Positions 1 through 64,000 of a stretch of 64,000 nt of DNA are shown here, one piece after another. Origin of the DNA: Flavobacteriales bacterium (lineage in GTDB: Bacteria; Bacteroidota; Bacteroidia; Flavobacteriales_F; PHOS-HE28). Positions within the stretch are counted from its first letter, which is position 1; each line of letters begins with the position of its first letter. The stretch is taken from NCBI GenBank assembly GCA_026129465.1, contig JAHCIA010000001.1:1745964-1809963 (forward strand). Reading direction: 5' to 3'. The notes under the pieces were generated by a model. That model had not been told where the DNA came from and did not search any database. It saw only the letters and a list, made by a program, of their open reading frames with translations. Position numbers and translations under genes: made by a program.

Positions 1-1
1 C

Positions 2-526
2 GAGGACATGATGGAGAACAAGTATGTGCGCAGCATCGGCTTCGTGCCCTACGACTGGTTGGGCTACGGCGCCGATGTGAACCACTTCCACCACGCCGGT
101 GGCATGGGCCTGCGCGGCTATGCGGGCTATGTGGCGCCCGAGAACTCGGGTGATGGCGAAGTGGTGCTCACCTACGTGGGCAATACAGGCCTCAGCGCCA
201 GTGGCGAGATCGATCTGGACGGACTGGTGAAGTGGCGGCCCGGCAAACTGGCGCGCTACCTCCACATGGACGTGTATCTCTTCGGTGATGTGGGCGTGAT
301 GGGATACCGCGTGGAACGGGATGGCCGCGAACAATTGCGGCTGGCCCAGCCCCGTGCCGATGCCGGCGCCGGTGTGGCGCTCACCATCAAACGGTTCGGG
401 CCGCTGGTGGACATCAAGCCGCTCACGATCCGCTTCGACATGCCGCTGCTCCTCAGCGCGCTCCCCGATGGCCAGGCCGACCATCTCGCCTTCCGCTATG
501 TGGTGGGCATAGGCCGAACCTTCTGA
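2..526 (+). CDS. C-terminal part of an outer-membrane beta-barrel protein (cut by left edge)
   Basis: The reading frame is open to the left edge, so only about the last 174 residues are present. What remains looks like the end of an outer-membrane barrel: alternating hydrophobic strands, an LRGYAGY segment resembling the LRGY signature of Omp85/surface-antigen barrels, and a final strand RYVVGIGRTF ending in phenylalanine, as expected for recognition by the BAM complex. The ATG at position 8 is probably internal. Twelve bases separate it from the DUF2147 gene downstream, so they may be co-transcribed. The family cannot be named from the C-terminus alone; a BamA/TamA-like protein or a peptidase with a barrel tail are both possible. 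Confidence 0.6.
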   Translation, partial: EDMMENKYVRSIGFVPYDWLGYGADVNHFHHAGGMGLRGYAGYVAPENSGDGEVVLTYVGNTGLSASGEIDLDGLVKWRPGKLARYLHMDVYLFGDVGVMGYRVERDGREQLRLAQPRADAGAGVALTIKRFGPLVDIKPLTIRFDMPLLLSALPDGQADHLAFRYVVGIGRTF

Positions 527-537
527 ACACCCCGCCC

Positions 538-954
538 ATGCGCTCCCTTTCACTCCTTCCCGCGATCCTCCTGTGCGGTGCCGCCTTGGCACAGTCCGTC
601 ACGGGCCGTTGGACCACCATTGATGACAACACCGGCAAACCCCGCAGCGTAGTGGAGATCACCGAGCGCGAGGGCAGACTCAGTGGCCGCATCGTGGAAC
701 TCTACGAAAAGGAGAAGCGCGACAAGCTCTGCGAGAAATGCCCCGACGACCGCAGGAACAAACCCGTTGCCGGACTGGAGATCATCCGCGACATGGTGCG
801 CAGCGGCAAGGAGTGGGGCAAGGGCACCATCCTGGATCCCGAGACGGGCAAGATCTACGACTGCAAATTGTGGATCGAGGATGGCAGGCTGAAAGTGCGT
901 GGATATGTGGCCTTCTTCTTCCGCACGCAGACCTGGGTGCGGGAGGTGAAGTGA
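538..954 (+). CDS. DUF2147 family secreted protein
   Basis: This 138-residue protein has an N-terminal signal peptide (about residues 1-18, ending LAQS). The mature part reads as a single DUF2147 domain: the opening GRWTTIDDNTGK, the central KCPDDRRNKPVAGLEII and the closing GYVAFFFRTQTWVR follow the family pattern. DUF2147 proteins are small periplasmic or surface beta-rich proteins of unknown biochemical role. Two cysteines in CEKC and one in YDCKLW are visible. The gene starts 12 nt after the barrel gene and has no -7 element of its own that I can see, so it is likely the end of that operon. It converges on the flippase gene with a 5-nt gap. Confidence 0.85.
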   Translation: MRSLSLLPAILLCGAALAQSVTGRWTTIDDNTGKPRSVVEITEREGRLSGRIVELYEKEKRDKLCEKCPDDRRNKPVAGLEIIRDMVRSGKEWGKGTILDPETGKIYDCKLWIEDGRLKVRGYVAFFFRTQTWVREVK

Positions 955-959
955 CGCCC

Positions 960-2438
960 TCAGCCTCGACGCAGCACACGCGAGGCCACCTGGCCCAGTT
1001 CGGGGACCAGCCCCAGCACATGTACCACGGGCCAGTAGGCCAGGGCGATCAAGGCGCTGCGCAGGGCGATATCCACCAGGGGCTGGCCGGTGAGCGGTAT
1101 CCAGGGTAAGACCAGCGCGATGGCCGCGATGAGCAGGAGGGCCCCCACGGTGCGCAGGCCGAAAGGCCAGAGACCATAGCGCCAGCGCAACCAACCGGTG
1201 CGGAAGGCATTGACGAGAACAAGCGACAGCAGCGTGGCCCAGGCCGCGCCGATGATGCCCATGCTGCGCACGAGGAAGAAGTTCGCCACCGCGTTCAGCA
1301 CCAGCAAGGCGAAACTGGAGAGCGCATCGAGGCGGTAGGAGCGTGACATGGAAATGATGCCCATGTTGAGCCCCACCATGCTGTTGAGCAGATAGGCCAG
1401 GCCCACCACCCAGGCCACGCCCGCCGCCCCGGAATACTCGGCGGGCAGCAGCGTGAAGAGGTCGTCGATGCTCATCCACATGAGCAGGAAGAGGAAGCCG
1501 CTGACGACGGTCTGCACGAGTGAGGAGCGCACGTAGATCTTGCGCAATGCCGGCATGTCGCGGCGCTTCCAGGCGTCGGCCACGGCGGGCATGGCGGCCT
1601 GGTACAAAGCGCGGCCCGGTGCGGCGATCACCGATCCGAAGTAGAAGGCCACCGAGTAGTAGGCCACCTGCTTGAGACCTTCGCCCAGCAGGGCGCCGAT
1701 CATCAACTGGTCCATGTTGCCGAGCACGATGCCGGCCAGGCTCGCCGAGAGCGTGAAGCCGCTGTAGGTGGTCATGCTGCGGCGCAGGCGGCCCGGCAGC
1801 CAGCGTTCCTTCAGCCCGGGGGTGAAGTGCCCTGAGCGCCACAGATCGGCCACGAGCAGCAGCGTGCACAGCAGGAACACACCGGTGTACAGCGCCATGA
1901 AAACACCGAAGTCCATGGGGCGCCAGGCCTGATGGAGGATCAGCAGCATCTGCAGCAGGCGCAGCAGGAACTCGCGGATGAAGGTGGGCTGCACCGTTCG
2001 CCGCAAGGATCGGCTGTAGGCGCGCAGCAGGATGAAGAAGATCTCGCCGAAGACCAGCGGCAACAACAGCAAGCCATACCGGTCCCACAGGCCGGCGCGG
2101 TCATTGAAGATCTCCGTGAAGGTGCCGTGCAGCAGGGCCAGCACCAGCATGGTGGCCAGGCCGGTGGCCGTGCCGAAAAGCAGCAGCATGCCCAGCAGGC
2201 CGCGGTGCCGCCGCAACGGATCGCGGAAGTAGGGGAAGAATCGGATCACGGTGTTCTCCGCACCGAGTTGCGCCACCTGGGCCACAATGGTGACCATGGC
2301 CACCAGCAGCCGTGTCAGGCCGAACTGGTCCGGCTGTAGCACCTTGGGATAGAGCAGCACCACATTGACGAAGCCCAGACCGATGCCCATGTAGGTGAGC
2401 ACCGTATTGGTCATGGCCTGCCGGGCGATGGGACCCAT
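960..2438 (-). CDS. Wzx-like polysaccharide flippase (MATE/MVF-type, oligosaccharide flippase family)
   Basis: The 492-residue protein is almost entirely hydrophobic, with about 12-14 predicted membrane segments, and fits the PST/Wzx flippases that move lipid-linked glycans across the inner membrane. Recognisable pieces are the N-terminal GFVNVVLLYPKVLQPDQFGL and a mid-protein SASLAGIVLGNMDQLMIG, the usual flippase core motif. A longer reading from a TTG at 2447 exists; I chose the ATG at 2438. It lies 14 nt behind the glycosyltransferase gene and is the last gene of a leftward YfhO-GT4-flippase operon. A TACCTTGC box 4 nt before this ATG could also give it its own near-leaderless transcript. 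The exported glycan is unknown. Confidence 0.85.
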   Translation of the reverse strand: MGPIARQAMTNTVLTYMGIGLGFVNVVLLYPKVLQPDQFGLTRLLVAMVTIVAQVAQLGAENTVIRFFPYFRDPLRRHRGLLGMLLLFGTATGLATMLVLALLHGTFTEIFNDRAGLWDRYGLLLLPLVFGEIFFILLRAYSRSLRRTVQPTFIREFLLRLLQMLLILHQAWRPMDFGVFMALYTGVFLLCTLLLVADLWRSGHFTPGLKERWLPGRLRRSMTTYSGFTLSASLAGIVLGNMDQLMIGALLGEGLKQVAYYSVAFYFGSVIAAPGRALYQAAMPAVADAWKRRDMPALRKIYVRSSLVQTVVSGFLFLLMWMSIDDLFTLLPAEYSGAAGVAWVVGLAYLLNSMVGLNMGIISMSRSYRLDALSSFALLVLNAVANFFLVRSMGIIGAAWATLLSLVLVNAFRTGWLRWRYGLWPFGLRTVGALLLIAAIALVLPWIPLTGQPLVDIALRSALIALAYWPVVHVLGLVPELGQVASRVLRRG

Positions 2439-2442
2439 GTGC

Positions 2443-2450
2443 GGCAAGGT
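2443..2450 (-). promoter_or_regulatory. Putative -7 element (TACCTTGC) of the flippase gene
   Basis: Read on the minus strand, TACCTTGC lies 4 nt before the flippase ATG at 2438, inside the short gap after the glycosyltransferase stop. It matches the recurrent box of this genome except for the final base, so an internal promoter is possible but not certain. Confidence 0.35.
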
Positions 2451-2452
2451 AC

Positions 2453-3763
2453 TCAGGTGTCCGAAGCACTGTTGGCGATGAGTGCCGCGAGGCGCGCGGT
2501 CAGGGACTCACGCGTGTAGCGCCGGTGCGCATCGCCTTGCACGCGCAGGTCCTCTCCCGCCAAATGCCGTCGCAGCATTCCGGCAAGGTGCGCGTGCAGC
2601 TCGTCCTCCATGGTACGATCGAACATCCTGCCCGCGTCGCACTCCCGGATCACGGTGTCCACATCGCTCCCCACAGGACCGATGGCCACGATGGTCCTCC
2701 GCGACGCCAGGTACTCGAAGAGTTTGCCAGGCAGCACCTGTTCCACACCGGGCGCATCGGGCAGCACCAGAAGGAGCACGTGCGCGGCATGCATGGCGGA
2801 CAGCGCGGCGGCGTGGACCACCGGCGGAGACCAGGTACAGTTAACCCCTGCCGCCCGGGCCATCGCCTGGATGAGCGGATCGATCGCGCCCACGCCGTGG
2901 AAGGTGATACGTGCCTGTGGGCTTTCACGTGTCACTCGGCCCAAGGCTCTGAAAAAGACCGCTGGATCGTAGCTCGCCGCCATGGAGCCCACATAGGTGA
3001 TCCGGAATTCCCCCTCGGGTGGACCGGGCGCTGAGGTGGGCAGATCGGCCGCGTCGTACCCGTTGGGGACCACATGGATCCGTTCGCCCGCATCAGCGCC
3101 GTATCGTCCGGTCAATGTCCGCTTCAGCGAAGGCCCGGTGGTAAGCAGCACATCGGCGGTGCGCACCACGCGCTCTTCCCAGGCGGCATTGCGCCGAGCG
3201 GCCCAGGCGCCTTGCATAAGCTCGCGGGTGTACCACATGTCCGTCCAGGGATCGCGCAGATCGGCGATCCAGCGCAACTGAGGGAAGCGCTTCTTCAAGG
3301 CCAGGCCGATCAATTGCGCACTGTGCGGTGGTGACGAGATGACGACCGCGTCGAAGTGCCCTTGCCGCAACAGATCGGTGGCGGCGCGCACGGCATGGCG
3401 CACCCAGCCCCGCCGTGCGTCGGGGATGAAGAGATTGCCGCGCGACCAGCGCAGGCCACGCTTGAAGAGGCCGGGCGGTGGCTCACCGGCGAATCCCGCC
3501 CGGGGCACCACCTCACCGCCGAAGACACGCGCCAGGAAGCGCAGTGGCTCGAAGGAGCGTGTGCGCACCACTTCGATGTCATCCGGCACATCAGCGCTCA
3601 ACGAAGGGTCCAGCACCGGGTAGGCCGCGTGCTCCGGATCCACGGTGAGCACCGTGGGCCGCACACCGTGGCGCGAGAGGTACTTCACGAATTTCAGCGG
3701 ACGCTGCACCCCCGCTCCTCCGCTGGGCGGCCAGTAGTAGGTGATGATCAGCGCGCGTTTCAT
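2453..3763 (-). CDS. Glycosyltransferase family 4
   Basis: This 436-residue protein opens with the GT4 acceptor-domain signature ITYYWPPSGGAGVQRPLKF and has the donor-binding half after about residue 230 (ITYVGSMAASYDPAVFF, then PGKLFEYLASRRTIVAIG with the conserved glutamate region). It should transfer a sugar from a nucleotide donor in the cytoplasm. I start at the ATG at 3763 because it overlaps the YfhO stop by four bases (ATGA), the usual coupling, although the frame is open for 17 more codons upstream. Flanked by YfhO and a flippase, it likely takes part in surface glycan or glycolipid synthesis. Donor and acceptor cannot be told from sequence. Confidence 0.88.
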   Translation of the reverse strand: MKRALIITYYWPPSGGAGVQRPLKFVKYLSRHGVRPTVLTVDPEHAAYPVLDPSLSADVPDDIEVVRTRSFEPLRFLARVFGGEVVPRAGFAGEPPPGLFKRGLRWSRGNLFIPDARRGWVRHAVRAATDLLRQGHFDAVVISSPPHSAQLIGLALKKRFPQLRWIADLRDPWTDMWYTRELMQGAWAARRNAAWEERVVRTADVLLTTGPSLKRTLTGRYGADAGERIHVVPNGYDAADLPTSAPGPPEGEFRITYVGSMAASYDPAVFFRALGRVTRESPQARITFHGVGAIDPLIQAMARAAGVNCTWSPPVVHAAALSAMHAAHVLLLVLPDAPGVEQVLPGKLFEYLASRRTIVAIGPVGSDVDTVIRECDAGRMFDRTMEDELHAHLAGMLRRHLAGEDLRVQGDAHRRYTRESLTARLAALIANSASDT

Positions 3764-6555
3764 GCCGCGGCATCGCGCCTGCGCCAGAGTCCCCAGGCGG
3801 CGAGTCCCAGCCAAAGCAACAGCAGGGCCCCGCCGGCCATGGCGGTGGTACCGCTCAGCGCGTAGGCCCGCGATTCCAGCTTGAAGACCACTTCATGCTC
3901 GCCCGGCGGCACCACCAGGCCGCGCAGCACGTAGTCCGCACGCTGGTGATCCGCAGGTTGGCCATCGATGTAGGCTTTCCAATCGGGGCCGTACCACATC
4001 TCGCTGAAGACCACGGCACCGCCGGTGTTGGAACGCACCGTGTAGGCCAGACGATCGGTCTCGTAGCGGTCCAGTGTGGCCGTGGCACCGGGATCCACCG
4101 TCGATGGCAGCGGACCGAACGCTTCCCGATCACGTTCATGCACGAGCACCGTCACCGCGGGATCGATCGTGCCCAGCAGGGTGATCTCCTCGTCGGCATC
4201 CTTCGCGAACCGCACTTCCTGCACGAACCAGGCGTGGCCCAGCGCATTCAGGTTGCGGATGGGCGGGCGCTCGGTACTGTAGATCAGATGCCCCGCATTG
4301 AGCATGTTGAGCACACCCTCCTGCGCGAGCAGACTGTCCATCGCCGGCAGGGAGGTGCCCGCTTGCAGCAGGCCGCCCACACGCTGTATGGCCGGCCCCA
4401 GGTGGAACTCGATCAGTTCCTGGTAGCGCTTCAGCTTCGCCCCATGGTAGCCGCCCAGACTGCGGTGGAAGTAGCTCACACGCCCATCGTTGAAAGGATT
4501 CGCCAGGGTGAGGACACGGTGGTCGGCATGGCGGCGCAGTATGGCGAAACGCAGCTGCGTATCTTCTTCCTTGCTCACCATCTTGTTGCGACCATGCTCG
4601 CTGGCCTTTCGCTGCTTGAGGCGCTCCAACGCTTCGGCGAAGGCCGCCTCGGCCGCTGGTGTCCACCCCTCTTCCAGGATGGCGAGGTCTGCGGCGTTGG
4701 GCTTGTGCGGGATGTCGTAGGTGGAGCGGTCCTCCCACTTCTCATAGCGGCCCTGCGCCTTCTCGTTGTGGACGTAGCGCTTGTCCACCGTCCACAGGTC
4801 CGCAAGCATCAGCGTACCGATGCCGCCGATCAACACCGGTGCGCCGATGACCTTGCGGCCGAAGAGCAGCAACAGCACGGCCGCCGCCAGCACGAAGCCG
4901 AGGCTGCGCCACACATCGGAGGTGAAGATGGCCATGCGCACCTGCTTCAGACCATCGATGAAGGAGAGGAACATGGCCTCCTGGCCTGGGCTGGCGTCCA
5001 TCTGCTCGGCGAAAGCATCACGCTCCTGTGTACTGAGGAACTCGAAGAACGCACCTGGTGCCACCGCCATCACCAGCAGCAGGGCGACCAGGCCGCCCAT
5101 GACGATGATCGAGCGCCGCTCGGCGGTCTTGTCCAGGCCACCTTGCTTCACCAAGCGATCCAAGTAGAGGATGCCGAGCAAAGGCGCGGCGAGCTCCACG
5201 ATCACCAGGATGATGGTCACCGCGCGGAACTTGTCGTAACCGGGCACATGATCGAGGAAGAAGTCGGTGAGCGGCATGTAGTTGCGGCCCCACGAAAGCA
5301 CCAGCGTGAGGACAAGCGCCGAGAAGAGCGCGTATGCGAGTGTGTCCTTCCACAGCGCGAGGCCCGCCAGCAGGTAGACCATCAGCAGCGCGAAGGCCAG
5401 CGCCGGCATATCGATCCGAAGCAGGACCAGCAGCACGGGTACCGCGGCCAGGGCCCACCAACGGGCACGTGCCTCGGCCTGGGCAAGCATCAGCAGCATG
5501 AGCAACACCACGATGGCGCCGAGATAGACCGGACCGGAGGTGAAGCGCTGATCGCCCCAGTAGCGGTTCATCTGGGCCACGTTCTGGCGGAAGCGCGGAT
5601 CGCTCTTCGACAGCAATGCCGGGTCGTTGCCGATGAGGCTGGTGGCGCCGCCCTTCGCATCGGGCACGAGCAGCGTGAAGCTTTCCTGCACGCCGTAGCT
5701 CCAATCGGTCACATAGTCGCGATCCAGGCCCTTGGTGCGGATGTCATCGGCGGGCGACCCATCGGCCTTGATGGTGAGTTCACTGGCACCGCGCGTGGTG
5801 TACTTGCCGTACTCCCAAGTGCTGTAGAGCAGGCCCGCGTTGAGTACGAGCGCGATGCCCACGGCGATGATGCCTATGCCCGACCGCTGGGCGAAGTCGG
5901 CCACACGCCCTTCGCGGATGAAGCGGACCGCTTCGGCCAGCACGAAGAAGAGCAGCAACAGCCCCAGGTAGTACGTCACCTGCACATGGTTCATGGCCAC
6001 CTCCAGCCCCAGGAAGAGCGCCAGCAGCGCGCCACCGAACCACATGCGGCCGCGGTAGAGCATCCACAGGCCGCCGAGCACCATGGGCATGTAGCCGATC
6101 GCGTGGGCCTTGTTGTTGTGGCCGGCCTCCAGGATGATGAAGAAGTAGGACGAGAAACCGAAGGCCACCGCACCCACGATGCAAAGCCAGGGATCCACAC
6201 GCAGGATCCACAACAGCACGAACATGCCCAGCAGGTAGAGGAAGAGGAAGCTGGCCGGGCGCGGCAGAAAACCGTGGAAGAGGCGATCGGCGGCGTGCAG
6301 CACGCTGGGTGCCCAGTCCACCGCGATCTGGTAGGCGGGCATGCCGCCGAACATGCTGCCGGTCCACAGTGGCTCCCGGCCGGTGAGTTCGCGGTGCTCC
6401 TCGATCTCGCGCGCCATGCCCTGCCATTGCTTGCGGTCGCCCTGCACCAACTGTTTGCCCTCCAGCATGGGGCTGAAGTACAGGAGGCTGAGCGTGTAGA
6501 ACAGGGCCAGTGCGGCGAACACCGGCAGCAGCTTCTTCCAAGGGATGGCTTTCAT
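3760..6555 (-). CDS. YfhO family membrane protein (GT-C-like)
   Basis: A 931-residue membrane protein with a GT-C-type layout: an early periplasmic loop containing the acidic pattern around TGREPLWTGSMFGGMPAYQI (residues about 58-77), ten or more membrane helices through residue about 580, a large extracytoplasmic domain, and a last C-terminal helix (GGALLLLWLGLAAWGLW). YfhO proteins are implicated in lipoteichoic-acid glycosylation in Firmicutes; in Bacteroidota they are large multi-pass proteins of undefined substrate, commonly next to the DUF4834 gene and the surface glycan genes as here. The stop overlaps the glycosyltransferase start by 4 nt. The start ATG at 6555 is 42 nt below the DUF4834 stop, so DUF4834-YfhO-GT-flippase may form one transcript. 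Confidence 0.9.
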   Translation of the reverse strand: MKAIPWKKLLPVFAALALFYTLSLLYFSPMLEGKQLVQGDRKQWQGMAREIEEHRELTGREPLWTGSMFGGMPAYQIAVDWAPSVLHAADRLFHGFLPRPASFLFLYLLGMFVLLWILRVDPWLCIVGAVAFGFSSYFFIILEAGHNNKAHAIGYMPMVLGGLWMLYRGRMWFGGALLALFLGLEVAMNHVQVTYYLGLLLLFFVLAEAVRFIREGRVADFAQRSGIGIIAVGIALVLNAGLLYSTWEYGKYTTRGASELTIKADGSPADDIRTKGLDRDYVTDWSYGVQESFTLLVPDAKGGATSLIGNDPALLSKSDPRFRQNVAQMNRYWGDQRFTSGPVYLGAIVVLLMLLMLAQAEARARWWALAAVPVLLVLLRIDMPALAFALLMVYLLAGLALWKDTLAYALFSALVLTLVLSWGRNYMPLTDFFLDHVPGYDKFRAVTIILVIVELAAPLLGILYLDRLVKQGGLDKTAERRSIIVMGGLVALLLVMAVAPGAFFEFLSTQERDAFAEQMDASPGQEAMFLSFIDGLKQVRMAIFTSDVWRSLGFVLAAAVLLLLFGRKVIGAPVLIGGIGTLMLADLWTVDKRYVHNEKAQGRYEKWEDRSTYDIPHKPNAADLAILEEGWTPAAEAAFAEALERLKQRKASEHGRNKMVSKEEDTQLRFAILRRHADHRVLTLANPFNDGRVSYFHRSLGGYHGAKLKRYQELIEFHLGPAIQRVGGLLQAGTSLPAMDSLLAQEGVLNMLNAGHLIYSTERPPIRNLNALGHAWFVQEVRFAKDADEEITLLGTIDPAVTVLVHERDREAFGPLPSTVDPGATATLDRYETDRLAYTVRSNTGGAVVFSEMWYGPDWKAYIDGQPADHQRADYVLRGLVVPPGEHEVVFKLESRAYALSGTTAMAGGALLLLWLGLAAWGLWRRRDAAA

Positions 6556-6597
6556 GCGTGGGGGTCGGTATCGCTGGCGGGAGTCGTTGGGTCGCGA

Positions 6598-6843
6598 TCA
6601 CTTCACTTCCTCGTAGTCGGCATCGCTCACCTGGCCTTCGGAACCACTGTTGGTCCCCTTGCGGCCTGGAACGGGTTCAATGCGCACATCGCCCTTGGGC
6701 CGCCCATCAGGCTCCGACCAGCGGTGGTCGCGCTTGCGGCCGCTTCCGACCCTGTTCCGCAGCAGGCGCAACACCACCCAGATCAACAACAGGATACCGA
6801 TGATCCGCAGGGTGCCGGTGAGGCTCGCTTCGATGGTGGTCAT
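6598..6843 (-). CDS. Small membrane protein, DUF4834-like
   Basis: An 81-residue protein with a single membrane helix (residues about 10-28, TLRIIGILLLIWVVLRLL) followed by a charged, Gly/Ser-rich tail. This matches the small DUF4834 proteins that sit between YfhO and nearby genes in many Bacteroidota; the assignment rests on size, topology and context. The start at 6843 is supported by a perfect -7 box, TATCTTTG, ending 9 nt before the ATG, making it the first gene of the leftward glycan operon. A much longer open frame on this strand across the helicase is only an antisense shadow. Confidence 0.7.
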   Translation of the reverse strand: MTTIEASLTGTLRIIGILLLIWVVLRLLRNRVGSGRKRDHRWSEPDGRPKGDVRIEPVPGRKGTNSGSEGQVSDADYEEVK

Positions 6844-6852
6844 GCTGGCGGC

Positions 6853-6860
6853 CAAAGATA
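6853..6860 (-). promoter_or_regulatory. Putative -7 element (TATCTTTG) for DUF4834/YfhO operon
   Basis: Minus-strand TATCTTTG is a perfect match to the Bacteroidota -7 consensus TAnnTTTG. It ends 9 nt before the ATG at 6843, predicting a 5' leader of only a few bases for the leftward operon. Confidence 0.65.
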
Positions 6861-6921
6861 GCCGGGGCCTACATGGGAGGCGGGATGATGATGGAAGAGG
6901 CCGATGGCCACTGGGTTCCCG

Positions 6922-6929
6922 TACCTTCG
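6922..6929 (+). promoter_or_regulatory. Putative -7 element (TACCTTCG) for the DEAD-box helicase
   Basis: TACCTTCG lies 67 nt before the ATG at 6997. It is the most common form of the -7 box in this window and is divergent from the DUF4834 promoter at 6853. The remaining leader is long enough for post-transcriptional control, as known for cold-shock helicases, but no specific structure is evident. Confidence 0.5.
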
Positions 6930-6996
6930 CGCCGCGTCCGCTATTGGCGGACCACAGCCACACGCGCTCCCAAGCGCCCATTCCCCTCCCCTTCCC

Positions 6997-8835
6997 ATGG
7001 CGTCCTTTGATGCGCTGGGCCTCCGGCCCGAACTCCTCCGTTCCCTCCACGACATCGGTTTCACCGAGCCCACGCCGGTGCAGGCACAAGCCATTCCCCT
7101 GTTGCTGACCAGCGAGAAGGATGTGGTGGCCCTGGCCCAGACCGGCACGGGCAAAACGGCGGCTTTTGGCCTGCCCCTGCTGGAGTATGTCGACCCGCAG
7201 GACCGCCGGACGCAGGCCCTGGTGCTCGCACCCACCCGCGAACTGTGCGTGCAGATCGCCGGCGACCTGGAGAAATTCGCCCAGCACCTGAAAGGAACGC
7301 GCGTCACAGCCGTGTATGGCGGTGCCAGCATCCGCGACCAGATCCGCGCCATCGCGCGGGGCACACACATCATCGTGGCCACCCCGGGCCGCCTCCTGGA
7401 CCTGCTGGGCCGCGATGCCGTGGACCTCACCGGCGTGGATACCGTGGTGCTCGACGAGGCCGACGAGATGCTCAACATGGGCTTCCAGGAGGACCTGACG
7501 GAGATCCTGAGAAGCACGCCGCCGGAGAAGCGCACCTGGCTCTTCAGCGCCACCATGGGCCGGGAGGTGCGCGCCATCGCCAAGGGCTACATGCGCGAGT
7601 TCCAGGAGTTGCAGGTGGGCGAACGCAACACCACGGCCAGCGCCATCGAGCACCAGTACGCCGTGGTGCATGCCCGCGACCGTTACGCCGCACTGAAGCG
7701 GTTCGTGGACGCCGACCCCGCGCTCTTCGCCATCGTCTTCTGCCGCACCAAGCACGAGACCCAGGAGCTGGCCACCGCGCTGATCAAGGACGGCTTCAAC
7801 GCCGACGCCATCCACGGCGACCTGAGCCAGGCCCAGCGCGACCATGTGATGGGCCGGTACCGCGCCCGTTCGCTGCAGCTGCTGATCGCCACCGATGTGG
7901 CCGCGCGCGGCATCGACGTGAGCGATGTGACGCACGTGATCCACTTCGACCTGCCCGGCGAGGCCGAGAGCTACACCCACCGCAGCGGCCGCACCGCGCG
8001 CGCCGGTCGCAGCGGCATCTCCCTCAGCATCATCGGGGTGCGCGAGGTGAACAAGGTGCACCAGCTGGAGCGCATGCTGAAAACGCACTTCAAGTACGTG
8101 CGCGTGCCAGGCGGTGGCGACATCGGCAAGGCGCAGGTGGTGGCCTACATGCACAAGCTGCTCAATGTGGAGGTTGACCGCGAAGCGCTGGCCTCCATAC
8201 TGCCCACGGCCCACGCGGAACTGGCCGCCTTCAGCAAAGAGGAATTGATCGAACGTTTCATGAGCGTGGCCTTCAACCGCCTCATCACCCAGTTCCGCGA
8301 CCTGCCCGACGTGAACGTGGACATGAGCCGCAAGGACCACACCGTGCGCACCGAGCGGCCCAGCAGCCGCGAGCGCTTCAGCACCGGCCGCCAGCTCTTC
8401 ATCAACCTGGGCACCGCGGACGGCTTCGACAAGGGCCGCATGCTGGGCTACATCTGCGGCATCAGCGGCATCGGCGGCGAGCACATCGGCCGCATGCTCA
8501 TCAAGGACGTCTACGCGTTCGTGGACATCGAGCCGGACTACTTTGAGCAGGTGCACCGGGCCTTCCAGGGCGCCAACTACAAAGGCCGCAAGGTGCGGGT
8601 GGACGAGGCGCAGGGTCCCGGGCAGGGTGGCCCACGCGGCGGACCCCGGCCTGATGGACCACGCGGTGGTGGCGGCTACAAAGGTGGCGGAGGATCCCGT
8701 GGCGGCCCGCCCCAGAGCGGCGGCTACAAAGGCGGTGGCTACAAGAGCGATCGCCCGCAAAGTGGCGGCTACAAGGGTGGGTACGAGAAGAAGAAGGATT
8801 TCTACGAGCCCAAGCGGAAGTTCCCGAAGAAGTAA
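6997..8835 (+). CDS. DEAD-box ATP-dependent RNA helicase (DeaD/CsdA type)
   Basis: A 612-residue RNA helicase with all core motifs: Q motif FTEPTPVQAQAIP, Walker A AQTGTGKTAAF, PTREL, motif II LDEADEML, SAT, and motif VI HRSGRTARAGR. After the helicase core comes a DbpA/CsdA-type RNA-binding domain (about residues 465-535) and a basic Gly-rich tail with repeated GGYKGGG units, typical of helicases acting in ribosome assembly, mRNA decay or cold adaptation. I chose the ATG at 6997 (MASFDALGL) because the 31 codons upstream of it are low-complexity and the family starts at this point. The -7 box at 6922 lies before it. It converges on the AlkD gene with a 16-nt gap. Confidence 0.95.
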   Translation: MASFDALGLRPELLRSLHDIGFTEPTPVQAQAIPLLLTSEKDVVALAQTGTGKTAAFGLPLLEYVDPQDRRTQALVLAPTRELCVQIAGDLEKFAQHLKGTRVTAVYGGASIRDQIRAIARGTHIIVATPGRLLDLLGRDAVDLTGVDTVVLDEADEMLNMGFQEDLTEILRSTPPEKRTWLFSATMGREVRAIAKGYMREFQELQVGERNTTASAIEHQYAVVHARDRYAALKRFVDADPALFAIVFCRTKHETQELATALIKDGFNADAIHGDLSQAQRDHVMGRYRARSLQLLIATDVAARGIDVSDVTHVIHFDLPGEAESYTHRSGRTARAGRSGISLSIIGVREVNKVHQLERMLKTHFKYVRVPGGGDIGKAQVVAYMHKLLNVEVDREALASILPTAHAELAAFSKEELIERFMSVAFNRLITQFRDLPDVNVDMSRKDHTVRTERPSSRERFSTGRQLFINLGTADGFDKGRMLGYICGISGIGGEHIGRMLIKDVYAFVDIEPDYFEQVHRAFQGANYKGRKVRVDEAQGPGQGGPRGGPRPDGPRGGGGYKGGGGSRGGPPQSGGYKGGGYKSDRPQSGGYKGGYEKKKDFYEPKRKFPKK

Positions 8836-8851
8836 GGGCGGCCTCCCGTAC

Positions 8852-9529
8852 TCACAAGTTCCGCAACGCCTCTTTCACACTGAGCGGCGACAAGGTCGCA
8901 GACCTGACCAAGGACTTCACCGCCTGTGGATCGGTAGCACCGTATTCGCGCAGCGCCCAGCCGATGGCCTTCCGGATGAAAAAGTCCGGATGCGCCGCAT
9001 GACGCCGGATGTTCGCGAAGAGCACCGCCTGATCGGTTTCCGTCCTCCACTTCAACTGGAACAGGATGGCCGCGCGGTTCAGCCATAGGTCCGGACTCTC
9101 GATCCAGCGCTTGTTCCAGGGGGCGATCGCATCCGGATGCCGCTTCAGCACCACGCCCACTACCTTGCTCGCCAGCAGGTCCACCGTATCCCACCAGCTC
9201 CTGGTGGTGATCAGCTCCTCCAACAACGGCAGGTGCCCAGGTCCGAGCTTCTTCGCCAGGCGCACCAGCAGGTCCACGGCGCAGTAATGCCATTCACGCT
9301 CGCGCTGCGCGAATGCTGAACGGGCGATGGCCGGAAGCTCCTCCATCGGCGGCGGCCCGTACCGATGGATGTGCGCTTGGAGCAATGCCCGGCGCTCAGG
9401 CGTCTTGATGCCGAAGAAGGGCGCGATGTCCTTCATGTAGGCGCGCATCGCCACCGCGTTGTCCGCACGCGCATGGCCTGCCAGCAGCGGCGCCAGGGGC
9501 TTCAGCCAGGGATGCGGGGTGGCCGGCAT
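8852..9529 (-). CDS. DNA alkylation repair protein, AlkD-like HEAT-repeat glycosylase
   Basis: The 225-residue protein belongs to the AlkD family of HEAT-like repeat DNA glycosylases, which remove N3- and N7-alkylated bases without base flipping. The family features are visible: MKDIAPFFGIKTPERR near residue 35, REWHYCAVDLL, the central RSWWDTVDLLASKVVG, and FFIRKAIGWALREYG near the C-terminus, which carries the conserved Trp and Arg. Length matches the family. Its ATG is 3 nt below the stop of the antiporter gene, so the two form a leftward pair; the functional link, if any, is not obvious. Confidence 0.9.
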   Translation of the reverse strand: MPATPHPWLKPLAPLLAGHARADNAVAMRAYMKDIAPFFGIKTPERRALLQAHIHRYGPPPMEELPAIARSAFAQREREWHYCAVDLLVRLAKKLGPGHLPLLEELITTRSWWDTVDLLASKVVGVVLKRHPDAIAPWNKRWIESPDLWLNRAAILFQLKWRTETDQAVLFANIRRHAAHPDFFIRKAIGWALREYGATDPQAVKSLVRSATLSPLSVKEALRNL

Positions 9530-9532
9530 GGC

Positions 9533-11197
9533 TCAACTCCGGTCGCGCTTCAAGGTCTCCACCAGGGTGGCATGGAAGCTCTCGGCGGCCATGGCGTGCG
9601 GCCGCAGGATGTGCGCGCTATCAAAGGCTTCGAGGAAGGGCGCGTCGCGCTCGTTCATCTGCGCCACGAAGACCTCTCCCTTGTACCCATGCCGTTCCAG
9701 GTCCGTCAACAGCCGCAACGAATGCTCCACCACCGGTATGGTGCTGACGATGGCCCCGGCATTGGCCCACGGCACATGGTCCAGCAGATCGGGATCCTCG
9801 ATGTCGCCGTACATGATGGTGCGGCCCTCCTCCTGCCAGCGACGCACCACCTGGGGGTCGAAGTCGATCCCCATCCAGGTGATGTCCGGATAGGCGTGCA
9901 GGCATTGGGCGATGGTGCCGCCGAAGCGTCCCATGCCGAAGATGATGAGGTCATAGCGCTGCTGCTCCGCGAGTTGTTCCTTCTTCTCCCGATAGGGGTC
10001 CTTCCGCTCGAAGACGCCCAACATCGGCGCCAGCCACTCGTAGAGCTTGGCGGAATAGAGGATCATGTAGGTGGACAGGCCGATGGTGATCAGGCCCACG
10101 AGGGTGATGAGGCCCACGGTCTCTTCATCCAGGTGGCCCACCTGCAGACCGAGACCGGCGAAAATGAGCGAGAACTCGCTGATCTGCGCCACCGTGAGTC
10201 CGGCCAGGAAGCCCGTGCGTTTGCGGTAGCCCATGGCGCCCATGATCAGCAGCACGATGATCGGATTGCCGATGAGCACGAAGAGGGAGAACACCAGCGC
10301 CTGTGGCACCATGGCACCGATGACGTTGAGATCGAGCTGCACCCCGAGGTTCACGAAGAAGAAGAGCAGCAGGAAATCGCGCAGGCTGATGAGGCGGCCG
10401 CCGATGGCATCGCGGAAGGGCGATGACGCGAGACTGACCCCTGCGAGGAAGGCGCCGACCTCGCCGCTGAAGCCGATCAGCTGGCTGAGCGAGGCCAGGC
10501 CCACGGCCCAGGCCACGGCGAAAAGCGCCAGAAGCTCCTGCGAGCGGGCCAGGAAGAAACTCACGCGGGGGATCACGAAGCGCATGAAAACGAAGGTGGC
10601 CGCCACCAGCATCGCACTGGCGCCGAGCGTGGCCGCGATATCGCCCCACACATCGCCGCCGCCGTCGCGTGCCAGGGCCGAGAGCACGATCATCACCAGG
10701 ATCACCACGATGTCCTGCACGATGAGGAAGCCGATGGCGATCTGGCCGTGCAGCGCGTCGATCTCCTTCTTGTCGGTGAGGAGCTTGACGATGATGATGG
10801 TGCTGCTGAAGGTGAGCGCCACGGCGATGTAGAAGCTGTGCAACTGGGAGAAGCCCAGCGCCAGGCCGATGAGGTAGCCGATGCCGGCGGTGAAGAGCAC
10901 CTGCCCCAGGCCGGTCAACAGGGCGATCTTCCCCGTGCTCTTGATCAGGCGCAGGTCCAGCTTCAGGCCCACGATGAAGAGCAGCACCGCGATGCCGATC
11001 TCCGCCAGCAACTCGATGTTCTCCTTGCTCTTGACCACATCGAGCATGGAGGGGCCCACGAGGATGCCCAGCGCGATGAACATGACGATCAGGGGCTGCC
11101 GCAGCAGCTGGCCCAGCCCGCCCAGCAGCGCGGCGAGCAGCAGAATGATGGCGAACTCGTGGAAGGGGTGCGCGGCGATCTCGTCCAACAAGGGCAT
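9533..11197 (-). CDS. CPA2 family cation:proton antiporter with TrkA-N domain
   Basis: A 554-residue protein with about 12 membrane helices (Na+/H+ exchanger fold, residues about 5-390) followed by a cytoplasmic Rossmann-type RCK/TrkA-N domain (YDLIIFGMGRFGGTIAQCL, about residue 425, containing the nucleotide-binding GxGxxG). This is the KefB/YbaL-like layout for K+ or Na+ efflux gated by a nucleotide or glutathione adduct. I start at the ATG at 11197 rather than the far upstream codon, because TACTTTGG ends 4 nt before it and the preceding 48 codons look non-coding. It is divergent from a CPA1 antiporter; together they suggest a cation and pH homeostasis locus. AlkD follows 3 nt downstream. 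Confidence 0.9.
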   Translation of the reverse strand: MPLLDEIAAHPFHEFAIILLLAALLGGLGQLLRQPLIVMFIALGILVGPSMLDVVKSKENIELLAEIGIAVLLFIVGLKLDLRLIKSTGKIALLTGLGQVLFTAGIGYLIGLALGFSQLHSFYIAVALTFSSTIIIVKLLTDKKEIDALHGQIAIGFLIVQDIVVILVMIVLSALARDGGGDVWGDIAATLGASAMLVAATFVFMRFVIPRVSFFLARSQELLALFAVAWAVGLASLSQLIGFSGEVGAFLAGVSLASSPFRDAIGGRLISLRDFLLLFFFVNLGVQLDLNVIGAMVPQALVFSLFVLIGNPIIVLLIMGAMGYRKRTGFLAGLTVAQISEFSLIFAGLGLQVGHLDEETVGLITLVGLITIGLSTYMILYSAKLYEWLAPMLGVFERKDPYREKKEQLAEQQRYDLIIFGMGRFGGTIAQCLHAYPDITWMGIDFDPQVVRRWQEEGRTIMYGDIEDPDLLDHVPWANAGAIVSTIPVVEHSLRLLTDLERHGYKGEVFVAQMNERDAPFLEAFDSAHILRPHAMAAESFHATLVETLKRDRS

Positions 11198-11201
11198 GGA
11201 C

Positions 11202-11209
11202 CCAAAGTA
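11202..11209 (-). promoter_or_regulatory. Putative -7 element (TACTTTGG) of the CPA2 antiporter
   Basis: Minus-strand TACTTTGG ends 4 nt before the ATG at 11197, so the transcript should be leaderless or nearly so. It faces away from the CPA1 promoter across a 144-nt intergenic region. Confidence 0.55.
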
Positions 11210-11222
11210 AGGGGATGGCGGG

Positions 11223-11262
11223 TTGGTGGAACGTGGTGATGACAGGGCAGGCTTGGTGGAAC
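11223..11262. repeat. 10-bp direct repeat in the divergent antiporter promoter region
   Basis: TTGGTGGAAC occurs at 11223-11232 and again at 11253-11262, exactly 30 bp apart (about three helical turns), between the two divergent antiporter promoters. The spacing would place two copies on the same DNA face, as for a regulator site. No known operator is recognised. Confidence 0.4.
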
Positions 11263-11353
11263 CCACTGCGAGCGCAAAAGGGTGCAAGGGCCTGAGAGAT
11301 CGGCCCACACGCACTGCTGTCGCCCTTCCCCACCCTCGCACACATCACTCCGG

Positions 11354-11361
11354 TACCTTCG
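11354..11361 (+). promoter_or_regulatory. Putative -7 element (TACCTTCG) of the CPA1 antiporter
   Basis: TACCTTCG ends 5 nt before the ATG at 11367. With the usual start point a few bases after this box, the mRNA should begin at or next to the start codon. Confidence 0.6.
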
Positions 11362-11366
11362 CGCCC

Positions 11367-12869
11367 ATGTCCATCAGCGTTGAACAGATCCTGCTCGTGG
11401 GAGCACTGTTGTTGCTGGTGAGTATCCTGGCCAGCAAGACCAGCGGCCGCCTGGGAGTGCCCTCGCTGCTGCTCTTCATGGGCGTGGGCATGGTGGCCGG
11501 CACCGATGGGCTCGGGATCATCGACCTGCAGGACGCTGGCATCGCGCAGTTCCTGGGCATCGTGGCGCTGGTGTTCATCCTCTTCAGTGGCGGCATGGAT
11601 TCACGCCTGGAGAGCGTGCGTCCCGTGTTCTGGCGGGGCCTGTCGCTGAGCACCGTGGGCGTGCTGCTCACCGCGGTCATAGTGGGTCTCAGCGTGCCCC
11701 TGTTCACCTCGCTGGGCTGGCGCGAGGGGCTGCTGCTGGGCGCGGTTATCTCCAGCACGGACGCCGCCGCGGTGTTCACCATCCTGCGCAGCAAGGGCAT
11801 GGGCCTGAAGGGCAACCTGCGCCAGACGCTGGAGTTGGAGAGCGGCAGCAACGACCCGATGGCCTTCTTCCTTACCACGGCCATGCTGCAACTGGTGATC
11901 GCGCCGGAAGCTTCGCCCTGGACGCTGGTGCCGATGTTCTTCCTGCAGATGGGCATCGGCGCCTTGATGGGCTGGGGCATGGGCATGCTGATGACGCGCG
12001 TGCTGAACCGCATCCACCTCGATTTCGAGGGCCTCTACCCCGTGCTGATGCTGGCCCTGGTGATGCTCACCTTCGCCGCCACCGACGCCGTGGGCGGCAA
12101 CGGTTTCCTGGCGGTGTACCTGGCCGGCGTGGTGCTGGGCAACGACGACTTCATCCACAAGCGCAGCCTGATCCGTTTCTATGACGGCCAGGCCTGGCTG
12201 ATGCAGATCGTGATGTTCCTTACACTGGGCCTGCTGGTGAACCCGCGCGAGATCGTGCCGGTGATGGGTGCCGGGCTGATCATCTCACTCGTGCTCATCT
12301 TCATCGCGCGGCCTTTGGCGGTGCTCATCGCGCTGCTGCCTTTCCGCATGATGTTCGCCAAGCGGGTACTGATCTCCTGGGTTGGTCTGCGCGGTGCGGT
12401 GCCCATCGTATTCGCCACCTATCCGCTCATGGCCGGTGTGGAACATGCGGGGCTCATCTTCAACATCGTCTTCTTCATCGTGCTCACCTCCGTGCTGCTG
12501 CAGGGCACCACTCTTCCCTTGGTGGCACGCTGGCTGGGGCTGGAGCGGCCGGAATCCGCGCGAAGACTTTCGCCCTATGACCTGGAGATCAGCCCCGAGT
12601 TGCGCGGCGAATTGCGCCAATTGCTGATCCCTGCGGGCTGCACTGGCGATGGCCGCCAGATGGTGGACCTGCACTTCCCGCTCGGCAGCCTGGTCACCCG
12701 CATCGATCGGAGCGGGGTGCACATCTTCCCTTCGGGAAATACGAAGGTCCAGGGCGGCGACCGCCTGACGGTGATCACCAGCAAGCCGCGCGAACTGGAT
12801 GAATTGGCCCGCCGCTGGGGCTTTACGGTGATGCAGGTGGCCCCCATGGTGCGGCCTGTAACGGGCTGA
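11367..12869 (+). CDS. CPA1-type potassium/proton antiporter (CvrA/NhaP2-like)
   Basis: A 500-residue antiporter. Residues about 1-390 form a CPA1 exchanger with 12 or so helices, including the ion-binding segment SSTDAAAVFTILRSKG and the ESGSNDPMAFFLT motif, both typical of NhaP2/CvrA. The C-terminal 110 residues contain a TrkA-C/RCK-like ligand domain (VDLHFPLGSLVTRIDRSGVH through DRLTVITSKPRELDEL). NhaP2/CvrA proteins export K+ (or Na+) in exchange for protons and control cell volume at low osmolarity. The frame is open 48 codons further upstream, but the TACCTTCG box 5 nt before 11367 and the family's N-terminus favour this ATG. It is divergently arranged with a CPA2 antiporter. Confidence 0.92.
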   Translation: MSISVEQILLVGALLLLVSILASKTSGRLGVPSLLLFMGVGMVAGTDGLGIIDLQDAGIAQFLGIVALVFILFSGGMDSRLESVRPVFWRGLSLSTVGVLLTAVIVGLSVPLFTSLGWREGLLLGAVISSTDAAAVFTILRSKGMGLKGNLRQTLELESGSNDPMAFFLTTAMLQLVIAPEASPWTLVPMFFLQMGIGALMGWGMGMLMTRVLNRIHLDFEGLYPVLMLALVMLTFAATDAVGGNGFLAVYLAGVVLGNDDFIHKRSLIRFYDGQAWLMQIVMFLTLGLLVNPREIVPVMGAGLIISLVLIFIARPLAVLIALLPFRMMFAKRVLISWVGLRGAVPIVFATYPLMAGVEHAGLIFNIVFFIVLTSVLLQGTTLPLVARWLGLERPESARRLSPYDLEISPELRGELRQLLIPAGCTGDGRQMVDLHFPLGSLVTRIDRSGVHIFPSGNTKVQGGDRLTVITSKPRELDELARRWGFTVMQVAPMVRPVTG

Positions 12870-12898
12870 TTACTTTTCGGCTCGCAAACCCTGTCGCC

Positions 12899-13297
12899 AT
12901 GGTGAACAATCTGAAGGTCCTTTCCATCCTGCATTATGTGTACGGCGCGCTCGTGTGCGTCATGGGTGTGGCCATGCTCTCCCTCGTGGGGCTGGGCGCC
13001 TTTCTGGCCAGCGACGTGGTGGCCCAGAACGCCGAGGAACCCCCGCCGGAATGGCTCGGTGCCTTCCTGGGGGCCTTCGGCATGGCGCTCTTCATCATCA
13101 TCCTGCTTTGGGGGCTCTTCATCGTGCTCAGCGGCCGCTGGATCGCCAGGCGCCGCAACCGCACGGCCTCCATCGTGGTCGCCGCGCTCTGCCTGCTGAG
13201 CTTCCCCTTCGGCACGGCTCTGGGCATCTTCACACTGGTGGTGCTGTTGAATGATGAAGTGCGTCAGGCCTACGAGGGTGGGGAGGTCCTGCGTTAA
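12899..13297 (+). CDS. Small multi-pass membrane protein of unknown function
   Basis: The 132-residue protein has three to four membrane helices: about residues 12-38 (YVYGALVCVMGVAMLSLVGL), 55-75 (WLGAFLGAFGMALFIIILLW), an overlapping continuation to about 82, and 93-115. A basic loop RWIARRRNRT separates the last two. Similar small membrane proteins with an initial LKVLSILHYVYGAL are found in Bacteroidota, but I know no function. It starts 29 nt after the CPA1 antiporter and could be co-transcribed; an imperfect TACTTTTC box (12871-12878) precedes it. Confidence 0.7.
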   Translation: MVNNLKVLSILHYVYGALVCVMGVAMLSLVGLGAFLASDVVAQNAEEPPPEWLGAFLGAFGMALFIIILLWGLFIVLSGRWIARRRNRTASIVVAALCLLSFPFGTALGIFTLVVLLNDEVRQAYEGGEVLR

Positions 13298-13335
13298 GGG
13301 ATCCGCATGGGCTTGGTCCGTGGGTGATCCCTGCC

Positions 13336-13343
13336 CATCTTCG
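13336..13343 (+). promoter_or_regulatory. Putative -7 element (CATCTTCG) of the cyanophycinase-like gene
   Basis: CATCTTCG differs from the genome's usual box only in its first base and ends 5 nt before the ATG at 13349. It overlaps the alternative GTG start at 13343, arguing against that start. Confidence 0.4.
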
Positions 13344-13348
13344 TGGGC

Positions 13349-15133
13349 ATGAGGATCACGCTCTCGATACTCCTGCTTTCGCTGGTGCTGAACTCCCCGG
13401 CACAGAGCTACTTCAGTTATCCCTTGGGAAACCCGAACAGCATCGGCGTACAGGCGCTCGGCGGCGTATGCCTGATGGGCGGCGCCACGGAGAATGACGA
13501 GGCCATGAAATGGTTCCTGCAACGCGCCAACGGGGGTGATGTGCTGGTGCTGCGAGCCAGCGGTGGAAACGGGTACAACAGTTATTTCTACAGCGAACTG
13601 GGCGTCACCATCAACCGGGTGGAGACCATCGTGTTCAACAACGCCAGCGCCTCCAGCGAGGCGTACATCCACCAACGCATCCAGGAGGCAGAGGCGATCT
13701 GGTTCGCCGGCGGCAACCAGTGGAACTACGTGAACTACTGGCGCGACACGCCCATCGCCACGCTGATCAATGAAGCGATCGCCCAGCGGAACATCGTCGT
13801 AGGTGGCACCAGCGCGGGCATGGCCATCCTGGGTGGCGGCTACTACACCGCACAGGCCGGTTCGGTCACCAGCGCCACCGCGTTGACCAACCCGTACCAC
13901 CCTTGGGTGACGGTGGACATCGCGCCTTTCCTGGAAGTGCCGTTCATGTCCGAAGTGGTGACCGACACACACTACGACAACCCGGACCGACGCGGGCGGC
14001 ACATGGTGTTCCTGGCGCGCATGTTCGCCGACCACGGCATCGATGCAAAGGGCATCGCCTGCGACGAATACACGGCGGTGTGCGTTTCGCCCGATGGTGT
14101 GGGACGGGTCTTCGGGGAGTTCCCCACCTATCAGGACTTCGCGTACTTCCTCCAGATCAATTGCGAGGAGCCGGACGGGCCGGAAACGATCGCCTCCGGT
14201 ACGCCGCTGACCTGGGACCGCGGTGGCCAGGGGGTGAAGGTGTACAAGGTGCCGGGCACCATGGACGGAAGCAACACCTTCGACCTGAACGACTGGCGAA
14301 CGGGCAGCGGTGGCACCTGGCGACACTTCCGTGCCATCAATGGTGTCTTCAGCGAGTTGGCCGGCACACAAGCGCCCGAATGCGCCGCGGTGCCTATGCC
14401 AGGCCTGGCGCTCAAGGCCATGCTGCAAGGCCCCTACGATCCGGGCACCGGAAGGATGCGCGACGACCTGCGTGTGGCGGGCCTGATACCGGAAGAGGAG
14501 CCCTATACCGCGCTCGGGTTCACGCATGTGGGCGGTGGTGGCGAAACGCTGGACGCCGCCCTGCTCGGTGCAACAGGTGATGACGCGATCGTGGACTGGG
14601 TGGTGGTGGAATTGCGCGACCCGGATGTGCCGGCCACGGTGGTCCACACGATCGGTGCGTTGGTGCAGCGCGATGGCGACGTGGTGGACGCGGAAGGGAA
14701 CACGCCCCTGATGTTGGATGTGCCGGTGGGCGAGTACCATGTGGCCCTTCGCCACCGCAACCATCTTGGGGTGATGACCGCGGCCCCACTGACGCTGGGC
14801 GCGGTCACCGCCGTGGTGGACCTCACCCAACCGATCACGAACACCTATGGAACGGAGGCTATGCGCGAGACCGGCGGCGTGATGTTGCTCTGGTGCGGCG
14901 ATGTGAACTTCGATGGCAAACTTCAATACACCGGCGGGGGCAACGACCGCGACCCGATCCTGTCGACCATTGGTGGACCGGTGCCAACCAACACGGTCTC
15001 CGGCTACCTGCCCGCGGATGTGGACCTGGACGGCGTGGCCAGCTATACAGGCATCGGCAACGACCGCGACCCCATCCTCAGCAACATCGGCGGCAGCGTG
15101 CCCACGGCCATCCGCCACGCGCAGCTTCCCTAA
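13349..15133 (+). CDS. Secreted cyanophycinase-like S51 peptidase with duplicated C-terminal DxDxDG repeats
   Basis: A 594-residue protein with a signal peptide (about residues 1-20). Residues about 25-290 resemble cyanophycinase/peptidase S51: FAGGNQW near 119-124 and the nucleophile elbow GGTSAGM with candidate catalytic Ser155. Cyanophycinase cleaves the Asp-Arg storage polymer; secreted bacterial relatives hydrolyse beta-aspartyl peptides outside the cell. The last about 78 residues hold two tandem repeats, each with an acidic Asp-rich loop (DVNFDG, DVDLDG) followed by YTG-GNDRDPIL and VPT, a dockerin-like arrangement. No classical type A T9SS tail is seen; the repeat may replace it. An in-frame GTG two codons upstream is less likely. 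It converges on a DUF4258-like gene with a 4-nt overlap. Confidence 0.82.
   Translation: MRITLSILLLSLVLNSPAQSYFSYPLGNPNSIGVQALGGVCLMGGATENDEAMKWFLQRANGGDVLVLRASGGNGYNSYFYSELGVTINRVETIVFNNASASSEAYIHQRIQEAEAIWFAGGNQWNYVNYWRDTPIATLINEAIAQRNIVVGGTSAGMAILGGGYYTAQAGSVTSATALTNPYHPWVTVDIAPFLEVPFMSEVVTDTHYDNPDRRGRHMVFLARMFADHGIDAKGIACDEYTAVCVSPDGVGRVFGEFPTYQDFAYFLQINCEEPDGPETIASGTPLTWDRGGQGVKVYKVPGTMDGSNTFDLNDWRTGSGGTWRHFRAINGVFSELAGTQAPECAAVPMPGLALKAMLQGPYDPGTGRMRDDLRVAGLIPEEEPYTALGFTHVGGGGETLDAALLGATGDDAIVDWVVVELRDPDVPATVVHTIGALVQRDGDVVDAEGNTPLMLDVPVGEYHVALRHRNHLGVMTAAPLTLGAVTAVVDLTQPITNTYGTEAMRETGGVMLLWCGDVNFDGKLQYTGGGNDRDPILSTIGGPVPTNTVSGYLPADVDLDGVASYTGIGNDRDPILSNIGGSVPTAIRHAQLP
14897..15133 (+). 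repeat. Two-unit coding repeat (GNDRDPIL repeats)
   Basis: Within the cyanophycinase-like gene, two about 40-codon units encode an acidic loop, then YTGGGNDRDPILSTIGG and YTGIGNDRDPILSNIGG, then VPT. The second unit ends the protein. The Asp/Asn spacing in DVNFDG and DVDLDG suggests calcium binding like dockerin or thrombospondin type 3 repeats. Confidence 0.8.
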
Positions 15134-15513
15134 GGCCCGGCCAGCGACCACAAGGTGGCCGTGCTGTCCACGTCCGCATCGCGCATGCCGGCGATCACCA
15201 GCAGGGCCGGTACGCCGTCGGGTTCAGCGCGGAGGGTGTACCAGATGCTGTCCGCCGTGCGCCGAGTGGCGCGCAGGTGCACACGTGACTCCGGGATCGA
15301 GGCCCGCACCTCTTCCAAAGTGATCGATCGAGCGCGCATCGCTTCCTCCGCCTGGGGCGTGGCACGCACGAGCGTGGCCGTCAAACGCTGCTTGATGCGG
15401 GCCTGAGGCGTCCAGGCCATGTTGCCCAATCGGTCGCCCAGAAAGAGGATCGAAAGGCCCAGGCCGATGGCCACACCGATGAGGTAACGGAGGAGGCGGC
15501 GGCGGAAGTCCAT
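15130..15513 (-). CDS. Membrane-anchored DUF4258-like protein
   Basis: The 127-residue protein has one N-terminal membrane helix (about residues 8-26, LIGVAIGLGLSILFLGDRL), then a short basic segment WTPQARIKQRL and a globular remainder with ITLEEVRASI near residue 70. This arrangement resembles Bacteroidota proteins carrying DUF4258 behind a single anchor; function is unknown. I start at the ATG at 15513 because the 42 codons upstream are the CATG repeat array and are not protein-like. The 3' end overlaps the cyanophycinase stop by 4 nt in convergent orientation. Confidence 0.6.
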   Translation of the reverse strand: MDFRRRLLRYLIGVAIGLGLSILFLGDRLGNMAWTPQARIKQRLTATLVRATPQAEEAMRARSITLEEVRASIPESRVHLRATRRTADSIWYTLRAEPDGVPALLVIAGMRDADVDSTATLWSLAGP

Positions 15514-15559
15514 GGAACTCATGTGCCCATGCGGGCATGCGGTCATGTGCGCATGTCGC
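15511..15559. repeat. 8-nt-phased CATG array, 3' side of the four-helix-bundle gene
   Basis: CATG begins at 15520, 15528, 15536, 15544 and 15552, exactly 8 nt apart (units CATGTGCC, CATGCGGG, CATGCGGT, CATGTGCG, CATGTCGC), with another CATG at 15511 that is the start codon region of the DUF4258-like gene. A second CATG-rich tract lies on the other side of the four-helix-bundle gene. Confidence 0.85.
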
Positions 15560-15573
15560 ACTGCAAAAGTGCG
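15557..15573 (-). terminator. Hairpin below the four-helix-bundle gene
   Basis: CGCACT (15557-15562) and AGTGCG (15568-15573) form a 6-bp stem with a GCAAA loop, 35 nt beyond the stop of the minus-strand four-helix-bundle gene and abutting the CATG array. No T-run follows, so it may be a weak terminator or part of the element's end. Confidence 0.4.
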
Positions 15574-15607
15574 TGTTCGCAAGCCGTAGTCGGCGATTCC
15601 TGCGTGG

Positions 15608-16096
15608 TCATGGCTTTTCAGTCCCGCTTTTGCGAGCATTCCGTTTCTCGGACAGCTCTCGGGCCAGTCTTTCAGTGGTGGTCTTCAAGATGCTGTGGAA
15701 TAGCGGGAACAAGACCTTGGTGCGGCGTACAAGGTCCGGATCATGTGGATAGTGGGCCTTGATGTGGCAGAGATCCAAACGAAAATCGGTCTCCTCCAAC
15801 TCCTGGTGGGCCACCTTCATTTTGTTGAGGAATGCACGCAAGCTTTGGGCACCCTGCGCTTCCCGTACATGTGACCCCACGGAAGTGCCGCTCCGCAGGA
15901 TCTGGTCCGCGAACACCGGATTGATGCGGACCAAGGACTCACAGTAGTCCATCACATGACTGGCCAGTCCAAAGGTCTCATCCACCACCGGGTTCTTTCT
16001 CCGATAAGAGGCACCCTGACCCAGTTGTGGTTCGGCCAGCTGCTCATTCCAGAATGAGGCCAACCACTCATCCGCATTGAAGGTCTCTTTTACCAT
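15608..16096 (-). CDS. Four-helix-bundle protein (S23/IVP-type, Avd-like)
   Basis: A 162-residue, all-helical protein matching the four-helix-bundle family first seen in 23S rRNA intervening sequences. The core runs from FGLASHVMDYCESLVRIN through ADQILRSGTSVGSHVREAQGA, the hallmark of the family, to a final helix with ELEETDFRLDLC. A relative, Avd, binds nucleic acid and reverse transcriptase in diversity-generating retroelements; stand-alone copies have no known role. No reverse transcriptase or variable repeat is nearby. The start at 16096 (MVKETFNADEW) gives the normal domain plus about 30 extra residues. The gene is isolated between CATG-rich tracts on both sides, suggesting a discrete, possibly mobile unit. 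Confidence 0.85.
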   Translation of the reverse strand: MVKETFNADEWLASFWNEQLAEPQLGQGASYRRKNPVVDETFGLASHVMDYCESLVRINPVFADQILRSGTSVGSHVREAQGAQSLRAFLNKMKVAHQELEETDFRLDLCHIKAHYPHDPDLVRRTKVLFPLFHSILKTTTERLARELSEKRNARKSGTEKP

Positions 16097-16124
16097 GGCG
16101 ATCGGGTTTGAAGGAAAGATATCG

Positions 16125-16247
16125 CATGCGGTAGGTGCTGGAGAACATATGCACATGTATGTCCCTGATCGAAACAAGGATCCTGTCCCATGGGCACATG
16201 GTGCATGGGATCCGCGCGTTGGCGGCACATGACCACATGGGCATATG
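16125..16247. repeat. CATG-rich tract, 5' side of the four-helix-bundle gene
   Basis: CATG occurs at 16125, 16154, 16189, 16197, 16204, 16228 and 16236, with two CATATG steps at 16146 and 16242. Several steps are 8 nt (16189-16197, 16228-16236) or near multiples of 8 (16204-16228 is 24), echoing the strict 8-nt array on the other side of the gene. Confidence 0.7.
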
Positions 16248-16251
16248 CTAT

Positions 16252-17472
16252 TCAGAAGGCCGCCAGCAGGATGTCCAGATCCTTGTGCGGCAGCTTGAAG
16301 GCCTCGGCCAGGATGCGGCTGGTGAGGTTGCCGTTGTAGAGGTACACGCCGTGGCGCACGCCGAGGTTGGTCTTGATCAGATCTTCGAAGCCGCCCACAT
16401 CGCCCATGTTCAGCAGCATGGGGCCGAAGATGTTGCTGAGCGCGGTGCTGGCGGTGCGGGGCACGCGGCTGGCGATGTTGGGCACACCATAGTGGATCAC
16501 ACCATACTTCTTGAAGACCGGATCGGTGTGTGTGGTCACTTCGCTGGTCTCGAAGCAACCACCGCGGTCGATGCTCACGTCCACGATCACGCTGCCGTTC
16601 TTCATCTCCTTCACCATGTCCTCGGTCACCACCATGGGCGTGCGGCCCTGTTCCGGGCGCAGGGCGCCGATGGCCACGTCGGCATGTTTCAGCGCCTTCT
16701 TCAATTCGCTGGGCTGGGCCACAGAGGTCCACACGCGCTGGCCCAGGTCGGTCTGCAGGCGGCGCAGGCGGTAGATGCTCTTGTCGAAGACCTTCACGCT
16801 GGCGCCCAGGCCCAATGCGGCGCGCGTGGCGAACTCGCCCACGGTGCCGGCGCCGATGACGACCACTTCGGCGGGCGCCACCCCACTGATCCCACCCAAC
16901 ATGAGGCCCTGCCCGCCCTTGTCGGCGCTGAGGTATTCGCTGGCGATCTGGATGCTGGTGTTGCCGGCGATCTCGCCCATGGCCCGGATGATCGGATAGA
17001 TGCCCTCGCGGTCCTTGATGAAGTCCCAGGCCACGGCGGTCATGCGCTTCTCCATCATGCGCTTCAGGGTGTCCTTGGGCTGCACGGTGAGTTGCAGGGC
17101 GGAGATGAGCGTCTGCTTGTGGCGCAGCAGTTCGATCTCGTTGTGGTTGGGTGGCGCCACCTTCAGGATCAGGTCGGCCTTGTAGACCTCCTCGGGGCTG
17201 TCCACCACCAGCGCGCCCGCCTCGCTGTAGTCGTTGTCCTGGAACTGGGCGGGTTCACCGGCGCCACGCTGGATCACCACCTGGTGGTCGCGGCCGGTGA
17301 GCACGGCCACCGCGGCGGGTGTCAGCGGCACGCGGTGCTCCTGGAAGGTGATCTCCTTGGGGATGCCGATGAAGAGGCTCTTCTTCCGCAGGCCCACCGC
17401 CATCACCTGCTCCTGCGGCATCATGGCCGATTCACGGGCCAGTTGCTTGAGCAGTTCCGAGCTTGGACTCAT
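16252..17472 (-). CDS. ald: Alanine dehydrogenase
   Basis: A 406-residue NAD-dependent alanine dehydrogenase, which interconverts alanine and pyruvate plus ammonia. The N-terminal catalytic half has IGIPKEITFQEHRVPLTPAAV with the substrate-binding Arg and a QRGAGEPAQFQDNDYSEAGA block; the NAD-binding half carries VVVIGAGTVGEFATRAALGLG (GxGxxG). In Bacteroidota this protein is longer than the roughly 370 residues of Bacillus Ald, with an N-terminal extension as here. The start at 17472 (MSPSSELLK) is supported by a TACCTTCG box 17 nt upstream. It lies next to tsaE and porX, a neighbourhood conserved across Bacteroidota although the three functions seem unrelated. Confidence 0.92.
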   Translation of the reverse strand: MSPSSELLKQLARESAMMPQEQVMAVGLRKKSLFIGIPKEITFQEHRVPLTPAAVAVLTGRDHQVVIQRGAGEPAQFQDNDYSEAGALVVDSPEEVYKADLILKVAPPNHNEIELLRHKQTLISALQLTVQPKDTLKRMMEKRMTAVAWDFIKDREGIYPIIRAMGEIAGNTSIQIASEYLSADKGGQGLMLGGISGVAPAEVVVIGAGTVGEFATRAALGLGASVKVFDKSIYRLRRLQTDLGQRVWTSVAQPSELKKALKHADVAIGALRPEQGRTPMVVTEDMVKEMKNGSVIVDVSIDRGGCFETSEVTTHTDPVFKKYGVIHYGVPNIASRVPRTASTALSNIFGPMLLNMGDVGGFEDLIKTNLGVRHGVYLYNGNLTSRILAEAFKLPHKDLDILLAAF

Positions 17473-17489
17473 GGGGTGGTAGTGGATGG

Positions 17490-17497
17490 CGAAGGTA
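17490..17497 (-). promoter_or_regulatory. Putative -7 element (TACCTTCG) of ald
   Basis: Minus-strand TACCTTCG ends 17 nt before the ald ATG at 17472, in the 101-nt gap below tsaE. It indicates that ald can be transcribed separately from tsaE. Confidence 0.6.
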
Positions 17498-17573
17498 CTT
17501 CCGGGAGTTGGAGCTTGGACGGCAGCTGGTGGTCGGATGTTGACCGAAGGGATGCCCTCGATGGCCCCCCCCT

Positions 17574-17999
17574 TCAAGCACCGGCGACCGTGATGCTCCT
17601 GGCCTGGTCCGGTTTCGCTTCCAGCGTCAGGTGCATCACCCCCGGCGGCAACAGGTCCAGGGCCAGATCCGGCCATTCAATGAAGCACCAGGCACCGCTG
17701 TCCACGTACTCGACGAAGCCGATGGCCTCCAACTCGGCCGGGGACTTCAGGCGAAAGAGGTCGAAGTGGTAAACGGGTGTGCCGTCGGCCGCGCGGTACT
17801 CGTTCACCAGGGAGAAGCTGGGGCTGCTGGTATCATCGGCCACGCCCAACGCCGCGCAAAAACCCTTGATCAGTGTGGTCTTGCCCGCACCCAGATCGCC
17901 GTGGAAGGCAAGGACGCGGGCATGGGGGAATTCCGCCAGGATCCGTTCCGCAACGACCCGGGCATCCCCTGCGCGATCCAGTGTGAAGGAAGCCACCAT
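17574..17999 (-). CDS. tsaE: tRNA threonylcarbamoyladenosine biosynthesis ATPase TsaE
   Basis: A 141-residue P-loop ATPase of the TsaE family, the energy-providing partner of TsaB-TsaD in forming N6-threonylcarbamoyladenosine at position 37 of ANN-decoding tRNAs. Seen are the Walker A GDLGAGKTTLIKG, the SPSFSLVNEY block, VYHFDLFRL and the EWPDLALDLLP motif near the end, all diagnostic. I prefer the ATG at 17999 (MVASFTLDRAG), which gives the usual length; the frame continues 14 codons upstream to 18041. A GACCTTCG box sits just before this ATG. It lies between porX and ald. Confidence 0.93.
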   Translation of the reverse strand: MVASFTLDRAGDARVVAERILAEFPHARVLAFHGDLGAGKTTLIKGFCAALGVADDTSSPSFSLVNEYRAADGTPVYHFDLFRLKSPAELEAIGFVEYVDSGAWCFIEWPDLALDLLPPGVMHLTLEAKPDQARSITVAGA

Positions 18000-18044
18000 G
18001 GCCAACGAAGGTCGGCCACCAACCTTAAATTTCTCAACCACGAC

Positions 18045-18064
18045 CCTGCCGGCCGGCAGACAGG
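18045..18064. repeat. Palindromic dispersed repeat, copy 1
   Basis: CCTGCCGGCCGGCAGACAGG is an imperfect 20-bp palindrome between porX and tsaE. It differs at only two positions from the copy at 46769 and shares its core with a third at 39339, all intergenic. Confidence 0.7.
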
Positions 18065-18078
18065 CTTCATCCCACGCC

Positions 18079-19632
18079 CTATCGCGCCTTCAACACCGCC
18101 CAAGGCACCATCATCTCCTCCATGCTGATACCCCCGTGCTGGAAGGTGTGGCGGAAGTAGGTGACGAAGTGGTTGTAGTTGTTGGGGTAGACGAAGAACT
18201 TGTCCTGCTTGGCGAAGATGTAGACGGTGCTCACGTTCGCCTTGGGCAGGAAGGCCTTAGCGGGATCCTTCACCACCAGCACATCGCGGCTCTCGTAGGT
18301 GAGGTTCTTGCCGTACTTGTAGCGCAGGTTGGTGTTGGTGTTGCGGTCACCCACCACCTTGCTGGGTTCGCCCACGCGGATGGTGCCATGGTCCGTGGTG
18401 ATGACCATGCGGCCGCCGCGTTCGGCGATGCCCTTGATGATGTCCAGCAGCGGCGAATGCTCGAACCAGCTCTTGGTGAGGCTGCGGTAGGCGGCATCGT
18501 CATCGGCCAGCTCGCGGATCACCTCCATCTCGGTGCGGGCGTGGCTCAGCATGTCCACGAAGTTGTAGACGATCACGTTGAGCGGATTGCCCATCAGGTT
18601 GTCCAGCGATTCGGCCAGTTTCTTACCGGTGGCCAGGTTCAGGATCTTGTGGTAGCTGTACTTCACGTTCTTCCCCAGGCTTTTCAGCTGCCCTCCGATG
18701 AACTCCTCCTCGTGCGCGTTCTTGCTGCCCTGCTCGTCCTCGCTGATCCACTTGCCGGGGAAGCGCTTCTCGATCTCGCTTGGCATGAGGCCGGCGAATA
18801 GCGCGTTGCGCGCGTATTGCGTGGCGGTGGGCAGGATGCTGTAGAACATGCCCTGCTCCTCGGTGCGGAAGTACTCGCCGACGAAGGGCTCCAGCACGCG
18901 CCATTGGTCCAGCCGCAGGTTGTCGATCAGCACCAGGAAGAGTGGTGGCTGCTTCTCGTCGATCAGCGGCGCCACCTTGGCCTTGAAGATCTGGTGGCTC
19001 ATCAGCGGGGTGTCGTCGCCCTGGCCGTTCACCCAGTCCAGGTAATTCTTCTCCACGAAGCGTGCGAAGAGGTCGTTGGCCTCGGTCCACTGGCTGCGCA
19101 ATATGTCGGTCATGCCCTGGTCCTGCCCGCCCACGAGGTCCAGTTCCCATTTCACCAGTTCGCCGTAGAGCTGCTTCCAATCCTCGGTGCCCAGGCGATC
19201 GCCCATGCGCATGGCCAGCTGGCGGAACTGCTGCTGGTAGTTGCTGGTGGTCTTCTCGCTGCGCAGGCGCCGGCCTTCCAGGTGCTTCTTCAGGGTGAGC
19301 AGGATCTGGTTGGGGTTCACCGGTTTGATGAGGTAGTCGCCGATCTTGCCGCCGATGGCCTCCTCCATGATGTGCTCCTCCTCGCTCTTGGTGATCATCA
19401 CCACCGGGGTGTGCGGTTGGATGTCCTTGATACGGCTGAGCGTTTCCAGCCCGCTGAGGCCGGGCATGTTCTCATCCAGGAAGATGATGTCGTACTCCTT
19501 GGCCCGCACCTTCTCCACGGCGTCCAGACCGTTGTTCACGGTGTCCACGCCGTAGCCCTTGCCTTCCAAAAAGAGCACATGCGGGCGCAGCAGGTCGATC
19601 TCGTCGTCGGCCCAAAGGATGTTGGCGGTCAT
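18079..19632 (-). CDS. porX: PorX, response regulator with PglZ phosphatase-like effector domain
   Basis: A 517-residue two-component regulator of the type IX secretion system. Residues 1-120 are a receiver domain with acidic DDE, phosphoacceptor Asp53 in FLDENMPGLSG and the conserved Thr/Lys in MITKSEEE. A helical linker leads to a PglZ/alkaline-phosphatase-superfamily domain with metal-site sequences LVLIDNLRLDQW and TTDHGTIRVGE. In Porphyromonas and Flavobacterium PorX works with the kinase PorY and sigma factor SigP to control T9SS genes, and its effector domain hydrolyses oligonucleotides. Length equals the P. gingivalis protein. The start at 19632 is the family start. It is divergent from a T9SS cargo gene, with -7 boxes 24 nt apart. 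Confidence 0.95.
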   Translation of the reverse strand: MTANILWADDEIDLLRPHVLFLEGKGYGVDTVNNGLDAVEKVRAKEYDIIFLDENMPGLSGLETLSRIKDIQPHTPVVMITKSEEEHIMEEAIGGKIGDYLIKPVNPNQILLTLKKHLEGRRLRSEKTTSNYQQQFRQLAMRMGDRLGTEDWKQLYGELVKWELDLVGGQDQGMTDILRSQWTEANDLFARFVEKNYLDWVNGQGDDTPLMSHQIFKAKVAPLIDEKQPPLFLVLIDNLRLDQWRVLEPFVGEYFRTEEQGMFYSILPTATQYARNALFAGLMPSEIEKRFPGKWISEDEQGSKNAHEEEFIGGQLKSLGKNVKYSYHKILNLATGKKLAESLDNLMGNPLNVIVYNFVDMLSHARTEMEVIRELADDDAAYRSLTKSWFEHSPLLDIIKGIAERGGRMVITTDHGTIRVGEPSKVVGDRNTNTNLRYKYGKNLTYESRDVLVVKDPAKAFLPKANVSTVYIFAKQDKFFVYPNNYNHFVTYFRHTFQHGGISMEEMMVPWAVLKAR

Positions 19633-19728
19633 GGGGTGGATGGGGGTGCCCGCAGGCGGTGCGATGGTGTTCCGGGTGATGTGCATATCCGGCCAACGCG
19701 GAACGAGACGCGGTGTTGCCCGGGTGGG

Positions 19729-19736
19729 CGAAGGTA
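19729..19736 (-). promoter_or_regulatory. Putative -7 element (TACCTTCG) of porX
   Basis: Minus-strand TACCTTCG lies 96 nt before the porX ATG at 19632 and is back-to-back with the cargo gene's box at 19761. The upstream regions of the two promoters therefore overlap. Confidence 0.5.
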
Positions 19737-19760
19737 GGGTCCGTCTGGAGGCGCCTCCCG

Positions 19761-19768
19761 TACTTTCG
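19761..19768 (+). promoter_or_regulatory. Putative -7 element (TACTTTCG) of the T9SS cargo gene
   Basis: TACTTTCG ends 21 nt before the ATG at 19790. It supports that start over the open frame that continues upstream through the porX 5' region. Confidence 0.6.
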
Positions 19769-19789
19769 CACCTCACACAACACCTGTTC

Positions 19790-22309
19790 ATGCTGCGATC
19801 CACCACGTTTCTTCTGTTGTTCGCCACCACCACCATGCTTCCGGCCCAGCACTGGGTGGATCTGCTGATGGACGAGACGACCAACATCCATGATGTGAAG
19901 GCCGCCTTCGACACCGAGTGGGAAGGCCGCACCTATGTGCGCGGCAAGGGCTGGAAACAGTTCCAGCGCTGGCACTGGTTCATGGAGCAGCGCACCTGGC
20001 CCAGCGGCGAGCGGCCCGACCCTGCGATCCACCTGCAGGCCACACAGGAGGTGCGGCAGATGCACGCCCAACGTGGCGGCCTGCGAGACGGGGCCGAATG
20101 GCGCTCCTTGGGACCCACGCAATGGAACACCTTCTCCTACAACCCCGGCAACGGACGCGTGAACTGCGTGGCGCTCGACCCCCAGGACCCGGAGATCATC
20201 TATGCGGGCACCCCCAGTGGCGGTCTGTGGCGCTACATCCCCGGCACAGGGTGGGAGGCCCTCTTCACCGACCTGCCCTCCATGGGCGTTTCCGGCATCG
20301 TCATCCACCCGGACGAACCGCAGACCATCTTCATCGCCACCGGTGATGGCGACGGTGCCGACACTTACAGCGCCGGGGTGCTGAAGACCACCGATGGCGG
20401 CCAGACCTGGGAAAGCACCGGACTGGACTGGAACATCAACCAGACCCGCACCACGCGGGCCCTGCGCATGCGCCAGAACGACCCCGACGTGCTGTATTGC
20501 GCCGCCAGCAGCGGATTGTACAGCACCACCGATGGCGGCGAGAACTGGACCCAGCACAGTGGTGGCTCATTCCGCGATGTGGAATTCATGCCGGGGGACA
20601 CCACCATCGTGTACGCCTGCGGCACCTCATTCTACCGCAGCGAACCCGGTGGCGACAACTTCAGCAACGCGGGCATCACCGGCCTGCCTTCCCCCTCGCA
20701 GGTGGGTCGCATGGCCATCGCCGTCACACCCGCCGACCCCCTGATCGTGTACGCCCTGTGCAGCAACAACCAGAACGGTTTTCTCGGTCTCTACAGAAGC
20801 ACCGATGGCGGCCACACCTTCGAGACGCGATCCACTTCGCCGAACCTCTTCGGCTACAGCGAGGTGGGCGATGACCTGGGCGGACAGGCCTGGTACGACA
20901 TGGCCCTGGCCGTGGACACGGAGAACCCCGACCTCGTGTATGTGGGTGGCATCAACGTGTGGCGCAGCACCGATGGCGGCGCCAACTGGAACATCGTGTC
21001 CCACTGGGTCTACCCTTCCATGATCGGGTACACCCACGCGGACATCCATTCGCTGGATGTGCTGGACGGCAAGATCTGGTGCGGGTCCGACGGCGGGATC
21101 TTCGTCAGCGCCAACACCGGCAACAACTGGCAGAACCGAAGCTTCGGATTGGACATCACGCAATTCTACCGCATCGGCGGAAGCGCATCGGATGCCGGCC
21201 TGCTGCTGGGTGGCGCCCAGGACAACGGCACCAACCGTTTGAAGGACGGCCAATGGACGCACATCTTCGGCGCGGACGGCATGGAATGCGCGGTGGATCG
21301 TGCGAGCAACAGCATCCTCTACGGCGCATACCAGAACGGTGGTCTCCTGCGCTCCAACAACGAGGGTGTCAGCTGGACGGGCCTTACCGACAACATCGAC
21401 GACGAAGGCGCCTGGGTCACACCCTATGTGCTGCACCCCACCGATCCCACGGTGCTCGTGGCCGGCTTCCGCAACCTGTGGGTCACCGCCGACCGTGGCG
21501 ACAACTGGTACCAGACCACCTTCTGGCCCACGGGCGAATTCGTCCGTGTGATCGCCATCGCACCTTCCGATCCGGATGTGTGGTTCGCCGCACGCAACGA
21601 CCGGGTCATGCGCAGCATCGACGGCGGCTTCACCTGGAATAGCATCAAGCCCGGCCTGCCCAACCTCTCGCCCACTTCCATCGCCGTGGACCACGATGAT
21701 CCCCTGCATGTGTGGATCACCTTCAGCGGCCAGACCGGCGGACAGAAGGTCTATGAAAGCGTGAACGGTGGCAGCTCCTGGATCAACCGCAGCCTGGGCC
21801 TGCCCAACGTGCCGGCCAACAGCATCGTCACCCAGCCCGATTCGCCCAATGGCGTGTACCTCGGCACCGACATGGGCGTGTTCTACCGCGACGACTACAC
21901 CGAGGGTTGGGAACTCTACGGCAACGGACTGCCCAATGTGGTGGTGACCGAACTGGAGATCCACATGGGCAGCGGCACCTTGCGCGCGGGTACTTATGGG
22001 CGTGGCATCTGGGAAGCGGACCTCTACTTCTCGCCCTTCGCCAGCGTGGATGGGATCGCGATCACCGAAGGTCCGCTGGTCATGCCGGTCGACATGGAAG
22101 GCCGCTACATCATCCGCGCCGACGAACGCCTGGGCCGGCTGCTGGAGGTGCGTGTGTTCGATGCCGTGGGACGGGCGATCCGCCCCCGCATGGGCCAGCG
22201 CGACCTGCACCAGTTGGACCTGTCCGCACAGCCACCGGGCACCTACCTGGTGCACATCACCATGGAGAAGGGCATGTGGACGAGGCCCGTGGTGGCCAGG
22301 GTGTGGTGA
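19790..22309 (+). CDS. T9SS-secreted beta-propeller protein with Asp-box (BNR/sortilin-like) repeats
   Basis: An 839-residue secreted protein: signal peptide (about residues 1-20, ending MLPAQ), then a large beta-propeller region with many Asp-box repeats of the form STDGGxTW/NW (for example KTTDGGQTWES, YSTTDGGENWTQ, RSTDGGANWNI, RSIDGGFTWNS). This is the Vps10/sortilin- and exosialidase-like propeller fold, often binding or cleaving glycans or peptides; no catalytic set is assigned. The last about 80 residues form a type A T9SS sorting domain, ending LSAQPPGTYLVHI and a basic tail, which directs export across the outer membrane. It is divergent from porX, the T9SS regulator, which may control it. 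Confidence 0.9.
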   Translation: MLRSTTFLLLFATTTMLPAQHWVDLLMDETTNIHDVKAAFDTEWEGRTYVRGKGWKQFQRWHWFMEQRTWPSGERPDPAIHLQATQEVRQMHAQRGGLRDGAEWRSLGPTQWNTFSYNPGNGRVNCVALDPQDPEIIYAGTPSGGLWRYIPGTGWEALFTDLPSMGVSGIVIHPDEPQTIFIATGDGDGADTYSAGVLKTTDGGQTWESTGLDWNINQTRTTRALRMRQNDPDVLYCAASSGLYSTTDGGENWTQHSGGSFRDVEFMPGDTTIVYACGTSFYRSEPGGDNFSNAGITGLPSPSQVGRMAIAVTPADPLIVYALCSNNQNGFLGLYRSTDGGHTFETRSTSPNLFGYSEVGDDLGGQAWYDMALAVDTENPDLVYVGGINVWRSTDGGANWNIVSHWVYPSMIGYTHADIHSLDVLDGKIWCGSDGGIFVSANTGNNWQNRSFGLDITQFYRIGGSASDAGLLLGGAQDNGTNRLKDGQWTHIFGADGMECAVDRASNSILYGAYQNGGLLRSNNEGVSWTGLTDNIDDEGAWVTPYVLHPTDPTVLVAGFRNLWVTADRGDNWYQTTFWPTGEFVRVIAIAPSDPDVWFAARNDRVMRSIDGGFTWNSIKPGLPNLSPTSIAVDHDDPLHVWITFSGQTGGQKVYESVNGGSSWINRSLGLPNVPANSIVTQPDSPNGVYLGTDMGVFYRDDYTEGWELYGNGLPNVVVTELEIHMGSGTLRAGTYGRGIWEADLYFSPFASVDGIAITEGPLVMPVDMEGRYIIRADERLGRLLEVRVFDAVGRAIRPRMGQRDLHQLDLSAQPPGTYLVHITMEKGMWTRPVVARVW

Positions 22310-22363
22310 CAGGGTTGAAGATCGGAGCGCCGACGGGGCCGACAGGACCAGACAACGTCCAAC

Positions 22364-22371
22364 TACCTTCA
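22364..22371 (+). promoter_or_regulatory. Putative -7 element (TACCTTCA) of the HD-domain gene
   Basis: TACCTTCA ends 18 nt before the ATG at 22390, just after the T9SS cargo gene stop. It differs from the common box in its last base. Confidence 0.45.
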
Positions 22372-22389
22372 ACCTCCGTTGTCACCGGC

Positions 22390-23607
22390 ATGAAGATCCT
22401 CAACGACCCCATCTACGGCTTCATCAGCGTGCCGCACCCGATGGTGCTGCGGCTGATCGACCATCCGTGGTTCCAGCGGCTGCGCTACATCAAGCAGCTG
22501 GCCCTTGGTCACCTGGTCTATCCCGGTGCGCTGCACACGCGCTTCCACCATGCGCTGGGCGCCATGCATCTGATGGGCGAGGCCATCGCCACTTTGCGTG
22601 GCAAGGGACATGGGATCACCGACGACGAGGCCCTCGGCGCATCCATCGCCATCCTGCTGCACGATGTGGGCCACGGACCCTTCAGCCATGCGTTGGAGCA
22701 CAGCCTCGTGGAAGGCATCTCCCACGAGGACGTGAGCGCCCTGGTGATGGATGCGCTGAACGCCAGATTCGATGGCGCGCTCAGCACCGGTATCCGCATC
22801 TTCCGGGACCAGTATCCGAAACACTTCCTCCATCAACTCGTCAGCAGCCAGCTGGACGTGGACCGCATCGACTACCTGAACCGCGACAGCTTCTACACCG
22901 GCGTCAGTGAAGGTGTCATTGGTGGCGAGCGCATCATCAAGATGTTGCAGGTGGTCGATGATCGGCTGGTGGTGGAGGAGAAGGCCATTTACAGCATCGA
23001 GAAGTTCCTGGTGGCGCGGCGGCTGATGTACTGGCAGGTGTACCTGCACAAGACGGTGGTGGCCTGCGAACTGATGCTGGTGGAGACCCTGCGCCGCGCG
23101 AAGCACCTGGCCATGCGAGGTGAGGCCGTGTTCGCATCGCCCGCATTGTCGCGCTTCCTCACCAAGCACCATGACCGTGCGAGCTACCACGACCCGGAGG
23201 TGCTGGCGGACTTCCTCCGATTGGACGACCACGACGTGATGGGCGCTGTGAAGGTCTGGGCCGCCCATCCGGACAAAGTGCTGAAGCAATTGGCCGAGGA
23301 CCTCACGCACCGACGCACGCTGCACATCCGCTTGCAGGACCAGCCCTGGGACCCACAGCGCGTCAAGGAGATGAAGGGCCGCGTGGCACAGCAGCTCGGT
23401 ATCGACCCAACGGCGGCGGACCACTTCGTCCTCACCGGCAGCATCATCAATAACGCTTACGATCCCGCCCAGGACCGCATCGAACTGCTGCACAAGGATG
23501 GCACGCTTCGCGACATCGCCGACGCCAGCGACAACCTGGGGATCGCCGCGCTGAGCAAGCCGGTGGAGAAGTGGTACCTGGCGTGGCCGAGGTGGTCGCA
23601 GAAGTAA
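22390..23607 (+). CDS. HD-domain phosphohydrolase (dNTPase-like)
   Basis: A 405-residue HD-superfamily hydrolase. Metal-binding residues are visible as RFHHALGAMHLM (His53/His54), LLHDVGHGPFSHALEH (His91-Asp92) and SSQLDVDRIDYLNRD, which supplies the last conserved Asp. The N-terminal DPIYGFISVPHPMVLRLIDHPWFQRLRYIKQL block is characteristic of the SAMHD1/YwfO-like branch, which hydrolyses dNTPs or related phosphoesters. The substrate cannot be set from sequence. The start at 22390 (MKILNDPIYGF) follows a TACCTTCA box by 18 nt. Its stop codon overlaps the -7 element of the downstream SDR gene. Confidence 0.9.
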   Translation: MKILNDPIYGFISVPHPMVLRLIDHPWFQRLRYIKQLALGHLVYPGALHTRFHHALGAMHLMGEAIATLRGKGHGITDDEALGASIAILLHDVGHGPFSHALEHSLVEGISHEDVSALVMDALNARFDGALSTGIRIFRDQYPKHFLHQLVSSQLDVDRIDYLNRDSFYTGVSEGVIGGERIIKMLQVVDDRLVVEEKAIYSIEKFLVARRLMYWQVYLHKTVVACELMLVETLRRAKHLAMRGEAVFASPALSRFLTKHHDRASYHDPEVLADFLRLDDHDVMGAVKVWAAHPDKVLKQLAEDLTHRRTLHIRLQDQPWDPQRVKEMKGRVAQQLGIDPTAADHFVLTGSIINNAYDPAQDRIELLHKDGTLRDIADASDNLGIAALSKPVEKWYLAWPRWSQK

Positions 23608-23612
23608 GTTCG
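23605..23612 (+). promoter_or_regulatory. Putative -7 element (TAAGTTCG) of the SDR gene
   Basis: TAAGTTCG ends 7 nt before the ATG at 23620, and its first three bases are the stop codon of the HD gene. The promoter is thus embedded in the end of the preceding gene. Confidence 0.45.
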
Positions 23613-23619
23613 CCCCATC

Positions 23620-24399
23620 ATGCCGTCCCCCATCGTACTCGTGACCGGTGCCACCGCCGGTTTCGGCGAGGCCATCGCGCGCCGCTTCGCCGCCGAGGGT
23701 TGGCGTGTCGTCATCACCGGCCGCCGCAAGGAAAGATTGGAAGCCCTGCGCAAGGAGCTCGAAGGTCTGCACGGCAAGCTCGAAGGTCCACCCATCGTGC
23801 ATCCCCTGCACTTCGATGTGCGCGACAACGACGAGGTGCAGCGTGCCATCGCCTCACTGCCCGACGACTGGAAGGATATCGACGTGCTGGTGAACAACGC
23901 CGGGCTCGCTGCCGGCATGGCATCCATCCAGGAGGGCGATCTGGAGGACTGGAACACCATGCTGGACACCAATGTGAAGGGCCTGCTGCACGTGAGCCGT
24001 GCGGTGATCCCCGGCATGATCGAGCGTGGGCGCGGTCACATCATCAACATCGGAAGCGTGGCTGGCAAGGAGGTGTACCCGCGCGGCAACGTGTACTGCG
24101 CCAGCAAGCATGCGGTGGACGCCCTGACCAAGGCCATGCGGCAGGACCTGCTCCCCCACGGCATCAAGGTGACCCAGATCGCGCCCGGCCTGGCCGAGAC
24201 CGAATTCAGCCTGGTGCGCTTCAAGGGCGATGAACACAAGGCGAAGCAGGTCTACCTCGGCATGGAGCCCCTGCGCGGCGCCGACATCGCCGATCTGGTG
24301 TGGTTCGCCGCCACACGCCCGCCACATGTGTGCATCAACGATCTGGTGGTGACGCCTACCGCACAAGCCAGCAGCACACAAGTGCACCGGAAGGGCTGA
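23620..24399 (+). CDS. Short-chain dehydrogenase/reductase (YdfG-like)
   Basis: A 259-residue classical SDR oxidoreductase. The cofactor motif TGATAGFGEAIA follows residue 9, an Arg pair in TGRRKERL suggests NADP(H), NNAG is present, and the catalytic Ser and YCASK (Tyr-x-x-x-Lys) are intact. Overall pattern (DVRDNDEVQRAI, GLAETEFSLVRFKGD) resembles YdfG, an NADP-dependent 3-hydroxy acid or serine dehydrogenase also acting on malonic semialdehyde. The true substrate is uncertain. It follows the HD gene by 12 nt. Confidence 0.92.
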   Translation: MPSPIVLVTGATAGFGEAIARRFAAEGWRVVITGRRKERLEALRKELEGLHGKLEGPPIVHPLHFDVRDNDEVQRAIASLPDDWKDIDVLVNNAGLAAGMASIQEGDLEDWNTMLDTNVKGLLHVSRAVIPGMIERGRGHIINIGSVAGKEVYPRGNVYCASKHAVDALTKAMRQDLLPHGIKVTQIAPGLAETEFSLVRFKGDEHKAKQVYLGMEPLRGADIADLVWFAATRPPHVCINDLVVTPTAQASSTQVHRKG

Positions 24400-24401
24400 A
24401 G

Positions 24402-24409
24402 TACATTGC
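24402..24409 (+). promoter_or_regulatory. Putative -7 element (TACATTGC) of the DUF2911 gene
   Basis: TACATTGC lies 30 nt before the ATG at 24440, directly after the SDR stop. The match to TAnnTTTG is imperfect at the last two bases. Confidence 0.35.
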
Positions 24410-24439
24410 GGTCCTTCCATCGAACCCAGCCACAGCACC

Positions 24440-24988
24440 ATGTCCAAATTGGTCCGCATCCTACTCATTCTCCTCGGTGCCCTGCTCATCCTTGGCTTCA
24501 TTGGCCTGCGCTTCATGAAGAAGCAGACCAAGCGCCACAGTCCGATGGAGAAAGTGACGCTGGTGCACCACGATATCGAGCTGGAGGTGAACTACTGCAG
24601 GCCCTTCAAGAAAGGACGCCCCATCTTCGGTGGGTTGGTGCCATACGACCAGGTGTGGCGCACCGGAGCGAACGAAGCCACCACCTTCCGCACCAATGCG
24701 GACATCCAGTTCGGTGACACGCCCCTGAAAGCCGGCACCTATACGCTGTGGACCATTCCGGGGCCGGAGCAATGGAAGGTGATCCTCAACGGCAAGCGCT
24801 ACGCCTGGGGCGTGAAGTGGGGCGGTGAGGCGAGCCGCGAACCCGAGCACGATGTGGCGAAGGTGACGGTGCCCGTGGAAGCACAGAACCCGCCCTTGGA
24901 ACAGTTCACCATCAGCTTGCAGGACGAACCCTTCGCTTTGGTGCTGGCCTGGGACCGCACGCGTGTGACCGTTCCGCTGGACCATTGA
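24440..24988 (+). CDS. DUF2911 domain protein, membrane-anchored
   Basis: A 182-residue protein with one N-terminal hydrophobic anchor or uncleaved signal (about residues 6-24, ILLILLGALLILGFIGL), followed by a DUF2911 domain: VTLVHHDIELEVNYCRPFKKGRPIFGGLVPYD and WRTGANEATTFRTN are the family signature, and GTYTLWTIPGP sits mid-domain. DUF2911 is a beta-sandwich family, mostly in Bacteroidota, of unknown function. It lies between an SDR and lpxD but has its own weak -7 box, and lpxD has another, so no operon is implied. Confidence 0.9.
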   Translation: MSKLVRILLILLGALLILGFIGLRFMKKQTKRHSPMEKVTLVHHDIELEVNYCRPFKKGRPIFGGLVPYDQVWRTGANEATTFRTNADIQFGDTPLKAGTYTLWTIPGPEQWKVILNGKRYAWGVKWGGEASREPEHDVAKVTVPVEAQNPPLEQFTISLQDEPFALVLAWDRTRVTVPLDH

Positions 24989-25003
24989 CGGCCTTGGCCG
25001 GGG

Positions 25004-25011
25004 TATCTTCG
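25004..25011 (+). promoter_or_regulatory. Putative -7 element (TATCTTCG) of lpxD
   Basis: TATCTTCG ends 28 nt before the lpxD ATG at 25040, in the gap after the DUF2911 gene. It probably starts transcription of the lipid A block. Confidence 0.55.
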
Positions 25012-25039
25012 CCGCGCCTCACCCAGCGCACCGTCCGCC

Positions 25040-26092
25040 ATGCAATTCACCGCAGCACAGATCGCCGAGCTCCTCGGTGGAGAGGTCGATGGCGACCCGC
25101 AGGTCCTGGTGAATGATCTGGCCAAGATCGAGGAGGCCCGCAGCGGCACCCTTACCTTCCTGGCCAACCCCAAGTATACCGAGCACCTCTACACCACCGG
25201 CGCCAGCATCGCCATCGTGGCGGCGGCCTTCGAGCCCCAGCGCACCCTGCCCAAGCGTCTCACGCTCATCCGCGTGGGCGACCCGCGAGCCGCCTTCACC
25301 GAGTTGCTGGATCGCTACACGCAGTTGCAGTACGACCGCAAGGGCATCGAACAACCCAGCTATGTGAGCCCCAAGGCCAGGCTGGGCCGCGACACCTACG
25401 TGGGCACCTTCAGCCATATCGGCGATGACGTCGTGCTGGAGGATGCCGTGAAGATCTTCCCAGGCTGCGTGATCGGCGATGGCGTGCGAATCGGCCGCGG
25501 CACGCTTTTGCACGCCGGTGTGAAGGTCTACCCCAAATGCGTCATCGGCGCCGGATGCGTCATCCACAGCGGTGTCATCATCGGAGCGGACGGATTCGGT
25601 TTCAGCACTGATGCCGAAGGCCGTTACGTGAAGATGGCCCAGGTGGGCAATGTGGTGATCGAGGACCAGGTGGAGATCGGCGCCAACACCACCATCGACC
25701 GCGCCACCATGGGCAGCACCATCATCCGCACCGGTGTGAAGCTGGACAACCTGATCCAGGTGGGCCACAACGCGGAGATCGGGGCGCACACGGTGATCGC
25801 CGCGCAGACCGGCATCGCGGGCAGCAGCAAGGTGGGCGCCCATTGCATGATCGGCGGGCAGGTGGGCATCGCGGGGCATCTCACCATCGGCGACCGCGTG
25901 CGCATCGCCGCCCAGAGCGGTATCGCCAGCGACATCCCCGAAGGCACCACCGTGCAGGGTTCTCCGGCCTTCCCCATCGTGGAATTCAAGCGCAGCCATA
26001 TCCTCTTCCGCCGCCTGCCCGAAATGGGCAAACGCCTGGGCGATCTGGAGCGCGGTCGATCCGGTGGGGAGCCTCCGGCGGCGGACCGGTAG
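25040..26092 (+). CDS. lpxD: UDP-3-O-acylglucosamine N-acyltransferase LpxD
   Basis: A 350-residue LpxD, third enzyme of lipid A synthesis, which adds an N-linked 3-hydroxyacyl chain from acyl-ACP to UDP-3-O-acylglucosamine. The N-terminal uridine-binding domain (residues about 1-110, FTAAQIAELLGGEVDG) is followed by a left-handed beta-helix of hexapeptide repeats with IIGADGFGFS and the catalytic-His segment IQVGHNAEIGAHTVIAAQ. Length and order match the family. It begins a block lpxD, lpxC/fabZ, lpxA that is standard in Bacteroidota, with a second LpxD-like gene at 30065. Confidence 0.95.
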   Translation: MQFTAAQIAELLGGEVDGDPQVLVNDLAKIEEARSGTLTFLANPKYTEHLYTTGASIAIVAAAFEPQRTLPKRLTLIRVGDPRAAFTELLDRYTQLQYDRKGIEQPSYVSPKARLGRDTYVGTFSHIGDDVVLEDAVKIFPGCVIGDGVRIGRGTLLHAGVKVYPKCVIGAGCVIHSGVIIGADGFGFSTDAEGRYVKMAQVGNVVIEDQVEIGANTTIDRATMGSTIIRTGVKLDNLIQVGHNAEIGAHTVIAAQTGIAGSSKVGAHCMIGGQVGIAGHLTIGDRVRIAAQSGIASDIPEGTTVQGSPAFPIVEFKRSHILFRRLPEMGKRLGDLERGRSGGEPPAADR

Positions 26093-26110
26093 CGCTTCGG
26101 CCCGGCGATC

Positions 26111-26118
26111 TACCTTCG
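26111..26118 (+). promoter_or_regulatory. Putative -7 element (TACCTTCG) of lpxC/fabZ
   Basis: TACCTTCG ends 43 nt before the ATG at 26162, in the 69-nt gap after lpxD. It suggests that lpxC/fabZ-lpxA also has its own promoter. Confidence 0.5.
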
Positions 26119-26161
26119 CCCGGCGAGGCCATCGTGATGTCCGAGGCCCCTTAGCAAGGCG

Positions 26162-27601
26162 ATGAGCGACCGGCAGCATACCCTGAGAAGCGAAGCCACG
26201 CTGCATGGTGTGGGACTCCATACCGGCGAACCTGTGGAGTTGACCCTTTGCCCGGCACCTGTGGGCCACGGCTACAAATTCCAGCGCACCGACCTGCCCG
26301 GCCAACCCGTGATCGAGGCCGATGCGGACCTGGTGGTGAGCACCGCGCGCGGCACCACCCTGGGCAAGGGCGAGGCCGTGGTGAACACCACCGAACACGT
26401 GCTCAGCGCGCTCTATGCCCTGGGCGTGGACAACTGCCTGCTGAAACTCACCGGTCCTGAAGTGCCCATCATGAACGGCAGTGCGCTGCCCTTCGTGGAG
26501 GCCATCGAAGCCGTGGGGCTGGAAGAACAGGACGCCGAACGGAACTGGTGGGTGCTGAAGGAACCCATCTGGTTCGAGACCGAGGAACGCGGCACCGAGA
26601 TGCTCGGCGTTCCCGCGCCGGGCGGCGAATTCCGGCTGACCGTGATGGTGGACTACAACAGCCCCGTGCTCGGCACCCAGCACGCCAGCATGTACCGGGC
26701 GGAGGAGTTCAAGACGGAGATCGCCCCCTGCCGCACGTTCGTCTTCCTGCGCGAACTGGAACAACTCGCCAAGGCGGGGCTGATCAAAGGTGGCGACCTG
26801 GACAACGCCATTGTGCTGGAGGACCGGGAGGGCACCACCCAGGAGGACCTGAAGGCGCTCGCCAAAGCCCTGAACAAACCCTACCAGGAAGTGGAGATCC
26901 GCCGCAATGGCGTGCTCAACACCACCGATCTGAAATTCTTCAACGAACCCGCGCGCCACAAGCTCATGGACATCATCGGCGACCTGGCGCTGGTGGGCCG
27001 TCCCATCAAGGGCCACATCCTCGCCGCACGGCCCGGCCATTTCGGCAACACCAGCTTCGCCAAGCGCATCAAGGCCAAGATGCGTGAAGAAGAGAAGAAC
27101 CCCGTGGCCCACCTGGACCTCACGGCTGAACCCTTGTATGACAACGCCGCGATCCACCGCCTCCTTCCCCACCGCTACCCCTTCCTGCTGGTGGACAAGG
27201 TGATGTCGATGGACAAGACCAGCATCATCGGCGTGAAGAACGTGACGCTGAACGAGCCGCACTTCACCGGCCATTTTCCCGGCAACCCCGTGATGCCCGG
27301 CGTGCTGCAGGTGGAGGCCATGGCGCAGGTGGGCGGCATCTTCGCCCTCAGCCAGGTGCCTGACCCCGAGAACTACACCACCTACTTCCTCAAGACCGAC
27401 GGCATCCGCTACCGGCGCAAGGTGGTACCCGGCGACACGCTCGTATTCCACCTCACCCTGATCACGCCCATCCGGCGCGGCTTGGTGCACATGCAGGGCC
27501 ACGGCTACGTGAACGGACAGCTCGCCGTGGAGGCCGAAATGATGGCCCAGATCGTGCGTGACAAGGTGCCTGCGGAAAAGAAGGCCAAGGCCGGCGCCTG
27601 A
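26162..27601 (+). CDS. lpxC/fabZ: Bifunctional LpxC deacetylase / FabZ dehydratase
   Basis: A 479-residue fusion found in Bacteroidota. Residues about 1-315 are LpxC, the zinc deacetylase that commits UDP-3-O-acyl-GlcNAc to lipid A: TLHGVGLHTGEPVELTLCP, TEHVLSALYALGVDN with a zinc His, and RHKLMDIIGDLALVG with further His/Asp ligands. Residues about 325-479 are FabZ, the (3R)-hydroxyacyl-ACP dehydratase, with IHRLLPHRYPFLLVDKV and the catalytic HFPGNPVMPGVLQVEAMAQ. The pairing joins the two enzymes that compete for the 3-hydroxyacyl-ACP pool. LpxA follows 5 nt after its stop. Confidence 0.97.
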   Translation: MSDRQHTLRSEATLHGVGLHTGEPVELTLCPAPVGHGYKFQRTDLPGQPVIEADADLVVSTARGTTLGKGEAVVNTTEHVLSALYALGVDNCLLKLTGPEVPIMNGSALPFVEAIEAVGLEEQDAERNWWVLKEPIWFETEERGTEMLGVPAPGGEFRLTVMVDYNSPVLGTQHASMYRAEEFKTEIAPCRTFVFLRELEQLAKAGLIKGGDLDNAIVLEDREGTTQEDLKALAKALNKPYQEVEIRRNGVLNTTDLKFFNEPARHKLMDIIGDLALVGRPIKGHILAARPGHFGNTSFAKRIKAKMREEEKNPVAHLDLTAEPLYDNAAIHRLLPHRYPFLLVDKVMSMDKTSIIGVKNVTLNEPHFTGHFPGNPVMPGVLQVEAMAQVGGIFALSQVPDPENYTTYFLKTDGIRYRRKVVPGDTLVFHLTLITPIRRGLVHMQGHGYVNGQLAVEAEMMAQIVRDKVPAEKKAKAGA

Positions 27602-27606
27602 ACATC

Positions 27607-28389
27607 ATGAGCATCTCACCACACGCCTTCGTGCACCCCGACGCCAAGCTCGGGAAGGATGTCGTCGTGGAGCCTTTCGCCACCCTGCAGGCCGATGTGA
27701 CGGTGGGCGATGGCACCTGGATCGGGCCCAGCGCGGTGCTGATGAACGGCACCCGCGTGGGCAGCAAGTGCCGCATCTTCCCCGGTGCGGTCATCGGCGC
27801 CATCCCGCAGGACCTGAAGTTCGCCGGCGAATACACCACGGCCGAAGTGGGCGATGGCACCACCATACGCGAGTGCGTCACCATCAATCGCGGCACCGCC
27901 GACCGCCTGAAGACCGCCGTAGGAGCCAATTGCCTGCTGATGGCCTACGTGCATCTGGCGCACGATTGCATCGTGGGCGACCATGTGGTGATCGCCAACA
28001 GCGTGAACCTCGCCGGCCACGTCACCATCGACGACTGGGCCATCCTGGAAGGCAACGTGGCGGTGCAGCAATTCATCCACATCGGTGCGCACAGCTTCAT
28101 CGCCGGGGCCAGCCTGGTGCGCAAGAACGTGCCGCCCTTCGTGAAAGCCGCCCGCGAGCCGCTGAGCTATGTGGGCGTGAACGTGGTGGGCCTGCGTCGC
28201 CGCGGATTCAAGGACGACGCCATCGCGCGCATCGAGGACATCTACCGCGAGATCTTCGTGCGCAACAGCAACGTGGAGCGCGCCGTGCAGAACGTGGAGC
28301 AGACCATGGCCCGCAGCCCCGAACGCGGCCTCATCCTCGATTTCATCCGCAACAGCCCGCGTGGCATCATGCGGGGGCTCACGGAATGA
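27607..28389 (+). CDS. lpxA: Acyl-ACP:UDP-N-acetylglucosamine O-acyltransferase LpxA
   Basis: A 260-residue LpxA, the first enzyme of lipid A synthesis, which transfers a 3-hydroxyacyl chain to the 3-OH of UDP-GlcNAc. Hexapeptide beta-helix from residue 1 (ISPHAFVHPDAKLGKDVVVEPF), the AIPQDLKFAGEYT block, catalytic-His segment YVHLAHDCIVGDHVVIAN and the helical C-terminus (KDDAIARIEDIYREIFV) all match. It is 5 nt behind lpxC/fabZ, so co-transcribed and probably translationally coupled. Confidence 0.96.
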   Translation: MSISPHAFVHPDAKLGKDVVVEPFATLQADVTVGDGTWIGPSAVLMNGTRVGSKCRIFPGAVIGAIPQDLKFAGEYTTAEVGDGTTIRECVTINRGTADRLKTAVGANCLLMAYVHLAHDCIVGDHVVIANSVNLAGHVTIDDWAILEGNVAVQQFIHIGAHSFIAGASLVRKNVPPFVKAAREPLSYVGVNVVGLRRRGFKDDAIARIEDIYREIFVRNSNVERAVQNVEQTMARSPERGLILDFIRNSPRGIMRGLTE

Positions 28390-28425
28390 GCATGGGCGTT
28401 GGGGCCAATGAAGGGTTGACAGGGC

Positions 28426-29058
28426 ATGGAGATCATCCTGCGTGATATCGCGAAGCAATTCGGCCGCGAGGTGGTCGTCCAAGGCGTGTCGTTGAAGCTG
28501 GCCTCCGGCTCACGCACGGCGATCCTGGGTCCGAACGGAAGCGGCAAGAGCACCCTGCTCCAATTGGTGGGCGGGGCATTGGCCCCCACCTCGGGGTCGA
28601 TCGAACACCGCACTGGCCAAGGCGCCATTCCGCAGGAAGCGGTGTACCGCCACATGAGCGTCGCGGCGCCCTACCTCGGACTCTATGAAGAGCTGTCCCT
28701 GCGGCAGACGATCGCCTTCCATGCGCGCTTCAAACCCCTGCGCAACGGGTTGCGGCCCGAGGAGGTGGCCGGCATCGCCAGACTGGAACACGCCCTGGAA
28801 AAGCCTGTGCGGCACTTCAGCAGCGGCATGAAGCAACGTGTGAAGCTCGCCCTGGCCATTCTCAGCGACACCCCTTTGCTGCTGCTGGACGAACCCGCCA
28901 GCAATCTGGACGCCACCGCCATCGCCTGGTACGTTGACCTGCTCGGCGGACACCTCGATGGACGCACCCTGCTGGTGGCCAGCAATGCCCAACAGGACGA
29001 ATTCGCCCTGTGCCACGACCGCCTGGAAGTGGAGCGCTTCAAGGCCCTGCCGGGATAG
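28426..29058 (+). CDS. ABC transporter ATP-binding protein
   Basis: A 210-residue ABC ATPase with Walker A GPNGSGKST, a Q-loop region, signature FSSGMKQRVKLALA and Walker B LLLLDEPASNLD followed by an atypical switch region (VASNAQQDEF), where the usual H-loop histidine is not evident. Size and style resemble CcmA/GldA-type single-domain ATPases. No permease lies next to it, so its partner must be encoded elsewhere. It follows lpxA by 36 nt, without a clear -7 box, and may be read from the lipid A transcript. Confidence 0.85.
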   Translation: MEIILRDIAKQFGREVVVQGVSLKLASGSRTAILGPNGSGKSTLLQLVGGALAPTSGSIEHRTGQGAIPQEAVYRHMSVAAPYLGLYEELSLRQTIAFHARFKPLRNGLRPEEVAGIARLEHALEKPVRHFSSGMKQRVKLALAILSDTPLLLLDEPASNLDATAIAWYVDLLGGHLDGRTLLVASNAQQDEFALCHDRLEVERFKALPG

Positions 29059-29142
29059 GTCGCCGGCCACTCGCTCGCTCCATGGCAGGATGGCAGCCAT
29101 CTTCAACCTCCAGCGGGCTTCAGCCACCAACCGAAAAGGGCC

Positions 29143-29150
29143 TATTTTCG
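29143..29150 (+). promoter_or_regulatory. Putative -7 element (TATTTTCG) of efp
   Basis: TATTTTCG ends 26 nt before the efp ATG at 29177, within the gap following the ABC ATPase gene. Confidence 0.55.
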
Positions 29151-29176
29151 CCGCCCGAACGAAATAGCACCGCCGC

Positions 29177-29740
29177 ATGGCCACCACCGCCGACGTCAAC
29201 GTAGGTTCCTACATCCGCTACAATGGGGACATCTGCCAGATCATGGAATGGCAGCACCGCACCCCGGGCAACCTGCGCGCCTTCTACCAGGGCAAGATGC
29301 GCAACCTGCGCAACGGCAAACTCGCCGAGAACCGTTTCCGCAGCGGGGAATCCCTGGAACTGCTGCGGGTGGAGGTGCACGAACTGCAATACCTCTACCG
29401 CGACGGCGACAACCTGGTGTGCATGGACCGGGAGACCTTCGACCAGAAGTACATTCCCGTGGGACTCTTCGGCAATGCCCTCGGATTCATGAAGGAGGAG
29501 ATGATCGTGCAGGTCGGCTTCGAGAGCGAGGTGCCCATCTTCGCCCGCCCGCCCAAGGTGGTGGAGCTGGAAGTGACCTACACGGAGACCGCCGTGAAGG
29601 GCGATACCAGCAGCAAGGTGATGAAGGCCGCCACCCTGGACACGGGCGTGGAGATCAGCGTGCCCAGCTTCGTGGAGATCGGCACCGTGGTGCGCGTGGA
29701 CACCGAGACCGGCGAGTACCTGGACCGGGTGAAGAAGTAG
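29177..29740 (+). CDS. efp: Elongation factor P
   Basis: A 187-residue EF-P with its three beta-barrel domains: N-terminal KOW-like domain (residues 1-65), middle domain, and OB domain ending GEYLDRVKK. EF-P enters the ribosomal E site to relieve stalling at polyproline. The exposed loop that normally carries a modified Lys (PGKGxA in E. coli, Lys34) reads RTPGNLRAF here, with Asn32 at the tip and Arg34 two residues on. So lysylation by EpmA-type enzymes is not expected, and no modification gene is adjacent. The placement beside lpx genes is common in Bacteroidota. A possible terminator lies 37 nt downstream. Confidence 0.95.
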   Translation: MATTADVNVGSYIRYNGDICQIMEWQHRTPGNLRAFYQGKMRNLRNGKLAENRFRSGESLELLRVEVHELQYLYRDGDNLVCMDRETFDQKYIPVGLFGNALGFMKEEMIVQVGFESEVPIFARPPKVVELEVTYTETAVKGDTSSKVMKAATLDTGVEISVPSFVEIGTVVRVDTETGEYLDRVKK

Positions 29741-29776
29741 GCCGGGGCCACGACCTCCAAGCGTCCCAGCCGCGAA

Positions 29777-29803
29777 GGGCCAGTGCTCTTCAAGAGTCGG
29801 CCC
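29777..29803 (+). terminator. Candidate terminator after efp
   Basis: GGGCC (29777-29781) pairs with GGCCC (29799-29803), enclosing CTCT/AGAG (29786-29789 with 29793-29796). The hairpin lies 37 nt after the efp stop and has no T-run, as is usual in this genome, so confidence is limited. Confidence 0.4.
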
Positions 29804-30039
29804 AAGGTCGAGGATCGATCGGTCCAGCTTGGTGTGCAAGGGGCTGAGGCCCACCGATACTGGTCAAGGATCGCCTTGGATGGACTTTGATGGTACGATA
29901 GGTATCGGACGGCAATGCCTCTTCCCAGGAATGCCTGTGGGCCTTGGACGGACCGGGGATACACGTTCATTCATGTCCATTCATGGTTCGCTGCGCCAAG
30001 GCGCGTCGGCCCTGAGCGGTCGCACAATACGAGGGCCTC

Positions 30040-30047
30040 TACCTTTG
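30040..30047 (+). promoter_or_regulatory. Putative -7 element (TACCTTTG) of the second lpxD-like gene
   Basis: TACCTTTG is a perfect TAnnTTTG match ending 17 nt before the GTG at 30065. It supports that GTG over the ATG 150 nt upstream. Confidence 0.6.
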
Positions 30048-30064
30048 GCCCACATCGCCCGGCC

Positions 30065-30988
30065 GTGCTACTCGATCCCCCCCACTCCGCATCCGACATC
30101 GCGCGTTGGCTCGGCGCCCAAGTGCTGGGCCGCGCCGATCTGCCCGTCACCGGCATCAACGAGATCAACCGTGTGGAGGCCGGCGACCTGGTCTTCGTGG
30201 ACCATCCGAAGTACTACGACAAAGCCCTGCGCAGCGCCGCCACCACCATCCTCATCGACAAGGCCGTGGAGGTGCCCGAAGGCAAGGCGCTCATCGTCAG
30301 CGACGATCCCTGCCGCGACTACAACCGGCTGGTGGAGCGCTTCATGCCGCGCCGGTATTGGGATCAGGCGGATGCGGCCATCGGCGAAGGCAGCCGGGTG
30401 CATCCCAGTGCGATGCTCGGGCCGGACGTGGTCATCGGCCGCGGATGCATCATCCATCCCGGGGTGGTCATCTACGAGCGCACCACGATCGGCGACCGCG
30501 TGATCGTGCATGCCAACACGGTGATCGGCGCGGATCCCTTCTACTACAAGAAGCGCTCCGCCGGCTATGAAAAGATGCCGCCCGGAGGCAGTGTCACCAT
30601 CGGCGACGACGTGGAGATCGGCGCGCTATGCACCATCGACCGCGGGGTGAGCGCCGACACGCGCATCGGCCGTGGCACCAAGATCGACAACCACGTGCAG
30701 GTGGGCCACGACACCATCATCGGAGAACATTGCCTGATCGCCGCGCATGTGGGCATCAGCGGCGCCGTGGTGATCGAGGATGGCGTGACGCTCTGGGGCC
30801 AGGTGGGCGTGCCCAGCAAACTGCGCATCGGCGCGGGCGCCACGGTGCTGGGCCAGAGCGGCCTGATCAATTCACTGGAGGGCGGCAGGACCTACTTCGG
30901 CAGTCCCGCCGGGGAATGGAAGGCCAAAATGCGCGAGATCGCGCTTCTGGGCCGCCTGCCGGAGCTGTTCAAGAAGCCCAAGGACTGA
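30065..30988 (+). CDS. Second LpxD-like UDP-3-O-acylglucosamine N-acyltransferase
   Basis: A 307-residue LpxD paralogue, shorter than the enzyme at 25040. The N-terminal domain has ITGINEINRVEAGDLVFVDHPKYYDKAL-type sequence (here VTGINEINRVEAGD), typical of the second LpxD of Bacteroidota, and the beta-helix includes VIGADPFYYKKR and the likely catalytic segment HVQVGHDTIIGEHCLIAA. No ATG lies near the domain start; the frame opens at an ATG 50 codons earlier, but that stretch is not protein-like and a perfect -7 box precedes the GTG at 30065. It may acylate a different intermediate or use another chain length. The PP2C phosphatase gene follows 4 nt later. Confidence 0.85.
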   Translation: MLLDPPHSASDIARWLGAQVLGRADLPVTGINEINRVEAGDLVFVDHPKYYDKALRSAATTILIDKAVEVPEGKALIVSDDPCRDYNRLVERFMPRRYWDQADAAIGEGSRVHPSAMLGPDVVIGRGCIIHPGVVIYERTTIGDRVIVHANTVIGADPFYYKKRSAGYEKMPPGGSVTIGDDVEIGALCTIDRGVSADTRIGRGTKIDNHVQVGHDTIIGEHCLIAAHVGISGAVVIEDGVTLWGQVGVPSKLRIGAGATVLGQSGLINSLEGGRTYFGSPAGEWKAKMREIALLGRLPELFKKPKD

Positions 30989-30992
30989 GAAC

Positions 30993-32219
30993 ATGGCCCG
31001 CCTGGAGCGCATCGTGGAGCGGTTGGAGTTGAAGGAATTCCAGCTGCGCGCACTGCTCGATGTCACCAAGGCCATCAACGCCAACATGGATCGCGGCGAT
31101 CTGCTGGCGCTCTATGAGCGCATCGTTCGCGAGGACCTCGGCATCACCCGGCTGATGCTCTTCGAGAAAGCCGAGCGGTGGGAACGCATCCTCAGCTATG
31201 GCCACACGGGCCGGGCCGAGGACCTCGATGTGGAGCGGATCTTCAGCGCCTACCAGGACATCCAGGTGATCAATTCAGAAAGCGCCGGCAGCCTCGGCGC
31301 CTTCGATGTGGCCGTGCCCGTTTACCACCGAGAACAGCCACTGGCCTTCCTGCTGATCGGTGATATCGATGAGGAGGAGCAGCGCATGAGCCCCACGGTG
31401 AAGCACCTCAACTTCATCCAGACACTCACCAACCTGATCGTGGTGGCCATGGAGAACAAGCGGCTGGCGAGGCAGGCGCTGCTGCAGGAACGTGCGCGCC
31501 GCGAATTGGAGCTCGCCGCCGAGATGCAGAGCATGCTGGTGCCGCGCGAGTTGCCGAACGATTCCCGCATACAGGCCGACGCGTGGTACCAGCCCCATGG
31601 GCAGGTGGGCGGCGACTACTACGATCTGGTTCGCCTCAATGAGGATGAACTGGTGCTGTGCGTGGCCGATGTGAGTGGCAAGGGCATGGCTGCCGCGCTG
31701 CTGATGAGCAACTTCCAGGCGAACATCCGCGCGCTGGCCCACGAGGCCGCCACGGACCTGCCCGCACTGGTGGCGCTGCTCAACGACAAGGTGAACGCCA
31801 GCGCGCGCGGTGAACGCTTCATCACCCTCTTCATCGCGCATGCGGACCTGCGCACGCGGCGGCTGCGCTACGTAAGCGCCGGGCACAATGCCGCCTTGCT
31901 CCAGACCGGTGCCGGCATCGCCCGGCTCAGCGACGGCTGCGTGGCCCTGGGCATGTTGCCTTCGCTGCCATTCCTCAAACCAGGAGAGCGTGATCTGCCT
32001 CCGGGCAGCACCCTGCTCTGCTACACCGATGGCTTGGTGGAGCAGGAGAACGCCGCGGGCGAGGAACTGGGCACACAGGAAGTGGAACGGTTGCTGACGA
32101 TGCACGAAAGTGAAGGCCCCGCCCGCATCGGTCAGGCATTGAAAGCGGCCTACGAGCTGCACCGCGGCGACCAGCCATTCCTGGACGATATCGCCGTGCT
32201 GACCTGCCGCTTCGAATAG
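30993..32219 (+). CDS. PP2C-type (SpoIIE/RsbU) serine/threonine phosphatase with sensor domain
   Basis: A 408-residue regulatory phosphatase. Residues about 1-165 form a GAF-like sensor preceded by a short coiled segment (ERIVERLELKEFQLRALLDVTKAINAN); a helical linker ERARRELELAAEMQSMLVPRELP leads to the SpoIIE/PP2C catalytic domain with GGDYYDLVRL, VADVSGKGMAAALLMSNFQ and SLLCYTDGLVE-like (LLCYTDGLVEQ), which supply the metal-binding Asp residues. Such proteins dephosphorylate anti-anti-sigma factors or related partners. No STAS or anti-sigma gene is adjacent. It is 4 nt behind the second lpxD-like gene, suggesting one transcript. Confidence 0.92.
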   Translation: MARLERIVERLELKEFQLRALLDVTKAINANMDRGDLLALYERIVREDLGITRLMLFEKAERWERILSYGHTGRAEDLDVERIFSAYQDIQVINSESAGSLGAFDVAVPVYHREQPLAFLLIGDIDEEEQRMSPTVKHLNFIQTLTNLIVVAMENKRLARQALLQERARRELELAAEMQSMLVPRELPNDSRIQADAWYQPHGQVGGDYYDLVRLNEDELVLCVADVSGKGMAAALLMSNFQANIRALAHEAATDLPALVALLNDKVNASARGERFITLFIAHADLRTRRLRYVSAGHNAALLQTGAGIARLSDGCVALGMLPSLPFLKPGERDLPPGSTLLCYTDGLVEQENAAGEELGTQEVERLLTMHESEGPARIGQALKAAYELHRGDQPFLDDIAVLTCRFE

Positions 32220-32227
32220 TAGCCGGA

Positions 32228-33685
32228 TCAGCCCTGCGGCGAAGGGGCCAGGCTTTCCCGCGTCGAGGTCTTCGGATACTTCAGGTCCATCAGCACCACG
32301 ATCGCCGTGAACGCCCAGAAAGGCACCGAAGCCTTGTCCAGGTCGAGGAAGTTGTTGAGCACACCGTGCAGATAGTAGGTCACCAGCCCCAGGAACGCCG
32401 CGGTGAGCAACCTTCGGTCGTCGCCCGGCGGTATGCGCTTGTAGAGCCGAAGGGACACCACGGTGGTGACGCCCACCAGGAGCAACATCAGCAACATGCC
32501 CAGGACACCCTGCTCCGATAGCGGCCCGAGATACTCGCTGTGCGCATTGCCCTGCAGCCCGAAATTGGTGCTGATGATGGTGCGCTCCGAGGAGGCCTGG
32601 AAAGGCGCGTACTGGAACATGTAGGTGCCCGGTCCCCAGCCGAAGAGGGGCCGCTCCTTCCACATGCGGATGGCCGAATTCCAGCGGTTGATGCGTTCCA
32701 GGTTGGAGGCGTCGCTGGAAATGTTCGAGATGGAGCGCACGTGCTCGCCCAGGTCGTCCGATGACTCCTCGCGGTTGCGCTCCAGCGCGATGGTGATCTG
32801 CTCCTCGTTGGCCCAATAGACGCCACCGGCCGCCACCAGCGTGAGCGCCACCACCCACAGTGGAATGCGCAGGCGCATCACCAGGAAAACGCCCAGCGCG
32901 CCCACCAGGCTCACCCAGGCGGCGCGCGTGTAGGAGAACACCAGGCCGGTGACCAGCAGCAGCAGAAGAAGCATGGCCACGGTGCGCCGCGTGCGCGAAT
33001 AGCCCGGCATGCCGATGGCCGCCACCACGAAGGGCAGGAAGAAGGCGATCACAGCGCCGTAGCTCGTGTGGTCCTTGAAGAAGGGGCTCATCACCCAGTG
33101 CCCGGGATCGTGCGCGAACTCATATTGGGCGTGGTGGACCAGGGTGTACACCACCACGATGGACAATCCTCCCAGAAAGGCCCACATGAAGCGGTGCATC
33201 TCGCTGGAACGCTCGAAGAGGCGTGAGGCCACGAAGAACATGCAGGTGATGAACCAGAGCTGGGCGGTGAAGGACTTGATGGAGACCAAGGGCATGCTGC
33301 TGGGCACGATGGTGGCAGCCATCCAAAGGAGTTGCGCCACGATGATGCCCGTTATCGGATGCCGCCACACACGGGGATCGAGGACGCGCTTCTCCATGGC
33401 GGACTTCAGCAGGAAGAGCAGCATCACGCCCACCATCAACGGCTCGGTGGGCAGGCTCACGCCGATGCCGCCGAGTTCCAGTTCCTCCAGGTTGATGGAG
33501 AGCGGCGTGGCGAAGGCGATGAACAGGATGAGCCGGTCCAGCGAGGCCATCATGGCCCACACCACCAGCAGCGCCGCGGGAAGCAGGTTCAGCCAGTAGA
33601 TCTCCTTGGCGGTGAGCAGGGCGTTCACCAGCACGAAGGCCACGCAGATGGCCAGGATCCAATGGTCCTTCAGCGACCGTGCCAT
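32228..33685 (-). CDS. O-antigen ligase family membrane protein
   Basis: A 485-residue membrane protein with about 11-12 helices and one large periplasmic loop (about residues 305-390) ending in the Wzy/WaaL signature GWGPGTYMFQYAPF and NAHSEYLGPLSEQGVLGML, where the His is probably functional. Proteins of this fold ligate or polymerise lipid-linked glycans at the periplasmic face. It is the last gene of a leftward three-gene unit with two Wzz-type chain-length proteins, so polymerase (Wzy) and ligase are both plausible roles. Confidence 0.88.
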   Translation of the reverse strand: MARSLKDHWILAICVAFVLVNALLTAKEIYWLNLLPAALLVVWAMMASLDRLILFIAFATPLSINLEELELGGIGVSLPTEPLMVGVMLLFLLKSAMEKRVLDPRVWRHPITGIIVAQLLWMAATIVPSSMPLVSIKSFTAQLWFITCMFFVASRLFERSSEMHRFMWAFLGGLSIVVVYTLVHHAQYEFAHDPGHWVMSPFFKDHTSYGAVIAFFLPFVVAAIGMPGYSRTRRTVAMLLLLLLVTGLVFSYTRAAWVSLVGALGVFLVMRLRIPLWVVALTLVAAGGVYWANEEQITIALERNREESSDDLGEHVRSISNISSDASNLERINRWNSAIRMWKERPLFGWGPGTYMFQYAPFQASSERTIISTNFGLQGNAHSEYLGPLSEQGVLGMLLMLLLVGVTTVVSLRLYKRIPPGDDRRLLTAAFLGLVTYYLHGVLNNFLDLDKASVPFWAFTAIVVLMDLKYPKTSTRESLAPSPQG

Positions 33686-33689
33686 GGGC

Positions 33690-34631
33690 TCAACTATCCC
33701 GTTCGCGCCAGGTGAGCAGGATGAAGCAGAGGAAGAGTGCAGACACCGTGCTGAGCAGCACGATGAGCCAGCGGACGGGATAGACCTTCTTGTCGGCGAT
33801 CTCCGGATAGACCACCACGTTGGTGTAAGTGAGTTCCTTGGTCACGTCATTCACCACCTTCTCGTACTCGGTGAGCAGGCGGTCGTAGTTCTTGCGGAAG
33901 AGATCCCCCATTTCGGTCAACTCATTGAACTCGCCGCCCTTGCGCTCGAGTTCGCGGATCATGGCCCGCACCTCATCCACCCGGCCCTGGGGCGCACCGG
34001 CCTGGATCATGCGCACGAGACCCCGGGTGAGTTCCCGCACCTGGTCCTTGTAGGAGAGCAGGCCGGTCTCGCGGCGCAATACGTTCAGGCGCGCCTCTAC
34101 GGAATCGAGCTTCACGCGCTCGTGCCGCATGGCCCGCTCGGCGATCTCCAGCACCTCGAATGATTTCTCCCGCTGTAGGCGGCGCGCCAGCAGGTTCACC
34201 TGCTCCAGCATGGCCAGCACGAGGTCTCGCGCGCGGCGGGGATCCTCGTCGAGGATCTCGATCATCACGCTCTCATAGCGCGTCTTGCTGATCTCCACAC
34301 GGTCCTTGAACTCGTTGTACAGCACGAAATAGCCGCCCCGTTGGGTGGTGTCGGCCTCGTACACCGTGGCCAGGTCGAAACGCTTGATCAGGCTGTCGCG
34401 GATGCTGTTGCTCTCCAGCAGTTGAAGCAGCTGGTCGGTACGTGTCTCGGTGCTGTAGCTCGTGAGGTTCACGGGGTATACCGTGGCCATGGAGCGGTAG
34501 CGCGGCGTGATCACCATGGGCGAGGACAACAAGGCCCCGAGCAGGATGGCCACCACGGCCACCAGACCGAAGGTTCGCCACTTGCGGGCGATCAGGTCCA
34601 TGGACGCGCGGAAGGAGAGGTCGTCACGCAT
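33690..34631 (-). CDS. Wzz-type chain-length determinant protein (second copy)
   Basis: A 313-residue polysaccharide co-polymerase-like protein: N-terminal helix (about residues 20-42, TFGLVAVVAILLGALLSSPMVI), a long periplasmic part rich in heptad-like coiled coil (residues about 130-250), and a C-terminal helix (YPVRWLIVLLSTVSALFLCFILL). There is no cytoplasmic tyrosine-kinase domain. These proteins set the length of surface polysaccharides. I use the ATG at 34631, which overlaps the stop of the upstream Wzz gene by 8 nt; a GTG three codons earlier is less likely. It differs clearly in sequence from its neighbour, so the pair may act as a hetero-complex. Confidence 0.85.
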   Translation of the reverse strand: MRDDLSFRASMDLIARKWRTFGLVAVVAILLGALLSSPMVITPRYRSMATVYPVNLTSYSTETRTDQLLQLLESNSIRDSLIKRFDLATVYEADTTQRGGYFVLYNEFKDRVEISKTRYESVMIEILDEDPRRARDLVLAMLEQVNLLARRLQREKSFEVLEIAERAMRHERVKLDSVEARLNVLRRETGLLSYKDQVRELTRGLVRMIQAGAPQGRVDEVRAMIRELERKGGEFNELTEMGDLFRKNYDRLLTEYEKVVNDVTKELTYTNVVVYPEIADKKVYPVRWLIVLLSTVSALFLCFILLTWRERDS

Positions 34632-35643
34632 GGCTCGCACGGATCTTCCTGACGTTCTCCCGCACCACGATAAGCAACAGGGACAACAGGCTGCCCGAGA
34701 GGGTGCAGATGGCCACGACCAACCAGCGGATGGGATAGGCCTTCTTGTCGGCCGGCTGGGCCTTGTTCACCACGAACTTGTGCGGCAGGTCGCTGTCGCG
34801 ATCGGCTTGCGCCTGTTCCAGTTTCATCTTCAGGATGCTCAGGCGCTTGGTCTCATTGAAGATGCGGTCCTGGATGGTGACGTAGGTGCCACCATGCTCG
34901 GCCAGCACCTTGAAGCGGTCCTCGAACTCACGGACGGCGCGCTGGTCCCCTTTCACGATGGCCGCGCCCAGGTATTCGTTGTAGCGCTCGCTCTGGGTGT
35001 GGTAGTCATGCACGCCCAGTTGGCGCAGTTGCCGAAGGCTGTCGTCCATGGTGCGGATGCTCTCCTCCAGCAAGCGCACCTTGCGTTCCACAATGGTGAA
35101 TCCCTTCTCGGCACGCTCCAGCGCCATGTCCTTCCAAACGCTGTCCACATGGTCGCTGATGTAATTGGCGATATCGGCGGCGCGCTGTGGCTCGGGATCG
35201 AGCACGGTGACGCGTACGCTGCCGAACTTGGTGTACTCGAATTTGATGTGGTCCTCGTAGGCCTTGCGCAGTTCGCTTAGGCGGTGCTTCGCATCGGGCT
35301 TGATGCGGTACACGTCCAAAAGGTCGAAACGGTCGGCCACGCGGTCCCGGATCTGGTCACTTTGGAGCATCTGCAACAGTTGCTCGGCGTCCTGCTCATC
35401 GCCCAGGGCCAGGATATCGTCCCGGCCGGTGCTCATTTCGCTCAGCAGGGCCTTGGACACCGAGTTGGTGACGGCGGGGAACATGATCACCTCGCTCAGG
35501 TACAGGGGCCGGATGACGAAGGCCGCGACCAAGCCTGTGACCAGACCCAACAGCGTGACCACCCCGATCAGCCGCCGCCTGGCCCAGAGGAAGAGGACCA
35601 GATCGAATGAATCCATGGGTTGCTGACGCTGCGTGTCCTGCAT
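34624..35643 (-). CDS. Wzz-type chain-length determinant protein (first copy)
   Basis: A 339-residue protein with the same plan as the gene after it: helix at about residues 22-45 (RRLIGVVTLLGLVTGLVAAFVI), a conserved LYLSEVIMFPAV segment, a long coiled-coil region, and a last helix at about 305-325 (IRWLVVAICTLSGSLLSLLLIVV), no kinase domain. It should help control glycan chain length with the co-transcribed paralogue and the ligase/polymerase gene. The start at 35643 (MQDTQRQQPMD) is supported by a perfect TACATTTG box 22 nt upstream. Much of the longer open frame upstream is antisense to a lipoprotein gene. Confidence 0.87.
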   Translation of the reverse strand: MQDTQRQQPMDSFDLVLFLWARRRLIGVVTLLGLVTGLVAAFVIRPLYLSEVIMFPAVTNSVSKALLSEMSTGRDDILALGDEQDAEQLLQMLQSDQIRDRVADRFDLLDVYRIKPDAKHRLSELRKAYEDHIKFEYTKFGSVRVTVLDPEPQRAADIANYISDHVDSVWKDMALERAEKGFTIVERKVRLLEESIRTMDDSLRQLRQLGVHDYHTQSERYNEYLGAAIVKGDQRAVREFEDRFKVLAEHGGTYVTIQDRIFNETKRLSILKMKLEQAQADRDSDLPHKFVVNKAQPADKKAYPIRWLVVAICTLSGSLLSLLLIVVRENVRKIRASHA

Positions 35644-35665
35644 GGGGGCTTTTTCTGAAGAGGGC

Positions 35666-35673
35666 CAAATGTA
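35666..35673 (-). promoter_or_regulatory. Putative -7 element (TACATTTG) of the Wzz-Wzz-ligase operon
   Basis: Minus-strand TACATTTG is a perfect consensus match and ends 22 nt before the ATG at 35643. It is divergent from the TAGCTTTG box of the lipoprotein gene. Confidence 0.65.
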
Positions 35674-35762
35674 AGCCTTCCCGTGCAGGGCTGCCGCTGC
35701 CCTGGAACGCCCGTCCGGCGCGGCCCGGGGCACTTTTGCCGGGGCCTTGGGGAGCGCTGGCC

Positions 35763-35770
35763 TAGCTTTG
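35763..35770 (+). promoter_or_regulatory. Putative -7 element (TAGCTTTG) of the small lipoprotein gene
   Basis: TAGCTTTG is a perfect TAnnTTTG match ending 8 nt before the ATG at 35779, predicting a leader of only a few bases. Confidence 0.65.
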
Positions 35771-35778
35771 CCCCGGCC

Positions 35779-36042
35779 ATGCCCAGCCCCCTGCCCCGCA
35801 CCCTGCCGATCGCCCTGCTGCTGCTGGTGCTGGCCGCCTCGTGCCACCCGCATCCGGCCAAGTACCGGAGTTCCAAGCGGAAGGGCTGCGACTGTCCGAA
35901 ATGGAACCACGCTCCCCTGCGTGATGGGAACTCGGAGCATGCTATTTTCGGCCCCCCACCCGGCTCTTCACGGTCCATCGAAACCCGCTGGAAGCCCCGG
36001 CCACAGCACGAGAACGCCCATGCCCACCGTACGCGACCCTGA
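35779..36042 (+). CDS. Small lipoprotein with CDCPKW motif
   Basis: An 87-residue predicted lipoprotein: hydrophobic signal (residues 8-21, TLPIALLLLVLAAS) with candidate lipid-attachment Cys22 in LAASC, then a basic stretch SSKRKG and the motif CDCPKW (residues 37-42). The rest is Pro/Arg-rich and may be poorly constrained. Small Bacteroidota lipoproteins with a similar Cys-x-Cys-Pro motif exist, but no function is known to me. A perfect -7 box 8 nt upstream supports expression. The 3' end overlaps the SprT-like gene by 23 nt, an unusually long overlap here, so the true end of translation deserves a check. Confidence 0.6.
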   Translation: MPSPLPRTLPIALLLLVLAASCHPHPAKYRSSKRKGCDCPKWNHAPLRDGNSEHAIFGPPPGSSRSIETRWKPRPQHENAHAHRTRP

Positions 36043-36652
36043 GGAACTCCGCCGGTATCTGCCGGCCGGGGCCTGGCCCGTGGTGTCGCAATGGCTGCGG
36101 CGCAACCCGGTGCAGGTGCGGGTCGCGAGGCCACGCACCACCAAACTCGGCGATTTCCGCTGCGCCACACGCACCCAGCCCAACCGCGTGAGCGTGAACG
36201 CCGACCTGAACAAGTACGCCTTCCTCGTGACCCTGGTGCATGAGTTCGCGCACTTCTCGGTGCACGTGAGGACGCGCCGCTGGACGGCACCCCACGGCCC
36301 GGTATGGAAGGCCGAGTACCACCGCCTGATGCGGCCCTTCATGAGCCGCGCGGTGTTCCCCGCCGACGTGCTGCATGCCTTGGAACACCACCTGACGGAC
36401 GCGCCCGCGAGCAGTTGCACCGACCTTGGGCTCATGCGTGTGCTGCGCCGCTATGACCGCGACCAGCGGCCCATGCTGGATGAGATCCCCGAGCGCGCCG
36501 TGTTCCGTTTCAACGACCGCATCTTCGTGAAGGGTCCCCAGCTGCGCAAGCGTTTCAAGTGCCATTGCCTCAACGACCGGCGCGTGTATCTGATCGATCC
36601 GCTGGCGGAGGTGCATGTGAATGGCCCGCTCATCGTGCGCAAAGCAGGCTGA
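36020..36652 (+). CDS. SprT-like zinc metallopeptidase domain protein
   Basis: A 210-residue SprT-like protein. The zinc-binding motif HEFAHFSVH is at about residues 73-81, after a domain start WLRRNPVQVRVARPRTTKLGDF; a later zinc-ribbon-like segment has only FKCHC. SprT/Spartan-type domains are proteases, in eukaryotes acting on DNA-protein crosslinks; the bacterial role is unclear. The start at 36020 (MPTVRDPEELRRYL) fits the domain; a TATTTTCG box at 35943-35950 could serve it in addition to the lipoprotein promoter. It precedes the mannose-1-phosphate guanylyltransferase gene by 24 nt, a pairing often seen in Bacteroidota. Confidence 0.85.
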   Translation: MPTVRDPEELRRYLPAGAWPVVSQWLRRNPVQVRVARPRTTKLGDFRCATRTQPNRVSVNADLNKYAFLVTLVHEFAHFSVHVRTRRWTAPHGPVWKAEYHRLMRPFMSRAVFPADVLHALEHHLTDAPASSCTDLGLMRVLRRYDRDQRPMLDEIPERAVFRFNDRIFVKGPQLRKRFKCHCLNDRRVYLIDPLAEVHVNGPLIVRKAG

Positions 36653-36676
36653 CGCACCCAGGGCCAGTCCACCAGC

Positions 36677-37768
36677 ATGAGCGATCGTCACACCTATTGC
36701 GTGATCATGGCCGGCGGCATCGGCAGCCGTTTCTGGCCGTTGAGCCGAGACGCCCGCCCCAAGCAATTCCTGGACATTCTCGGGCTGGGGCGCAGCCTGT
36801 TACAGCTCACCTACGATCGCTTTCTGGCCCTGTGCCCGCCTGAGAACATCCTGGTGGTGACCAATGAGCGCTACGCCGCCCTGGTGCGCGAGCAACTGCC
36901 CGATCTGCCCGAAAGCCGCATCCTGTGCGAGCCCGCCCGCCGCAACACGGCGCCCTGTGTGGCCTATGCCACCCGGGTCATCGCCAGGCTGGACCCCGAT
37001 GCCCGCGTGATCGTGGCTCCCAGCGACCACCTGGTCCTGAAGGAGACCGCCTTCCATGATACGCTCCGTCTTGCCCTGGAGCAGGCCGCCGACGCGAAGC
37101 ACCTCGTCACTCTGGGCATCATGCCCACCCGCCCGGATACCGGCTACGGCTACATCCAGTTCAAATTGGAGGAGGGTGGCAAGCATCCCCGCGTGAAGCG
37201 GGTGCGCACCTTCACCGAGAAGCCCGACCACGACACGGCCCTGCGCTTCCTCGAGAGCGGCGACTTCCTGTGGAACTCCGGCATCTTCATCTGGCATGTG
37301 AAAGCCATCACCGCCGCCTTCCAGGAACACCTTCCGGAAATGGCGGCGCAGTTCGACGCTGGTGTGGCCCACTACGGCACGCCCGGTGAAAAGGCCTTCA
37401 TCGAAGGGCTCTATGCCCAAGTGGACAATGTGAGCATCGACTACGGGATCATGGAAAAGGCCGCGGATGTCTACACCGTCATGGGTGACTTCGGCTGGAG
37501 CGACCTGGGGACCTGGGGCAGCCTGTTCACCCACCTGCCCAAGGACGGCAAGAACAACGCGGTGGTGGGCGATGGTGTGCGCCTTTACGACTGCGGCCGG
37601 AACATGGTGCATGTCCACGATGGCCGCATCACCGTGCTGCAAGGGCTGGACGGCCATATCGTAGTGAGCACCCCGGAGGCCCTCCTCGTGTGCCGCTTGC
37701 AGGACGAGCAGCTTATCCGGCAGATCGTCAACGACCTGAAGGCCGACGGGGCCGACGATGCCCTCTGA
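36677..37768 (+). CDS. Mannose-1-phosphate guanylyltransferase
   Basis: A 363-residue nucleotidyltransferase making GDP-mannose from mannose-1-phosphate and GTP, precursor for surface glycans. The N-terminal signature MAGGIGSRFWPLSRDARPKQF holds the GGxGxR nucleotide-binding loop; CEPARRNTAPC, VAPSDHLV and FTEKPD follow in order, and WNSGIFIW is present. The protein lacks the C-terminal phosphomannose isomerase domain of bifunctional ManC/AlgA. It likely feeds the glycan assembly genes encoded on the other strand just upstream (Wzz, ligase). Confidence 0.93.
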   Translation: MSDRHTYCVIMAGGIGSRFWPLSRDARPKQFLDILGLGRSLLQLTYDRFLALCPPENILVVTNERYAALVREQLPDLPESRILCEPARRNTAPCVAYATRVIARLDPDARVIVAPSDHLVLKETAFHDTLRLALEQAADAKHLVTLGIMPTRPDTGYGYIQFKLEEGGKHPRVKRVRTFTEKPDHDTALRFLESGDFLWNSGIFIWHVKAITAAFQEHLPEMAAQFDAGVAHYGTPGEKAFIEGLYAQVDNVSIDYGIMEKAADVYTVMGDFGWSDLGTWGSLFTHLPKDGKNNAVVGDGVRLYDCGRNMVHVHDGRITVLQGLDGHIVVSTPEALLVCRLQDEQLIRQIVNDLKADGADDAL

Positions 37769-37771
37769 GCC

Positions 37772-38125
37772 ATGGGCACCGCCGGCCGGGTGACGCTGGT
37801 GGTCATGCTGGCCGTGGCGATCGTCCTGCTGTGGCATTTCACGCCCGGCCCGGACGATGGTTTCCAGGCCTGTGGTTTCCGCGCCATCACCGGCCATCGC
37901 TGCCCCGGCTGTGGCGCCACACACGCCCTGCACCACCTGCTGCACGGCCGCATCCTCGAAGCCTTCCAGCACAACGCCCTGGTGTTGCTGGCCCCGCCCC
38001 TGATGATGCTGCAGGCGGTTGTGGCGCGCCGCTGGCCCAAGCTACCCAACCCCCTGGCACCCATGGGCCTGGCCATCTGGGCCATGGTGGCGGCGATCTG
38101 GGCCATTTGGCGCGAATGGCCGTAG
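37772..38125 (+). CDS. DUF2752 family small membrane protein
   Basis: A 117-residue protein with three hydrophobic segments (about residues 5-22, 62-84 and 94-112) and the DUF2752 signature GHRCPGCGATHALHHLLHG at about residues 41-59, with two cysteines in CPGC. Its function is unknown. It begins 3 nt after the guanylyltransferase stop and is clearly co-transcribed with it. Confidence 0.88.
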   Translation: MGTAGRVTLVVMLAVAIVLLWHFTPGPDDGFQACGFRAITGHRCPGCGATHALHHLLHGRILEAFQHNALVLLAPPLMMLQAVVARRWPKLPNPLAPMGLAIWAMVAAIWAIWREWP

Positions 38126-38152
38126 GCGCAGGCAGCGCGCTGGGCCAGCCAC

Positions 38153-38160
38153 TACCTTGC
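38153..38160 (+). promoter_or_regulatory. Putative -7 element (TACCTTGC) of rnd
   Basis: TACCTTGC lies 29 nt before the rnd ATG at 38190, after the DUF2752 stop. It is the same variant as found before the flippase gene. Confidence 0.45.
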
Positions 38161-38189
38161 GCCCCGCCGCCGAGCATCCGTCCGCAGCG

Positions 38190-39323
38190 ATGACACCGCC
38201 AGAGCCTTACGAATTGATCACCGAGCCGGCCGTGCTGGCCGAGCGCTTGCGTGAGATCGGGTCGGAAAAGGTGCTGGCGCTGGATACCGAGGCTTCCAGC
38301 TTCCACCGCTACCGCGAAAGCGTCTGCCTGGTACAACTCAGTTCGCGGCAGCGCACCTGGTTGGTGGACCCGCTTGCCCTGCCCGACCTGGCCCCCCTTG
38401 GCTCCCTCCTGGCCGACCAGCGCATGGAAGTGGTGATCCACGATGCCGACTACGACCTGCGCATCCTGGCGAAGTACCACGGCATCCGCGTGGAGAACGT
38501 TTTCGACACGTTGGTGGCGGCGGAGTTGGTCAACGAACCGGAGATCGGTCTGGCCGCCTTGCTGGGCCGCCACTTGGGGATCCAGGTGGACAAAAAGTTC
38601 CAGAAGGCGGATTGGAGCAAGCGCCCCCTGCCGCGACCCATGCTGGACTACGCCGCCGGTGACACCAGCCACCTGATCGCGCTGCGCGACATCCTGGAAG
38701 CGCGGTTGAAGGCATTGGACCGCTGGAGCTGGGCCGAGGAGGAGTTCGCCCTGTTGACCGATGCGCCCTTCAATCTGCCGAACGAGGAGGAACCCGCCTT
38801 CCTGCGCATGAAAGGCGCCAAGACCCTCAAGCCGCACCAACTGGCCGTTCTGCGCGAAGTGCATGCCTGGCGAGAAAGCGTGGCGGCCAAGCAGGACCGC
38901 GCCACCTTCATGGTGCTTGGCAACGAGGTCCTGCTGTCCCTGGCCACAGACCCCCCCATGGACCTGAAGGGCCTGGACGGACGAAAGGGACTTTCACCCA
39001 AGTTGGTGGAACGGCATGGACGCGCCATTCTTCAGGCCGTGAAGCGTGGAGTAGATATGCCCAAGGAAGAATGGCCGCGCATCCCCAAGCCCAAGCGCTG
39101 GCAACGCGACGACGAATACGAAGAGCGCCTCAAACGGCTGAAGCAAATGCGCGACGCACTGACCAGCGCGCACGAGTTGCGTCCCGGCATCGTGGCGGCC
39201 AACCAGCTGCTCATGGACATCGCCCGCACCAAGCCCGGCGATCTGGAAGCGCTGGCCGCGCTGCCGGGCATACGCCGCTATCAAGTGCGGCATTTTGGGG
39301 AGGAGTTGTTGAAGGTCGTATAG
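38190..39323 (+). CDS. rnd: Ribonuclease D
   Basis: A 377-residue 3'-5' exoribonuclease that trims tRNA and other RNA ends. The DEDD exonuclease domain has LALDTEASSFHRY (Asp, Glu), VVIHDADYDLRIL (Asp) and YAAGDTSHLIAL (Tyr/Asp); an HRDC domain follows from about residue 215 (HQLAVLREVHAWRESVAAKQDR), and a second helical RNA-binding module ends the protein. I start at the ATG at 38190 (MTPPEPYELI), which follows a TACCTTGC box; the longer frame upstream overlaps the DUF2752 gene. Confidence 0.92.
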   Translation: MTPPEPYELITEPAVLAERLREIGSEKVLALDTEASSFHRYRESVCLVQLSSRQRTWLVDPLALPDLAPLGSLLADQRMEVVIHDADYDLRILAKYHGIRVENVFDTLVAAELVNEPEIGLAALLGRHLGIQVDKKFQKADWSKRPLPRPMLDYAAGDTSHLIALRDILEARLKALDRWSWAEEEFALLTDAPFNLPNEEEPAFLRMKGAKTLKPHQLAVLREVHAWRESVAAKQDRATFMVLGNEVLLSLATDPPMDLKGLDGRKGLSPKLVERHGRAILQAVKRGVDMPKEEWPRIPKPKRWQRDDEYEERLKRLKQMRDALTSAHELRPGIVAANQLLMDIARTKPGDLEALAALPGIRRYQVRHFGEELLKVV

Positions 39324-39338
39324 GTTTTTGGAGCCTGC

Positions 39339-39360
39339 CCTGCCTGCCCACAGGCAGGGT
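39339..39360. repeat. Palindromic dispersed repeat, copy 2 (possible terminator of rnd)
   Basis: CCCTGCCTG and CAGGCAGGG form a perfect 9-bp stem with a CCCA loop, 15 nt after the rnd stop. It shares its core with copies at 18045 and 46769 and could end rnd transcription before the sulfur island. Confidence 0.65.
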
Positions 39361-39419
39361 TGTGCAGGAGGTTGGATACTGGCCAACCTCCACCCGATCA
39401 AGCCTCAACTTCCAGCCTC

Positions 39420-39435
39420 GGTGACCCAAGTCACA
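39420..39435. promoter_or_regulatory. CRP/FNR-family box of the arsR-tauE-cstB unit
   Basis: GGTGACCCAAGTCACA matches the CRP consensus TGTGA-N6-TCACA at all but the first base and is a perfect GTGAC/GTCAC palindrome. It ends 22 nt before the TACTTTTG box, which puts its centre near -42 to the predicted start, the class II activator position. The same box at the same spacing precedes the rhodanese gene at 48457. Confidence 0.7.
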
Positions 39436-39442
39436 TTATCAC

Positions 39443-39458
39443 ATAGCGATACGGCTAT
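39443..39458. promoter_or_regulatory. Candidate ArsR operator (ATAGC-N6-GCTAT)
   Basis: ATAGC (39443-39447) and GCTAT (39454-39458) form an inverted repeat between the CRP-type box and the -7 element, touching the latter. A repressor bound here would block the promoter. A related ATAG/CTAT repeat with longer arms lies at 48348, before the second sulfur unit. Confidence 0.4.
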
Positions 39459-39465
39459 ACTTTTG
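39458..39465 (+). promoter_or_regulatory. Putative -7 element (TACTTTTG) of arsR
   Basis: TACTTTTG is a perfect TAnnTTTG match ending 8 nt before the ATG at 39474. No clear -33 TTTG is present at the right distance, fitting dependence on the activator box at 39420. Confidence 0.65.
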
Positions 39466-39473
39466 TGCTGTTG

Positions 39474-39800
39474 ATGAACGCGCACATGACCATGAACTCT
39501 CTGGATGAACGCGTGGGCAGTGACAAGCTGGCCAAGGCGAGTGAACTCCTTCGTACCGCCGCGCATCCGCAGCGCCTGGCCATTCTCGACCTGTTGGGGC
39601 GCAGCGTGCGATTGTGCAACCGGGAGATCCAGGAGATGCTCGGCATCGAACAGGCCATCCTCAGCCAGCACCTCACCCTGATGCGTGACAAGGGGCTGCT
39701 GGAATTCGAGAAGGAAGGCAAATTCACCTTCTGGCACCTGAAGCGGCCCGAGTTCTTGAAGATCGTGAACTGCCTGGAGCATTGCTGCGATACCCTTTGA
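39474..39800 (+). CDS. ArsR/SmtB family transcriptional regulator
   Basis: A 108-residue winged-helix regulator: helix pair with LLRTAAHPQRLAILDLLGRS, recognition region NREIQEMLGIEQAILSQHLTLMRDKGLL, wing EFEKEGKFTFWHLKRP. Cysteines occur at CNRE (near residue 46) and in the C-terminal NCLEHCCDTL. Paired cysteines act as persulfide sensors in the BigR/SqrR branch of this family, so sulfide or persulfide sensing is a reasonable inference from context, though the positions were not aligned. The ATG at 39474 is chosen over the GTG at 39465, which lies inside the -7 box. It starts the sulfur island, and tauE follows 2 nt after its stop. Confidence 0.85.
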   Translation: MNAHMTMNSLDERVGSDKLAKASELLRTAAHPQRLAILDLLGRSVRLCNREIQEMLGIEQAILSQHLTLMRDKGLLEFEKEGKFTFWHLKRPEFLKIVNCLEHCCDTL

Positions 39801-39802
39801 GC

Positions 39803-40615
39803 ATGGAGATCATCGGCTACATAGGCGCTGTCATCATGGGTCTCTCCCTCGGCCTCATCGGCGGGGGTGGCAGCATCCTCACCGTGCCCATCCTCGTGTA
39901 TCTTTTCCATGTGGACGCTGTGCTCGCCACGGCCTACTCCCTGTTCATCGTGGGCCTCACCAGCCTGATCGGCAGTGGCAGCCACATGCGCTTGGGCAAC
40001 ATCCACTGGCGCACGGCCATCGTCTTCGGCATACCGAGCATTCTGGCCGTTTACGCCACACGTGCCTGGCTGGTGCCCTGGTTGCCTGATCCGCTTTTCA
40101 CGATGGGCGACACGGCCGTGACCAAGGCCTTGGGCATGCTCATCTTCTTCGCCTTGCTGATGGTGGCAGCGGCCTACAGCATGATCAAGAAACCCAAGGC
40201 GCCGCTCGGCCCTGACCAGCGCGCCGAAGAGGCCATCAGATTCAACTACCCGCTGATCCTGGCCGAAGGTGTCATCGTGGGCACCATCACCGGTCTGGTG
40301 GGCGCAGGAGGAGGATTCCTCATCATACCCGCACTCGTGCTGCTGGCCAAACTGCCGATGAAACAGGCCGTGGGCACCTCGCTGATCATCATCGCCGCCA
40401 AGAGCCTGTTGGGCTTCCTGGGCGACCTCAAGGGCGGCGAGTCCATCGACTGGGGCTTCCTGGGCATCTTCAGCGCGGTGGCCATCGGCGGCATCCTGCT
40501 CGGCAGCATGCTCAGCAAGCGCATCCCCAACGAAAAACTCAAACCCGCCTTCGGATGGTTCGTGCTCGTGATGGGCGTGTACATCATCGGAAGGGAGCTC
40601 TCGCAACTCTCCTAA
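39803..40615 (+). CDS. TauE/SafE family sulfite or sulfonate exporter
   Basis: A 270-residue membrane protein with about eight helices and the TauE/SafE pattern: GLSLGLIGGGGSILTVPILVY near the N-terminus and a matching second-half motif GTITGLVGAGGGFLIIPALVL. This internal duplication is typical. The family exports sulfite, sulfoacetate and related anions. In Staphylococcus a TauE protein lies with CstB in the cst operon, and the same pairing appears here: a sulfite exporter would remove the product of the persulfide dioxygenase encoded 58 nt downstream. Start at the ATG at 39803, directly behind arsR. Confidence 0.9.
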   Translation: MEIIGYIGAVIMGLSLGLIGGGGSILTVPILVYLFHVDAVLATAYSLFIVGLTSLIGSGSHMRLGNIHWRTAIVFGIPSILAVYATRAWLVPWLPDPLFTMGDTAVTKALGMLIFFALLMVAAAYSMIKKPKAPLGPDQRAEEAIRFNYPLILAEGVIVGTITGLVGAGGGFLIIPALVLLAKLPMKQAVGTSLIIIAAKSLLGFLGDLKGGESIDWGFLGIFSAVAIGGILLGSMLSKRIPNEKLKPAFGWFVLVMGVYIIGRELSQLS

Positions 40616-40673
40616 CCCACGGGCGCATCATGATGCCCCCCAACCAACCCACAACAAACAACCTCCCCTTACC

Positions 40674-42089
40674 ATGAAGATCGAACAGATCTATACCGGC
40701 TGCCTGGCACAAGGCGCCTACTACATCGAGAGCAGCGGCGAGGCCGTGATCATCGACCCGCTGCGCGAAACCCAGCCCTACCTGGAACGCGCTGAAGCAA
40801 GCGGCGCGAAGATCAAGTACGTGCTGGAGACCCACTTCCACGCCGACTTCGTGAGCGGCCATGTGGACCTCAGCAAGAAGACCGGCGCGCCCATCGTTTA
40901 CGGCCCCAACGCCAACCCAACATTCGAGGCGCATATCGCCAAGGACGGCGAGGTGCTGAACGTGGGCAAGGTGACCATCACCGTGCTGCACACCCCCGGC
41001 CACACCATGGAGAGCACCACCTACCTGCTGAAGGACGAGAACGGCAAGCCGCACGCGATCTTCAGCGGAGACACGCTGTTCATCGGCGACGTGGGACGCC
41101 CTGACCTGGCGCAGAAGATGGGTTCGCTGACGCAGGAGGACCTGGCCGGCTACCTCTACGACAGCCTGCACAACAAGATCATGACCCTGCCCGATGACGT
41201 GCTGGTATACCCCGCACACGGTGCCGGCAGCGCCTGCGGCAAGAACATGAGCAAGGAGACCTGGGACACCCTGGGCAACCAGAAGAAGACCAACTACGCG
41301 CTGAAGGCCGCCACCAAGGAACAGTTCATCAAGGAAGTGACCGACGGCCTGCTGCCACCCCCGGCCTACTTCCCGCAGAACGTGGCCATGAACAAGGGCG
41401 TGATCGAAAGCGTGGACAGCGTGAAGGAGCGCGGCATGCGCGCCCTCACCCCCGACCAGTTCGAACTTGTGGCCGAGACCGAAGGCGCGCTGGTGCTCGA
41501 CACGCGCGGCGCACAGACCTTCAAGGACGGTTTCGTACCCCGCAGCATCAACATCGGCATCAAGGGCGACTTCGCTCCCTGGGTGGGCGCCATGATCCCT
41601 GACGTGAAGCACCCGCTGCTGCTGGTGACCGACGAAGGCATGGAAGATGAGGTGGTGACCCGCCTGGCCCGCGTGGGCTACGACAACGTCTTCGGCTTCC
41701 TGAAGGGCGGCATCGACGCGTGGAAGACCAGCGGCAAGGAGGTGGACACCATCGAGAGCATCTCCGCCGAGGAGTTCGCCAAGCGTTTCAAGGAGAACAA
41801 GCTCCGCGTGGTGGACGTGCGCAAGGACGGAGAGTACGAAGCGGAGCACGTGGACGGCGCCTGGCACGCATCGCTCCAGTACATCAACCAGAACCTGGCC
41901 GCCTTCAGCAAGGAGGAGCCCAATTACATCCACTGCGCTGGCGGCTACCGCAGCATGATCGCGGCCAGCCTCTTGAAAGCCCGCGGCTGGCACAACATCA
42001 TCGATGTGGCTGGTGGATTCAACGCCATCAAGAAGAACCCGGACGTGAAGGTGACGGACCACGTCTGCCCGAGCACGTTGAAGAAGTAA
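40674..42089 (+). CDS. CstB-like persulfide dioxygenase with two rhodanese domains
   Basis: A 471-residue three-domain enzyme. Residues about 1-235 are an ETHE1-type metallo-beta-lactamase fold with the iron-site motif THFHADFVSGH (His54, His56, Asp58), HTPGHT and FSGDTLFIGDVGRPDL. Residues about 265-355 form a rhodanese-like domain whose active loop (TDEGMED) has no cysteine. Residues about 365-471 are an active-type rhodanese with Cys421 in CAGGYRS. Dioxygenase, pseudo-rhodanese and rhodanese in this order is the CstB layout, which oxidises persulfides to thiosulfate or sulfite with O2. It sits behind tauE and before the YeeE/YedE pair, a sulfide-detoxification or thiosulfate-supply role. 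Confidence 0.9.
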   Translation: MKIEQIYTGCLAQGAYYIESSGEAVIIDPLRETQPYLERAEASGAKIKYVLETHFHADFVSGHVDLSKKTGAPIVYGPNANPTFEAHIAKDGEVLNVGKVTITVLHTPGHTMESTTYLLKDENGKPHAIFSGDTLFIGDVGRPDLAQKMGSLTQEDLAGYLYDSLHNKIMTLPDDVLVYPAHGAGSACGKNMSKETWDTLGNQKKTNYALKAATKEQFIKEVTDGLLPPPAYFPQNVAMNKGVIESVDSVKERGMRALTPDQFELVAETEGALVLDTRGAQTFKDGFVPRSINIGIKGDFAPWVGAMIPDVKHPLLLVTDEGMEDEVVTRLARVGYDNVFGFLKGGIDAWKTSGKEVDTIESISAEEFAKRFKENKLRVVDVRKDGEYEAEHVDGAWHASLQYINQNLAAFSKEEPNYIHCAGGYRSMIAASLLKARGWHNIIDVAGGFNAIKKNPDVKVTDHVCPSTLKK

Positions 42090-42115
42090 AGCACAAGCGA
42101 ATGGCGAATGGTCCA

Positions 42116-42154
42116 TGGTGAATGGGTCGCCCCTCCGGGCATTCCCATTCACCA
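42116..42154 (+). promoter_or_regulatory. Hairpin in the gap before yeeE
   Basis: TGGTGAATGGG (42116-42126) and CCCATTCACCA (42144-42154) form a perfect 11-bp stem with a 17-nt loop, between the CstB-like gene and the first YeeE half. It could be a partial terminator or an mRNA-stability element separating the two parts of the operon. Confidence 0.45.
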
Positions 42155-42188
42155 GTCACCTCCGACCATCCACCGATACCCTCACCCC

Positions 42189-42752
42189 ATGCTCGAAACC
42201 CTGAAACAACCCTGGTCGTGGTATGTGGCCGGTACGCTCATCGGCCTCACCGTGCCCTTCCTGTTGCTCGTGGGCAACAAGACCTTCGGCATCAGCAGTT
42301 CGCTGCGCCACCTCTGTGCCGCCTGCATGCCGGGCGACATCAAGTTCTTCAAGTACGACTGGAAGAAAGAGGCGTGGAACCTCTTCTTCGTGGGCGGTAT
42401 CGCCGTGGGCGCCTTCCTCGCCGCCACCTTTCTGAGCGACCCCAACCCCATCGTGCTCGCTGACCCCACGCAGCAATACCTCGCCAGCAAAGGCATCACG
42501 GACACCAGCCATCTGTTGCCCGCCGAGATCTTCAGCTGGGAGCAATTGTTCACCTTGCGCGGCCTGATCTTCTTCGTGATCGGCGGCTTCATGGTGGGCT
42601 TCGGCACACGCTACGCCGGGGGCTGCACCAGTGGCCACGCCATCATGGGCCTCAGCAGCCTGCAGTGGCCCAGCCTCATCGCCACCGTGATGTTCATGGT
42701 CGGAGGCATCATCATGACCTGGTTCATCCTCCCAACCCTCCTCACCCTCTGA
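42189..42752 (+). CDS. YeeE/YedE thiosulfate transporter, N-terminal half protein
   Basis: A 187-residue membrane protein with about four to five helices. The pore motif GGFMVGFGTRYAGGCTSGHAIMGLSSLQW (Cys in GGCTSGH) is the hallmark of YeeE/YedE (TsuA), which passes thiosulfate by relaying it along conserved cysteines; another Cys pair occurs in LCAACMPG. In Bacteroidota the transporter is split into two half-size proteins and this is the first. Its partner follows 5 nt downstream. The ATG at 42189 fits the family start; the 27 upstream codons overlap the hairpin. Confidence 0.9.
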   Translation: MLETLKQPWSWYVAGTLIGLTVPFLLLVGNKTFGISSSLRHLCAACMPGDIKFFKYDWKKEAWNLFFVGGIAVGAFLAATFLSDPNPIVLADPTQQYLASKGITDTSHLLPAEIFSWEQLFTLRGLIFFVIGGFMVGFGTRYAGGCTSGHAIMGLSSLQWPSLIATVMFMVGGIIMTWFILPTLLTL

Positions 42753-42757
42753 TCGCC

Positions 42758-43276
42758 ATGGAAAAGATCGTCAACAATATCCCCGCGGTGGAAACGAACA
42801 CCGACTTCGAGGTGCGTTCGCTGGACACCATGTGCGTGAATGAGAGCCAGGTGGAGCGTCCCTGGTGGGACAACCTGAAATACAGTGCTTGGGGCGTGCT
42901 CTTCGGTATCGTCTTCTTCAAGGCGGAGATCATCAGCTGGTTCCGCATCCAGGAGATGTTCCGCTTCGAGAGCTTCCACATGTACGGCGTGATCGGCACC
43001 GCCGTGGTGGTGGGCCTCATCAGCGTACAGCTCATCAAGCGCTTCAACATCAAGACCCTGCAAGGAGAGACCGTGGTCATCCCCAACAAGACCTTCAACA
43101 AGGGCCAGATCTATGGCGGCCTGCTGTTCGGTCTGGGCTGGGCCATCACCGGTGCCTGTCCGGGTCCGCTCTTCGCGCAGATAGGTGCGGGCTACTCGGT
43201 CATCGTCGTCACCTTCCTCAGCGCCTGGCTGGGCACTTACGTGTATGGCGTCTTCCGCGAGAAGCTGCCGCACTGA
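42758..43276 (+). CDS. YeeE/YedE-family second half protein (DUF6691-like)
   Basis: A 172-residue membrane protein, the expected partner of the preceding gene. It has an about 35-residue cytoplasmic N-terminal extension, three to four helices and the matching pore motif GLLFGLGWAITGACPGPLFAQIGAG, with Cys in ACPGP. Together the two halves supply the duplicated cysteine motifs of the single-chain thiosulfate transporter TsuA. Substrate thiosulfate is inferred from the family and from the surrounding TsdA and SoxB genes. The start at 42758 is 5 nt after the first half. Confidence 0.88.
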   Translation: MEKIVNNIPAVETNTDFEVRSLDTMCVNESQVERPWWDNLKYSAWGVLFGIVFFKAEIISWFRIQEMFRFESFHMYGVIGTAVVVGLISVQLIKRFNIKTLQGETVVIPNKTFNKGQIYGGLLFGLGWAITGACPGPLFAQIGAGYSVIVVTFLSAWLGTYVYGVFREKLPH

Positions 43277-43280
43277 ATGC

Positions 43281-43399
43281 GGCGAGAATTGTGAAAGAGG
43301 AGAGAATGGCGAGAAGGAACGGCGCTGTGCACCACCTCACCATCAGGACCACCTTCACTGCTTTCACCGCTTTCTCCACCCTCACCATTCTCACCGCCG
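43281..43399. repeat. Inverted pair of 9-bp minisatellite arrays before the cytochrome gene
   Basis: From 43281 four purine-rich 9-mers occur in a row (GGCGAGAAT, TGTGAAAGA, GGAGAGAAT, GGCGAGAAG). From 43337 seven pyrimidine-rich 9-mers run to the start codon (among them TCACTGCTT, TCACCGCTT, TCACCATTC). The second array is the reverse complement type of the first, so the mRNA could fold into a long imperfect stem directly before the ATG at 43400. Confidence 0.7.
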
Positions 43400-44503
43400 A
43401 TGCTCATCCCGATCCTCATCCTGCTCACCACCCTGCTGGTGCTGGTGGTGATGTACGTGTTGGATGACGCCGTACGCGTGCTGAACGCAAGGGCCGGTCT
43501 TCCGCCAGGCGGCAGCATGAGCTGGAGCAAGCGCATCGTATGGATCATTCTGGCAGTGGTCTTCGCACAGCTCTTCGTCCCAAAAGCGTGGCTCGAACCG
43601 CGCCCACCACAGGTGGCCACCTACGGTCCCGACAGCCTGTGGACCGGTGCGGATACCACGCGGTTGATATACCTGCCGAAGGAACGACGTGACCTGGTGC
43701 GGTACGGCCGCGAGCTCATCGCCAACACCGCACATTACCTCGGACCGAACGGCATGGTGATGCGGAACACCAACGCGCTCAATTGCCAGAACTGCCACTT
43801 GGACGCGGGTACCAAGCCCTGGGGCAACAACTACGGCGCGGTGTGGAGCACATACCCGAAGTTCCGCGCCCGCAGCGGCACACAGGAGACCGTGGCGAAG
43901 CGAATCAATGATTGTGTGGAGCGCAGCCTGAACGGCACGGCGCTGGACACCAACGGCCGTGAGATGCGCGCCATGCTCGCCTACATGGAATGGCTGGGCA
44001 GCGGGATAGAAAAGGGCTACAAGCCCAAGGGCAGCGGCATTGTGGAAATCGCCTTCATGGATCGCGCCGCCGACCCCGTGAACGGAGCGGAGATCTACAC
44101 CGCGAAGTGCGAAAGCTGCCACGGTGCCGATGGCCTTGGCCAGTTGAAGGCCGATGGCCGCACCCACCAGTACCCGCCGCTTTGGGGCGAAGGCAGCTAC
44201 AACGATGGTGCGGGCCTCTTCCGCATGAGCCGTTTCGCTGGCTACGTGAAGACCAACATGCCACAAGGTGTGACATGGGAATACCCGCAATTGAGCGATG
44301 AGGAAGCGTGGGACGTGGCAGCCTACGTGAACTCGCAACGCCGTCCCGTGATGGACATCACGGGCGACTGGCCGGACATCGCCGCCAAGCCGATGGACCA
44401 CCCCTTCGGACCTTTCACCGATACCTTCCCGGAGTCGCAACACAAGTACGGACCATTCGGACCGATCGCAGAATTCAAGAAGAAACCCGCGGCCACGCCA
44501 TAA
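43400..44503 (+). CDS. tsdA: TsdA-like dihaem cytochrome c (thiosulfate dehydrogenase) with N-terminal membrane hairpin
   Basis: A 367-residue dihaem cytochrome. Haem 1 binds at CQNCH (Cys129, Cys132, His133), haem 2 at CESCH (Cys237, Cys240, His241) with probable axial Met287 in TNMPQG. Between them is RINDCVERSLNGTAL, where Cys172 matches the unusual cysteine axial ligand of TsdA, and RYGRELIANTAHYLGPNG and YPKFRARSG are also TsdA-like. TsdA joins two thiosulfates to tetrathionate or does the reverse. Instead of a cleaved signal peptide there are two membrane helices (about residues 2-20 and 46-62), so the catalytic part is tethered to the outer face of the inner membrane. The stop overlaps the SoxB start (TAATG). 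Confidence 0.8.
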   Translation: MLIPILILLTTLLVLVVMYVLDDAVRVLNARAGLPPGGSMSWSKRIVWIILAVVFAQLFVPKAWLEPRPPQVATYGPDSLWTGADTTRLIYLPKERRDLVRYGRELIANTAHYLGPNGMVMRNTNALNCQNCHLDAGTKPWGNNYGAVWSTYPKFRARSGTQETVAKRINDCVERSLNGTALDTNGREMRAMLAYMEWLGSGIEKGYKPKGSGIVEIAFMDRAADPVNGAEIYTAKCESCHGADGLGQLKADGRTHQYPPLWGEGSYNDGAGLFRMSRFAGYVKTNMPQGVTWEYPQLSDEEAWDVAAYVNSQRRPVMDITGDWPDIAAKPMDHPFGPFTDTFPESQHKYGPFGPIAEFKKKPAATP

Positions 44504-46314
44504 TGGGGTCGACCAATCGAATCACCATGAGCAAGATCCACCACCCACCCGGCTGCACCTGCGGCGCACACGATGAGAAGGAATACGGTGTAAGCCGAAG
44601 GCAGGCGTTGAAGTCGCTGGGTGCCCTGGGCGCCGGCCTCACGCTGGGGCCCACGGTGGCATTGGGCTCCATGGGCGATGCGCAACGGCGGGAGGAACTG
44701 ATCGGCAGCCGCGCGCTACAGAGCGGCAAGGCAGGCAAGTTCAGCATCCTCTTCACCAGCGATATCCACTCGCAGTTACACACCCACGACGAGTTCTTCC
44801 TGGAGAACGGAAAACCGGTCTACAAGAAGCGCGGCGGCTACGGGGTGCTGAAGACGATGGTGGATACCCTGCGCAACGAGGACCCTGCCAACACCATCGT
44901 GATCGATGGTGGCGACTGCTTCCAGGGCGGTGGGGTGGCGGCCAAAAGCGAAGGGCGCGCCATCGTGCCGCTGATGAACCGCGTGGGCTATGACCTATTG
45001 CTGCCCGGCAACTGGGAGGTGGTGTACGGCAAGGACAACATGCTGAAGGACCTCGGCGGCTACAAGGGCGCGAAGATCTGCGCCAACATGTGGCACGAGC
45101 CCCTGGCCGACTATTGCGGCGACATGGTGGACCCCACCGCCGACATGGCCGGCGAGATGATCTTCCAACCCTACTGGACCAAGGTGGTGGCCGGAGTCAA
45201 GATCGGCTTCATCGGTTACAACGATCCGCTCACGCCCAAGCGCCAATCACCGGCTTACAGCTGCGGCATCAAGTTCACCAAGCCGGAGCAGAACGTGGCG
45301 CGCTACATCCGCATCCTGCGCGACTACGAGCAGTGCGCCATGGTATTCCTGGTCACGCACATGGGCCTTGCCCAGCAGGTGGACCTTGCCAACAAACCCG
45401 AAGTGGAGGGCGTGGACCTGATCCTCGGCGCCGACACCCACGAACGTGTGCGCAAGCCCATCGAAGCGAAATACAGCAAGGTGGTGGAGCCCGGTGCGTT
45501 CGGATCCTTCCTGGCCCGCCTAGATGTGGTGGTGGAGAACGGCGAGGTGAAAGACAGCCACTACGAACTGTTGGACGTGGACCCCGAGAAGTATCCGGCC
45601 AACAAGGAAATGCTCCAGCTCGTGGACGAGGTGAGCGCACCCTACCAGGAAGAACTTTCCAAAGTGGTGGGCAGCACCAAGAACACGCTGGTGCGCTACT
45701 ACGTGATCGAGAACCCGATGGACAACCTGATCACGGACGCCATCATGTGGAAGCTGAAGCCCGATGTGGCCATCAGCAACGGTTTCCGTTTCTGTCCGCC
45801 GATCGTGGCCGATGGCAAGACACCCACGCCGATCACCAACGACCACATCTGGAGCATGATCCCCGTGGACAGTGCCGCCAAGTACGGTGAAGCCAGCGGC
45901 GAACAGCTTTGGAACTGGCTGGAGAAGGAACTGCACAACGTGTTCGCCAAGGATCCCGCCAAGCGCTTCGGCGGTTGGGTGGTGCGCTTCAAGGGCATGA
46001 CGGCCAAGTTCACCATGCACAATGAACTGGGCAAGCGCGTGAACTGGATCAAGATCGGTGGCAAGCCCATCGACCGGAACAAGACCTACCTGGTGGCCGC
46101 CTGCGAACGCGAGGGCGACCCAGAGGATACCCTTTGCCGCTTGGAGAAGGTGAAAAACCCGCGCCTGGCAGGCGTCACCATGCACACCATCCTGCGCGAG
46201 TACTTCGGCAAGTTCAGCCCTGTGGCACCGAAGGTGGAGGGCCGCATCACCGCCACCGATGCGCCGCAGGATGTGCTGAGCCAGTTGGAGGGGTATGATT
46301 ACGAGTTCCGTTGA
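44503..46314 (+). CDS. soxB: SoxB thiosulfohydrolase
   Basis: A 603-residue SoxB with a twin-arginine-type signal (SRRQALKSLGALGAGLTLGP, Arg32-Arg33). The metallophosphoesterase domain has LFTSDIHSQLH (Asp87, His89), IVIDGGDCFQGGG, LLPGNWEVVYGKD and LVTHMGLAQQVD; a 5'-nucleotidase C-terminal domain follows (NPMDNLITDAIMWKLKPDVA). SoxB uses two manganese ions to cut sulfate from thiosulfonate on the carrier SoxY. No soxYZ, soxXA or soxCD is in the window, so the carrier must be elsewhere or replaced. I start at 44503, which shares a base with the tsdA stop (TAATG); the ATG at 44527 (MSKIHHPPG) is an alternative. Confidence 0.88.
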   Translation: MGSTNRITMSKIHHPPGCTCGAHDEKEYGVSRRQALKSLGALGAGLTLGPTVALGSMGDAQRREELIGSRALQSGKAGKFSILFTSDIHSQLHTHDEFFLENGKPVYKKRGGYGVLKTMVDTLRNEDPANTIVIDGGDCFQGGGVAAKSEGRAIVPLMNRVGYDLLLPGNWEVVYGKDNMLKDLGGYKGAKICANMWHEPLADYCGDMVDPTADMAGEMIFQPYWTKVVAGVKIGFIGYNDPLTPKRQSPAYSCGIKFTKPEQNVARYIRILRDYEQCAMVFLVTHMGLAQQVDLANKPEVEGVDLILGADTHERVRKPIEAKYSKVVEPGAFGSFLARLDVVVENGEVKDSHYELLDVDPEKYPANKEMLQLVDEVSAPYQEELSKVVGSTKNTLVRYYVIENPMDNLITDAIMWKLKPDVAISNGFRFCPPIVADGKTPTPITNDHIWSMIPVDSAAKYGEASGEQLWNWLEKELHNVFAKDPAKRFGGWVVRFKGMTAKFTMHNELGKRVNWIKIGGKPIDRNKTYLVAACEREGDPEDTLCRLEKVKNPRLAGVTMHTILREYFGKFSPVAPKVEGRITATDAPQDVLSQLEGYDYEFR

Positions 46315-46329
46315 ACCACCCCGGAAGCC

Positions 46330-46752
46330 ATGAAAAAGCTCCTCCTACTCTCCCTCCTCGGCCTCGGCCTCTTCGCTACGGTCCAAGCCCAGGACAAAGC
46401 CCCCCGCCAGCACCGCATCGTGATGCAGCTGGTAAGCGGCGACACGCTCGTTCACAAGGGCCTGATGCGCCAGTTGCGCAATATTCGGGAAGCGGCCCCC
46501 ACCGCACATGTGGAAGTGGTGTGCCACGGCCCTGGCCTGGACCTGCTGATGAGCGATCGTAGCGTGGTGCAGGGCAAGGTGAAGGAGTTCGCCACGCAGG
46601 GCATCGTCTTCATCGCGTGTGAGAACACCCTCCGTGAACGCGATCTTGACCGCGCGTCGGTGATACCTGAAGCAGGTTTCGTGAAGGCCGGGATCATCCA
46701 CATCGTGGAGCGGCAGGAGGACGGCTGGAGCTACGTGAAGGCGGGCTTCTGA
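46330..46752 (+). CDS. Periplasmic DsrE family protein
   Basis: A 140-residue protein with a cleavable signal (residues 1-20, ending TVQAQ) and a DsrE-like alpha/beta domain: IVMQLVSGDTLVHKGLMRQLRNI, VEVVCHGPGLDLL, GIVFIACENTLRERDL and the closing PEAGFVKAGIIHIVERQEDGWSYVKAGF. DsrE-type proteins carry or relay sulfur on a cysteine; here the Cys in VVCHGPG and in ACENT are candidates. Being periplasmic, it could hold sulfane sulfur for SoxB in place of SoxYZ, but that is inference. It lies 15 nt behind soxB. Confidence 0.88.
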   Translation: MKKLLLLSLLGLGLFATVQAQDKAPRQHRIVMQLVSGDTLVHKGLMRQLRNIREAAPTAHVEVVCHGPGLDLLMSDRSVVQGKVKEFATQGIVFIACENTLRERDLDRASVIPEAGFVKAGIIHIVERQEDGWSYVKAGF

Positions 46753-46768
46753 GCAAGAAGACCGCGGA

Positions 46769-46788
46769 CCTGCCTGTCGGCAGACAGG
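46769..46788. repeat. Palindromic dispersed repeat, copy 3
   Basis: CCTGCCTGTCGGCAGACAGG lies between the DsrE and porin genes, 16 nt after the DsrE stop. It differs from copy 1 at 18045 in two bases and could weaken read-through into the porin gene. Confidence 0.65.
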
Positions 46789-46815
46789 GGCACGGGAACA
46801 CTGAGGAGCGCAGAG

Positions 46816-48246
46816 ATGGCAAGGCCGATACGGAACATCAAGTGGCCGTGGATACGGCGGTCGTTGCTCCTGTCCTTGCTCGTGCTCGCGGCGGCGACCG
46901 CTTCAGCCCAGCAGGAGGAACTCGATCTGCCCCGCAGCGACACCCTGCGCAAGGGTTCCGCGCTGAACGAGATGATGCAGGGCGGCACCCTGGAAGGGCG
47001 CTTCCGCCAGTACACCATGTTCACCATCAACGATGGATCGCTGTCCGACTACCATGCGCAGGCCTTCGGTGGATCGCTGGGATTCTCCTCACGCCGCTAC
47101 AAGAACTTCCAGTTCCGCATGAGCGGCGCTTACACCTTCGACCTGTGGAGCGCCGACCTGACGCAGCCCGACCCTGCCACCGGCGCCCTCAACCGCTACG
47201 AGGTGGGCCTCTTCGATGTGACCAATGTGCGGCGCGACAACCAGGTGGCCTTCCTGCAACTATTCCAACTGAACTACGAACGCAATGACGGTCGCACGCG
47301 GATCATCTTCGGCAAGCAGGATCTGAACACGCCCTTCATCAATGCGCAGGACGGCCGCATGCATCCGGGCATCGTGGAAGGCTTGTGGGGCCAGCACCGC
47401 ACAGCGCGTGGCATACGTTACGAGGGCGGTTTCCTCTACCGCATGAACCCGCGATCCACCGCCGAATGGTACAGCGTGGGCAACAGCGTGGGCCTGTACC
47501 CCATCGGAAGGGATGTGGAAGGCCGCCCCAGCCTGTACCAAGGCAACATGCGCACAGCGGGTATCGCCACGGGCGGCATATCCGCTCCTCTGATCGGAAA
47601 ATGGCACGCCACGGTGTGGAACGTATTCGTTGAGAACGCCTACAACACCGGCATGCTTCAGGTGGAGCGTGGCAACCGCGAGGACAAGTGGATGTGGAGC
47701 GCCATGGCCATCCGGCAGGACCGGGTGAACAACGGCGGCAATGCGGTGGACAGCCTCGCCTACTTCCAGGATCCCAGCTCGTGGACCTTCAGCACGCGCT
47801 TCCGCATGGTGCACGGCGCGTTCCGCTGGCAGGCCAATTTCACCCGCATCACCGCGCACGGACGCTACCTGATGCCCCGCGAATGGGGCCGGGATCCCAT
47901 GCACACCTTCCTGCCCCGGGAACGCAACGAGGGCTATGGCGACCTGCATGCGGCAACGCTCAATCTCATCCTGCACACACGCAACGGCTGGCGCGTACAG
48001 GGCGATGCCGGACTCTACTGGCTGCCTTCCCCGGACGACTTCCGGCTCAACAAATACAACTTCCCCTCCTACCAGCAGTACGGCTTCAACATGCAACACC
48101 GCTTCGGTGGCGGCTGGCAGGGCCTCGCGATCCAGGTGGTCTATCTCGTGAAACTGCCCTTGGAAATGGAGGAACTTACCGACCGGGAGCGCTTCAACAA
48201 AGTGGACATGCACCACGGGAACATCATCCTGAACTACGCGTTCTGA
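46816..48246 (+). CDS. Outer-membrane porin (OprD-like)
   Basis: A 476-residue outer-membrane protein with a signal peptide (about residues 1-31, ending TASAQ). The mature part is a run of amphipathic strands with turn residues and aromatic girdles (QLNYERNDGRTRIIFGKQDLNTPFINAQD, GGISAPLIGKWHATVWNVFVENAY), ending ILNYAF with a terminal Phe. Strand order and the GKQ-DLNTPFINAQDGRM segment resemble OprD-type porins. Its place at the end of the sulfur unit suggests passage of thiosulfate, tetrathionate or sulfate across the outer membrane. It starts 63 nt after the DsrE gene, beyond palindromic repeat copy 3. Confidence 0.75.
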   Translation: MARPIRNIKWPWIRRSLLLSLLVLAAATASAQQEELDLPRSDTLRKGSALNEMMQGGTLEGRFRQYTMFTINDGSLSDYHAQAFGGSLGFSSRRYKNFQFRMSGAYTFDLWSADLTQPDPATGALNRYEVGLFDVTNVRRDNQVAFLQLFQLNYERNDGRTRIIFGKQDLNTPFINAQDGRMHPGIVEGLWGQHRTARGIRYEGGFLYRMNPRSTAEWYSVGNSVGLYPIGRDVEGRPSLYQGNMRTAGIATGGISAPLIGKWHATVWNVFVENAYNTGMLQVERGNREDKWMWSAMAIRQDRVNNGGNAVDSLAYFQDPSSWTFSTRFRMVHGAFRWQANFTRITAHGRYLMPREWGRDPMHTFLPRERNEGYGDLHAATLNLILHTRNGWRVQGDAGLYWLPSPDDFRLNKYNFPSYQQYGFNMQHRFGGGWQGLAIQVVYLVKLPLEMEELTDRERFNKVDMHHGNIILNYAF

Positions 48247-48347
48247 TGGGGCGTGAAGGAGTGGGATGGCGCTAGGCTGTGGAAGTGCCCCTCCCTCGCA
48301 CCCTTGCACCATCAATCCGCCATGGCGATACGCGATCTTGCGGACCA

Positions 48348-48368
48348 CACATAGCGGAACACTATGTG
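48348..48368. promoter_or_regulatory. Candidate operator (CACATAG-N7-CTATGTG)
   Basis: CACATAG (48348-48354) and CTATGTG (48362-48368) form a perfect 7-bp inverted repeat overlapping the CRP-type box. The 9-mer CACATAGCG is shared with the arsR promoter at 39440. It may bind the ArsR protein. Confidence 0.4.
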
Positions 48369-48380
48369 ACCCACATCACT
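48365..48380. promoter_or_regulatory. CRP/FNR-family box of the rhodanese-thioredoxin unit
   Basis: TGTGACCCACATCACT matches TGTGA-N6-TCACA at all but the last base. It ends exactly 22 nt before the GAACTTTG box, identical to the spacing at the arsR promoter. Confidence 0.7.
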
Positions 48381-48402
48381 GAAAGAGGCATCATCTCCGC
48401 CG

Positions 48403-48410
48403 GAACTTTG
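48403..48410 (+). promoter_or_regulatory. Putative -7 element (GAACTTTG) of the rhodanese unit
   Basis: GAACTTTG keeps the TTTG half of the consensus but has GA for TA, consistent with a weak, activator-dependent promoter. It ends 46 nt before the ATG at 48457. Confidence 0.45.
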
Positions 48411-48456
48411 TACCGCCAATGGGAACATTGGCCATCAACAAGCAAGACCACAACAC

Positions 48457-48762
48457 ATGTTCAAGACATTGTTCGGCATGAGCGGCCCCAAGGTCGACCT
48501 CGGCCAGAAGATACAGGAAGGCGCTGTCATCGTGGACGTTCGAACGCCGGACGAGTTCCGCGCGGGGCACGTCAAGGGCGCCATCAATATCCCACTGGAC
48601 CGCATGCAGGGCCAGCTGGGCAAGCTTGACAAGAGCAAGCCGGTGATCACCTGCTGCCGCAGCGGCGCACGGAGCGGCATGGCGGCGGAGCTGCTGAGGA
48701 GCGCCGGTTTCGAGGCCTACAATGGAGGCCCTTGGCAGAACGTGCAAGCCATGCTGAAATGA
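48457..48762 (+). CDS. Single-domain rhodanese
   Basis: A 101-residue cytoplasmic rhodanese-like sulfurtransferase: VDVRTPDEFRAGHVKGAINIPL followed by the active loop CCRSGARS with Cys67 as the likely persulfide-carrying residue (Cys66 adjacent). It moves sulfane sulfur from thiosulfate or persulfides to acceptors. It is the first gene of a four-gene unit controlled by its own CRP-type box, and its stop overlaps the next start (ATGA). Confidence 0.92.
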   Translation: MFKTLFGMSGPKVDLGQKIQEGAVIVDVRTPDEFRAGHVKGAINIPLDRMQGQLGKLDKSKPVITCCRSGARSGMAAELLRSAGFEAYNGGPWQNVQAMLK

Positions 48763-48989
48763 GCTTGCTGAAGAACTGGCACTGGACACGGTGGCTGCGC
48801 GCGGCGATGGCCGGGGTGTTCATCGCACAAGGCTTCGCAAGCGGTGATGGCATAGCCCAAGCGATCGGCGCCTTCTTCGGCATCCAGGCCATCTTCAACA
48901 CAGGCTGCTTCGGCACAGGCACTTGTGCCCCGGCCACGGCGACCCGGAACAACAGCGAGCGGGATATCATCTACCACGAGATCCGATGA
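48759..48989 (+). CDS. Small membrane protein with Cys motif, linked to rhodanese and thioredoxin
   Basis: A 76-residue protein with two hydrophobic segments (about residues 12-26 and 30-45) and the motif [12 protein letters not shown] near residues 46-57, a Cys-x5-Cys pair at the membrane edge. Similar short proteins beside rhodanese and thioredoxin genes are known in Bacteroidota; they recall the membrane part of YgaP-type rhodaneses (DUF2892-like). A role in passing reducing power or sulfur at the membrane is possible but unproven. It overlaps the rhodanese stop and the thioredoxin start by 4 nt each. Confidence 0.75.
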
Positions 48990-49300
48990 CGACACAGGAA
49001 AGGACCTTGGGCTTCAAAGAGCTGATCAGCGGCGACAAGCCCGTGCTGGTGGATTTCTACGCGGACTGGTGCGGCCCATGCAGGGCCATGAAGCCCATCC
49101 TCGAGGACCTCAAACAGCGCATCGGCGACCAAGCCACGGTGATCAAGATCGACGTGGACCGCAATCCGGCCGCCGCACAGGCCTATCGGATACAGGGGGT
49201 ACCCACGCTGGCCATATTCAAGAGTGGCCAGATCGTCTGGCGCCGCAGCGGGGTGGTAGGAGCCGAAGAGCTGCAGGAGGTCATCTCCGCCTACATGTGA
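48986..49300 (+). CDS. Thioredoxin
   Basis: A 104-residue thioredoxin with the classical active site [12 protein letters not shown] (Cys29, Cys32), conserved Asp in VDFYADW and cis-Pro in [12 protein letters not shown]. No signal peptide, so it acts in the cytoplasm. In this unit it probably reduces the persulfide on the co-encoded rhodanese, or the cysteines of the neighbouring membrane protein. The ATG overlaps the previous stop by 4 nt (ATGA). Confidence 0.93.
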
Positions 49301-49339
49301 CCCGCCATCGACGATATTCGCAAATCAAGACCAAGAACC

Positions 49340-49726
49340 ATGAGAACCTTGTTGCACCTCACCCCGGCCCTCTTCCTTTTAATGGCAGGCTCCTGCACGG
49401 GACAGCCATCGTCCAGGGATCTCAACGTGGAGGAGTTCGGACGTGCATTGCTTGCCGACCACGTGCAGTTGGTGGATGTGCGGACACCGGGTGAGTATGC
49501 CGCAGGTCATTTGAAAGGCGCCAAACTGATGGACTGGAACGGCGGTCAGTTCCAAAAAGAAATGACCAAGCTGGACAAAGACAAACCGGTACTGCTCTAT
49601 TGCGGTTCAGGCCGCCGCAGCGATGCCGCGCTGCAGGAACTTGAAAAGGCGGGATACCGGGATGTGAAGCACCTGGTCGGTGGGATCCAGGCCTGGACCC
49701 AGGGGGGCAGACCTGTGGCCCGCTGA
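49340..49726 (+). CDS. Rhodanese-like lipoprotein
   Basis: A 128-residue predicted lipoprotein: signal residues 1-18 with lipid-attachment Cys19 in MAGSC, then a single rhodanese domain with VDVRTPGEYAAGHLKGAK and active loop CGSGRRS (Cys88). As a periplasmic, membrane-tethered sulfurtransferase it complements the cytoplasmic rhodanese of the same unit and could work with the periplasmic SoxB, DsrE and TsdA proteins. It starts 39 nt after thioredoxin and converges on the acetolactate decarboxylase gene with a 5-nt gap. Confidence 0.9.
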   Translation: MRTLLHLTPALFLLMAGSCTGQPSSRDLNVEEFGRALLADHVQLVDVRTPGEYAAGHLKGAKLMDWNGGQFQKEMTKLDKDKPVLLYCGSGRRSDAALQELEKAGYRDVKHLVGGIQAWTQGGRPVAR

Positions 49727-49731
49727 GCCTG

Positions 49732-50421
49732 TCAGGGAAGCCCCAACTCCAGTGCCATGGCACCCGGTGCCATCTCCAATTGGTCCAGGTGGCCCATCAT
49801 GGCACCATCGATGGTGATCAGATGCAGGTGGATGTTGCCGTCGTGATGGGTGAATACCCCGCGATGGTCCTTGGAGAAGAATCCGAGCAGTTCCACTTTA
49901 CGATCCTTCAAGTCGAAATGGCGGCGGTGGCGATGCGCGTCCTCTGGTGATGAGATGACCGCACCAGGCGGGACATCCATGACATGGATGCGGGCTTGCC
50001 GCACCATTCCCGTCATGCGGAAAGCGAAGGGCACATCGCGATCACCGGCCTGCCGATCCAGGAACGCATCGAGCGAGGGCAGGTCGCGCACCCCATCATC
50101 CAATATCACAGACCGCCAATCCGCCACTTGGGCATGCACGAAGAATGGTGCCGCCACATCATCGCGCTGCTCCACCACCACGCTTCCGTCCCGGGCCACC
50201 GTGCCCACATGGCAGACGCCATCAAGCAGAATGATCTCCCCTTGCAGATACTCCAAGGGACCCAGTCCGTAGATGCCGGCCATGGCGATGGTGTCCATGC
50301 GCACCAGTCCGCCCAACCGGCCCTCCCGCATGGTGGCCCGCATGGAACCCGTGGCTATGACCTGGGCTTGGAGCGTCACGACCATCAACAGCGGAACCGA
50401 TAGGAAAGCCGGGCGCATCAT
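49732..50421 (-). CDS. Secreted acetolactate decarboxylase
   Basis: A 229-residue alpha-acetolactate decarboxylase-like protein, which turns acetolactate into acetoin. Family signs are [20 protein letters not shown] and the zinc site [14 protein letters not shown], giving the His-x-His-x10-His arrangement of BudA/AlsD; the conserved Arg/Glu region is in [14 protein letters not shown]. An N-terminal signal peptide (about residues 1-19, ending LQAQ) predicts export, unlike the cytoplasmic enzyme of classical butanediol producers. No acetolactate synthase is nearby. The ATG overlaps the fumC stop by 4 nt, so it is coupled to fumarase. Confidence 0.82.
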
Positions 50422-51812
50422 CCCCCGCTCACCATGTCCGCCGGATCCACCCACTTGTCGAAGTCCTCCGCCGTGACGTGGCCCAGCGCGATGGCGGCCT
50501 CCTTCAACGTGGTGCCTTCCTTGTGCGCCTTCTTCGCGATCTCGGCCGCCTTGTAGTAGCCGATGTACGGGTTGAGGCTGGTGACCAGCATCAGCGAGTT
50601 CTCCAGGTGGCGCTTGATGATGGCGTGGTTGGGCTCAATGCCCGCTGCGCACTTGTCGTTGAAGCTCATGCAGGCATCGCCGATGAGGCGTGCGCTCTGC
50701 AGCACGTTGGCCGCGATCAGCGGCTTGAAAACGTTGAGCTCGAAATGCCCGTTGCTGCCGCCAATGCCCACGGCCACATCGTTGCCCATCACCTGGGCAC
50801 ACACCATGGTGAGCGCTTCGGGTTGGGTGGGGTTCACCTTGCCGGGCATGATGGAGGAGCCGGGCTCGTTGTCGGGGATGACGATCTCGCCGATGCCGCT
50901 GCGTGGGCCGCTGCTGAGCATGCGGATGTCGTTGCCGATCTTCATCAGCGAAACGGCGAGCCGCTTCAGCGCACCGCTCAGCTCCACCATGGCATCGTGG
51001 GCGGCCAGCGCCTCGAACTTGTTGGGCGCGGTAATGAAGGGCAGGCCCGTCAGTTCGGCGATCTTCTTCGCCACCAGCACGCTGTAGCCCTTGGGGGCGT
51101 TGAGGCCGGTACCAACGGCCGTACCGCCCAGCGCCAGTTCTGCCACCATCCTCAGCGCGTTGTCCACCGCCCGAAGACCATTGTCCAGCTGTTGCACATA
51201 ACCACCGAACTCCTGGCCCAGGGTGAGCGGTGTGGCGTCCATGAAGTGCGTGCGGCCGGTCTTCACGATGTCCTTGAAGGCCGCGCTCTTGGCGGCGAGG
51301 GTATCACGCAGCTTCCTCACCCCGGGGATGGTCACCTCCATCGTCAGCTTGTAGGCCGCGATGTGCATGGCCGTGGGGAAGGTGTCGTTGCTGCTCTGGC
51401 TCTTGTTGACGTCGTCGTTCGGGTTGAGCACCTTCTGCTCGTCGGTCAATTTTCCGCCATTGAGCACATGCGCGCGGTAGGCGATCACCTCGTTCACGTT
51501 CATGTTGCTCTGGGTGCCGCTGCCGGTCTGCCAGATCACCAGGGGGAACTGGTCGTCCAGCTTCCCGGCGAGGATCTCAAGGCAGACCTTGCCGATGAGG
51601 TCGCACTTCTCCTTGGGCAATTTGCCCAACTCCAGATTGGTGAGGGCGGCGGCCTTCTTCAGGTAGGCGAAGGCATGCACGATCTCCAGCGGCATGCTGG
51701 CCGGTGGGCCGATGCGGAAGTTGTTGCGGCTGCGCTCGGTCTGTGCTCCCCAATACTTTTCGGCGGGCACCTTCACCTCGCCCATGGTGTCCTTCTCGAT
51801 ACGGTATTCCAT
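50418..51812 (-). CDS. fumC: Class II fumarate hydratase
   Basis: A 464-residue class II fumarase, interconverting fumarate and malate in the TCA cycle without an iron-sulfur cluster. The superfamily signature [15 protein letters not shown] and the [14 protein letters not shown] and [13 protein letters not shown] blocks are intact. The start at 51812 ([16 protein letters not shown]) gives the normal length; the 20 codons further upstream have no family counterpart. It is 66 nt below prfB and overlaps the acetolactate decarboxylase start by 4 nt. Confidence 0.96.
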
Positions 51813-51878
51813 GGATCCAGTTGTCAGTTGTTGGTTGTCCGTCGCCATGGTCGGCAGCATGACGATCGACAACCCGTT

Positions 51879-52976
51879 TCAGACTTTCTGCGACTGCCCG
51901 TGCATCATCAGGTAGGCCTTGAGGAACTCGTCGATCTCCCCGTTGAGCACATCGTCCACACTGCTGGTCTCGTGCTCGGTGCGCACGTCCTTCACCAGTT
52001 TGTAGGGCTGCAGCACGTAGTTGCGGATCTGGCTGCCCCACTCGATCTTCTTCTTGCCGGCCTCGATCTCGCTGCGCTTGGCCCGGCGGCGTTCAAGCTC
52101 CATCTCGTAGAGCTGGCTCTTCAGCAGCTGTATCGCCTTGTTCTTGTTGTCCAGCTGGCTGCGCGTCTCGGTATTCTCGATGATGATGCCGCTGGGCGCG
52201 TGCTTCAGACGCACCCCGGTCTCCACCTTGTTCACGTTCTGGCCGCCGGCACCACCACTGCGGAAGGTGTCCCAGGTGATGTCCGCCGGATTGATGTCGA
52301 TCTCGATGCTCTCGTCCACCAGCGGGTAGACGTACACGCTGACGAAGCTGGTGTGTCGCCGTGCGTTGCTGTCGAAGGGACTGATGCGCACCAGGCGATG
52401 CACACCGTTCTCACCCTTCAGCATGCCGAAGGCGAACTCCCCATCCACCTCCAGCGTGGCCTGCTTGATGCCCGCCGCTTCGCCGTCCTGGTAGTCCAGC
52501 ACCCGCACCTTGTAGCCGCTCTTGTCCGCCCACATGCGGTACATGCGCAACAGCATCAGCGCCCAATCGTTGCTTTCGGTGCCGCCCGCGCCGCTGGTGA
52601 TCTGTACCACGGCACTGAGAGGGTCCTCCTCGGCGCTGAGCATGTTCTTGAACTCGAGCTCCTCCAACAGATGCCCGGCCTTCTTGAACTGGCCGTCCAC
52701 CTCCTCCTCGCCCACCTCCTTGGCCTTCCAGAACTCATACATCACACCCACGTCGTCCACCTCGCGTTTCACGGTCTCATACAGCTCCACCCAGCGCTTC
52801 AACTCGCGGATCTTGTGCATGGTGGCCTGTGCCTTCTTCTGGTCGTTCCAGAAGTCAGGATCGTGGGTGTATTTCTCCTCCTCCAGGATGCGGCCGCGCT
52901 TCTCCTCCACCTCGAGATAGCCCTTGAGGGCCTCGAGCCGGGTGTGCAGCTCGTCGATCTTGTCCTGGGTGATCAT
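51879..52976 (-). CDS. prfB: Peptide chain release factor 2, no programmed frameshift
   Basis: A 365-residue RF2 for UGA/UAA termination: codon-recognition SPF in ISPFDSNARRHTSF and the peptidyl-release GGQ in RSGGAGGQNVNKVET. Most bacteria place a UGA-dependent +1 frameshift after about codon 25 (GYL in E. coli). Here the matching sequence ALKGYLEVEEK is read straight through in one frame, with CTC GAG in place of CUU UGA, so the autoregulatory frameshift is absent. A TACTTTCG box lies 25 nt before the ATG at 52976. Confidence 0.95.
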   Translation of the reverse strand: MITQDKIDELHTRLEALKGYLEVEEKRGRILEEEKYTHDPDFWNDQKKAQATMHKIRELKRWVELYETVKREVDDVGVMYEFWKAKEVGEEEVDGQFKKAGHLLEELEFKNMLSAEEDPLSAVVQITSGAGGTESNDWALMLLRMYRMWADKSGYKVRVLDYQDGEAAGIKQATLEVDGEFAFGMLKGENGVHRLVRISPFDSNARRHTSFVSVYVYPLVDESIEIDINPADITWDTFRSGGAGGQNVNKVETGVRLKHAPSGIIIENTETRSQLDNKNKAIQLLKSQLYEMELERRRAKRSEIEAGKKKIEWGSQIRNYVLQPYKLVKDVRTEHETSSVDDVLNGEIDEFLKAYLMMHGQSQKV

Positions 52977-53001
52977 TGTTCGCCGGGAATTCCTGGCGGC
53001 G

Positions 53002-53009
53002 CGAAAGTA
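53002..53009 (-). promoter_or_regulatory. Putative -7 element (TACTTTCG) of prfB
   Basis: Minus-strand TACTTTCG ends 25 nt before the prfB ATG at 52976, in the gap after the rng stop. Confidence 0.6.
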
Positions 53010-53042
53010 AGCCTGGCCGCTGGGCCGGAGCCCCGTGGCCGG

Positions 53043-54596
53043 TCAGTGCGGGATCTCGTTCCCCTCACCGTCTCGGATGGAGAAGGCAAGGTATTGCAGC
53101 TGCCCGTCAGGGATCACCTTTACACGCTGTTTCCACCGCCACCACCACTTGTGCGCGATGCTCGGAAGCCCCTTGGTGAGGTAGGCATGTATGAATGGAT
53201 GGACCCGGAGGACGAGCCCGCTCATGCTCTGCTCACCCAGCAGGTAGTTCAGCACATTCTCGATCTCGTCCACGATGAGCACTGGGGCCTGGACCTCGCC
53301 GGTACCATGGCAGGTGGGGCAGCCTTCACTGGTCTCGATCTCGGTCTCAGGGCGCACCCGCTGACGGGTGAGCTCGATCACACCGAAGCGGCTCGGGGGC
53401 AGGATGTTGTGCTTGGCCTTGTCGTCGGCCATGGCGTCCTTCAGGGCCTTGTGCAGGGCCCGCCGGTTCTCCGGTTCGTATAGGTCCACGAAGTCGATGG
53501 CGATGATCCCGCCCATGTCGCGCAGACGCAGCAACCGGGCTATCTCCTGGGCCGCCTCGATGTTGAGTTCCAGCACATTGGTCTCCTGGTCCTTCTTGCC
53601 CGCGCCTTTGCGGCTGCCGCTGTTCACGTCGATCACGTGCATGGCCTCCGTCTTCTCTATGATGAGGCTTGCGCCGCTGGGGAGCACCACCTGCCGGCCG
53701 AAGGCCTGTTTGATCTGCTTGTTGATGCCGAACTGGTCGAAGATGTCCAGCCGTCCCTTGTGCACCTTCACGATGCCCTTTTTCTCGGGGGCGATGCGCT
53801 CCAGGTTCTGGGTGATCTCCTCGGCCAGCAGCTCGTCATCCACGTGGATGGCCGTGAAGTCCTTGTTGAGCAGATCGCGCAGCACGGCGTTGGTACGGTC
53901 GAGTTCACCGAGCACCTTCTTTGGCGGGATGCCATTGCGCAGGTTTCGGAACATCGTCTCCCAGCGGGCGAGGAGCGAATTGAGGTCGGCCTCGAGGTCC
54001 TCGGTCTTCTTGTGCTCGGCGTTGGTGCGGATGATCACCCCGAAGTTGGGCGGCCGGATGCCCTGCATGAGCTTCTTCAGGCGCGAACGCTCTTCTTCAT
54101 CGGTGATCCGTGCCGAAATGCTCACCTTGTTGATGAAGGGCACCAGCACCATGTAGCGGCCCGCGAGCGTCACCTCGGCGGTGAGGCGCGGCCCCTTGGT
54201 GCCGATCGGCTCCTTGGCGATCTGTGTCAGGATCGTCTGGCTGGCGCTGACCGCGTCGGCGATCTTGCCATCCTTGGGGATGTCGGGGTCCAATTTCCAG
54301 TCATCCAGCCGATGTGAACGGATGCTTCCATTCACCGCCCCCTTGGAGAACTTGTAGGCGTTGCGGTACTGGGGACCCAGATCGAAGTAGTGCAGGAAGG
54401 CATCCTTTTCGTGGCCCACGTCCACGAAAGCGGCGTTGAGACCGGGCGCCACCTTGCGCACCTTGGCCAGGTGGATGTCGCCCACGGCGTAGCCTCGCTC
54501 GGTCTTTTCCCGGTGCAGTTCGGACAATTTCTTGTCCTTCACCAGGGCGATGGCCACTTCCGATGGACCTGAACGGATGATCAGGTCTATGCTCAC
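53043..54596 (-). CDS. rng: Ribonuclease G (Rne/Rng family)
   Basis: A 517-residue RNase E/G endoribonuclease without the long C-terminal scaffold of E. coli RNase E. An S1 domain near residues 35-125 (AVGDIHLAKVRKVAPGLNAAFVDVGHEKDAFLHY), the metal-binding catalytic stretch IIAIDFVDLYEPENRRAL with two Asp, and the zinc-link CPTCHGTGEV are present. It matures 16S rRNA and starts mRNA decay. No ATG lies at the family start; I use the GTG at 54596 (VSIDLIIRSGPSEVAIAL), which aligns with Bacteroidota homologues, rather than the ATG 18 codons upstream. The mS38-like gene and a strong hairpin lie directly upstream. Confidence 0.93.
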   Translation of the reverse strand: MSIDLIIRSGPSEVAIALVKDKKLSELHREKTERGYAVGDIHLAKVRKVAPGLNAAFVDVGHEKDAFLHYFDLGPQYRNAYKFSKGAVNGSIRSHRLDDWKLDPDIPKDGKIADAVSASQTILTQIAKEPIGTKGPRLTAEVTLAGRYMVLVPFINKVSISARITDEEERSRLKKLMQGIRPPNFGVIIRTNAEHKKTEDLEADLNSLLARWETMFRNLRNGIPPKKVLGELDRTNAVLRDLLNKDFTAIHVDDELLAEEITQNLERIAPEKKGIVKVHKGRLDIFDQFGINKQIKQAFGRQVVLPSGASLIIEKTEAMHVIDVNSGSRKGAGKKDQETNVLELNIEAAQEIARLLRLRDMGGIIAIDFVDLYEPENRRALHKALKDAMADDKAKHNILPPSRFGVIELTRQRVRPETEIETSEGCPTCHGTGEVQAPVLIVDEIENVLNYLLGEQSMSGLVLRVHPFIHAYLTKGLPSIAHKWWWRWKQRVKVIPDGQLQYLAFSIRDGEGNEIPH

Positions 54597-54658
54597 TGGA
54601 TGGAACGCGTTGTTGGGAAGAATGATGACGCCCGAAGGCGCCGATGACACGATAGGAC

Positions 54659-54694
54659 CGTGCCGCGCACCGGGAACCCTTCCCGGGCGGCACG
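54659..54694. terminator. Two-tier GC hairpin between the mS38-like gene and rng
   Basis: CGTGCCG (54659-54665) pairs with CGGCACG (54688-54694), and inside it CCGGGAA (54670-54676) pairs with TTCCCGG (54680-54686) over a CCC loop. It lies 17 nt after the mS38-like stop on the minus strand. Without a T-run it may attenuate rather than end transcription, or be an RNase G target in its own leader. Confidence 0.5.
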
Positions 54695-54711
54695 ATCAAT
54701 AGAGGAAGGAC

Positions 54712-54807
54712 CTACCGGTTCTTCTTCTTGTGTCGATTCTTCCGCAGGCGCTTCTTGCGCTTGTGCGTGGCCATCTTGTGCCTCTTACGCTTCTTTCCGC
54801 ACGGCAT
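54712..54807 (-). CDS. Mini ribosomal protein, AURKAIP1/COX24 (mS38)-like
   Basis: A 31-residue, extremely basic protein starting MPCGKKRKRHKMATHKRKKR and ending in a Lys/Arg/His-rich tail KNRHKKKNR. It matches the short Bacteroidota proteins with a COX24/AURKAIP1 motif, the bacterial counterpart of mitochondrial ribosomal protein mS38. It is too short for most gene finders. Its ATG lies 5 nt after the TPR gene stop and it sits between that gene and rng, the usual Bacteroidota position. A ribosomal or translation role is inferred from homology; the neighbouring RNase G, which matures 16S rRNA, fits that. Confidence 0.85.
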   Translation of the reverse strand: MPCGKKRKRHKMATHKRKKRLRKNRHKKKNR

Positions 54808-54812
54808 GGTGC

Positions 54813-55295
54813 TTATCGTTTTTCGTTCGCCAACTTTTCCATGGATCGATCCAGTTCCGCGATGCGTTCCGGATCATCCAGCAATGTCCTGTATGTCCCC
54901 AGGCATTCCAGCGCCTGGTCGATGCTGTCAAGTGCGGCATACACGTGGCCCAGATAGAACCACGCGTCCGGGTACCCCGCCTCATCCAACTCCAGCACTT
55001 TGCGCAAGCGCTCCGCGGCCTTGTCGAATTGGCCGCTCTGCGCGGAGAACATGCCCAAGTGCCACTGCACTTCGGCGTTCCCTGGATCCTCTTCGGCCAA
55101 TTCGCGCAGCATCATGATGCCGCGCATGGGGTCCGGTCCATTCACCAAGGCCACGGCCTCGGCGGTGCGCATCTTGAGGGGGTCCACTTGGGCCGCCTCT
55201 TTCTTCCCGGCGGGTATCCGGGGCGCCAACATCAAAAGAACGACCGCCACCAAGGCAGCTCCCAAGGCCAGGGCCTGAGGTTTGCCCAACCGCAT
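54813..55295 (-). CDS. Membrane-anchored tetratricopeptide repeat protein
   Basis: A 160-residue protein with one N-terminal membrane helix (about residues 8-26, ALALGAALVAVVLLMLAP) and about three TPR units (AEVQWHLGMFSAQSGQFDKAAERLRKVLELD, then DAWFYLGHVYAALDSIDQALECLGTY). TPR solenoids mediate protein binding; partners are unknown. It is encoded directly behind HU with a one-base overlap (TGATG), so it is translationally coupled to it, and this HU-TPR-mS38-rng order recurs in Bacteroidota. A GTG one codon earlier is a less likely start. Confidence 0.88.
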   Translation of the reverse strand: MRLGKPQALALGAALVAVVLLMLAPRIPAGKKEAAQVDPLKMRTAEAVALVNGPDPMRGIMMLRELAEEDPGNAEVQWHLGMFSAQSGQFDKAAERLRKVLELDEAGYPDAWFYLGHVYAALDSIDQALECLGTYRTLLDDPERIAELDRSMEKLANEKR

Positions 55296-55591
55296 CACGA
55301 CTTGTCACCGCCGGAGCGGTTCTTCACCTTGTCCACGAACACATCGGCAGGCTTGAACGCGGGCACGTCATGGGCCGGGATGATGATCGTGGTGTTCTTC
55401 GCCAGTATCCGCCCGGTCTTCTGGGCCCTGTGCTTCACCACGAAGCTGCCGAAGCCCCGCAGATGCACGGCCTCGCCCTTCTCCAGACTGCTCTTCACCT
55501 CCTCCATGAACGCCTCCATAACGACCAGCACCACGTTCCTTTCCACGCCGGTGCGCTTCGCGATGATGCCGACCAGTTCCGCCTTCGTCAT
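55295..55591 (-). CDS. HU/IHF family DNA-binding protein
   Basis: A 98-residue nucleoid protein: helical N-terminus MTKAELVGIIAKRTGVERNVV, then the saddle EKGEAVHLRGFGSFVVKHRAQKTGRILAKNT, with the DNA-intercalating arm region IIIPAHDVPAFKPADVF. The arm Pro is retained in IPAHDVPAFKP. It compacts DNA and helps other factors bend it. It leads the leftward HU-TPR-mS38-(rng) operon, with a perfect TATCTTTG box 23 nt before the ATG, and is divergent from mutY. Confidence 0.93.
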   Translation of the reverse strand: MTKAELVGIIAKRTGVERNVVLVVMEAFMEEVKSSLEKGEAVHLRGFGSFVVKHRAQKTGRILAKNTTIIIPAHDVPAFKPADVFVDKVKNRSGGDKS

Positions 55592-55614
55592 ACCCGTGGT
55601 TCTTTTTGGGGCCG

Positions 55615-55622
55615 CAAAGATA
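55615..55622 (-). promoter_or_regulatory. Putative -7 element (TATCTTTG) of the HU operon
   Basis: Minus-strand TATCTTTG is a perfect consensus match ending 23 nt before the HU ATG at 55591. Confidence 0.65.
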
Positions 55623-55646
55623 GACTTATGACCGATCCGCGCAATG

Positions 55647-55654
55647 CATCTTTG
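55647..55654 (+). promoter_or_regulatory. Putative -7 element (CATCTTTG) of mutY
   Basis: CATCTTTG differs from consensus in its first base and ends 6 nt before the ATG at 55661. It supports that start over the in-frame ATG at 55628. Confidence 0.45.
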
Positions 55655-55660
55655 CCCTGT

Positions 55661-56734
55661 ATGTCAAGGCTTTCTTGGCTTGGCCAGGCCCTGCTTCCGT
55701 GGTACGATGCCCAGCGGCGCGATCTGCCCTGGCGGGATTCCGCGGACCCCTACGCCATCTGGTTGAGTGAAGTGATCCTGCAACAGACCCGGGTGGACCA
55801 GGGCATGGCCTACTGGCACCGGTTCCTGGAGCGGTTCCCTGATGTGGCCACGCTTGCCGCAGCTACAGAGGATGAGGTGTTGAAGCTGTGGCAGGGCCTG
55901 GGGTATTACAGCCGGGCGCGAAACCTGCTGGCCGCAGCGCGCGAGATCGCGGCCAGGCATGGTGGCCACCTGCCCGGACGGTACGATGAGCTGCGAAAAC
56001 TGCCTGGTATAGGTCCATATACGGCTGCGGCCATCTCGTCCATCGCCTTCCATGAACCCCAAGCGGCGGTGGATGGCAATGTGTATCGCGTGCTGGCGCG
56101 CGTCTTCGGCATCGACGCGCCCATCGACCAGCCTGCGGGCCAGCGCCGCTTCGCCGAACTGGCCCAGCAAGTGCTCGACCCGGCAAGGCCGGGCGACCAC
56201 AACCAGGCCATGATGGAGTTGGGTGCATTGGTGTGCCTGCCGAAGCGGCCAGTTTGCACGGAATGTCCCTTGGCGACACGTTGCGTGGCGCTCGCCGATG
56301 GTTGCGTGGACCGCCTGCCGGTGAAGGCTGGCCGAACCCAGGTGCGGGAGCGCCACTTCAATTTCCTGCACATCGAAGACGCTGGCGGGATCTTCATGGA
56401 GCGACGGAATGGGCAGGACATCTGGAAAGGACTTTACCAGCTTCCACTGCTCGAGACCGCCCGTGCGGCAGGGAGGGCCGGTCTTTTGTCCGCGCTCCGC
56501 ACCAACGTGCCGGGGCCTTGGACCGGAGCCTCGAAAAGGATGGAGGCGGTCCATTTGCTCACCCACCAGCGCATCCATTTGGTCTTCTGGCACTTGCAAG
56601 CCCCGTCCGGGGTCGAACCACCCAGTAACTGGTTCGAGGTGGGGCTCGAAAAGGTCGGCGAACTGGCGGTGCCCAAACCGATCGAACGCTATCTGGCGGA
56701 GGTGGTCAAGCCGGTTCGAGGGCGCCGGAGGTGA
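55661..56734 (+). CDS. mutY: Adenine DNA glycosylase MutY
   Basis: A 357-residue MutY, which removes adenine mispaired with 8-oxoguanine. The helix-hairpin-helix [17 protein letters not shown] is followed by catalytic Asp in [14 protein letters not shown], and the 4Fe-4S cluster ligands are in [18 protein letters not shown] (Cys-x6-Cys-x2-Cys-x5-Cys). A C-terminal NUDIX-like domain for 8-oxoG recognition follows from about residue 230. The frame is open upstream through the HU region; the ATG at 55661 fits the family and the -7 box. It starts the mutY-ssb-gldE-gldD series typical of Bacteroidota. Confidence 0.95.
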
Positions 56735-56739
56735 ACTTC

Positions 56740-56747
56740 TATCTTTG
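56740..56747 (+). promoter_or_regulatory. Putative -7 element (TATCTTTG) of ssb
   Basis: TATCTTTG, a perfect consensus match, starts 5 nt after the mutY stop and ends 25 nt before the ssb ATG at 56773. It argues against the upstream start at 56731. Confidence 0.65.
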
Positions 56748-56772
56748 GATCGCACCACAGAAAGCATTCCCC

Positions 56773-57225
56773 ATGGCAGGCGTGAACAAAGTGATCCTCA
56801 TCGGCAATCTGGGCGCCGACCCCGAAGTGCGGCACCTGCAGAACGGCGCCACGGTGGCCAACTTCCGCCTGGCCACCACCGAGAAGTTGCGCGTGAAGGT
56901 GACCGGTGCCGATGGCCAGGAAGCTTGGGAGAACCGCGAACAGACCGAATGGCACAATGTGGTGGTTTGGCGTGGCCTGGCCACCGTGGTGGAACGCTAC
57001 CTGCGCAAGGGCAGCAAGGTCTTCGTGGAAGGCAAGCTGCGCAACCGGCAATACCAGGACAAGGACGGCCGCGACCGGTACGTCACCGAAGTGGTGGCCG
57101 ACGAGTTGCTCATGTTGGACCGTGCCACAAGCAGCGACCCGGCGACCATGCGCCAGCCCGCCACGCAAATGGATACCGCGCCCAACGCGGCCACCGCCCC
57201 CTCCGAGGATGATCTGCCCTTTTGA
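56773..57225 (+). CDS. ssb: Single-stranded DNA-binding protein
   Basis: A 150-residue SSB with an OB fold (residues about 1-112): [33 protein letters not shown] and [31 protein letters not shown] short disordered linker leads to the acidic tip EDDLPF, which recruits replication and repair partners. The start at 56773 ([12 protein letters not shown]) follows the -7 box; 14 codons upstream are not SSB-like. gldE follows 37 nt later. Confidence 0.95.
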
Positions 57226-57262
57226 ACCGGCTTCCGGCCCCGGCGCGCTGCAGCACCGCTGA

Positions 57263-58594
57263 ATGGAGCCTCCGTCCGCCAATATCACATTGTCCTTTTT
57301 CATGCCCGGCCCCATGGACGCTGGCGCCGTGGCGGCTTTGCTCACGACCGCCGTGCTCCTGGTCTGCTCAGCGGCGCTTTCCGCCAGCGAGGTGGCGCTC
57401 TTCTCCTTGTCGCCCACACAACTCAGGGACCTGAAGGAGCGCGGTGGTGCCAATGGCACACGCGTGCTGGACCTGCTGGCCAAACCCCGCCGCCTGCTGG
57501 CCACTATCCTCATCGCCAACAACTTCGTCAACATCGGCATCGTGATCCTCTCGGCCTTCGTCCTGGCCGCCACCTTGGACCTTCGCGGCCTGCCTGGGGA
57601 GGTGGTCTTCGCGGTGGAAGTGCTGGTGGTCACCTTCGTGCTGCTGCTCTTCGGCGAGGTGGTGCCCAAGGTCTACGCCACCACCGACCCCATGCGTGTG
57701 GCCGGGCGAATGGCCGGGCCGCTGCTGGTCTTGCGCTGGATCTTCACACCCCTGAGCGAGACCCTCGTCAAGAGCACCGGTTTCATCGAGAAGCGTTACC
57801 GCAAGCGTGGCAAGCAGGGCATTTCCGTGGACGCCTTGGGACACGCGCTGGACCTCACCCAGGACGCCAGCACCACCGCCGAGGAGCAGCGGATCCTGCG
57901 GGGCATCATCAAGTTCGGCAACATCGAAGTGAAGCAGGTGATGCGGCCCCGCACCGAAGTGGTCGCCTTCGACCAGGGTCTCTCCTTCCGTGAACTGCTC
58001 GCCGCCATCGTGGATTCCGGCTTCTCGCGCGTACCGGTGCATGAGGAGACCCTGGACCGCGTGAAGGGTGTGCTCTACATCAAAGATGTGCTGCCCCATA
58101 TCCACAAGGACGACTTCGACTGGCACAGCCTGCTTCGCGCGCCCTACTTCGTGCCCGAAAGCAAGAAGCTGGACGACCTGCTGAAGGAGTTCCAGGAGCA
58201 GCAGGTGCACCTGGCCGTGGTGGTCGATGAATATGGCGGCACCAGCGGCATCATCACCCTGGAGGATGTGATAGAAGAGATCGTGGGCGACATCACGGAC
58301 GAGTACGACGAGGAGGAATCGCTTTACACGCGCATCGACGACCGCACCTGGTCCTTCGAGGGACGTACGGCGCTGACGGACGTGTACCGCATCCTGGGAA
58401 TCGACGGCAAGCTGTTCGAGGAGAACAAGGGTGAAAGCGAGACCATCGGAGGTTTCATTCTCGAACTCACCGGCCGCATACCGAAGAAGGGTGAACGCGT
58501 GGTGCTGCACGACCACGGGTTCATGGTGGAGGCATCGGACAACAAGCGCGTGCGGCGCGTGCAGGTGATCTTGCCCAAGGATGCGCAGCGCTGA
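57263..58594 (+). CDS. gldE: Gliding motility-associated protein GldE (CNNM/HlyC-CorC family)
   Basis: A 443-residue membrane protein: a DUF21/CNNM transmembrane domain (residues about 15-200, three to four helices including AALSASEVALFSLSPTQ), a CBS pair (VMRPRTEVVAFDQGLSFRELL to LHLAVVVDEYGGTSGIITLEDVIEEIVGDI) and a CorC/HlyC C-terminal domain. The fold is that of Mg2+ or Co2+ transporters. In Flavobacterium GldE supports gliding and partly overlaps GldD in function; gliding and T9SS are linked. It overlaps gldD by 14 nt, and the pair is conserved behind ssb. Confidence 0.92.
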   Translation: MEPPSANITLSFFMPGPMDAGAVAALLTTAVLLVCSAALSASEVALFSLSPTQLRDLKERGGANGTRVLDLLAKPRRLLATILIANNFVNIGIVILSAFVLAATLDLRGLPGEVVFAVEVLVVTFVLLLFGEVVPKVYATTDPMRVAGRMAGPLLVLRWIFTPLSETLVKSTGFIEKRYRKRGKQGISVDALGHALDLTQDASTTAEEQRILRGIIKFGNIEVKQVMRPRTEVVAFDQGLSFRELLAAIVDSGFSRVPVHEETLDRVKGVLYIKDVLPHIHKDDFDWHSLLRAPYFVPESKKLDDLLKEFQEQQVHLAVVVDEYGGTSGIITLEDVIEEIVGDITDEYDEEESLYTRIDDRTWSFEGRTALTDVYRILGIDGKLFEENKGESETIGGFILELTGRIPKKGERVVLHDHGFMVEASDNKRVRRVQVILPKDAQR

Positions 58595-59153
58595 CCTACT
58601 CTTCTTCCTGGTCATCGCCCTGCTCCAGGCCTGCCGGCCCGAACCGGTGCCCAAGCCTCGCGGGTATTTCCGGATCGACCTGCCGGCGAAGCGATACGAG
58701 GTGATGGAAGTCCCGGCACCCTTCGTGGCCGAGATCCCCGGCCACGCCCGTTTGGAGGCGAAGGACCGCCAGCGGGACACATCGCGCTGGTTCGACCTGC
58801 GCTTCTCCGGCCAGCGCGCCATTGTCCACCTCACCTGGTCGCCCGTGGGCGACGATCTGCATGCGTTGATCGAGGACGCGCACATTTTCAAGGGCAAACA
58901 CGAGGCGAAGGCGCTGGGCATCGGGCGGGAGCGCGTGATACGGGCCGAGGACCGTGTTTTCGGAACCATCTTCCACGTGGAAGGCGACGTGGCCAGTCCA
59001 CTGGTGTTCTACCTCACGGACAGCACCACCAATTTCCTGTACGGCGCCCTCTACTTCGATGCGCGGCCGAACGCCGATTCACTCTCCCCGGTCACCACAC
59101 GCATCCGCGAGGACATGCGCCATTTCTGCAGCACATTGCGCTGGACACCGTAA
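58581..59153 (+). CDS. gldD: Gliding motility lipoprotein GldD
   Basis: A 190-residue lipoprotein with attachment Cys18 (LLQAC) and the GldD pattern: PKPRGYFRIDLPAKRYE after the anchor, RWFDLRFSGQRAIVHLTW, EDAHIFKGKHEAKA and FVYTDS-type FYLTDSTTNFLYGALYF. GldD is needed for gliding and T9SS function in Flavobacterium, but non-gliding Bacteroidota also keep it. The 14-nt overlap with gldE implies coupled translation. It converges on ctaA with a 17-nt gap. Confidence 0.93.
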   Translation: MRSADLLFFLVIALLQACRPEPVPKPRGYFRIDLPAKRYEVMEVPAPFVAEIPGHARLEAKDRQRDTSRWFDLRFSGQRAIVHLTWSPVGDDLHALIEDAHIFKGKHEAKALGIGRERVIRAEDRVFGTIFHVEGDVASPLVFYLTDSTTNFLYGALYFDARPNADSLSPVTTRIREDMRHFCSTLRWTP

Positions 59154-59170
59154 GGGCCGTAGTGGCGCTT

Positions 59171-60232
59171 TCACGAACTCGCTCCTGCCTTGGCACCCGT
59201 ACCGTGGATGGCCACCAGCAGTATGGCCAGCAGCACCAAGGCACCGAACTGGTGCGCCACGCCGGGCACGATGTGCACGCGGGTGAGGATGGTGACCACG
59301 CCCAGCGCGAACTGCAGCAGCACACCGCCGATGAGCCAGGCCCGCATGGCGCCGATGCAGGCATGCCCACGATGCCGGACAGCGAGCCACACGAAGGCCG
59401 CCGCCACCACCCAGGCGAACCAGCGGTGCACGAACTGCACGCCGTCCTGGTGGCCGGTGAAATTCTGCCACATGCTGTCGAAGGCCGTCACGTTCTCAGG
59501 CATGACCACGCCATTCATCAAGGGCCAGGTGTTATAGCTGCGGCCCGCATCAAGGCCTGCGGTGAGAGCACCCCAGATGATCTGCAGGAATAGCAGGACC
59601 AACAAGCCGCGCGCGGCCGAACCCGCAGCACTGCCGTCGCCACGGGATCGCCTCCGCCCGCTTCGCAGATCGAGCCAGGTCCACCAGACCAGGGCGAAAA
59701 CGATGAGCGCGGCACCGAGGTGGATGGCCAGCCGGTAGTGGCTAACACTCACCAGCAACTGCCCGTTGGCATCCCGCTGATCGGTCAGTCCGCTCTGCAC
59801 CATGAACCAACCGAGGCTGCCCACGATGGCACCACCAAGCATGACCCACAACAGGCGCCGCATCAGCCAGTCCTTCAACAGGCCCTTCCGCCAAAAGACC
59901 ATGAAGGGCACGAGGAACACCAGACCCATCAACCGGCCCCAATTGCGGTGCAGCCATTCCCAGAAGTAGATCCGCTTGAAGTCCTGCAGGCCCATGTGAC
60001 TGTTCAGGAGCCGGTATTCGGGAATGGCCTGGTACTTCTTGAACGCCTCGATCCATTCCACATCGCTCATCGGTGGCAGGGCACCCATGATCGGTTTCCA
60101 TTCAGTGATGCTCAGACCACTGCCGGTGAGGCGCGTGATGCCACCAATGACCACCATGAAGCCGATGAGCATGCAGCCGGCTAGCAGCCACGAACGCACC
60201 AGGCGCAATTTCGGATCGGGGCCGGTCTCCAT
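59171..60232 (-). CDS. ctaA: Heme A synthase (CtaA/COX15 family)
   Basis: A 353-residue membrane protein with eight helices that oxidises heme O to heme A for cytochrome aa3-type oxidases. Landmarks are GGITRLTGSGLSITEWKPI after helix 1, EWLHRNWGRLMGL with a heme-ligand His, LTAGLDAGRSYNTWPLMNG, and VQFVHRWFAWVV with another His. It is the long COX15-like type, without the Cys pair loop of Bacillus CtaA. I start at the ATG at 60232 (METGPDPKLRL) because TAGTTTCG ends 8 nt before it; the upstream frame would cross that box. Confidence 0.93.
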   Translation of the reverse strand: METGPDPKLRLVRSWLLAGCMLIGFMVVIGGITRLTGSGLSITEWKPIMGALPPMSDVEWIEAFKKYQAIPEYRLLNSHMGLQDFKRIYFWEWLHRNWGRLMGLVFLVPFMVFWRKGLLKDWLMRRLLWVMLGGAIVGSLGWFMVQSGLTDQRDANGQLLVSVSHYRLAIHLGAALIVFALVWWTWLDLRSGRRRSRGDGSAAGSAARGLLVLLFLQIIWGALTAGLDAGRSYNTWPLMNGVVMPENVTAFDSMWQNFTGHQDGVQFVHRWFAWVVAAAFVWLAVRHRGHACIGAMRAWLIGGVLLQFALGVVTILTRVHIVPGVAHQFGALVLLAILLVAIHGTGAKAGASS

Positions 60233-60240
60233 CGGGTCCG

Positions 60241-60248
60241 CGAAACTA
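60241..60248 (-). promoter_or_regulatory. Putative -7 element (TAGTTTCG) of ctaA
   Basis: Minus-strand TAGTTTCG ends 8 nt before the ATG at 60232, predicting a near-leaderless ctaA mRNA. Confidence 0.55.
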
Positions 60249-60299
60249 TCCAACACATGCGCGGCGATGGAGTTCGCGGCACGATGTCCTGGAATGACG

Positions 60300-60319
60300 A
60301 AGGGGGCCGAAGCCCCCTT
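60300..60319 (-). terminator. Hairpin terminator below the HMA lipoprotein gene
   Basis: AAGGGGGC and GCCCCCTT form a perfect 8-bp stem with a CGAA tetraloop, 23 nt after the stop of the minus-strand metal-binding gene and before the ctaA promoter. No long T-run follows. Confidence 0.65.
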
Positions 60320-60342
60320 GCATCCATGTCCGGGTCCCGATG

Positions 60343-60870
60343 TCAGGGGCGCAGGATGCGGGTCAGGATGTTGATGACGCCGGGCAACAGCGCGGCGGCC
60401 GGGGCGTAGGCGTTCACGCCGCGGTCCTCGGCCTGGGTGGCCTGCAGATCGCCGGAGCCGCCCTGGCGCTTCACCTGGCGTTTGATGTCGATGGCCGTGA
60501 CACGGTACTGCCCACCGTGAAGCTTGTGTACCGCCTCGATCAGTTCGGCATCGCTCACCTGCTTGTCGTCGAACACCACAATGGCGTGATCGGCCGCATC
60601 GCCCTCATGGAAGTCGACCTCGGCGGACGTGACCCCCGGCAGCTTGGCCAGCGTCCTCTGGATGGAATTGGCGCACATCATGGCGCAGCTCATGCCTTCG
60701 ATCAGCAGGTTGGCGGTGGCGACCGGTTCGCCACTCTGGATGGCCACCTCGGTCACAGTGCGCAGCACCTCACCTGCCTGGGCCTCGTCGCCCTGGCCAC
60801 GGTGGCCGATGCCACAGGCGGCGAAGAGCAGTATCGCGGTCAGGGTCGCAAGAGGGGCGCGGGCGGTCAT
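60343..60870 (-). CDS. Heavy-metal-associated (HMA) domain lipoprotein
   Basis: A 175-residue predicted lipoprotein: signal with attachment Cys19 (LLFAAC), a linker, then one HMA domain (residues about 55-130). The metal loop reads GMSCAMMCANSIQ with Cys62 and Cys66, a Cys-x3-Cys spacing instead of the usual Cys-x2-Cys; related CAxxCA loops occur in Bacteroidota. Copper or another soft metal is the likely ligand, bound in the periplasm. A Gln/Gly-rich region and a hydrophobic tail end the protein. Next to heme A synthase, a link to oxidase copper supply is possible but not shown. The ATG at 60870 is 50 nt after TAACTTTG. Confidence 0.85.
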   Translation of the reverse strand: MTARAPLATLTAILLFAACGIGHRGQGDEAQAGEVLRTVTEVAIQSGEPVATANLLIEGMSCAMMCANSIQRTLAKLPGVTSAEVDFHEGDAADHAIVVFDDKQVSDAELIEAVHKLHGGQYRVTAIDIKRQVKRQGGSGDLQATQAEDRGVNAYAPAAALLPGVINILTRILRP

Positions 60871-60920
60871 GGCGGTGGGGCTTTGACGGTGATGGGACGA
60901 ACTCACCAACGCGGAGGTTA

Positions 60921-60928
60921 CAAAGTTA
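60921..60928 (-). promoter_or_regulatory. Putative -7 element (TAACTTTG) of the HMA lipoprotein gene
   Basis: Minus-strand TAACTTTG is a perfect TAnnTTTG match lying 50 nt before the ATG at 60870. Confidence 0.55.
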
Positions 60929-61021
60929 TTCCCCGAAAGGTTCGCCGTACACCACCGCCCATGTTATTCCCGAACCTTCCATCCTCGCCGATCGCCGAAA
61001 TTGCCGGTCCTTCGCATTCCC

Positions 61022-62167
61022 ATGCGCATCGCCGTCAACACCCGCCTGCTGCTGCCCGACAAGCTGGAGGGGATCGGCTGGTTCACGCACGAGACCCTTT
61101 CGCGCATCACGCGGGCGCATCCGGAGCACAGGTTCTTCTTCCTTTTCGACAGGCCCTGCGACAAGCGCTTCATCTATGGGCCCAACGTGGAGCCTGTGGT
61201 CATGGGTCCGCCCACCCGCCACCCCCTGCTCTACCGGCTTTGGTTCAACCACCTGCTACACCGTCGTTTGAAGGCCCTGAAGGCGGATGCCTTCATCAGT
61301 CCGGACGGCTTCCTGGCTTTGCGAAGCGGTGTTCCATCCCTGGCGGTGGTCCACGACCTCAACTTCGAGCATCACCCGGAGGACCTCCCGCGCGCCTACC
61401 GCGACTATTACCGCACCTGGTTCCCGCGCTTCGCCCGGCACGCCACGCGCATCGCCACCGTGAGCGAATTCAGCCGCCGCGACATCGCCCAGCGCTACGA
61501 GGTGCCCACCGGACATATCGATGTGGTGTACAACGGTGTGGGCGAAGCTTTCCGGCCCTTGGAAGCGACGGAGCGACAGCAGGCGCGCGCGGCCTTCGCC
61601 CAGGGCGATGACTATTTCATCTGCGTGGGGTCCCTGCACCCCCGGAAGAACATCGCGCGGTTGCTGCTGGCCTTCGATGCGCTGGTGCGCACGCGCCCCG
61701 GCCCCCTGCGGCTGGTGATCGTGGGCGAACGCTTCTGGTGGGACGACCGCATGGAGCAGGCCTGGCGCCGTGTGGAGCACCAGGACCGTGTGCACTTCAC
61801 CGGCCGGCTGGAACAGCAGCGGCTTCGCCAAGCTTTGGGCGGTTCGCTGGGCCTGGCATTCGTAAGCTACTTCGAGGGCTTCGGGATCCCGATGGCCGAG
61901 GCCATGCGCTGCGGCGTGCCCGTGGTGGCCGCCGAGACCACCGCCCTGCCCGAAGTGGCCGGCGATGCCGCGCATTATTGCGATCCCTTCAGCGTGGCGG
62001 ACATCACCCGCGCCCTCTACGAGGTGTGGAGCGATGCGGCCTTGCGGGAAAGACTGCGCGAGGCGGGACTGAAGCGTGCCGCACGATACACCTGGGACAA
62101 TGCGGCAGCGGCGCTGTGGAAGTCGTTCGAGCGCATGTGCGGTGATGCCGGACTACCGATCCGCTGA
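61022..62167 (+). CDS. Glycosyltransferase family 4 (GT1-type domain)
   Basis: A 381-residue GT-B glycosyltransferase: N-terminal acceptor half (MRIAVNTRLLLPDKLEGIGWFTH), VSEFSRRDIAQRY at the hinge, and a donor half with FICVGSLHPRKNIARLL and YFEGFGIPMAEAMRCGVPVVAAE, containing the retaining GT4 E-x7-E-like site. Acceptor and donor are unknown. It stands apart from the two glycan clusters in this window, divergent from the HMA gene. The ATG at 61022 is chosen over an earlier in-frame codon, since the family starts there. Confidence 0.93.
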   Translation: MRIAVNTRLLLPDKLEGIGWFTHETLSRITRAHPEHRFFFLFDRPCDKRFIYGPNVEPVVMGPPTRHPLLYRLWFNHLLHRRLKALKADAFISPDGFLALRSGVPSLAVVHDLNFEHHPEDLPRAYRDYYRTWFPRFARHATRIATVSEFSRRDIAQRYEVPTGHIDVVYNGVGEAFRPLEATERQQARAAFAQGDDYFICVGSLHPRKNIARLLLAFDALVRTRPGPLRLVIVGERFWWDDRMEQAWRRVEHQDRVHFTGRLEQQRLRQALGGSLGLAFVSYFEGFGIPMAEAMRCGVPVVAAETTALPEVAGDAAHYCDPFSVADITRALYEVWSDAALRERLREAGLKRAARYTWDNAAAALWKSFERMCGDAGLPIR

Positions 62168-62194
62168 GCCACGAAAGCGCGTGTTGACGCTTTC

Positions 62195-62202
62195 TACCTT
62201 GG
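62195..62202 (+). promoter_or_regulatory. Putative -7 element (TACCTTGG) of rnhB
   Basis: TACCTTGG ends 4 nt before the ATG at 62207, so the rnhB transcript is predicted to be leaderless. Confidence 0.5.
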
Positions 62203-62206
62203 CCAC

Positions 62207-62815
62207 ATGCCAACACTCGCCGCCTACCACACCAAGGGCCTGTTGGAAGCCGGTCTGGACGAAGCGGGCCGGGGATGCCTGGCCGGCCCGGTGGTGGCCG
62301 CGGCCGTGATACTGCCGCCACGCGCGAGCCTTCCAGGCTTGGATGACAGCAAGAAGCTGAGCGCCACACAACGCGATCGCCTGCGCGCAATCATCGAACG
62401 CAAGGCCCTGGCCTGGGCCGTGGCGGCCGTGCCACCTTGGGAGATCGACGCGGTGAACATCCTGCAAGCCTCCTTCATCGCCATGCATCGCGCGGTGCAG
62501 CGACTGGAACGTGTACCCGAGCATCTGTTGGTGGACGGGAACCGGTTCCGGCCCTACCCCGGTGTGGCACACGCGTGCATCGTGAAGGGCGATGCGCGTT
62601 TCCGAAGCATCGCGGCCGCGAGCATATTGGCCAAGACGCACCGCGATGAACTGATGCTGGCCTTGCATGCGGCACACCCGGAGTATGGCTGGAACGTGAA
62701 CAAGGGTTACCCCACGGCCGTGCACCGCGCCGCGATCGAGCGTTTCGGCCCCAGCGAACACCACCGGCGCAGCTTCCGCCTGCTGGCCGGGCCCACGCTG
62801 TTCACCAGCATCTGA
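62207..62815 (+). CDS. rnhB: Ribonuclease HII
   Basis: A 202-residue RNase HII that nicks DNA at embedded ribonucleotides and removes RNA primers. The signature [22 protein letters not shown] holds two catalytic acids (Asp, Glu); LLVDGNRF and [13 protein letters not shown] supply the others. Length is normal. The 39-nt gap after the glycosyltransferase gene contains a TACCTTGG box, so it probably has its own start. Confidence 0.95.
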
Positions 62816-62888
62816 TCGCCGCAGCCTGTCCACAGCCGCGTGTGCGGAAGGACGCGCCGCAAGGGATGAAGGGCCGGTAACGCCCGGA

Positions 62889-62896
62889 TACTTTTG
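62889..62896 (+). promoter_or_regulatory. Putative -7 element (TACTTTTG) of the right-edge gene
   Basis: TACTTTTG, a perfect consensus match, ends 9 nt before the ATG at 62906. Confidence 0.6.
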
Positions 62897-62905
62897 GACT
62901 CCGCC

Positions 62906-64000
62906 ATGCGCCGTCTTCCCGCTGTCATTCTGCTGCTCGCCTTGATCGGCGTGGCCACATGGACCCTCTGGACCTGGGAGCGAGGGACACAGCAGGGGGC
63001 CGACCCGTGGCGCGCGGTGCCGGAAAGGGCCGCCTTGGTCATCGTGGTGCCCGATGCCATGCGCACTTGGGACCGCTTCACGCACACCTCGCAGCTCTGG
63101 AGCGCCTTCGAAAGGATGCCCTCCGCGGCCGCCGTGGGCCGCGGCATGGCCCGCACTTGGGCCCGCATGGAGGCCGATGCCGGTCTGCGCGATGCGCTCC
63201 AGGGACAAGAGGCGCTGGTGGCGATCATGCGCCAGGGTGGCGGCAAGCTGGGTATCCTGTTCATCCTGGCCATGGATGAAAAGGGCCTTGGCGCATCCCG
63301 GGCAATGCAGGAATCCCTTGGCATGGACGCCACCTCCTGGGCGGCCCTGCTCAAAGGCGCGACCACTCTGGCCAGGCCGGACACCGCTCTTGCACCATGC
63401 GGCGCCCACCTGTTGGAAGGCTTGCTGTTACTGGCTTCCGATGGCGAGACCTTGGACGAGGCCCTGGCGCAATGGCGTGCACCCGCGTCGATCACGGCGC
63501 AGCCGGCGTTGGCCCAGGCGCTTTCCACCCTGGGCGCCGATGCCGACGCGCATGTTGTGGTGCACACCACACGTGCCGTGCGCCTGCTCCATGACGTGTG
63601 GCGCCCGGATGCGCTCGAGCACCTGGATGCTCCACCGGGATGGGCCGCGCTGGATCTGCGTGCCCGCGCCGATGCGTTCCTGCTCAGCGGGCTGCTGGTG
63701 CCGGAAGGTGAACATGCGATGCTGGCGGCCATGCGCACCCAGGGTACCGGGCGGCCCGCGCCATGGCGATCGCTGCCCGCCGAGACCCAGGTGCTGGAAA
63801 CACAATGGATCAGCGATCCCATGCGCTGGGTGCGTGAACGCTGGAATGCCGACGAGGACGCCGAGGCCCTGCTCGGCTGGGTGCGCGGCCCCATGGCCAT
63901 CGCCACCAGCGTGCAGGATGGTGTTGAAACGCGCTGGTTCTGGTTCGGCACGGACGATCCGATCCGCGCCAGTGAGGACCTCGATGGCCTTTGTGGGACC
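62906..64000 (+). CDS. Membrane-anchored protein of unknown function, DUF3352-like (cut by right edge)
   Basis: The frame is open from the ATG at 62906 to the window end, 365 codons without a stop. An N-terminal helix (about residues 5-21, PAVILLLALIGVATWTL) is followed by a large soluble region beginning PWRAVPERAALVIVVPDAMRTWDRF. Bacteroidota proteins with an anchor and a similar start (VPxxAALVxxxxD) carry DUF3352, a family without known function; this assignment is tentative and needs the C-terminus. A perfect -7 box ending 9 nt before the ATG shows it is a real gene, while a long antisense frame over it is a shadow. Confidence 0.65.
   Translation, partial: MRRLPAVILLLALIGVATWTLWTWERGTQQGADPWRAVPERAALVIVVPDAMRTWDRFTHTSQLWSAFERMPSAAAVGRGMARTWARMEADAGLRDALQGQEALVAIMRQGGGKLGILFILAMDEKGLGASRAMQESLGMDATSWAALLKGATTLARPDTALAPCGAHLLEGLLLLASDGETLDEALAQWRAPASITAQPALAQALSTLGADADAHVVVHTTRAVRLLHDVWRPDALEHLDAPPGWAALDLRARADAFLLSGLLVPEGEHAMLAAMRTQGTGRPAPWRSLPAETQVLETQWISDPMRWVRERWNADEDAEALLGWVRGPMAIATSVQDGVETRWFWFGTDDPIRASEDLDGLCGT

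Follow-up and report, generated by a model that had tools for sequence, protein, structure and literature searches.

An S23-type gene between inverted arrays of a short degenerate unit in a Flavobacteriales genome: one copy of a candidate class of small elements

In Bacteroidota and Cyanobacteria, S23/IVP genes that stand alone are common, but to our knowledge they have not been assigned a role. Nor is an origin known for short degenerate repeats between genes, such as STRRs and TAACTGA arrays. In the 64,000-nucleotide stretch of Flavobacteriales DNA analyzed here (the window), a single S23-type gene lies between arrays of the tetramer CATG. A preliminary description of the sequence took these phased palindromic tetramers as a hint at the ends of a small mobile or RNA-processing element. 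The locus raises the question of whether such arrays belong to the S23 gene and, if so, what kind of unit the gene and the arrays form together.

The S23 gene of the window and its CATG arrays

The S23 gene, of the 23S rRNA-intervening-sequence type and encoding a four-helix-bundle protein, occupies positions 15,608–16,096 on the minus strand. The reading frame is intact, and its product of 162 amino acids belongs to PF05635 (43.1 bits, cut-off 33.8) and to TIGR02436 (47.7 bits, cut-off 24). The gene lies between protein genes, outside 23S rRNA. Upstream is an alanine dehydrogenase with AlaDh_PNT domains (16,252–17,442, minus strand, stop at 16,252), and downstream is a gene named sm for a 127-aa protein without a Pfam family (15,130–15,513, minus strand), whose start codon is located 7 bp past the nearer array. 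This array, 3′ of the S23 gene (15,520–15,555), reads CATGTGCC CATGCGGG CATGCGGT CATGTGCG CATG with an 8-nt period and is in reverse-complement orientation relative to the S23 sense strand. The array on the 5′ side (16,189–16,247) is partly degenerate and in sense orientation. The CATG positions given in the preliminary description (15,520, 15,528, 15,536, 15,544 and 15,552 on one side; 16,189, 16,197, 16,204, 16,228 and 16,236 on the other) were exact, and the 5′ array also holds CATATG at 16,242. Its statement that the unit contains only the S23-type gene and a hairpin was confirmed as well: the GGATCC-bounded hairpin GGATCC...CCCATG...CATGGGATCC (16,178–16,213), recognized in the sequence within the 5′ array, is also present in the RNA fold predicted for the whole putative element (5′ array, S23 reading frame and 3′ array; 15,513–16,251, minus strand), and the outermost arrays pair with each other in this fold. 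Phased arrays are hence present on both sides as described, but that description was incomplete, as a single unit is repeated in both, in opposite orientations.

Pairs of CATG at a distance of 8 nt are by themselves unremarkable in the window (6, versus 3.6 ± 1.9 in shuffles). Triplets at this spacing numbered 23 in the genome, versus 0 for the reversed pattern. In a 1.08-Mb sample of DNA from a relative (G008), which was not picked for arrays, there were 44 CATG pairs at 8 nt versus 13–16 at 10, 11, 13 and 14 nt, and the excess appeared at 8 and at 16 nt. Such unselected samples were used in place of a 38-fold noncoding enrichment of CATG arrays, a figure that is inflated because part of the underlying stretches had been picked at array sites. 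In a scoring based on the 8-nt unit, which was obtained from S23 flanks across many species, the 3′ array of the window reached 8.7, and none of 300 shuffles exceeded 2.8; the degenerate 5′ array was not significant alone.

An inverted unit whose length follows the S23 branch

When GATC was searched for as a control, with the spacing unchanged, GATCAGNN arrays were found in almost every species of the genus. Two of these arrays, in G010, are inverted and lie one on each side of a different S23 gene. The flanks of S23 genes in other genera have the same plan with different words, and the place of CATG is taken by GATCAGNN, AATTTGAA, AATTCGT and others. The preliminary description had proposed that other S23 genes of the host genome be searched for phased repeats at their borders; all five had inverted flanks, each scoring higher than any of 200 shuffles, and their words included TGTCCTA, AACTGGCG, CAACTGA and CTTCACT. 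In this genome the check thus favored the preliminary description, which would have been refuted by S23 genes without such flanks. CATG arrays were present at none of them. For G008, inverted flanks were found at 3/5 S23 genes tested, and the other 2/5 were without clear inverted flanks.

A total of 80 S23 loci was collected from named genomes, with a genome scan that used a 5-sequence alignment. When the 5′ flank was compared with the reverse complement of the 3′ flank, S23 genes had a mean score of 39.0 (77 usable loci), while mismatched pairs averaged 24.3 and control ORFs 21.4. A periodicity of 7 or 8 nt was observed in 54 of the 80 gaps adjoining S23 genes and in 21 of 129 other gaps at the same loci (Fisher 6e-14, which is too small a p value as the loci share ancestry). 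Across Bacteroidota species the 8-nt unit, to which alone the consensus applies, reads R-A-T-K-W-G-N-N, with 96–97% for the A-T and 77–85% for the G at the sixth base. The unit profiles of 5′ flanks read in sense and of 3′ flanks read in antisense were nearly identical (r = 0.99), and the predicted orientation, sense on the 5′ side and reverse complement on the 3′ side, was found for 51/57 and 57/59 flanks. Both the window word CATGTGNN, with C for R, and the relatives' word GATCAGNN, with C for K, fit this unit frame, and the fit of the window word around the constant A-T and G explains the palindromic CATG.

These words also decide on the tetramer itself. CATG could be a signal independent of S23, either as a methylation or restriction site or as the target of a tetramer-binding protein, and its conservation alongside variable spacers in this lineage would agree with that. 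Relatives, however, hold GATC, AATT, GATT or AATG at the same place in the same unit frame, so that this possibility, already largely refuted, has next to no credence. CATG as a site or regulator in its own right was rejected on the same grounds, and the palindromic tetramer, which the preliminary description had treated as the signal, is only the word of this lineage.

The unit length was then compared with the phylogeny of the S23 proteins. In a tree of 91 proteins, a clade of 46 (support 100/99) includes the window gene; inside this clade 31 loci had 8-nt arrays and 1 had 7-nt arrays, whereas outside it 27 loci had 7-nt arrays and 1 had 8-nt arrays. The association between clade and unit length (Fisher 9e-15, a value made optimistic by the relatedness of the loci) was obtained with a period call absent for 43/142 loci, and label shuffles on the tree likewise indicated that the unit-length label is clustered. 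The split spans Bacteroidota, Cyanobacteria, Spirochaetota and Chloroflexota. Since Bacteroidota are found on both sides of it, unit length follows the S23 branch and not the host phylum. The link between S23 genes and arrays offers a concrete hypothesis for the lone genes and the intergenic repeats alike, in which each branch of the protein family goes with a particular unit length in the inverted arrays around its genes, and it predicts that a preference for 7-nt or 8-nt units goes by S23 clade.

Sites with and without the gene

Among 295 genomes of the class, CATG arrays were essentially limited to the genus of the host and were patchy inside it. At the junction past the alanine dehydrogenase gene, an S23 gene with arrays on both sides is present in the window genome (G000), G017 and G229. 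The S23 gene of G015 has an array on its 3′ side, and the alanine dehydrogenase end of G015, located on another contig, also carries an array. The junction holds an array and no S23 gene in G312 and G008, and neither of the two in G010, G005, G014 and G007; in most other species the S23 gene is missing between alanine dehydrogenase and sm. Counterparts of the 3′ array of the window were found in synteny in G017 and G015, and counterparts of the 5′ array in G017 (three 87-bp copies), G229, G015, G008 and G312. In the orthologous arrays of G312, G008 and G229, CATG and the adjoining TG/CA are kept and two spacer bases vary. The S23 gene in G000, G015, G017 and G229 together with the array left in G008 and G312 fits a loss of the gene that leaves the array in place. 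A comparison of sites in relatives, as suggested in the preliminary description, thus did find S23-free sites at this junction, but in G312 and G008 the array persists at them.

Solo arrays are common. The host genome has about a dozen further CATG array sites without S23, so that solo arrays outnumber the S23 genes with the same word, and in G008, which lacks a close homologue of the window S23, CATG triplets number 59. Together with the alanine dehydrogenase junctions that lack the gene, these sites exclude a strict one-to-one link between arrays and S23, and the idea of element ends is therefore supported in part: here and in other phyla, S23 genes lie between inverted phased repeats that resemble the ends of an element and could close an RNA stem, but the arrays are not strictly tied to S23. 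Arrays often immediately precede a start codon or closely follow a stop codon. The orientation of the genes around them is mixed, and their mean folding z is −2.0. A terminator or hairpin role for all arrays was rejected in view of the mixed orientation, and because this z reflects the palindromic units more than a uniform hairpin.

Three further observations concern the arrays of this genus. One array in the host genome (L009:1501-1528; G000:C1:895184-895211) lies in frame inside a predicted heptosyltransferase-like gene, to which it adds HMGTWAHGHM, and could be an in-frame solo insertion. A 2.2-kb segment of G008 with a 487-aa ORF is located between two CATG arrays (L142:2019-4328) and is absent in G312 (L114:10110-10334); arrays may mark other sites of gene gain or loss. 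Several contigs of G312 end at CATG arrays (L116:8-51, L123:10017-10060 and L118:10059-10078), and the same array sequence at two G312 contig ends suggests that the assembly breaks at arrays.

S23 genes were also found on plasmids of Nostoc, Anabaena, Dolichospermum, Euhalothece, Planktothrix, Gloeocapsa, Picosynechococcus, Treponema, Chlorohelix and Bernardetia. Most of them are flanked by inverted arrays of short period, 8 nt in Picosynechococcus and 7 nt otherwise. Several of these plasmid S23 genes split functional pairs, namely cas2/cas1, cas10/cmr3, DUF1156/Swt1-HEPN and DISARM drmD/MmeI. Plasmid records with S23 genes inside defence loci are L316, L320, L323, L324, L325 and L327. The S23 genes in such loci are probably intruders rather than parts of the systems, which would account for small ORFs inside cas and other defence operons. 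The S23 gene of Nostoc C052 lies between perfect inverted ends of 36 bp, which consist of AATTCGT units and are predicted to fold into one stem; at this site sister plasmids are uninterrupted, and ~250 bp of host sequence is missing in the occupied copy. In Nostoc UHCC 0870 and N. edaphicum, cas2 directly adjoins cas1 with no S23 gene or arrays. For S23 genes in two-gene operons, insertion is a simpler reading than loss. No target duplication was seen at the S23 elements.

Readings of the unit and its relation to known systems

We consider the window unit to be a member of a widespread class of small elements, each consisting of an S23 gene between inverted arrays of a short degenerate unit, and we assign this reading, with the following working included, a probability of about 0.6. 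Elements of this class have the 8-nt unit R-A-T-K-W-G-N-N in the S23 branch of the window and a 7-nt unit in others. In the transcript, the arrays would pair in vivo to form a stem that encloses the S23 reading frame. An S23 oligomer, probably a ring of five, would recognize the unit, with one unit per subunit, both at the ends of its own element and in solo arrays at other sites. Five chains are present in 2RLD, the one relative found with a solved structure. A ring in which each subunit contacts one unit would explain why the unit length stays constant in a given S23 branch even as the word changes. Helped by host functions, the element would spread to intergenic gaps and into operons, and loss of the S23 gene could leave solo arrays. 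Several points count against this reading: we know of no nuclease or recombinase domain in S23, target duplications are lacking at the sites seen, and ~250 bp were lost at the Nostoc C052 site. The excess of solo arrays, the two G008 genes without clear flanks, the loci that yielded no period call and the weak 5′ array of the window weigh in the same direction.

Alternatively, S23 could be mainly a regulator, for which the arrays would be operator or mRNA sites, autoregulatory at its own gene and marking its regulon where they stand alone, in a unit that is not mobile now. The location of arrays next to start codons and stops and the kept CATG and TG/CA amid changing spacer bases are in favor of such a role, and MacGregor (2015) argued likewise for TAACTGA heptamers (PMC4679880). 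The inverted arrays on both sides, the placement within cas2/cas1 and cas10/cmr3 and the gene-free relatives nevertheless fit an inserted element better, and we regard a mainly regulatory S23 as unlikely. It is improbable, and was already disfavored, that S23 lies by coincidence near arrays that are generic repeats of intergenic DNA, either terminator-like or products of slippage. Many arrays without S23 nearby, the array that persists past alanine dehydrogenase in the absence of the gene and a general enrichment of short tandem repeats between genes (in G008, 44/508 between genes versus 9 in coding controls) would be expected from such repeats; the enrichment adjoining S23, the fixed inverted orientation, the unit length tied to the S23 branch and the finding that all S23 genes of the host genome are affected would not. 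Inverted ends and gene-free sites are also compatible with a MITE-like or cargo element whose ends let an ordinary transposase mobilize it in trans. This is very improbable, since each copy has its own word and no constant terminal sequence, the ends are tandem units, target duplications were not seen, and unit length follows S23 and not a transposase. In REP/RAYT and MITE systems, a gene is flanked by inverted repeats and solo repeats are dispersed in the genome. An S23 gene between inverted repeats, with solo arrays dispersed elsewhere, can be viewed as analogous, but the S23 unit holds no transposase and its ends are tandem arrays without a constant sequence.

The element reading has its nearest points of comparison in systems with an S23-type protein or with short intergenic units. 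The intervening sequence (IVS) of rRNA consists of an S23 ORF closed by complementary ends that are cut by RNase III, as for S23p of Coxiella burnetii, and is regarded as a selfish element (PMC4990558). Shared with the IVS are the S23 ORF and complementary ends that appear able to form a stem, as the arrays close both folds that were predicted, one for the window unit and one for the Nostoc element, and complementarity was found in 77 loci. New relative to the IVS are the location between protein genes, the ends built as arrays of a 7- or 8-nt unit, the solo arrays elsewhere and the unit-length rule. We read the window element as IVS-like, located outside rRNA, with a protein that probably recognizes the repeat unit. 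The STRRs of filamentous cyanobacteria are described, in the passage concerned, as degenerate, hairpin-forming tandem 7-bp units between genes with unknown function, and that passage draws no link to S23 (PMC2670836). The cyanobacterial S23 genes of this analysis are flanked by such heptamers, whereas the window unit has 8 nt. TAACTGA direct repeats of Beggiatoaceae, Cyanobacteria and Bacteroidetes are intergenic 7-nt arrays, often just before start codons, that were proposed to be regulator-binding sites, with no mention of S23 (PMC4679880). For these repeats, and for STRRs in the passage cited, no function or mechanism is established (PMC4679880; PMC2670836). The Avd proteins of diversity-generating retroelements are homologous to PF05635 proteins (PMC10053308); unlike at those retroelements, no reverse transcriptase was found among the scanned proteins neighboring the window S23. 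No paper that links S23 genes to flanking arrays was found in the literature searched, which was covered in part, so that earlier reports are possible.

The S23–array link points to an unrecognized, self-contained genetic element and to a possible source of puzzling intergenic repeats, and it provides homologues of Avd for which the genome sequence itself indicates a likely nucleic-acid target. A wider proposal, which we offer tentatively and which may well prove wrong, is that S23 proteins are ring-shaped readers, and perhaps makers, of short tandem repeats. The protein would set the unit length (7 or 8 nt per subunit), each lineage would found and spread its own word, and cyanobacterial STRRs, TAACTGA-type heptamers and many intergenic arrays of Bacteroidota would be ends or remnants.

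Other repeats were encountered at or near the same genes. In G016, a close relative, the intergenic gap past alanine dehydrogenase (L069) contains several copies of a different dispersed palindrome, GACCCCTCCGGGGTC. Intergenic 10-nt arrays of the CACGGATGAA type occur in array-poor species, past the alanine dehydrogenase of G003 (L072) and in G004 (L189 and L191); they were not seen adjoining the sampled S23 genes and are possibly linked to something else. Within the window, positions 13,343–15,133 (plus strand) encode a Cyanophycinase-like S51 peptidase (TIGR02069, 57 bits, under the cut-off) with the C-terminal repeat GDVNFDGKLQYTGGGNDRDPIL / ADVDLDGVASYTGIGNDRDPIL.

Follow-up and report, generated by a model that had tools for sequence, protein, structure and literature searches.

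The gap between the stop codon of a YeeE-like gene and the start codon of a TsdA-like cytochrome gene (ATG at 43400) is 123 bp long and is filled by a palindromic insert made of short repeats. The gene that follows the TsdA-like gene is presumably SoxB. The coordinates of these genes, of the parts of the insert, and of two further repeat arrays in the window, which is the whole stretch of 64,000 nucleotides analysed, are given in Table 1.

Table 1. Genes and repeat features in the window
Feature	Coordinates	Strand	Evidence
Second facing array, same gene cluster, 7-bp GAATGGT / ATTCACC units	42090..42188	+	inverted p 0.003, direct p 0.05
Upstream gene, Sulf_transp / DUF6691 (YeeE-like)	42758..43276	+	domain matches
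Whole insert, palindromic facing array, from YeeE-like stop to TsdA-like ATG	43277..43399	+	fold z -3.95
Left purine-rich arm, four 9-mers of GGCGAGAAT type	43281..43316	+	direct reading; pairing with right arm
Loop with two weak right-type units	43317..43350	+	direct reading
Right pyrimidine-rich arm, five 9-mers	43351..43395	+	80% to consensus; lag-9 identity p 0.0005
Downstream gene, SoxA-TsdA cytochrome c domain and cbb3-type cytochrome domain (TsdA-like)	43400..44503	+	
Next gene, metallophosphatase and 5'-nucleotidase C domain (SoxB-like)	44527..46314	+	
TTGTC-type facing array in another gap	51813..51878	-	direct p 0.056, inverted p 0.023

The initial annotation had described four purine-rich 9-mers followed by seven pyrimidine-rich 9-mers directly before the ATG, and arrays of this kind do lie there. 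Five of the seven right-hand units are clear; read as reverse complements they are GGTGAGAAT, GGTGAGGGT, GGAGAAAGC, GGTGAAAGC, and AGTGAAGGT, with GGTGAAAGT as the consensus. The lag-9 identity of this arm was 0.59 compared with 0.34 in shuffled sequences, and its significance changed only to p 0.001 when the choice of period was allowed for. The other two right-hand units, CACCTCACC at 43333-43341 and a poor unit at 43342-43350, are weak and lie in the loop. The four units of the left block (GGCGAGAAT, TGTGAAAGA, GGAGAGAAT, and GGCGAGAAG) are purine-rich and complementary to the right arm as had been stated, but the left half alone showed no significant 9-periodicity (lag-9 identity 0.40 compared with 0.31 in shuffled sequences, p 0.15). 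No other stretch of the 64-kb window has as strong a 9-bp periodicity, although TRF detected only 43354-43374 of the array. There were 15 direct 6-mer repeats where shuffles gave 1.5 (p 0.0005), and 6 inverted ones where shuffles likewise gave 1.5 (p 0.02). The suggestion that the two arms are reverse-complement types able to pair was borne out by the predicted fold, of which the MFE was -43.5 compared with -29.6 for shuffled sequences (0/300 shuffles as good); the fold of a longer stretch around the gap gave a z of -3.21.

A long hairpin between co-directional genes might be taken for an intrinsic terminator or attenuator separating YeeE from TsdA, but this is very improbable, since 42700-43500 contained 0 terminator-like sites and the stem is not followed by a T run; no promoter was found in the same interval. 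The search of Rfam gave nothing above the curated threshold, and the one match up to E 1 was isrA, which scored 22.7 bits where the gathering score is 51. Neither GTAG nor CGTC, nor their complements, occur in 43277-43399, which sets the insert apart from REP elements and tagged palindromes. A full-length DNA search of its own genome found no second copy of the whole insert, the next best match being 27 bp at 89%. The doubled consensus 9-mer had 0 exact matches in the same genome, an exact search being too strict for degenerate units.

The YeeE-TsdA gap was 3-39 bp long and without an insert in 17 other loci, which comprised 11 from sister genomes and six named records, with the start codon a few bases off in one, which has no bearing on the comparison. 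The only insert-bearing relative was Flavobacteriales ACE_BAC31 (locus L049 of genome G039, JAHBUK010000003.1). Its insert is 124 bp long, folds with a z of -5.19, and has a right arm with a 9-bp period. The flanks of the two inserts (300 bp on each side) are 90% and 83% identical, and the inserts themselves align no better than half-wise shuffles (115/1000 as good). Thus, the layout, length, and period persist between the two inserts while the units differ. Base-by-base homology of the inserts, which full shuffles had suggested, was not upheld by the half-wise shuffles and was rejected. The insert of ~120 bp may have been rewritten since its arrival in these genomes or may have been acquired twice; gain and rewriting at this gap rest on one comparison, because only two genomes carry the insert. 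When the 9-mer family of this gap was searched for as GGTGARNNN three times with one mismatch tolerated, 22 of the 23 genus genomes had matches, as did 2 of the 16 other genomes; some of these matches are ordinary coding repeats.

The initial annotation had further proposed that slippage varies the unit number and thereby tunes the expression of TsdA and SoxB. Tandem 9-mers immediately 5' of an ATG are in line with such a contingency locus. However, strand slippage favours uniform units, and the units here are degenerate, their 80% identity to the consensus falling short of the near-identical units of phase-variable simple sequence repeats. Moreover, the lengths in the two species are nearly the same (123 and 124 bp), the insert is absent from the 17 other loci, and similar arrays stand beside unrelated genes and within genes. 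The arrays are real and the switch is unlikely; a contingency locus at this site seems scarcely credible.

The insert is probably one member of a genus-wide class, for which we use the name facing arrays. In these, degenerate units of 7-10 bp form an array that is followed by a short loop and then by a like array in inverted orientation. We scanned 864 kb from this genome, 400 kb from each of G039 and G010, and 326 kb from 16 same-class genomes, with genes called by a home-made hexamer caller instead of a standard program, and scored gaps of 40-400 bp for 6-mers in both orientations against 300 shuffles (Q). Gaps with p<=0.01 for Q and Q>=2 amounted to 22/363 here, 24/187 in G039, 8/177 in G010, and 3/130 in the outgroups, in a mixed list of ordinary perfect hairpins and many facing arrays. 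The TsdA gap lies outside the 22 (Q = 1, p 0.04); its D and I scores were significant. The units listed for facing arrays include TTGTCNG, GAGTGGC, GAATGGT, GCTGGCT, CAAGTGA, CATGTGCC, ACACGGATGA, and GGAGGTGAA-like 9-mers, and TTGTCAG was the commonest. Related but non-identical facing arrays thus occur in intergenic regions and genes, here and in sister genomes, which comes close to the random spread of identical arrays through the genome that the initial annotation had named as a refutation of its own proposal. A preference of the arrays for co-directional gaps was considered and rejected (37/54 compared with 498/727 in the background).

TTGTC arrays were found in facing order in 14/39 genomes and in diverging order in 0/39. 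When outgroup rows and rows between the two periodicity cut-offs were set aside, the left arm was the G-rich one in 29 of 33 tandem hairpins (three opposite, one neutral), compared with 5 of 13 non-tandem hairpins. A class-wide polarity of this kind was nevertheless rejected, since the CAAGCC/GAGCC families in the linkers of an E1 dehydrogenase (G005) and a mutase (G002, G018) break it; polarity is therefore a property of individual families, not of the class as a whole. The occurrence of TTGTC arrays in 87/296 genomes of the phylum was mostly at the level of a reversed-pattern control and was not taken as evidence of spread. One intergenic TTGTC array is kept at the same gap in eight species (alignment A1: L236, L253, L266, L267, L268, L269, L270, and L271) with a nearly constant unit number, unlike the fast-changing arrays. 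The 42090-42188 array, which lies in the rhodanese/YeeE gap, is kept in G039 over 83/101 columns and is also present in G010 (L208). Together, the kept TTGTC element and the 42090-42188 array kept in G039 hint at constraint at some sites.

Facing arrays also occur within genes. Eight distinct in-frame TTGTC arrays were found within genes of this genome, one of them in a doubtful ORF, and their hosts include methylmalonyl-CoA mutase (two inserts), an E1 dehydrogenase, and a multidomain acyltransferase/aminotransferase protein. The E1 linker, which was read in 27 of the 30 loci of the set (L272-L301), carries TTGTC arrays here, CTGGCTA arrays in G016, and CAAGCC arrays in G005, and no significant repeats were present in 6/6 outgroup linkers read. 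The mutase set comprised L302-L327, with G019 and G021 left out at site 1 and G009 at site 2. At site 2, a single codon position, an in-frame insert was present in 13/16 genus members and 0/9 outgroups, and inverted repeats were significant in 13/13 inserts (p 0.003-0.04) and in 0/12 empty sites. Repeat families of the mutase were named by eye and the grouping was tested by pairwise scores, which divided the 13 site-2 inserts into seven groups with undetectable similarity between groups. A quick tree was built from the remainder of the protein, with 11/23 inner branches drawn open and long outgroup branches; on it, the site-2 states need 10 changes (minimum 7), and members of the GTCCGAT group fall in four separate places. 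Thus, the site persists and its array changes, either through exchange or through gene transfer from one species to another. As a separate observation, a CATGTG-type facing array was seen at L172:2842-2992, within the gene at 1417-3208.

A classical mobile palindromic element (a MITE or one like the Rickettsia palindromic elements) that a transposase moves and whose repeats are only a by-product of its ends would account for an insert where relatives have a short gap and for the in-frame inserts within genes, and four matches to Y1 transposases are present in the genome. We regard this explanation as unlikely, because the whole TsdA-gap insert is single-copy, the inserts at one site form unrelated groups, and the Y1 transposases showed no link to the arrays.

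A further explanation is that the hairpin acts in the mRNA on translation or transcript stability; the purine-rich and pyrimidine-rich arms would pair to within 2 nt of the TsdA AUG and either uncouple TsdA from YeeE or slow its translation. The strong fold beside the start codon in both insert-bearing species and the retention of the hairpin despite differing units are consistent with this. However, selection on RNA predicts that G-U mismatches between the arms exceed A-C mismatches on the transcribed strand, and no such excess was seen in the co-directional tandem elements (22 versus 28, leaving out hairpins under 14 pairs) or in the TsdA element (2 versus 5). A covariation check of the eight-species TTGTC element likewise found 0 pairs changed on both sides. 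The lack of a G-U excess and of double-changed pairs speaks against RNA-level selection of the class. Since, in addition, the class is found in all gene orientations and within genes and 17 other loci have no insert, a dedicated translational element at TsdA is doubtful. These counts are compatible with a side effect on translation, and an effect of the insert on tsdA expression is possible: although a dedicated switch for TsdA/SoxB is improbable, the hairpin ends 2 nt upstream of the ATG and may incidentally reduce translation.

We give roughly even odds (probability of about 0.5) to the reading that this genus carries self-renewing palindromic cassettes of facing arrays. The cassettes would comprise many unit families, with polarity specific to the family, and would occupy fixed, tolerant sites in gaps and enzymes, where one family would repeatedly give way to an unrelated one at exactly the same base position. 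Their production and persistence would depend on a template-switching activity or on a transposase as yet unknown, and the TsdA-gap repeat would be one of them. In the explanation that we favour as probable, palindromic inserts lodge at tolerant places, namely gaps between genes and linkers within enzymes. The existence of the class throughout the genus, its presence or absence at orthologous sites, and the occupation of one coding site by unrelated arrays in different species are observed; the mechanism is proposed. Replication slippage would grow and homogenise the arms, and one arm would be recopied from the other via template switching, so that the hairpin lasts while the units get rewritten. 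Template switching between inverted repeats makes and mends stems (PMC8794818) and homogenises inverted-repeat arms within genes (PMC8604942), as would be the case here, coding DNA included; the published cases are eukaryotic or concern RNA genes, whereas here the process is one that we infer. Slippage and template switching alone do not explain the swap to unrelated unit families; a swap of this kind may depend on recombination among dispersed arrays, or on a mobilising enzyme as yet unknown. The strict polarity of the TTGTC arrays stands unexplained by the proposed mechanism.

The short tandem heptamer repeats of filamentous cyanobacteria, which we take to be those abbreviated STRR, a name that reportedly goes back to older work on Calothrix, have a period of 7 bp, as do other facing arrays; the TsdA-gap array has a period of 9 bp and its unit differs from TTGTCAG. 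The TTGTCAG unit is shared with the cyanobacterial heptamers, of which ttgtcagttgtcagttgtca in gaps of Nostoc PCC 7120 is an example; these are listed without a hairpin in PMC2408588, whereas the TTGTC arrays here are strictly facing pairs. The degenerate heptanucleotide hairpin P6b of the Nostoc tRNA-Leu intron resembles the facing arrays in that short repeats on both sides pair and vary in copy number, but P6b has one fixed intron position and a 7-bp unit (PMC3488679), while facing arrays have many positions and units. Two other heptamer families are also similar. TAACTGA repeats of Beggiatoaceae, cyanobacteria, and some Bacteroidetes form intergenic arrays close upstream of start codons and are missing from the corresponding gaps of close relatives, as here, but they are direct repeats of one unit with no predicted fold (PMC4679880), and not inverted array pairs. 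GGGAATC heptamers of Xanthomonas and Nostoc form intergenic arrays, some inverted, that vary in length and sequence between close relatives at the same gaps; they are one G-rich unit family, studied as G-quadruplexes (PMC4692102), whereas many unit families occur here.

Rickettsia palindromic elements (RPE) are likewise palindromic inserts of ~100-150 bp in gaps and in frame in conserved protein genes, and their copies share a family sequence (PMC2229807 and PMC3733652), whereas the units of facing arrays differ by site and unrelated families replace each other at one site. The TsdA-gap insert resembles RPE in size and palindromic nature (123 bp, z -3.95, inverted p 0.02), but it has no second copy with shared sequence and is intergenic, the in-frame position being seen in other members of its class. 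The TsdA-gap insert thus works like the P6b hairpin, and the class behaves in genes like RPE; it is a member of neither, because its unit is 9 bp and the copies have no common sequence. The literature searched, the scope of which excluded subscription papers and preprints, yielded no account of facing arrays being exchanged at fixed sites.

Alone, the TsdA-gap feature is one more repeat hairpin; as an entry to a site-swapping, genus-wide class it is worth follow-up. If the proposed reading is true, the genus offers a directly testable natural system for the origin and persistence of palindromes, in which sister species with unrelated arrays at one coding position would make birth, exchange, and loss readable from strain sequences. 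It would also mean that short peptides are swapped in and out of metabolic enzymes, and would caution against taking each leader hairpin in these genomes as a regulator.

Presence and absence of arrays were also seen at other orthologous gaps. Two gaps that are short here bear arrays in G039 (58 versus 200 bp and 36 versus 191 bp). The 58-bp gap at 40616-40673 of the window, before a rhodanese/metallo-beta-lactamase-like gene, is plain, and its counterpart of 200 bp in G039 is a GAATGG facing array. The gap of G039 orthologous to 22309-22389 of the window, which is only 80 bp here, contains a 17-bp tandem repeat of GTTCGACTCCGCTCAGC type beside GATGTGGA units. Another gap of G039 (L168:13426-13795) contains a long tandem array of CTCAACC-type units.
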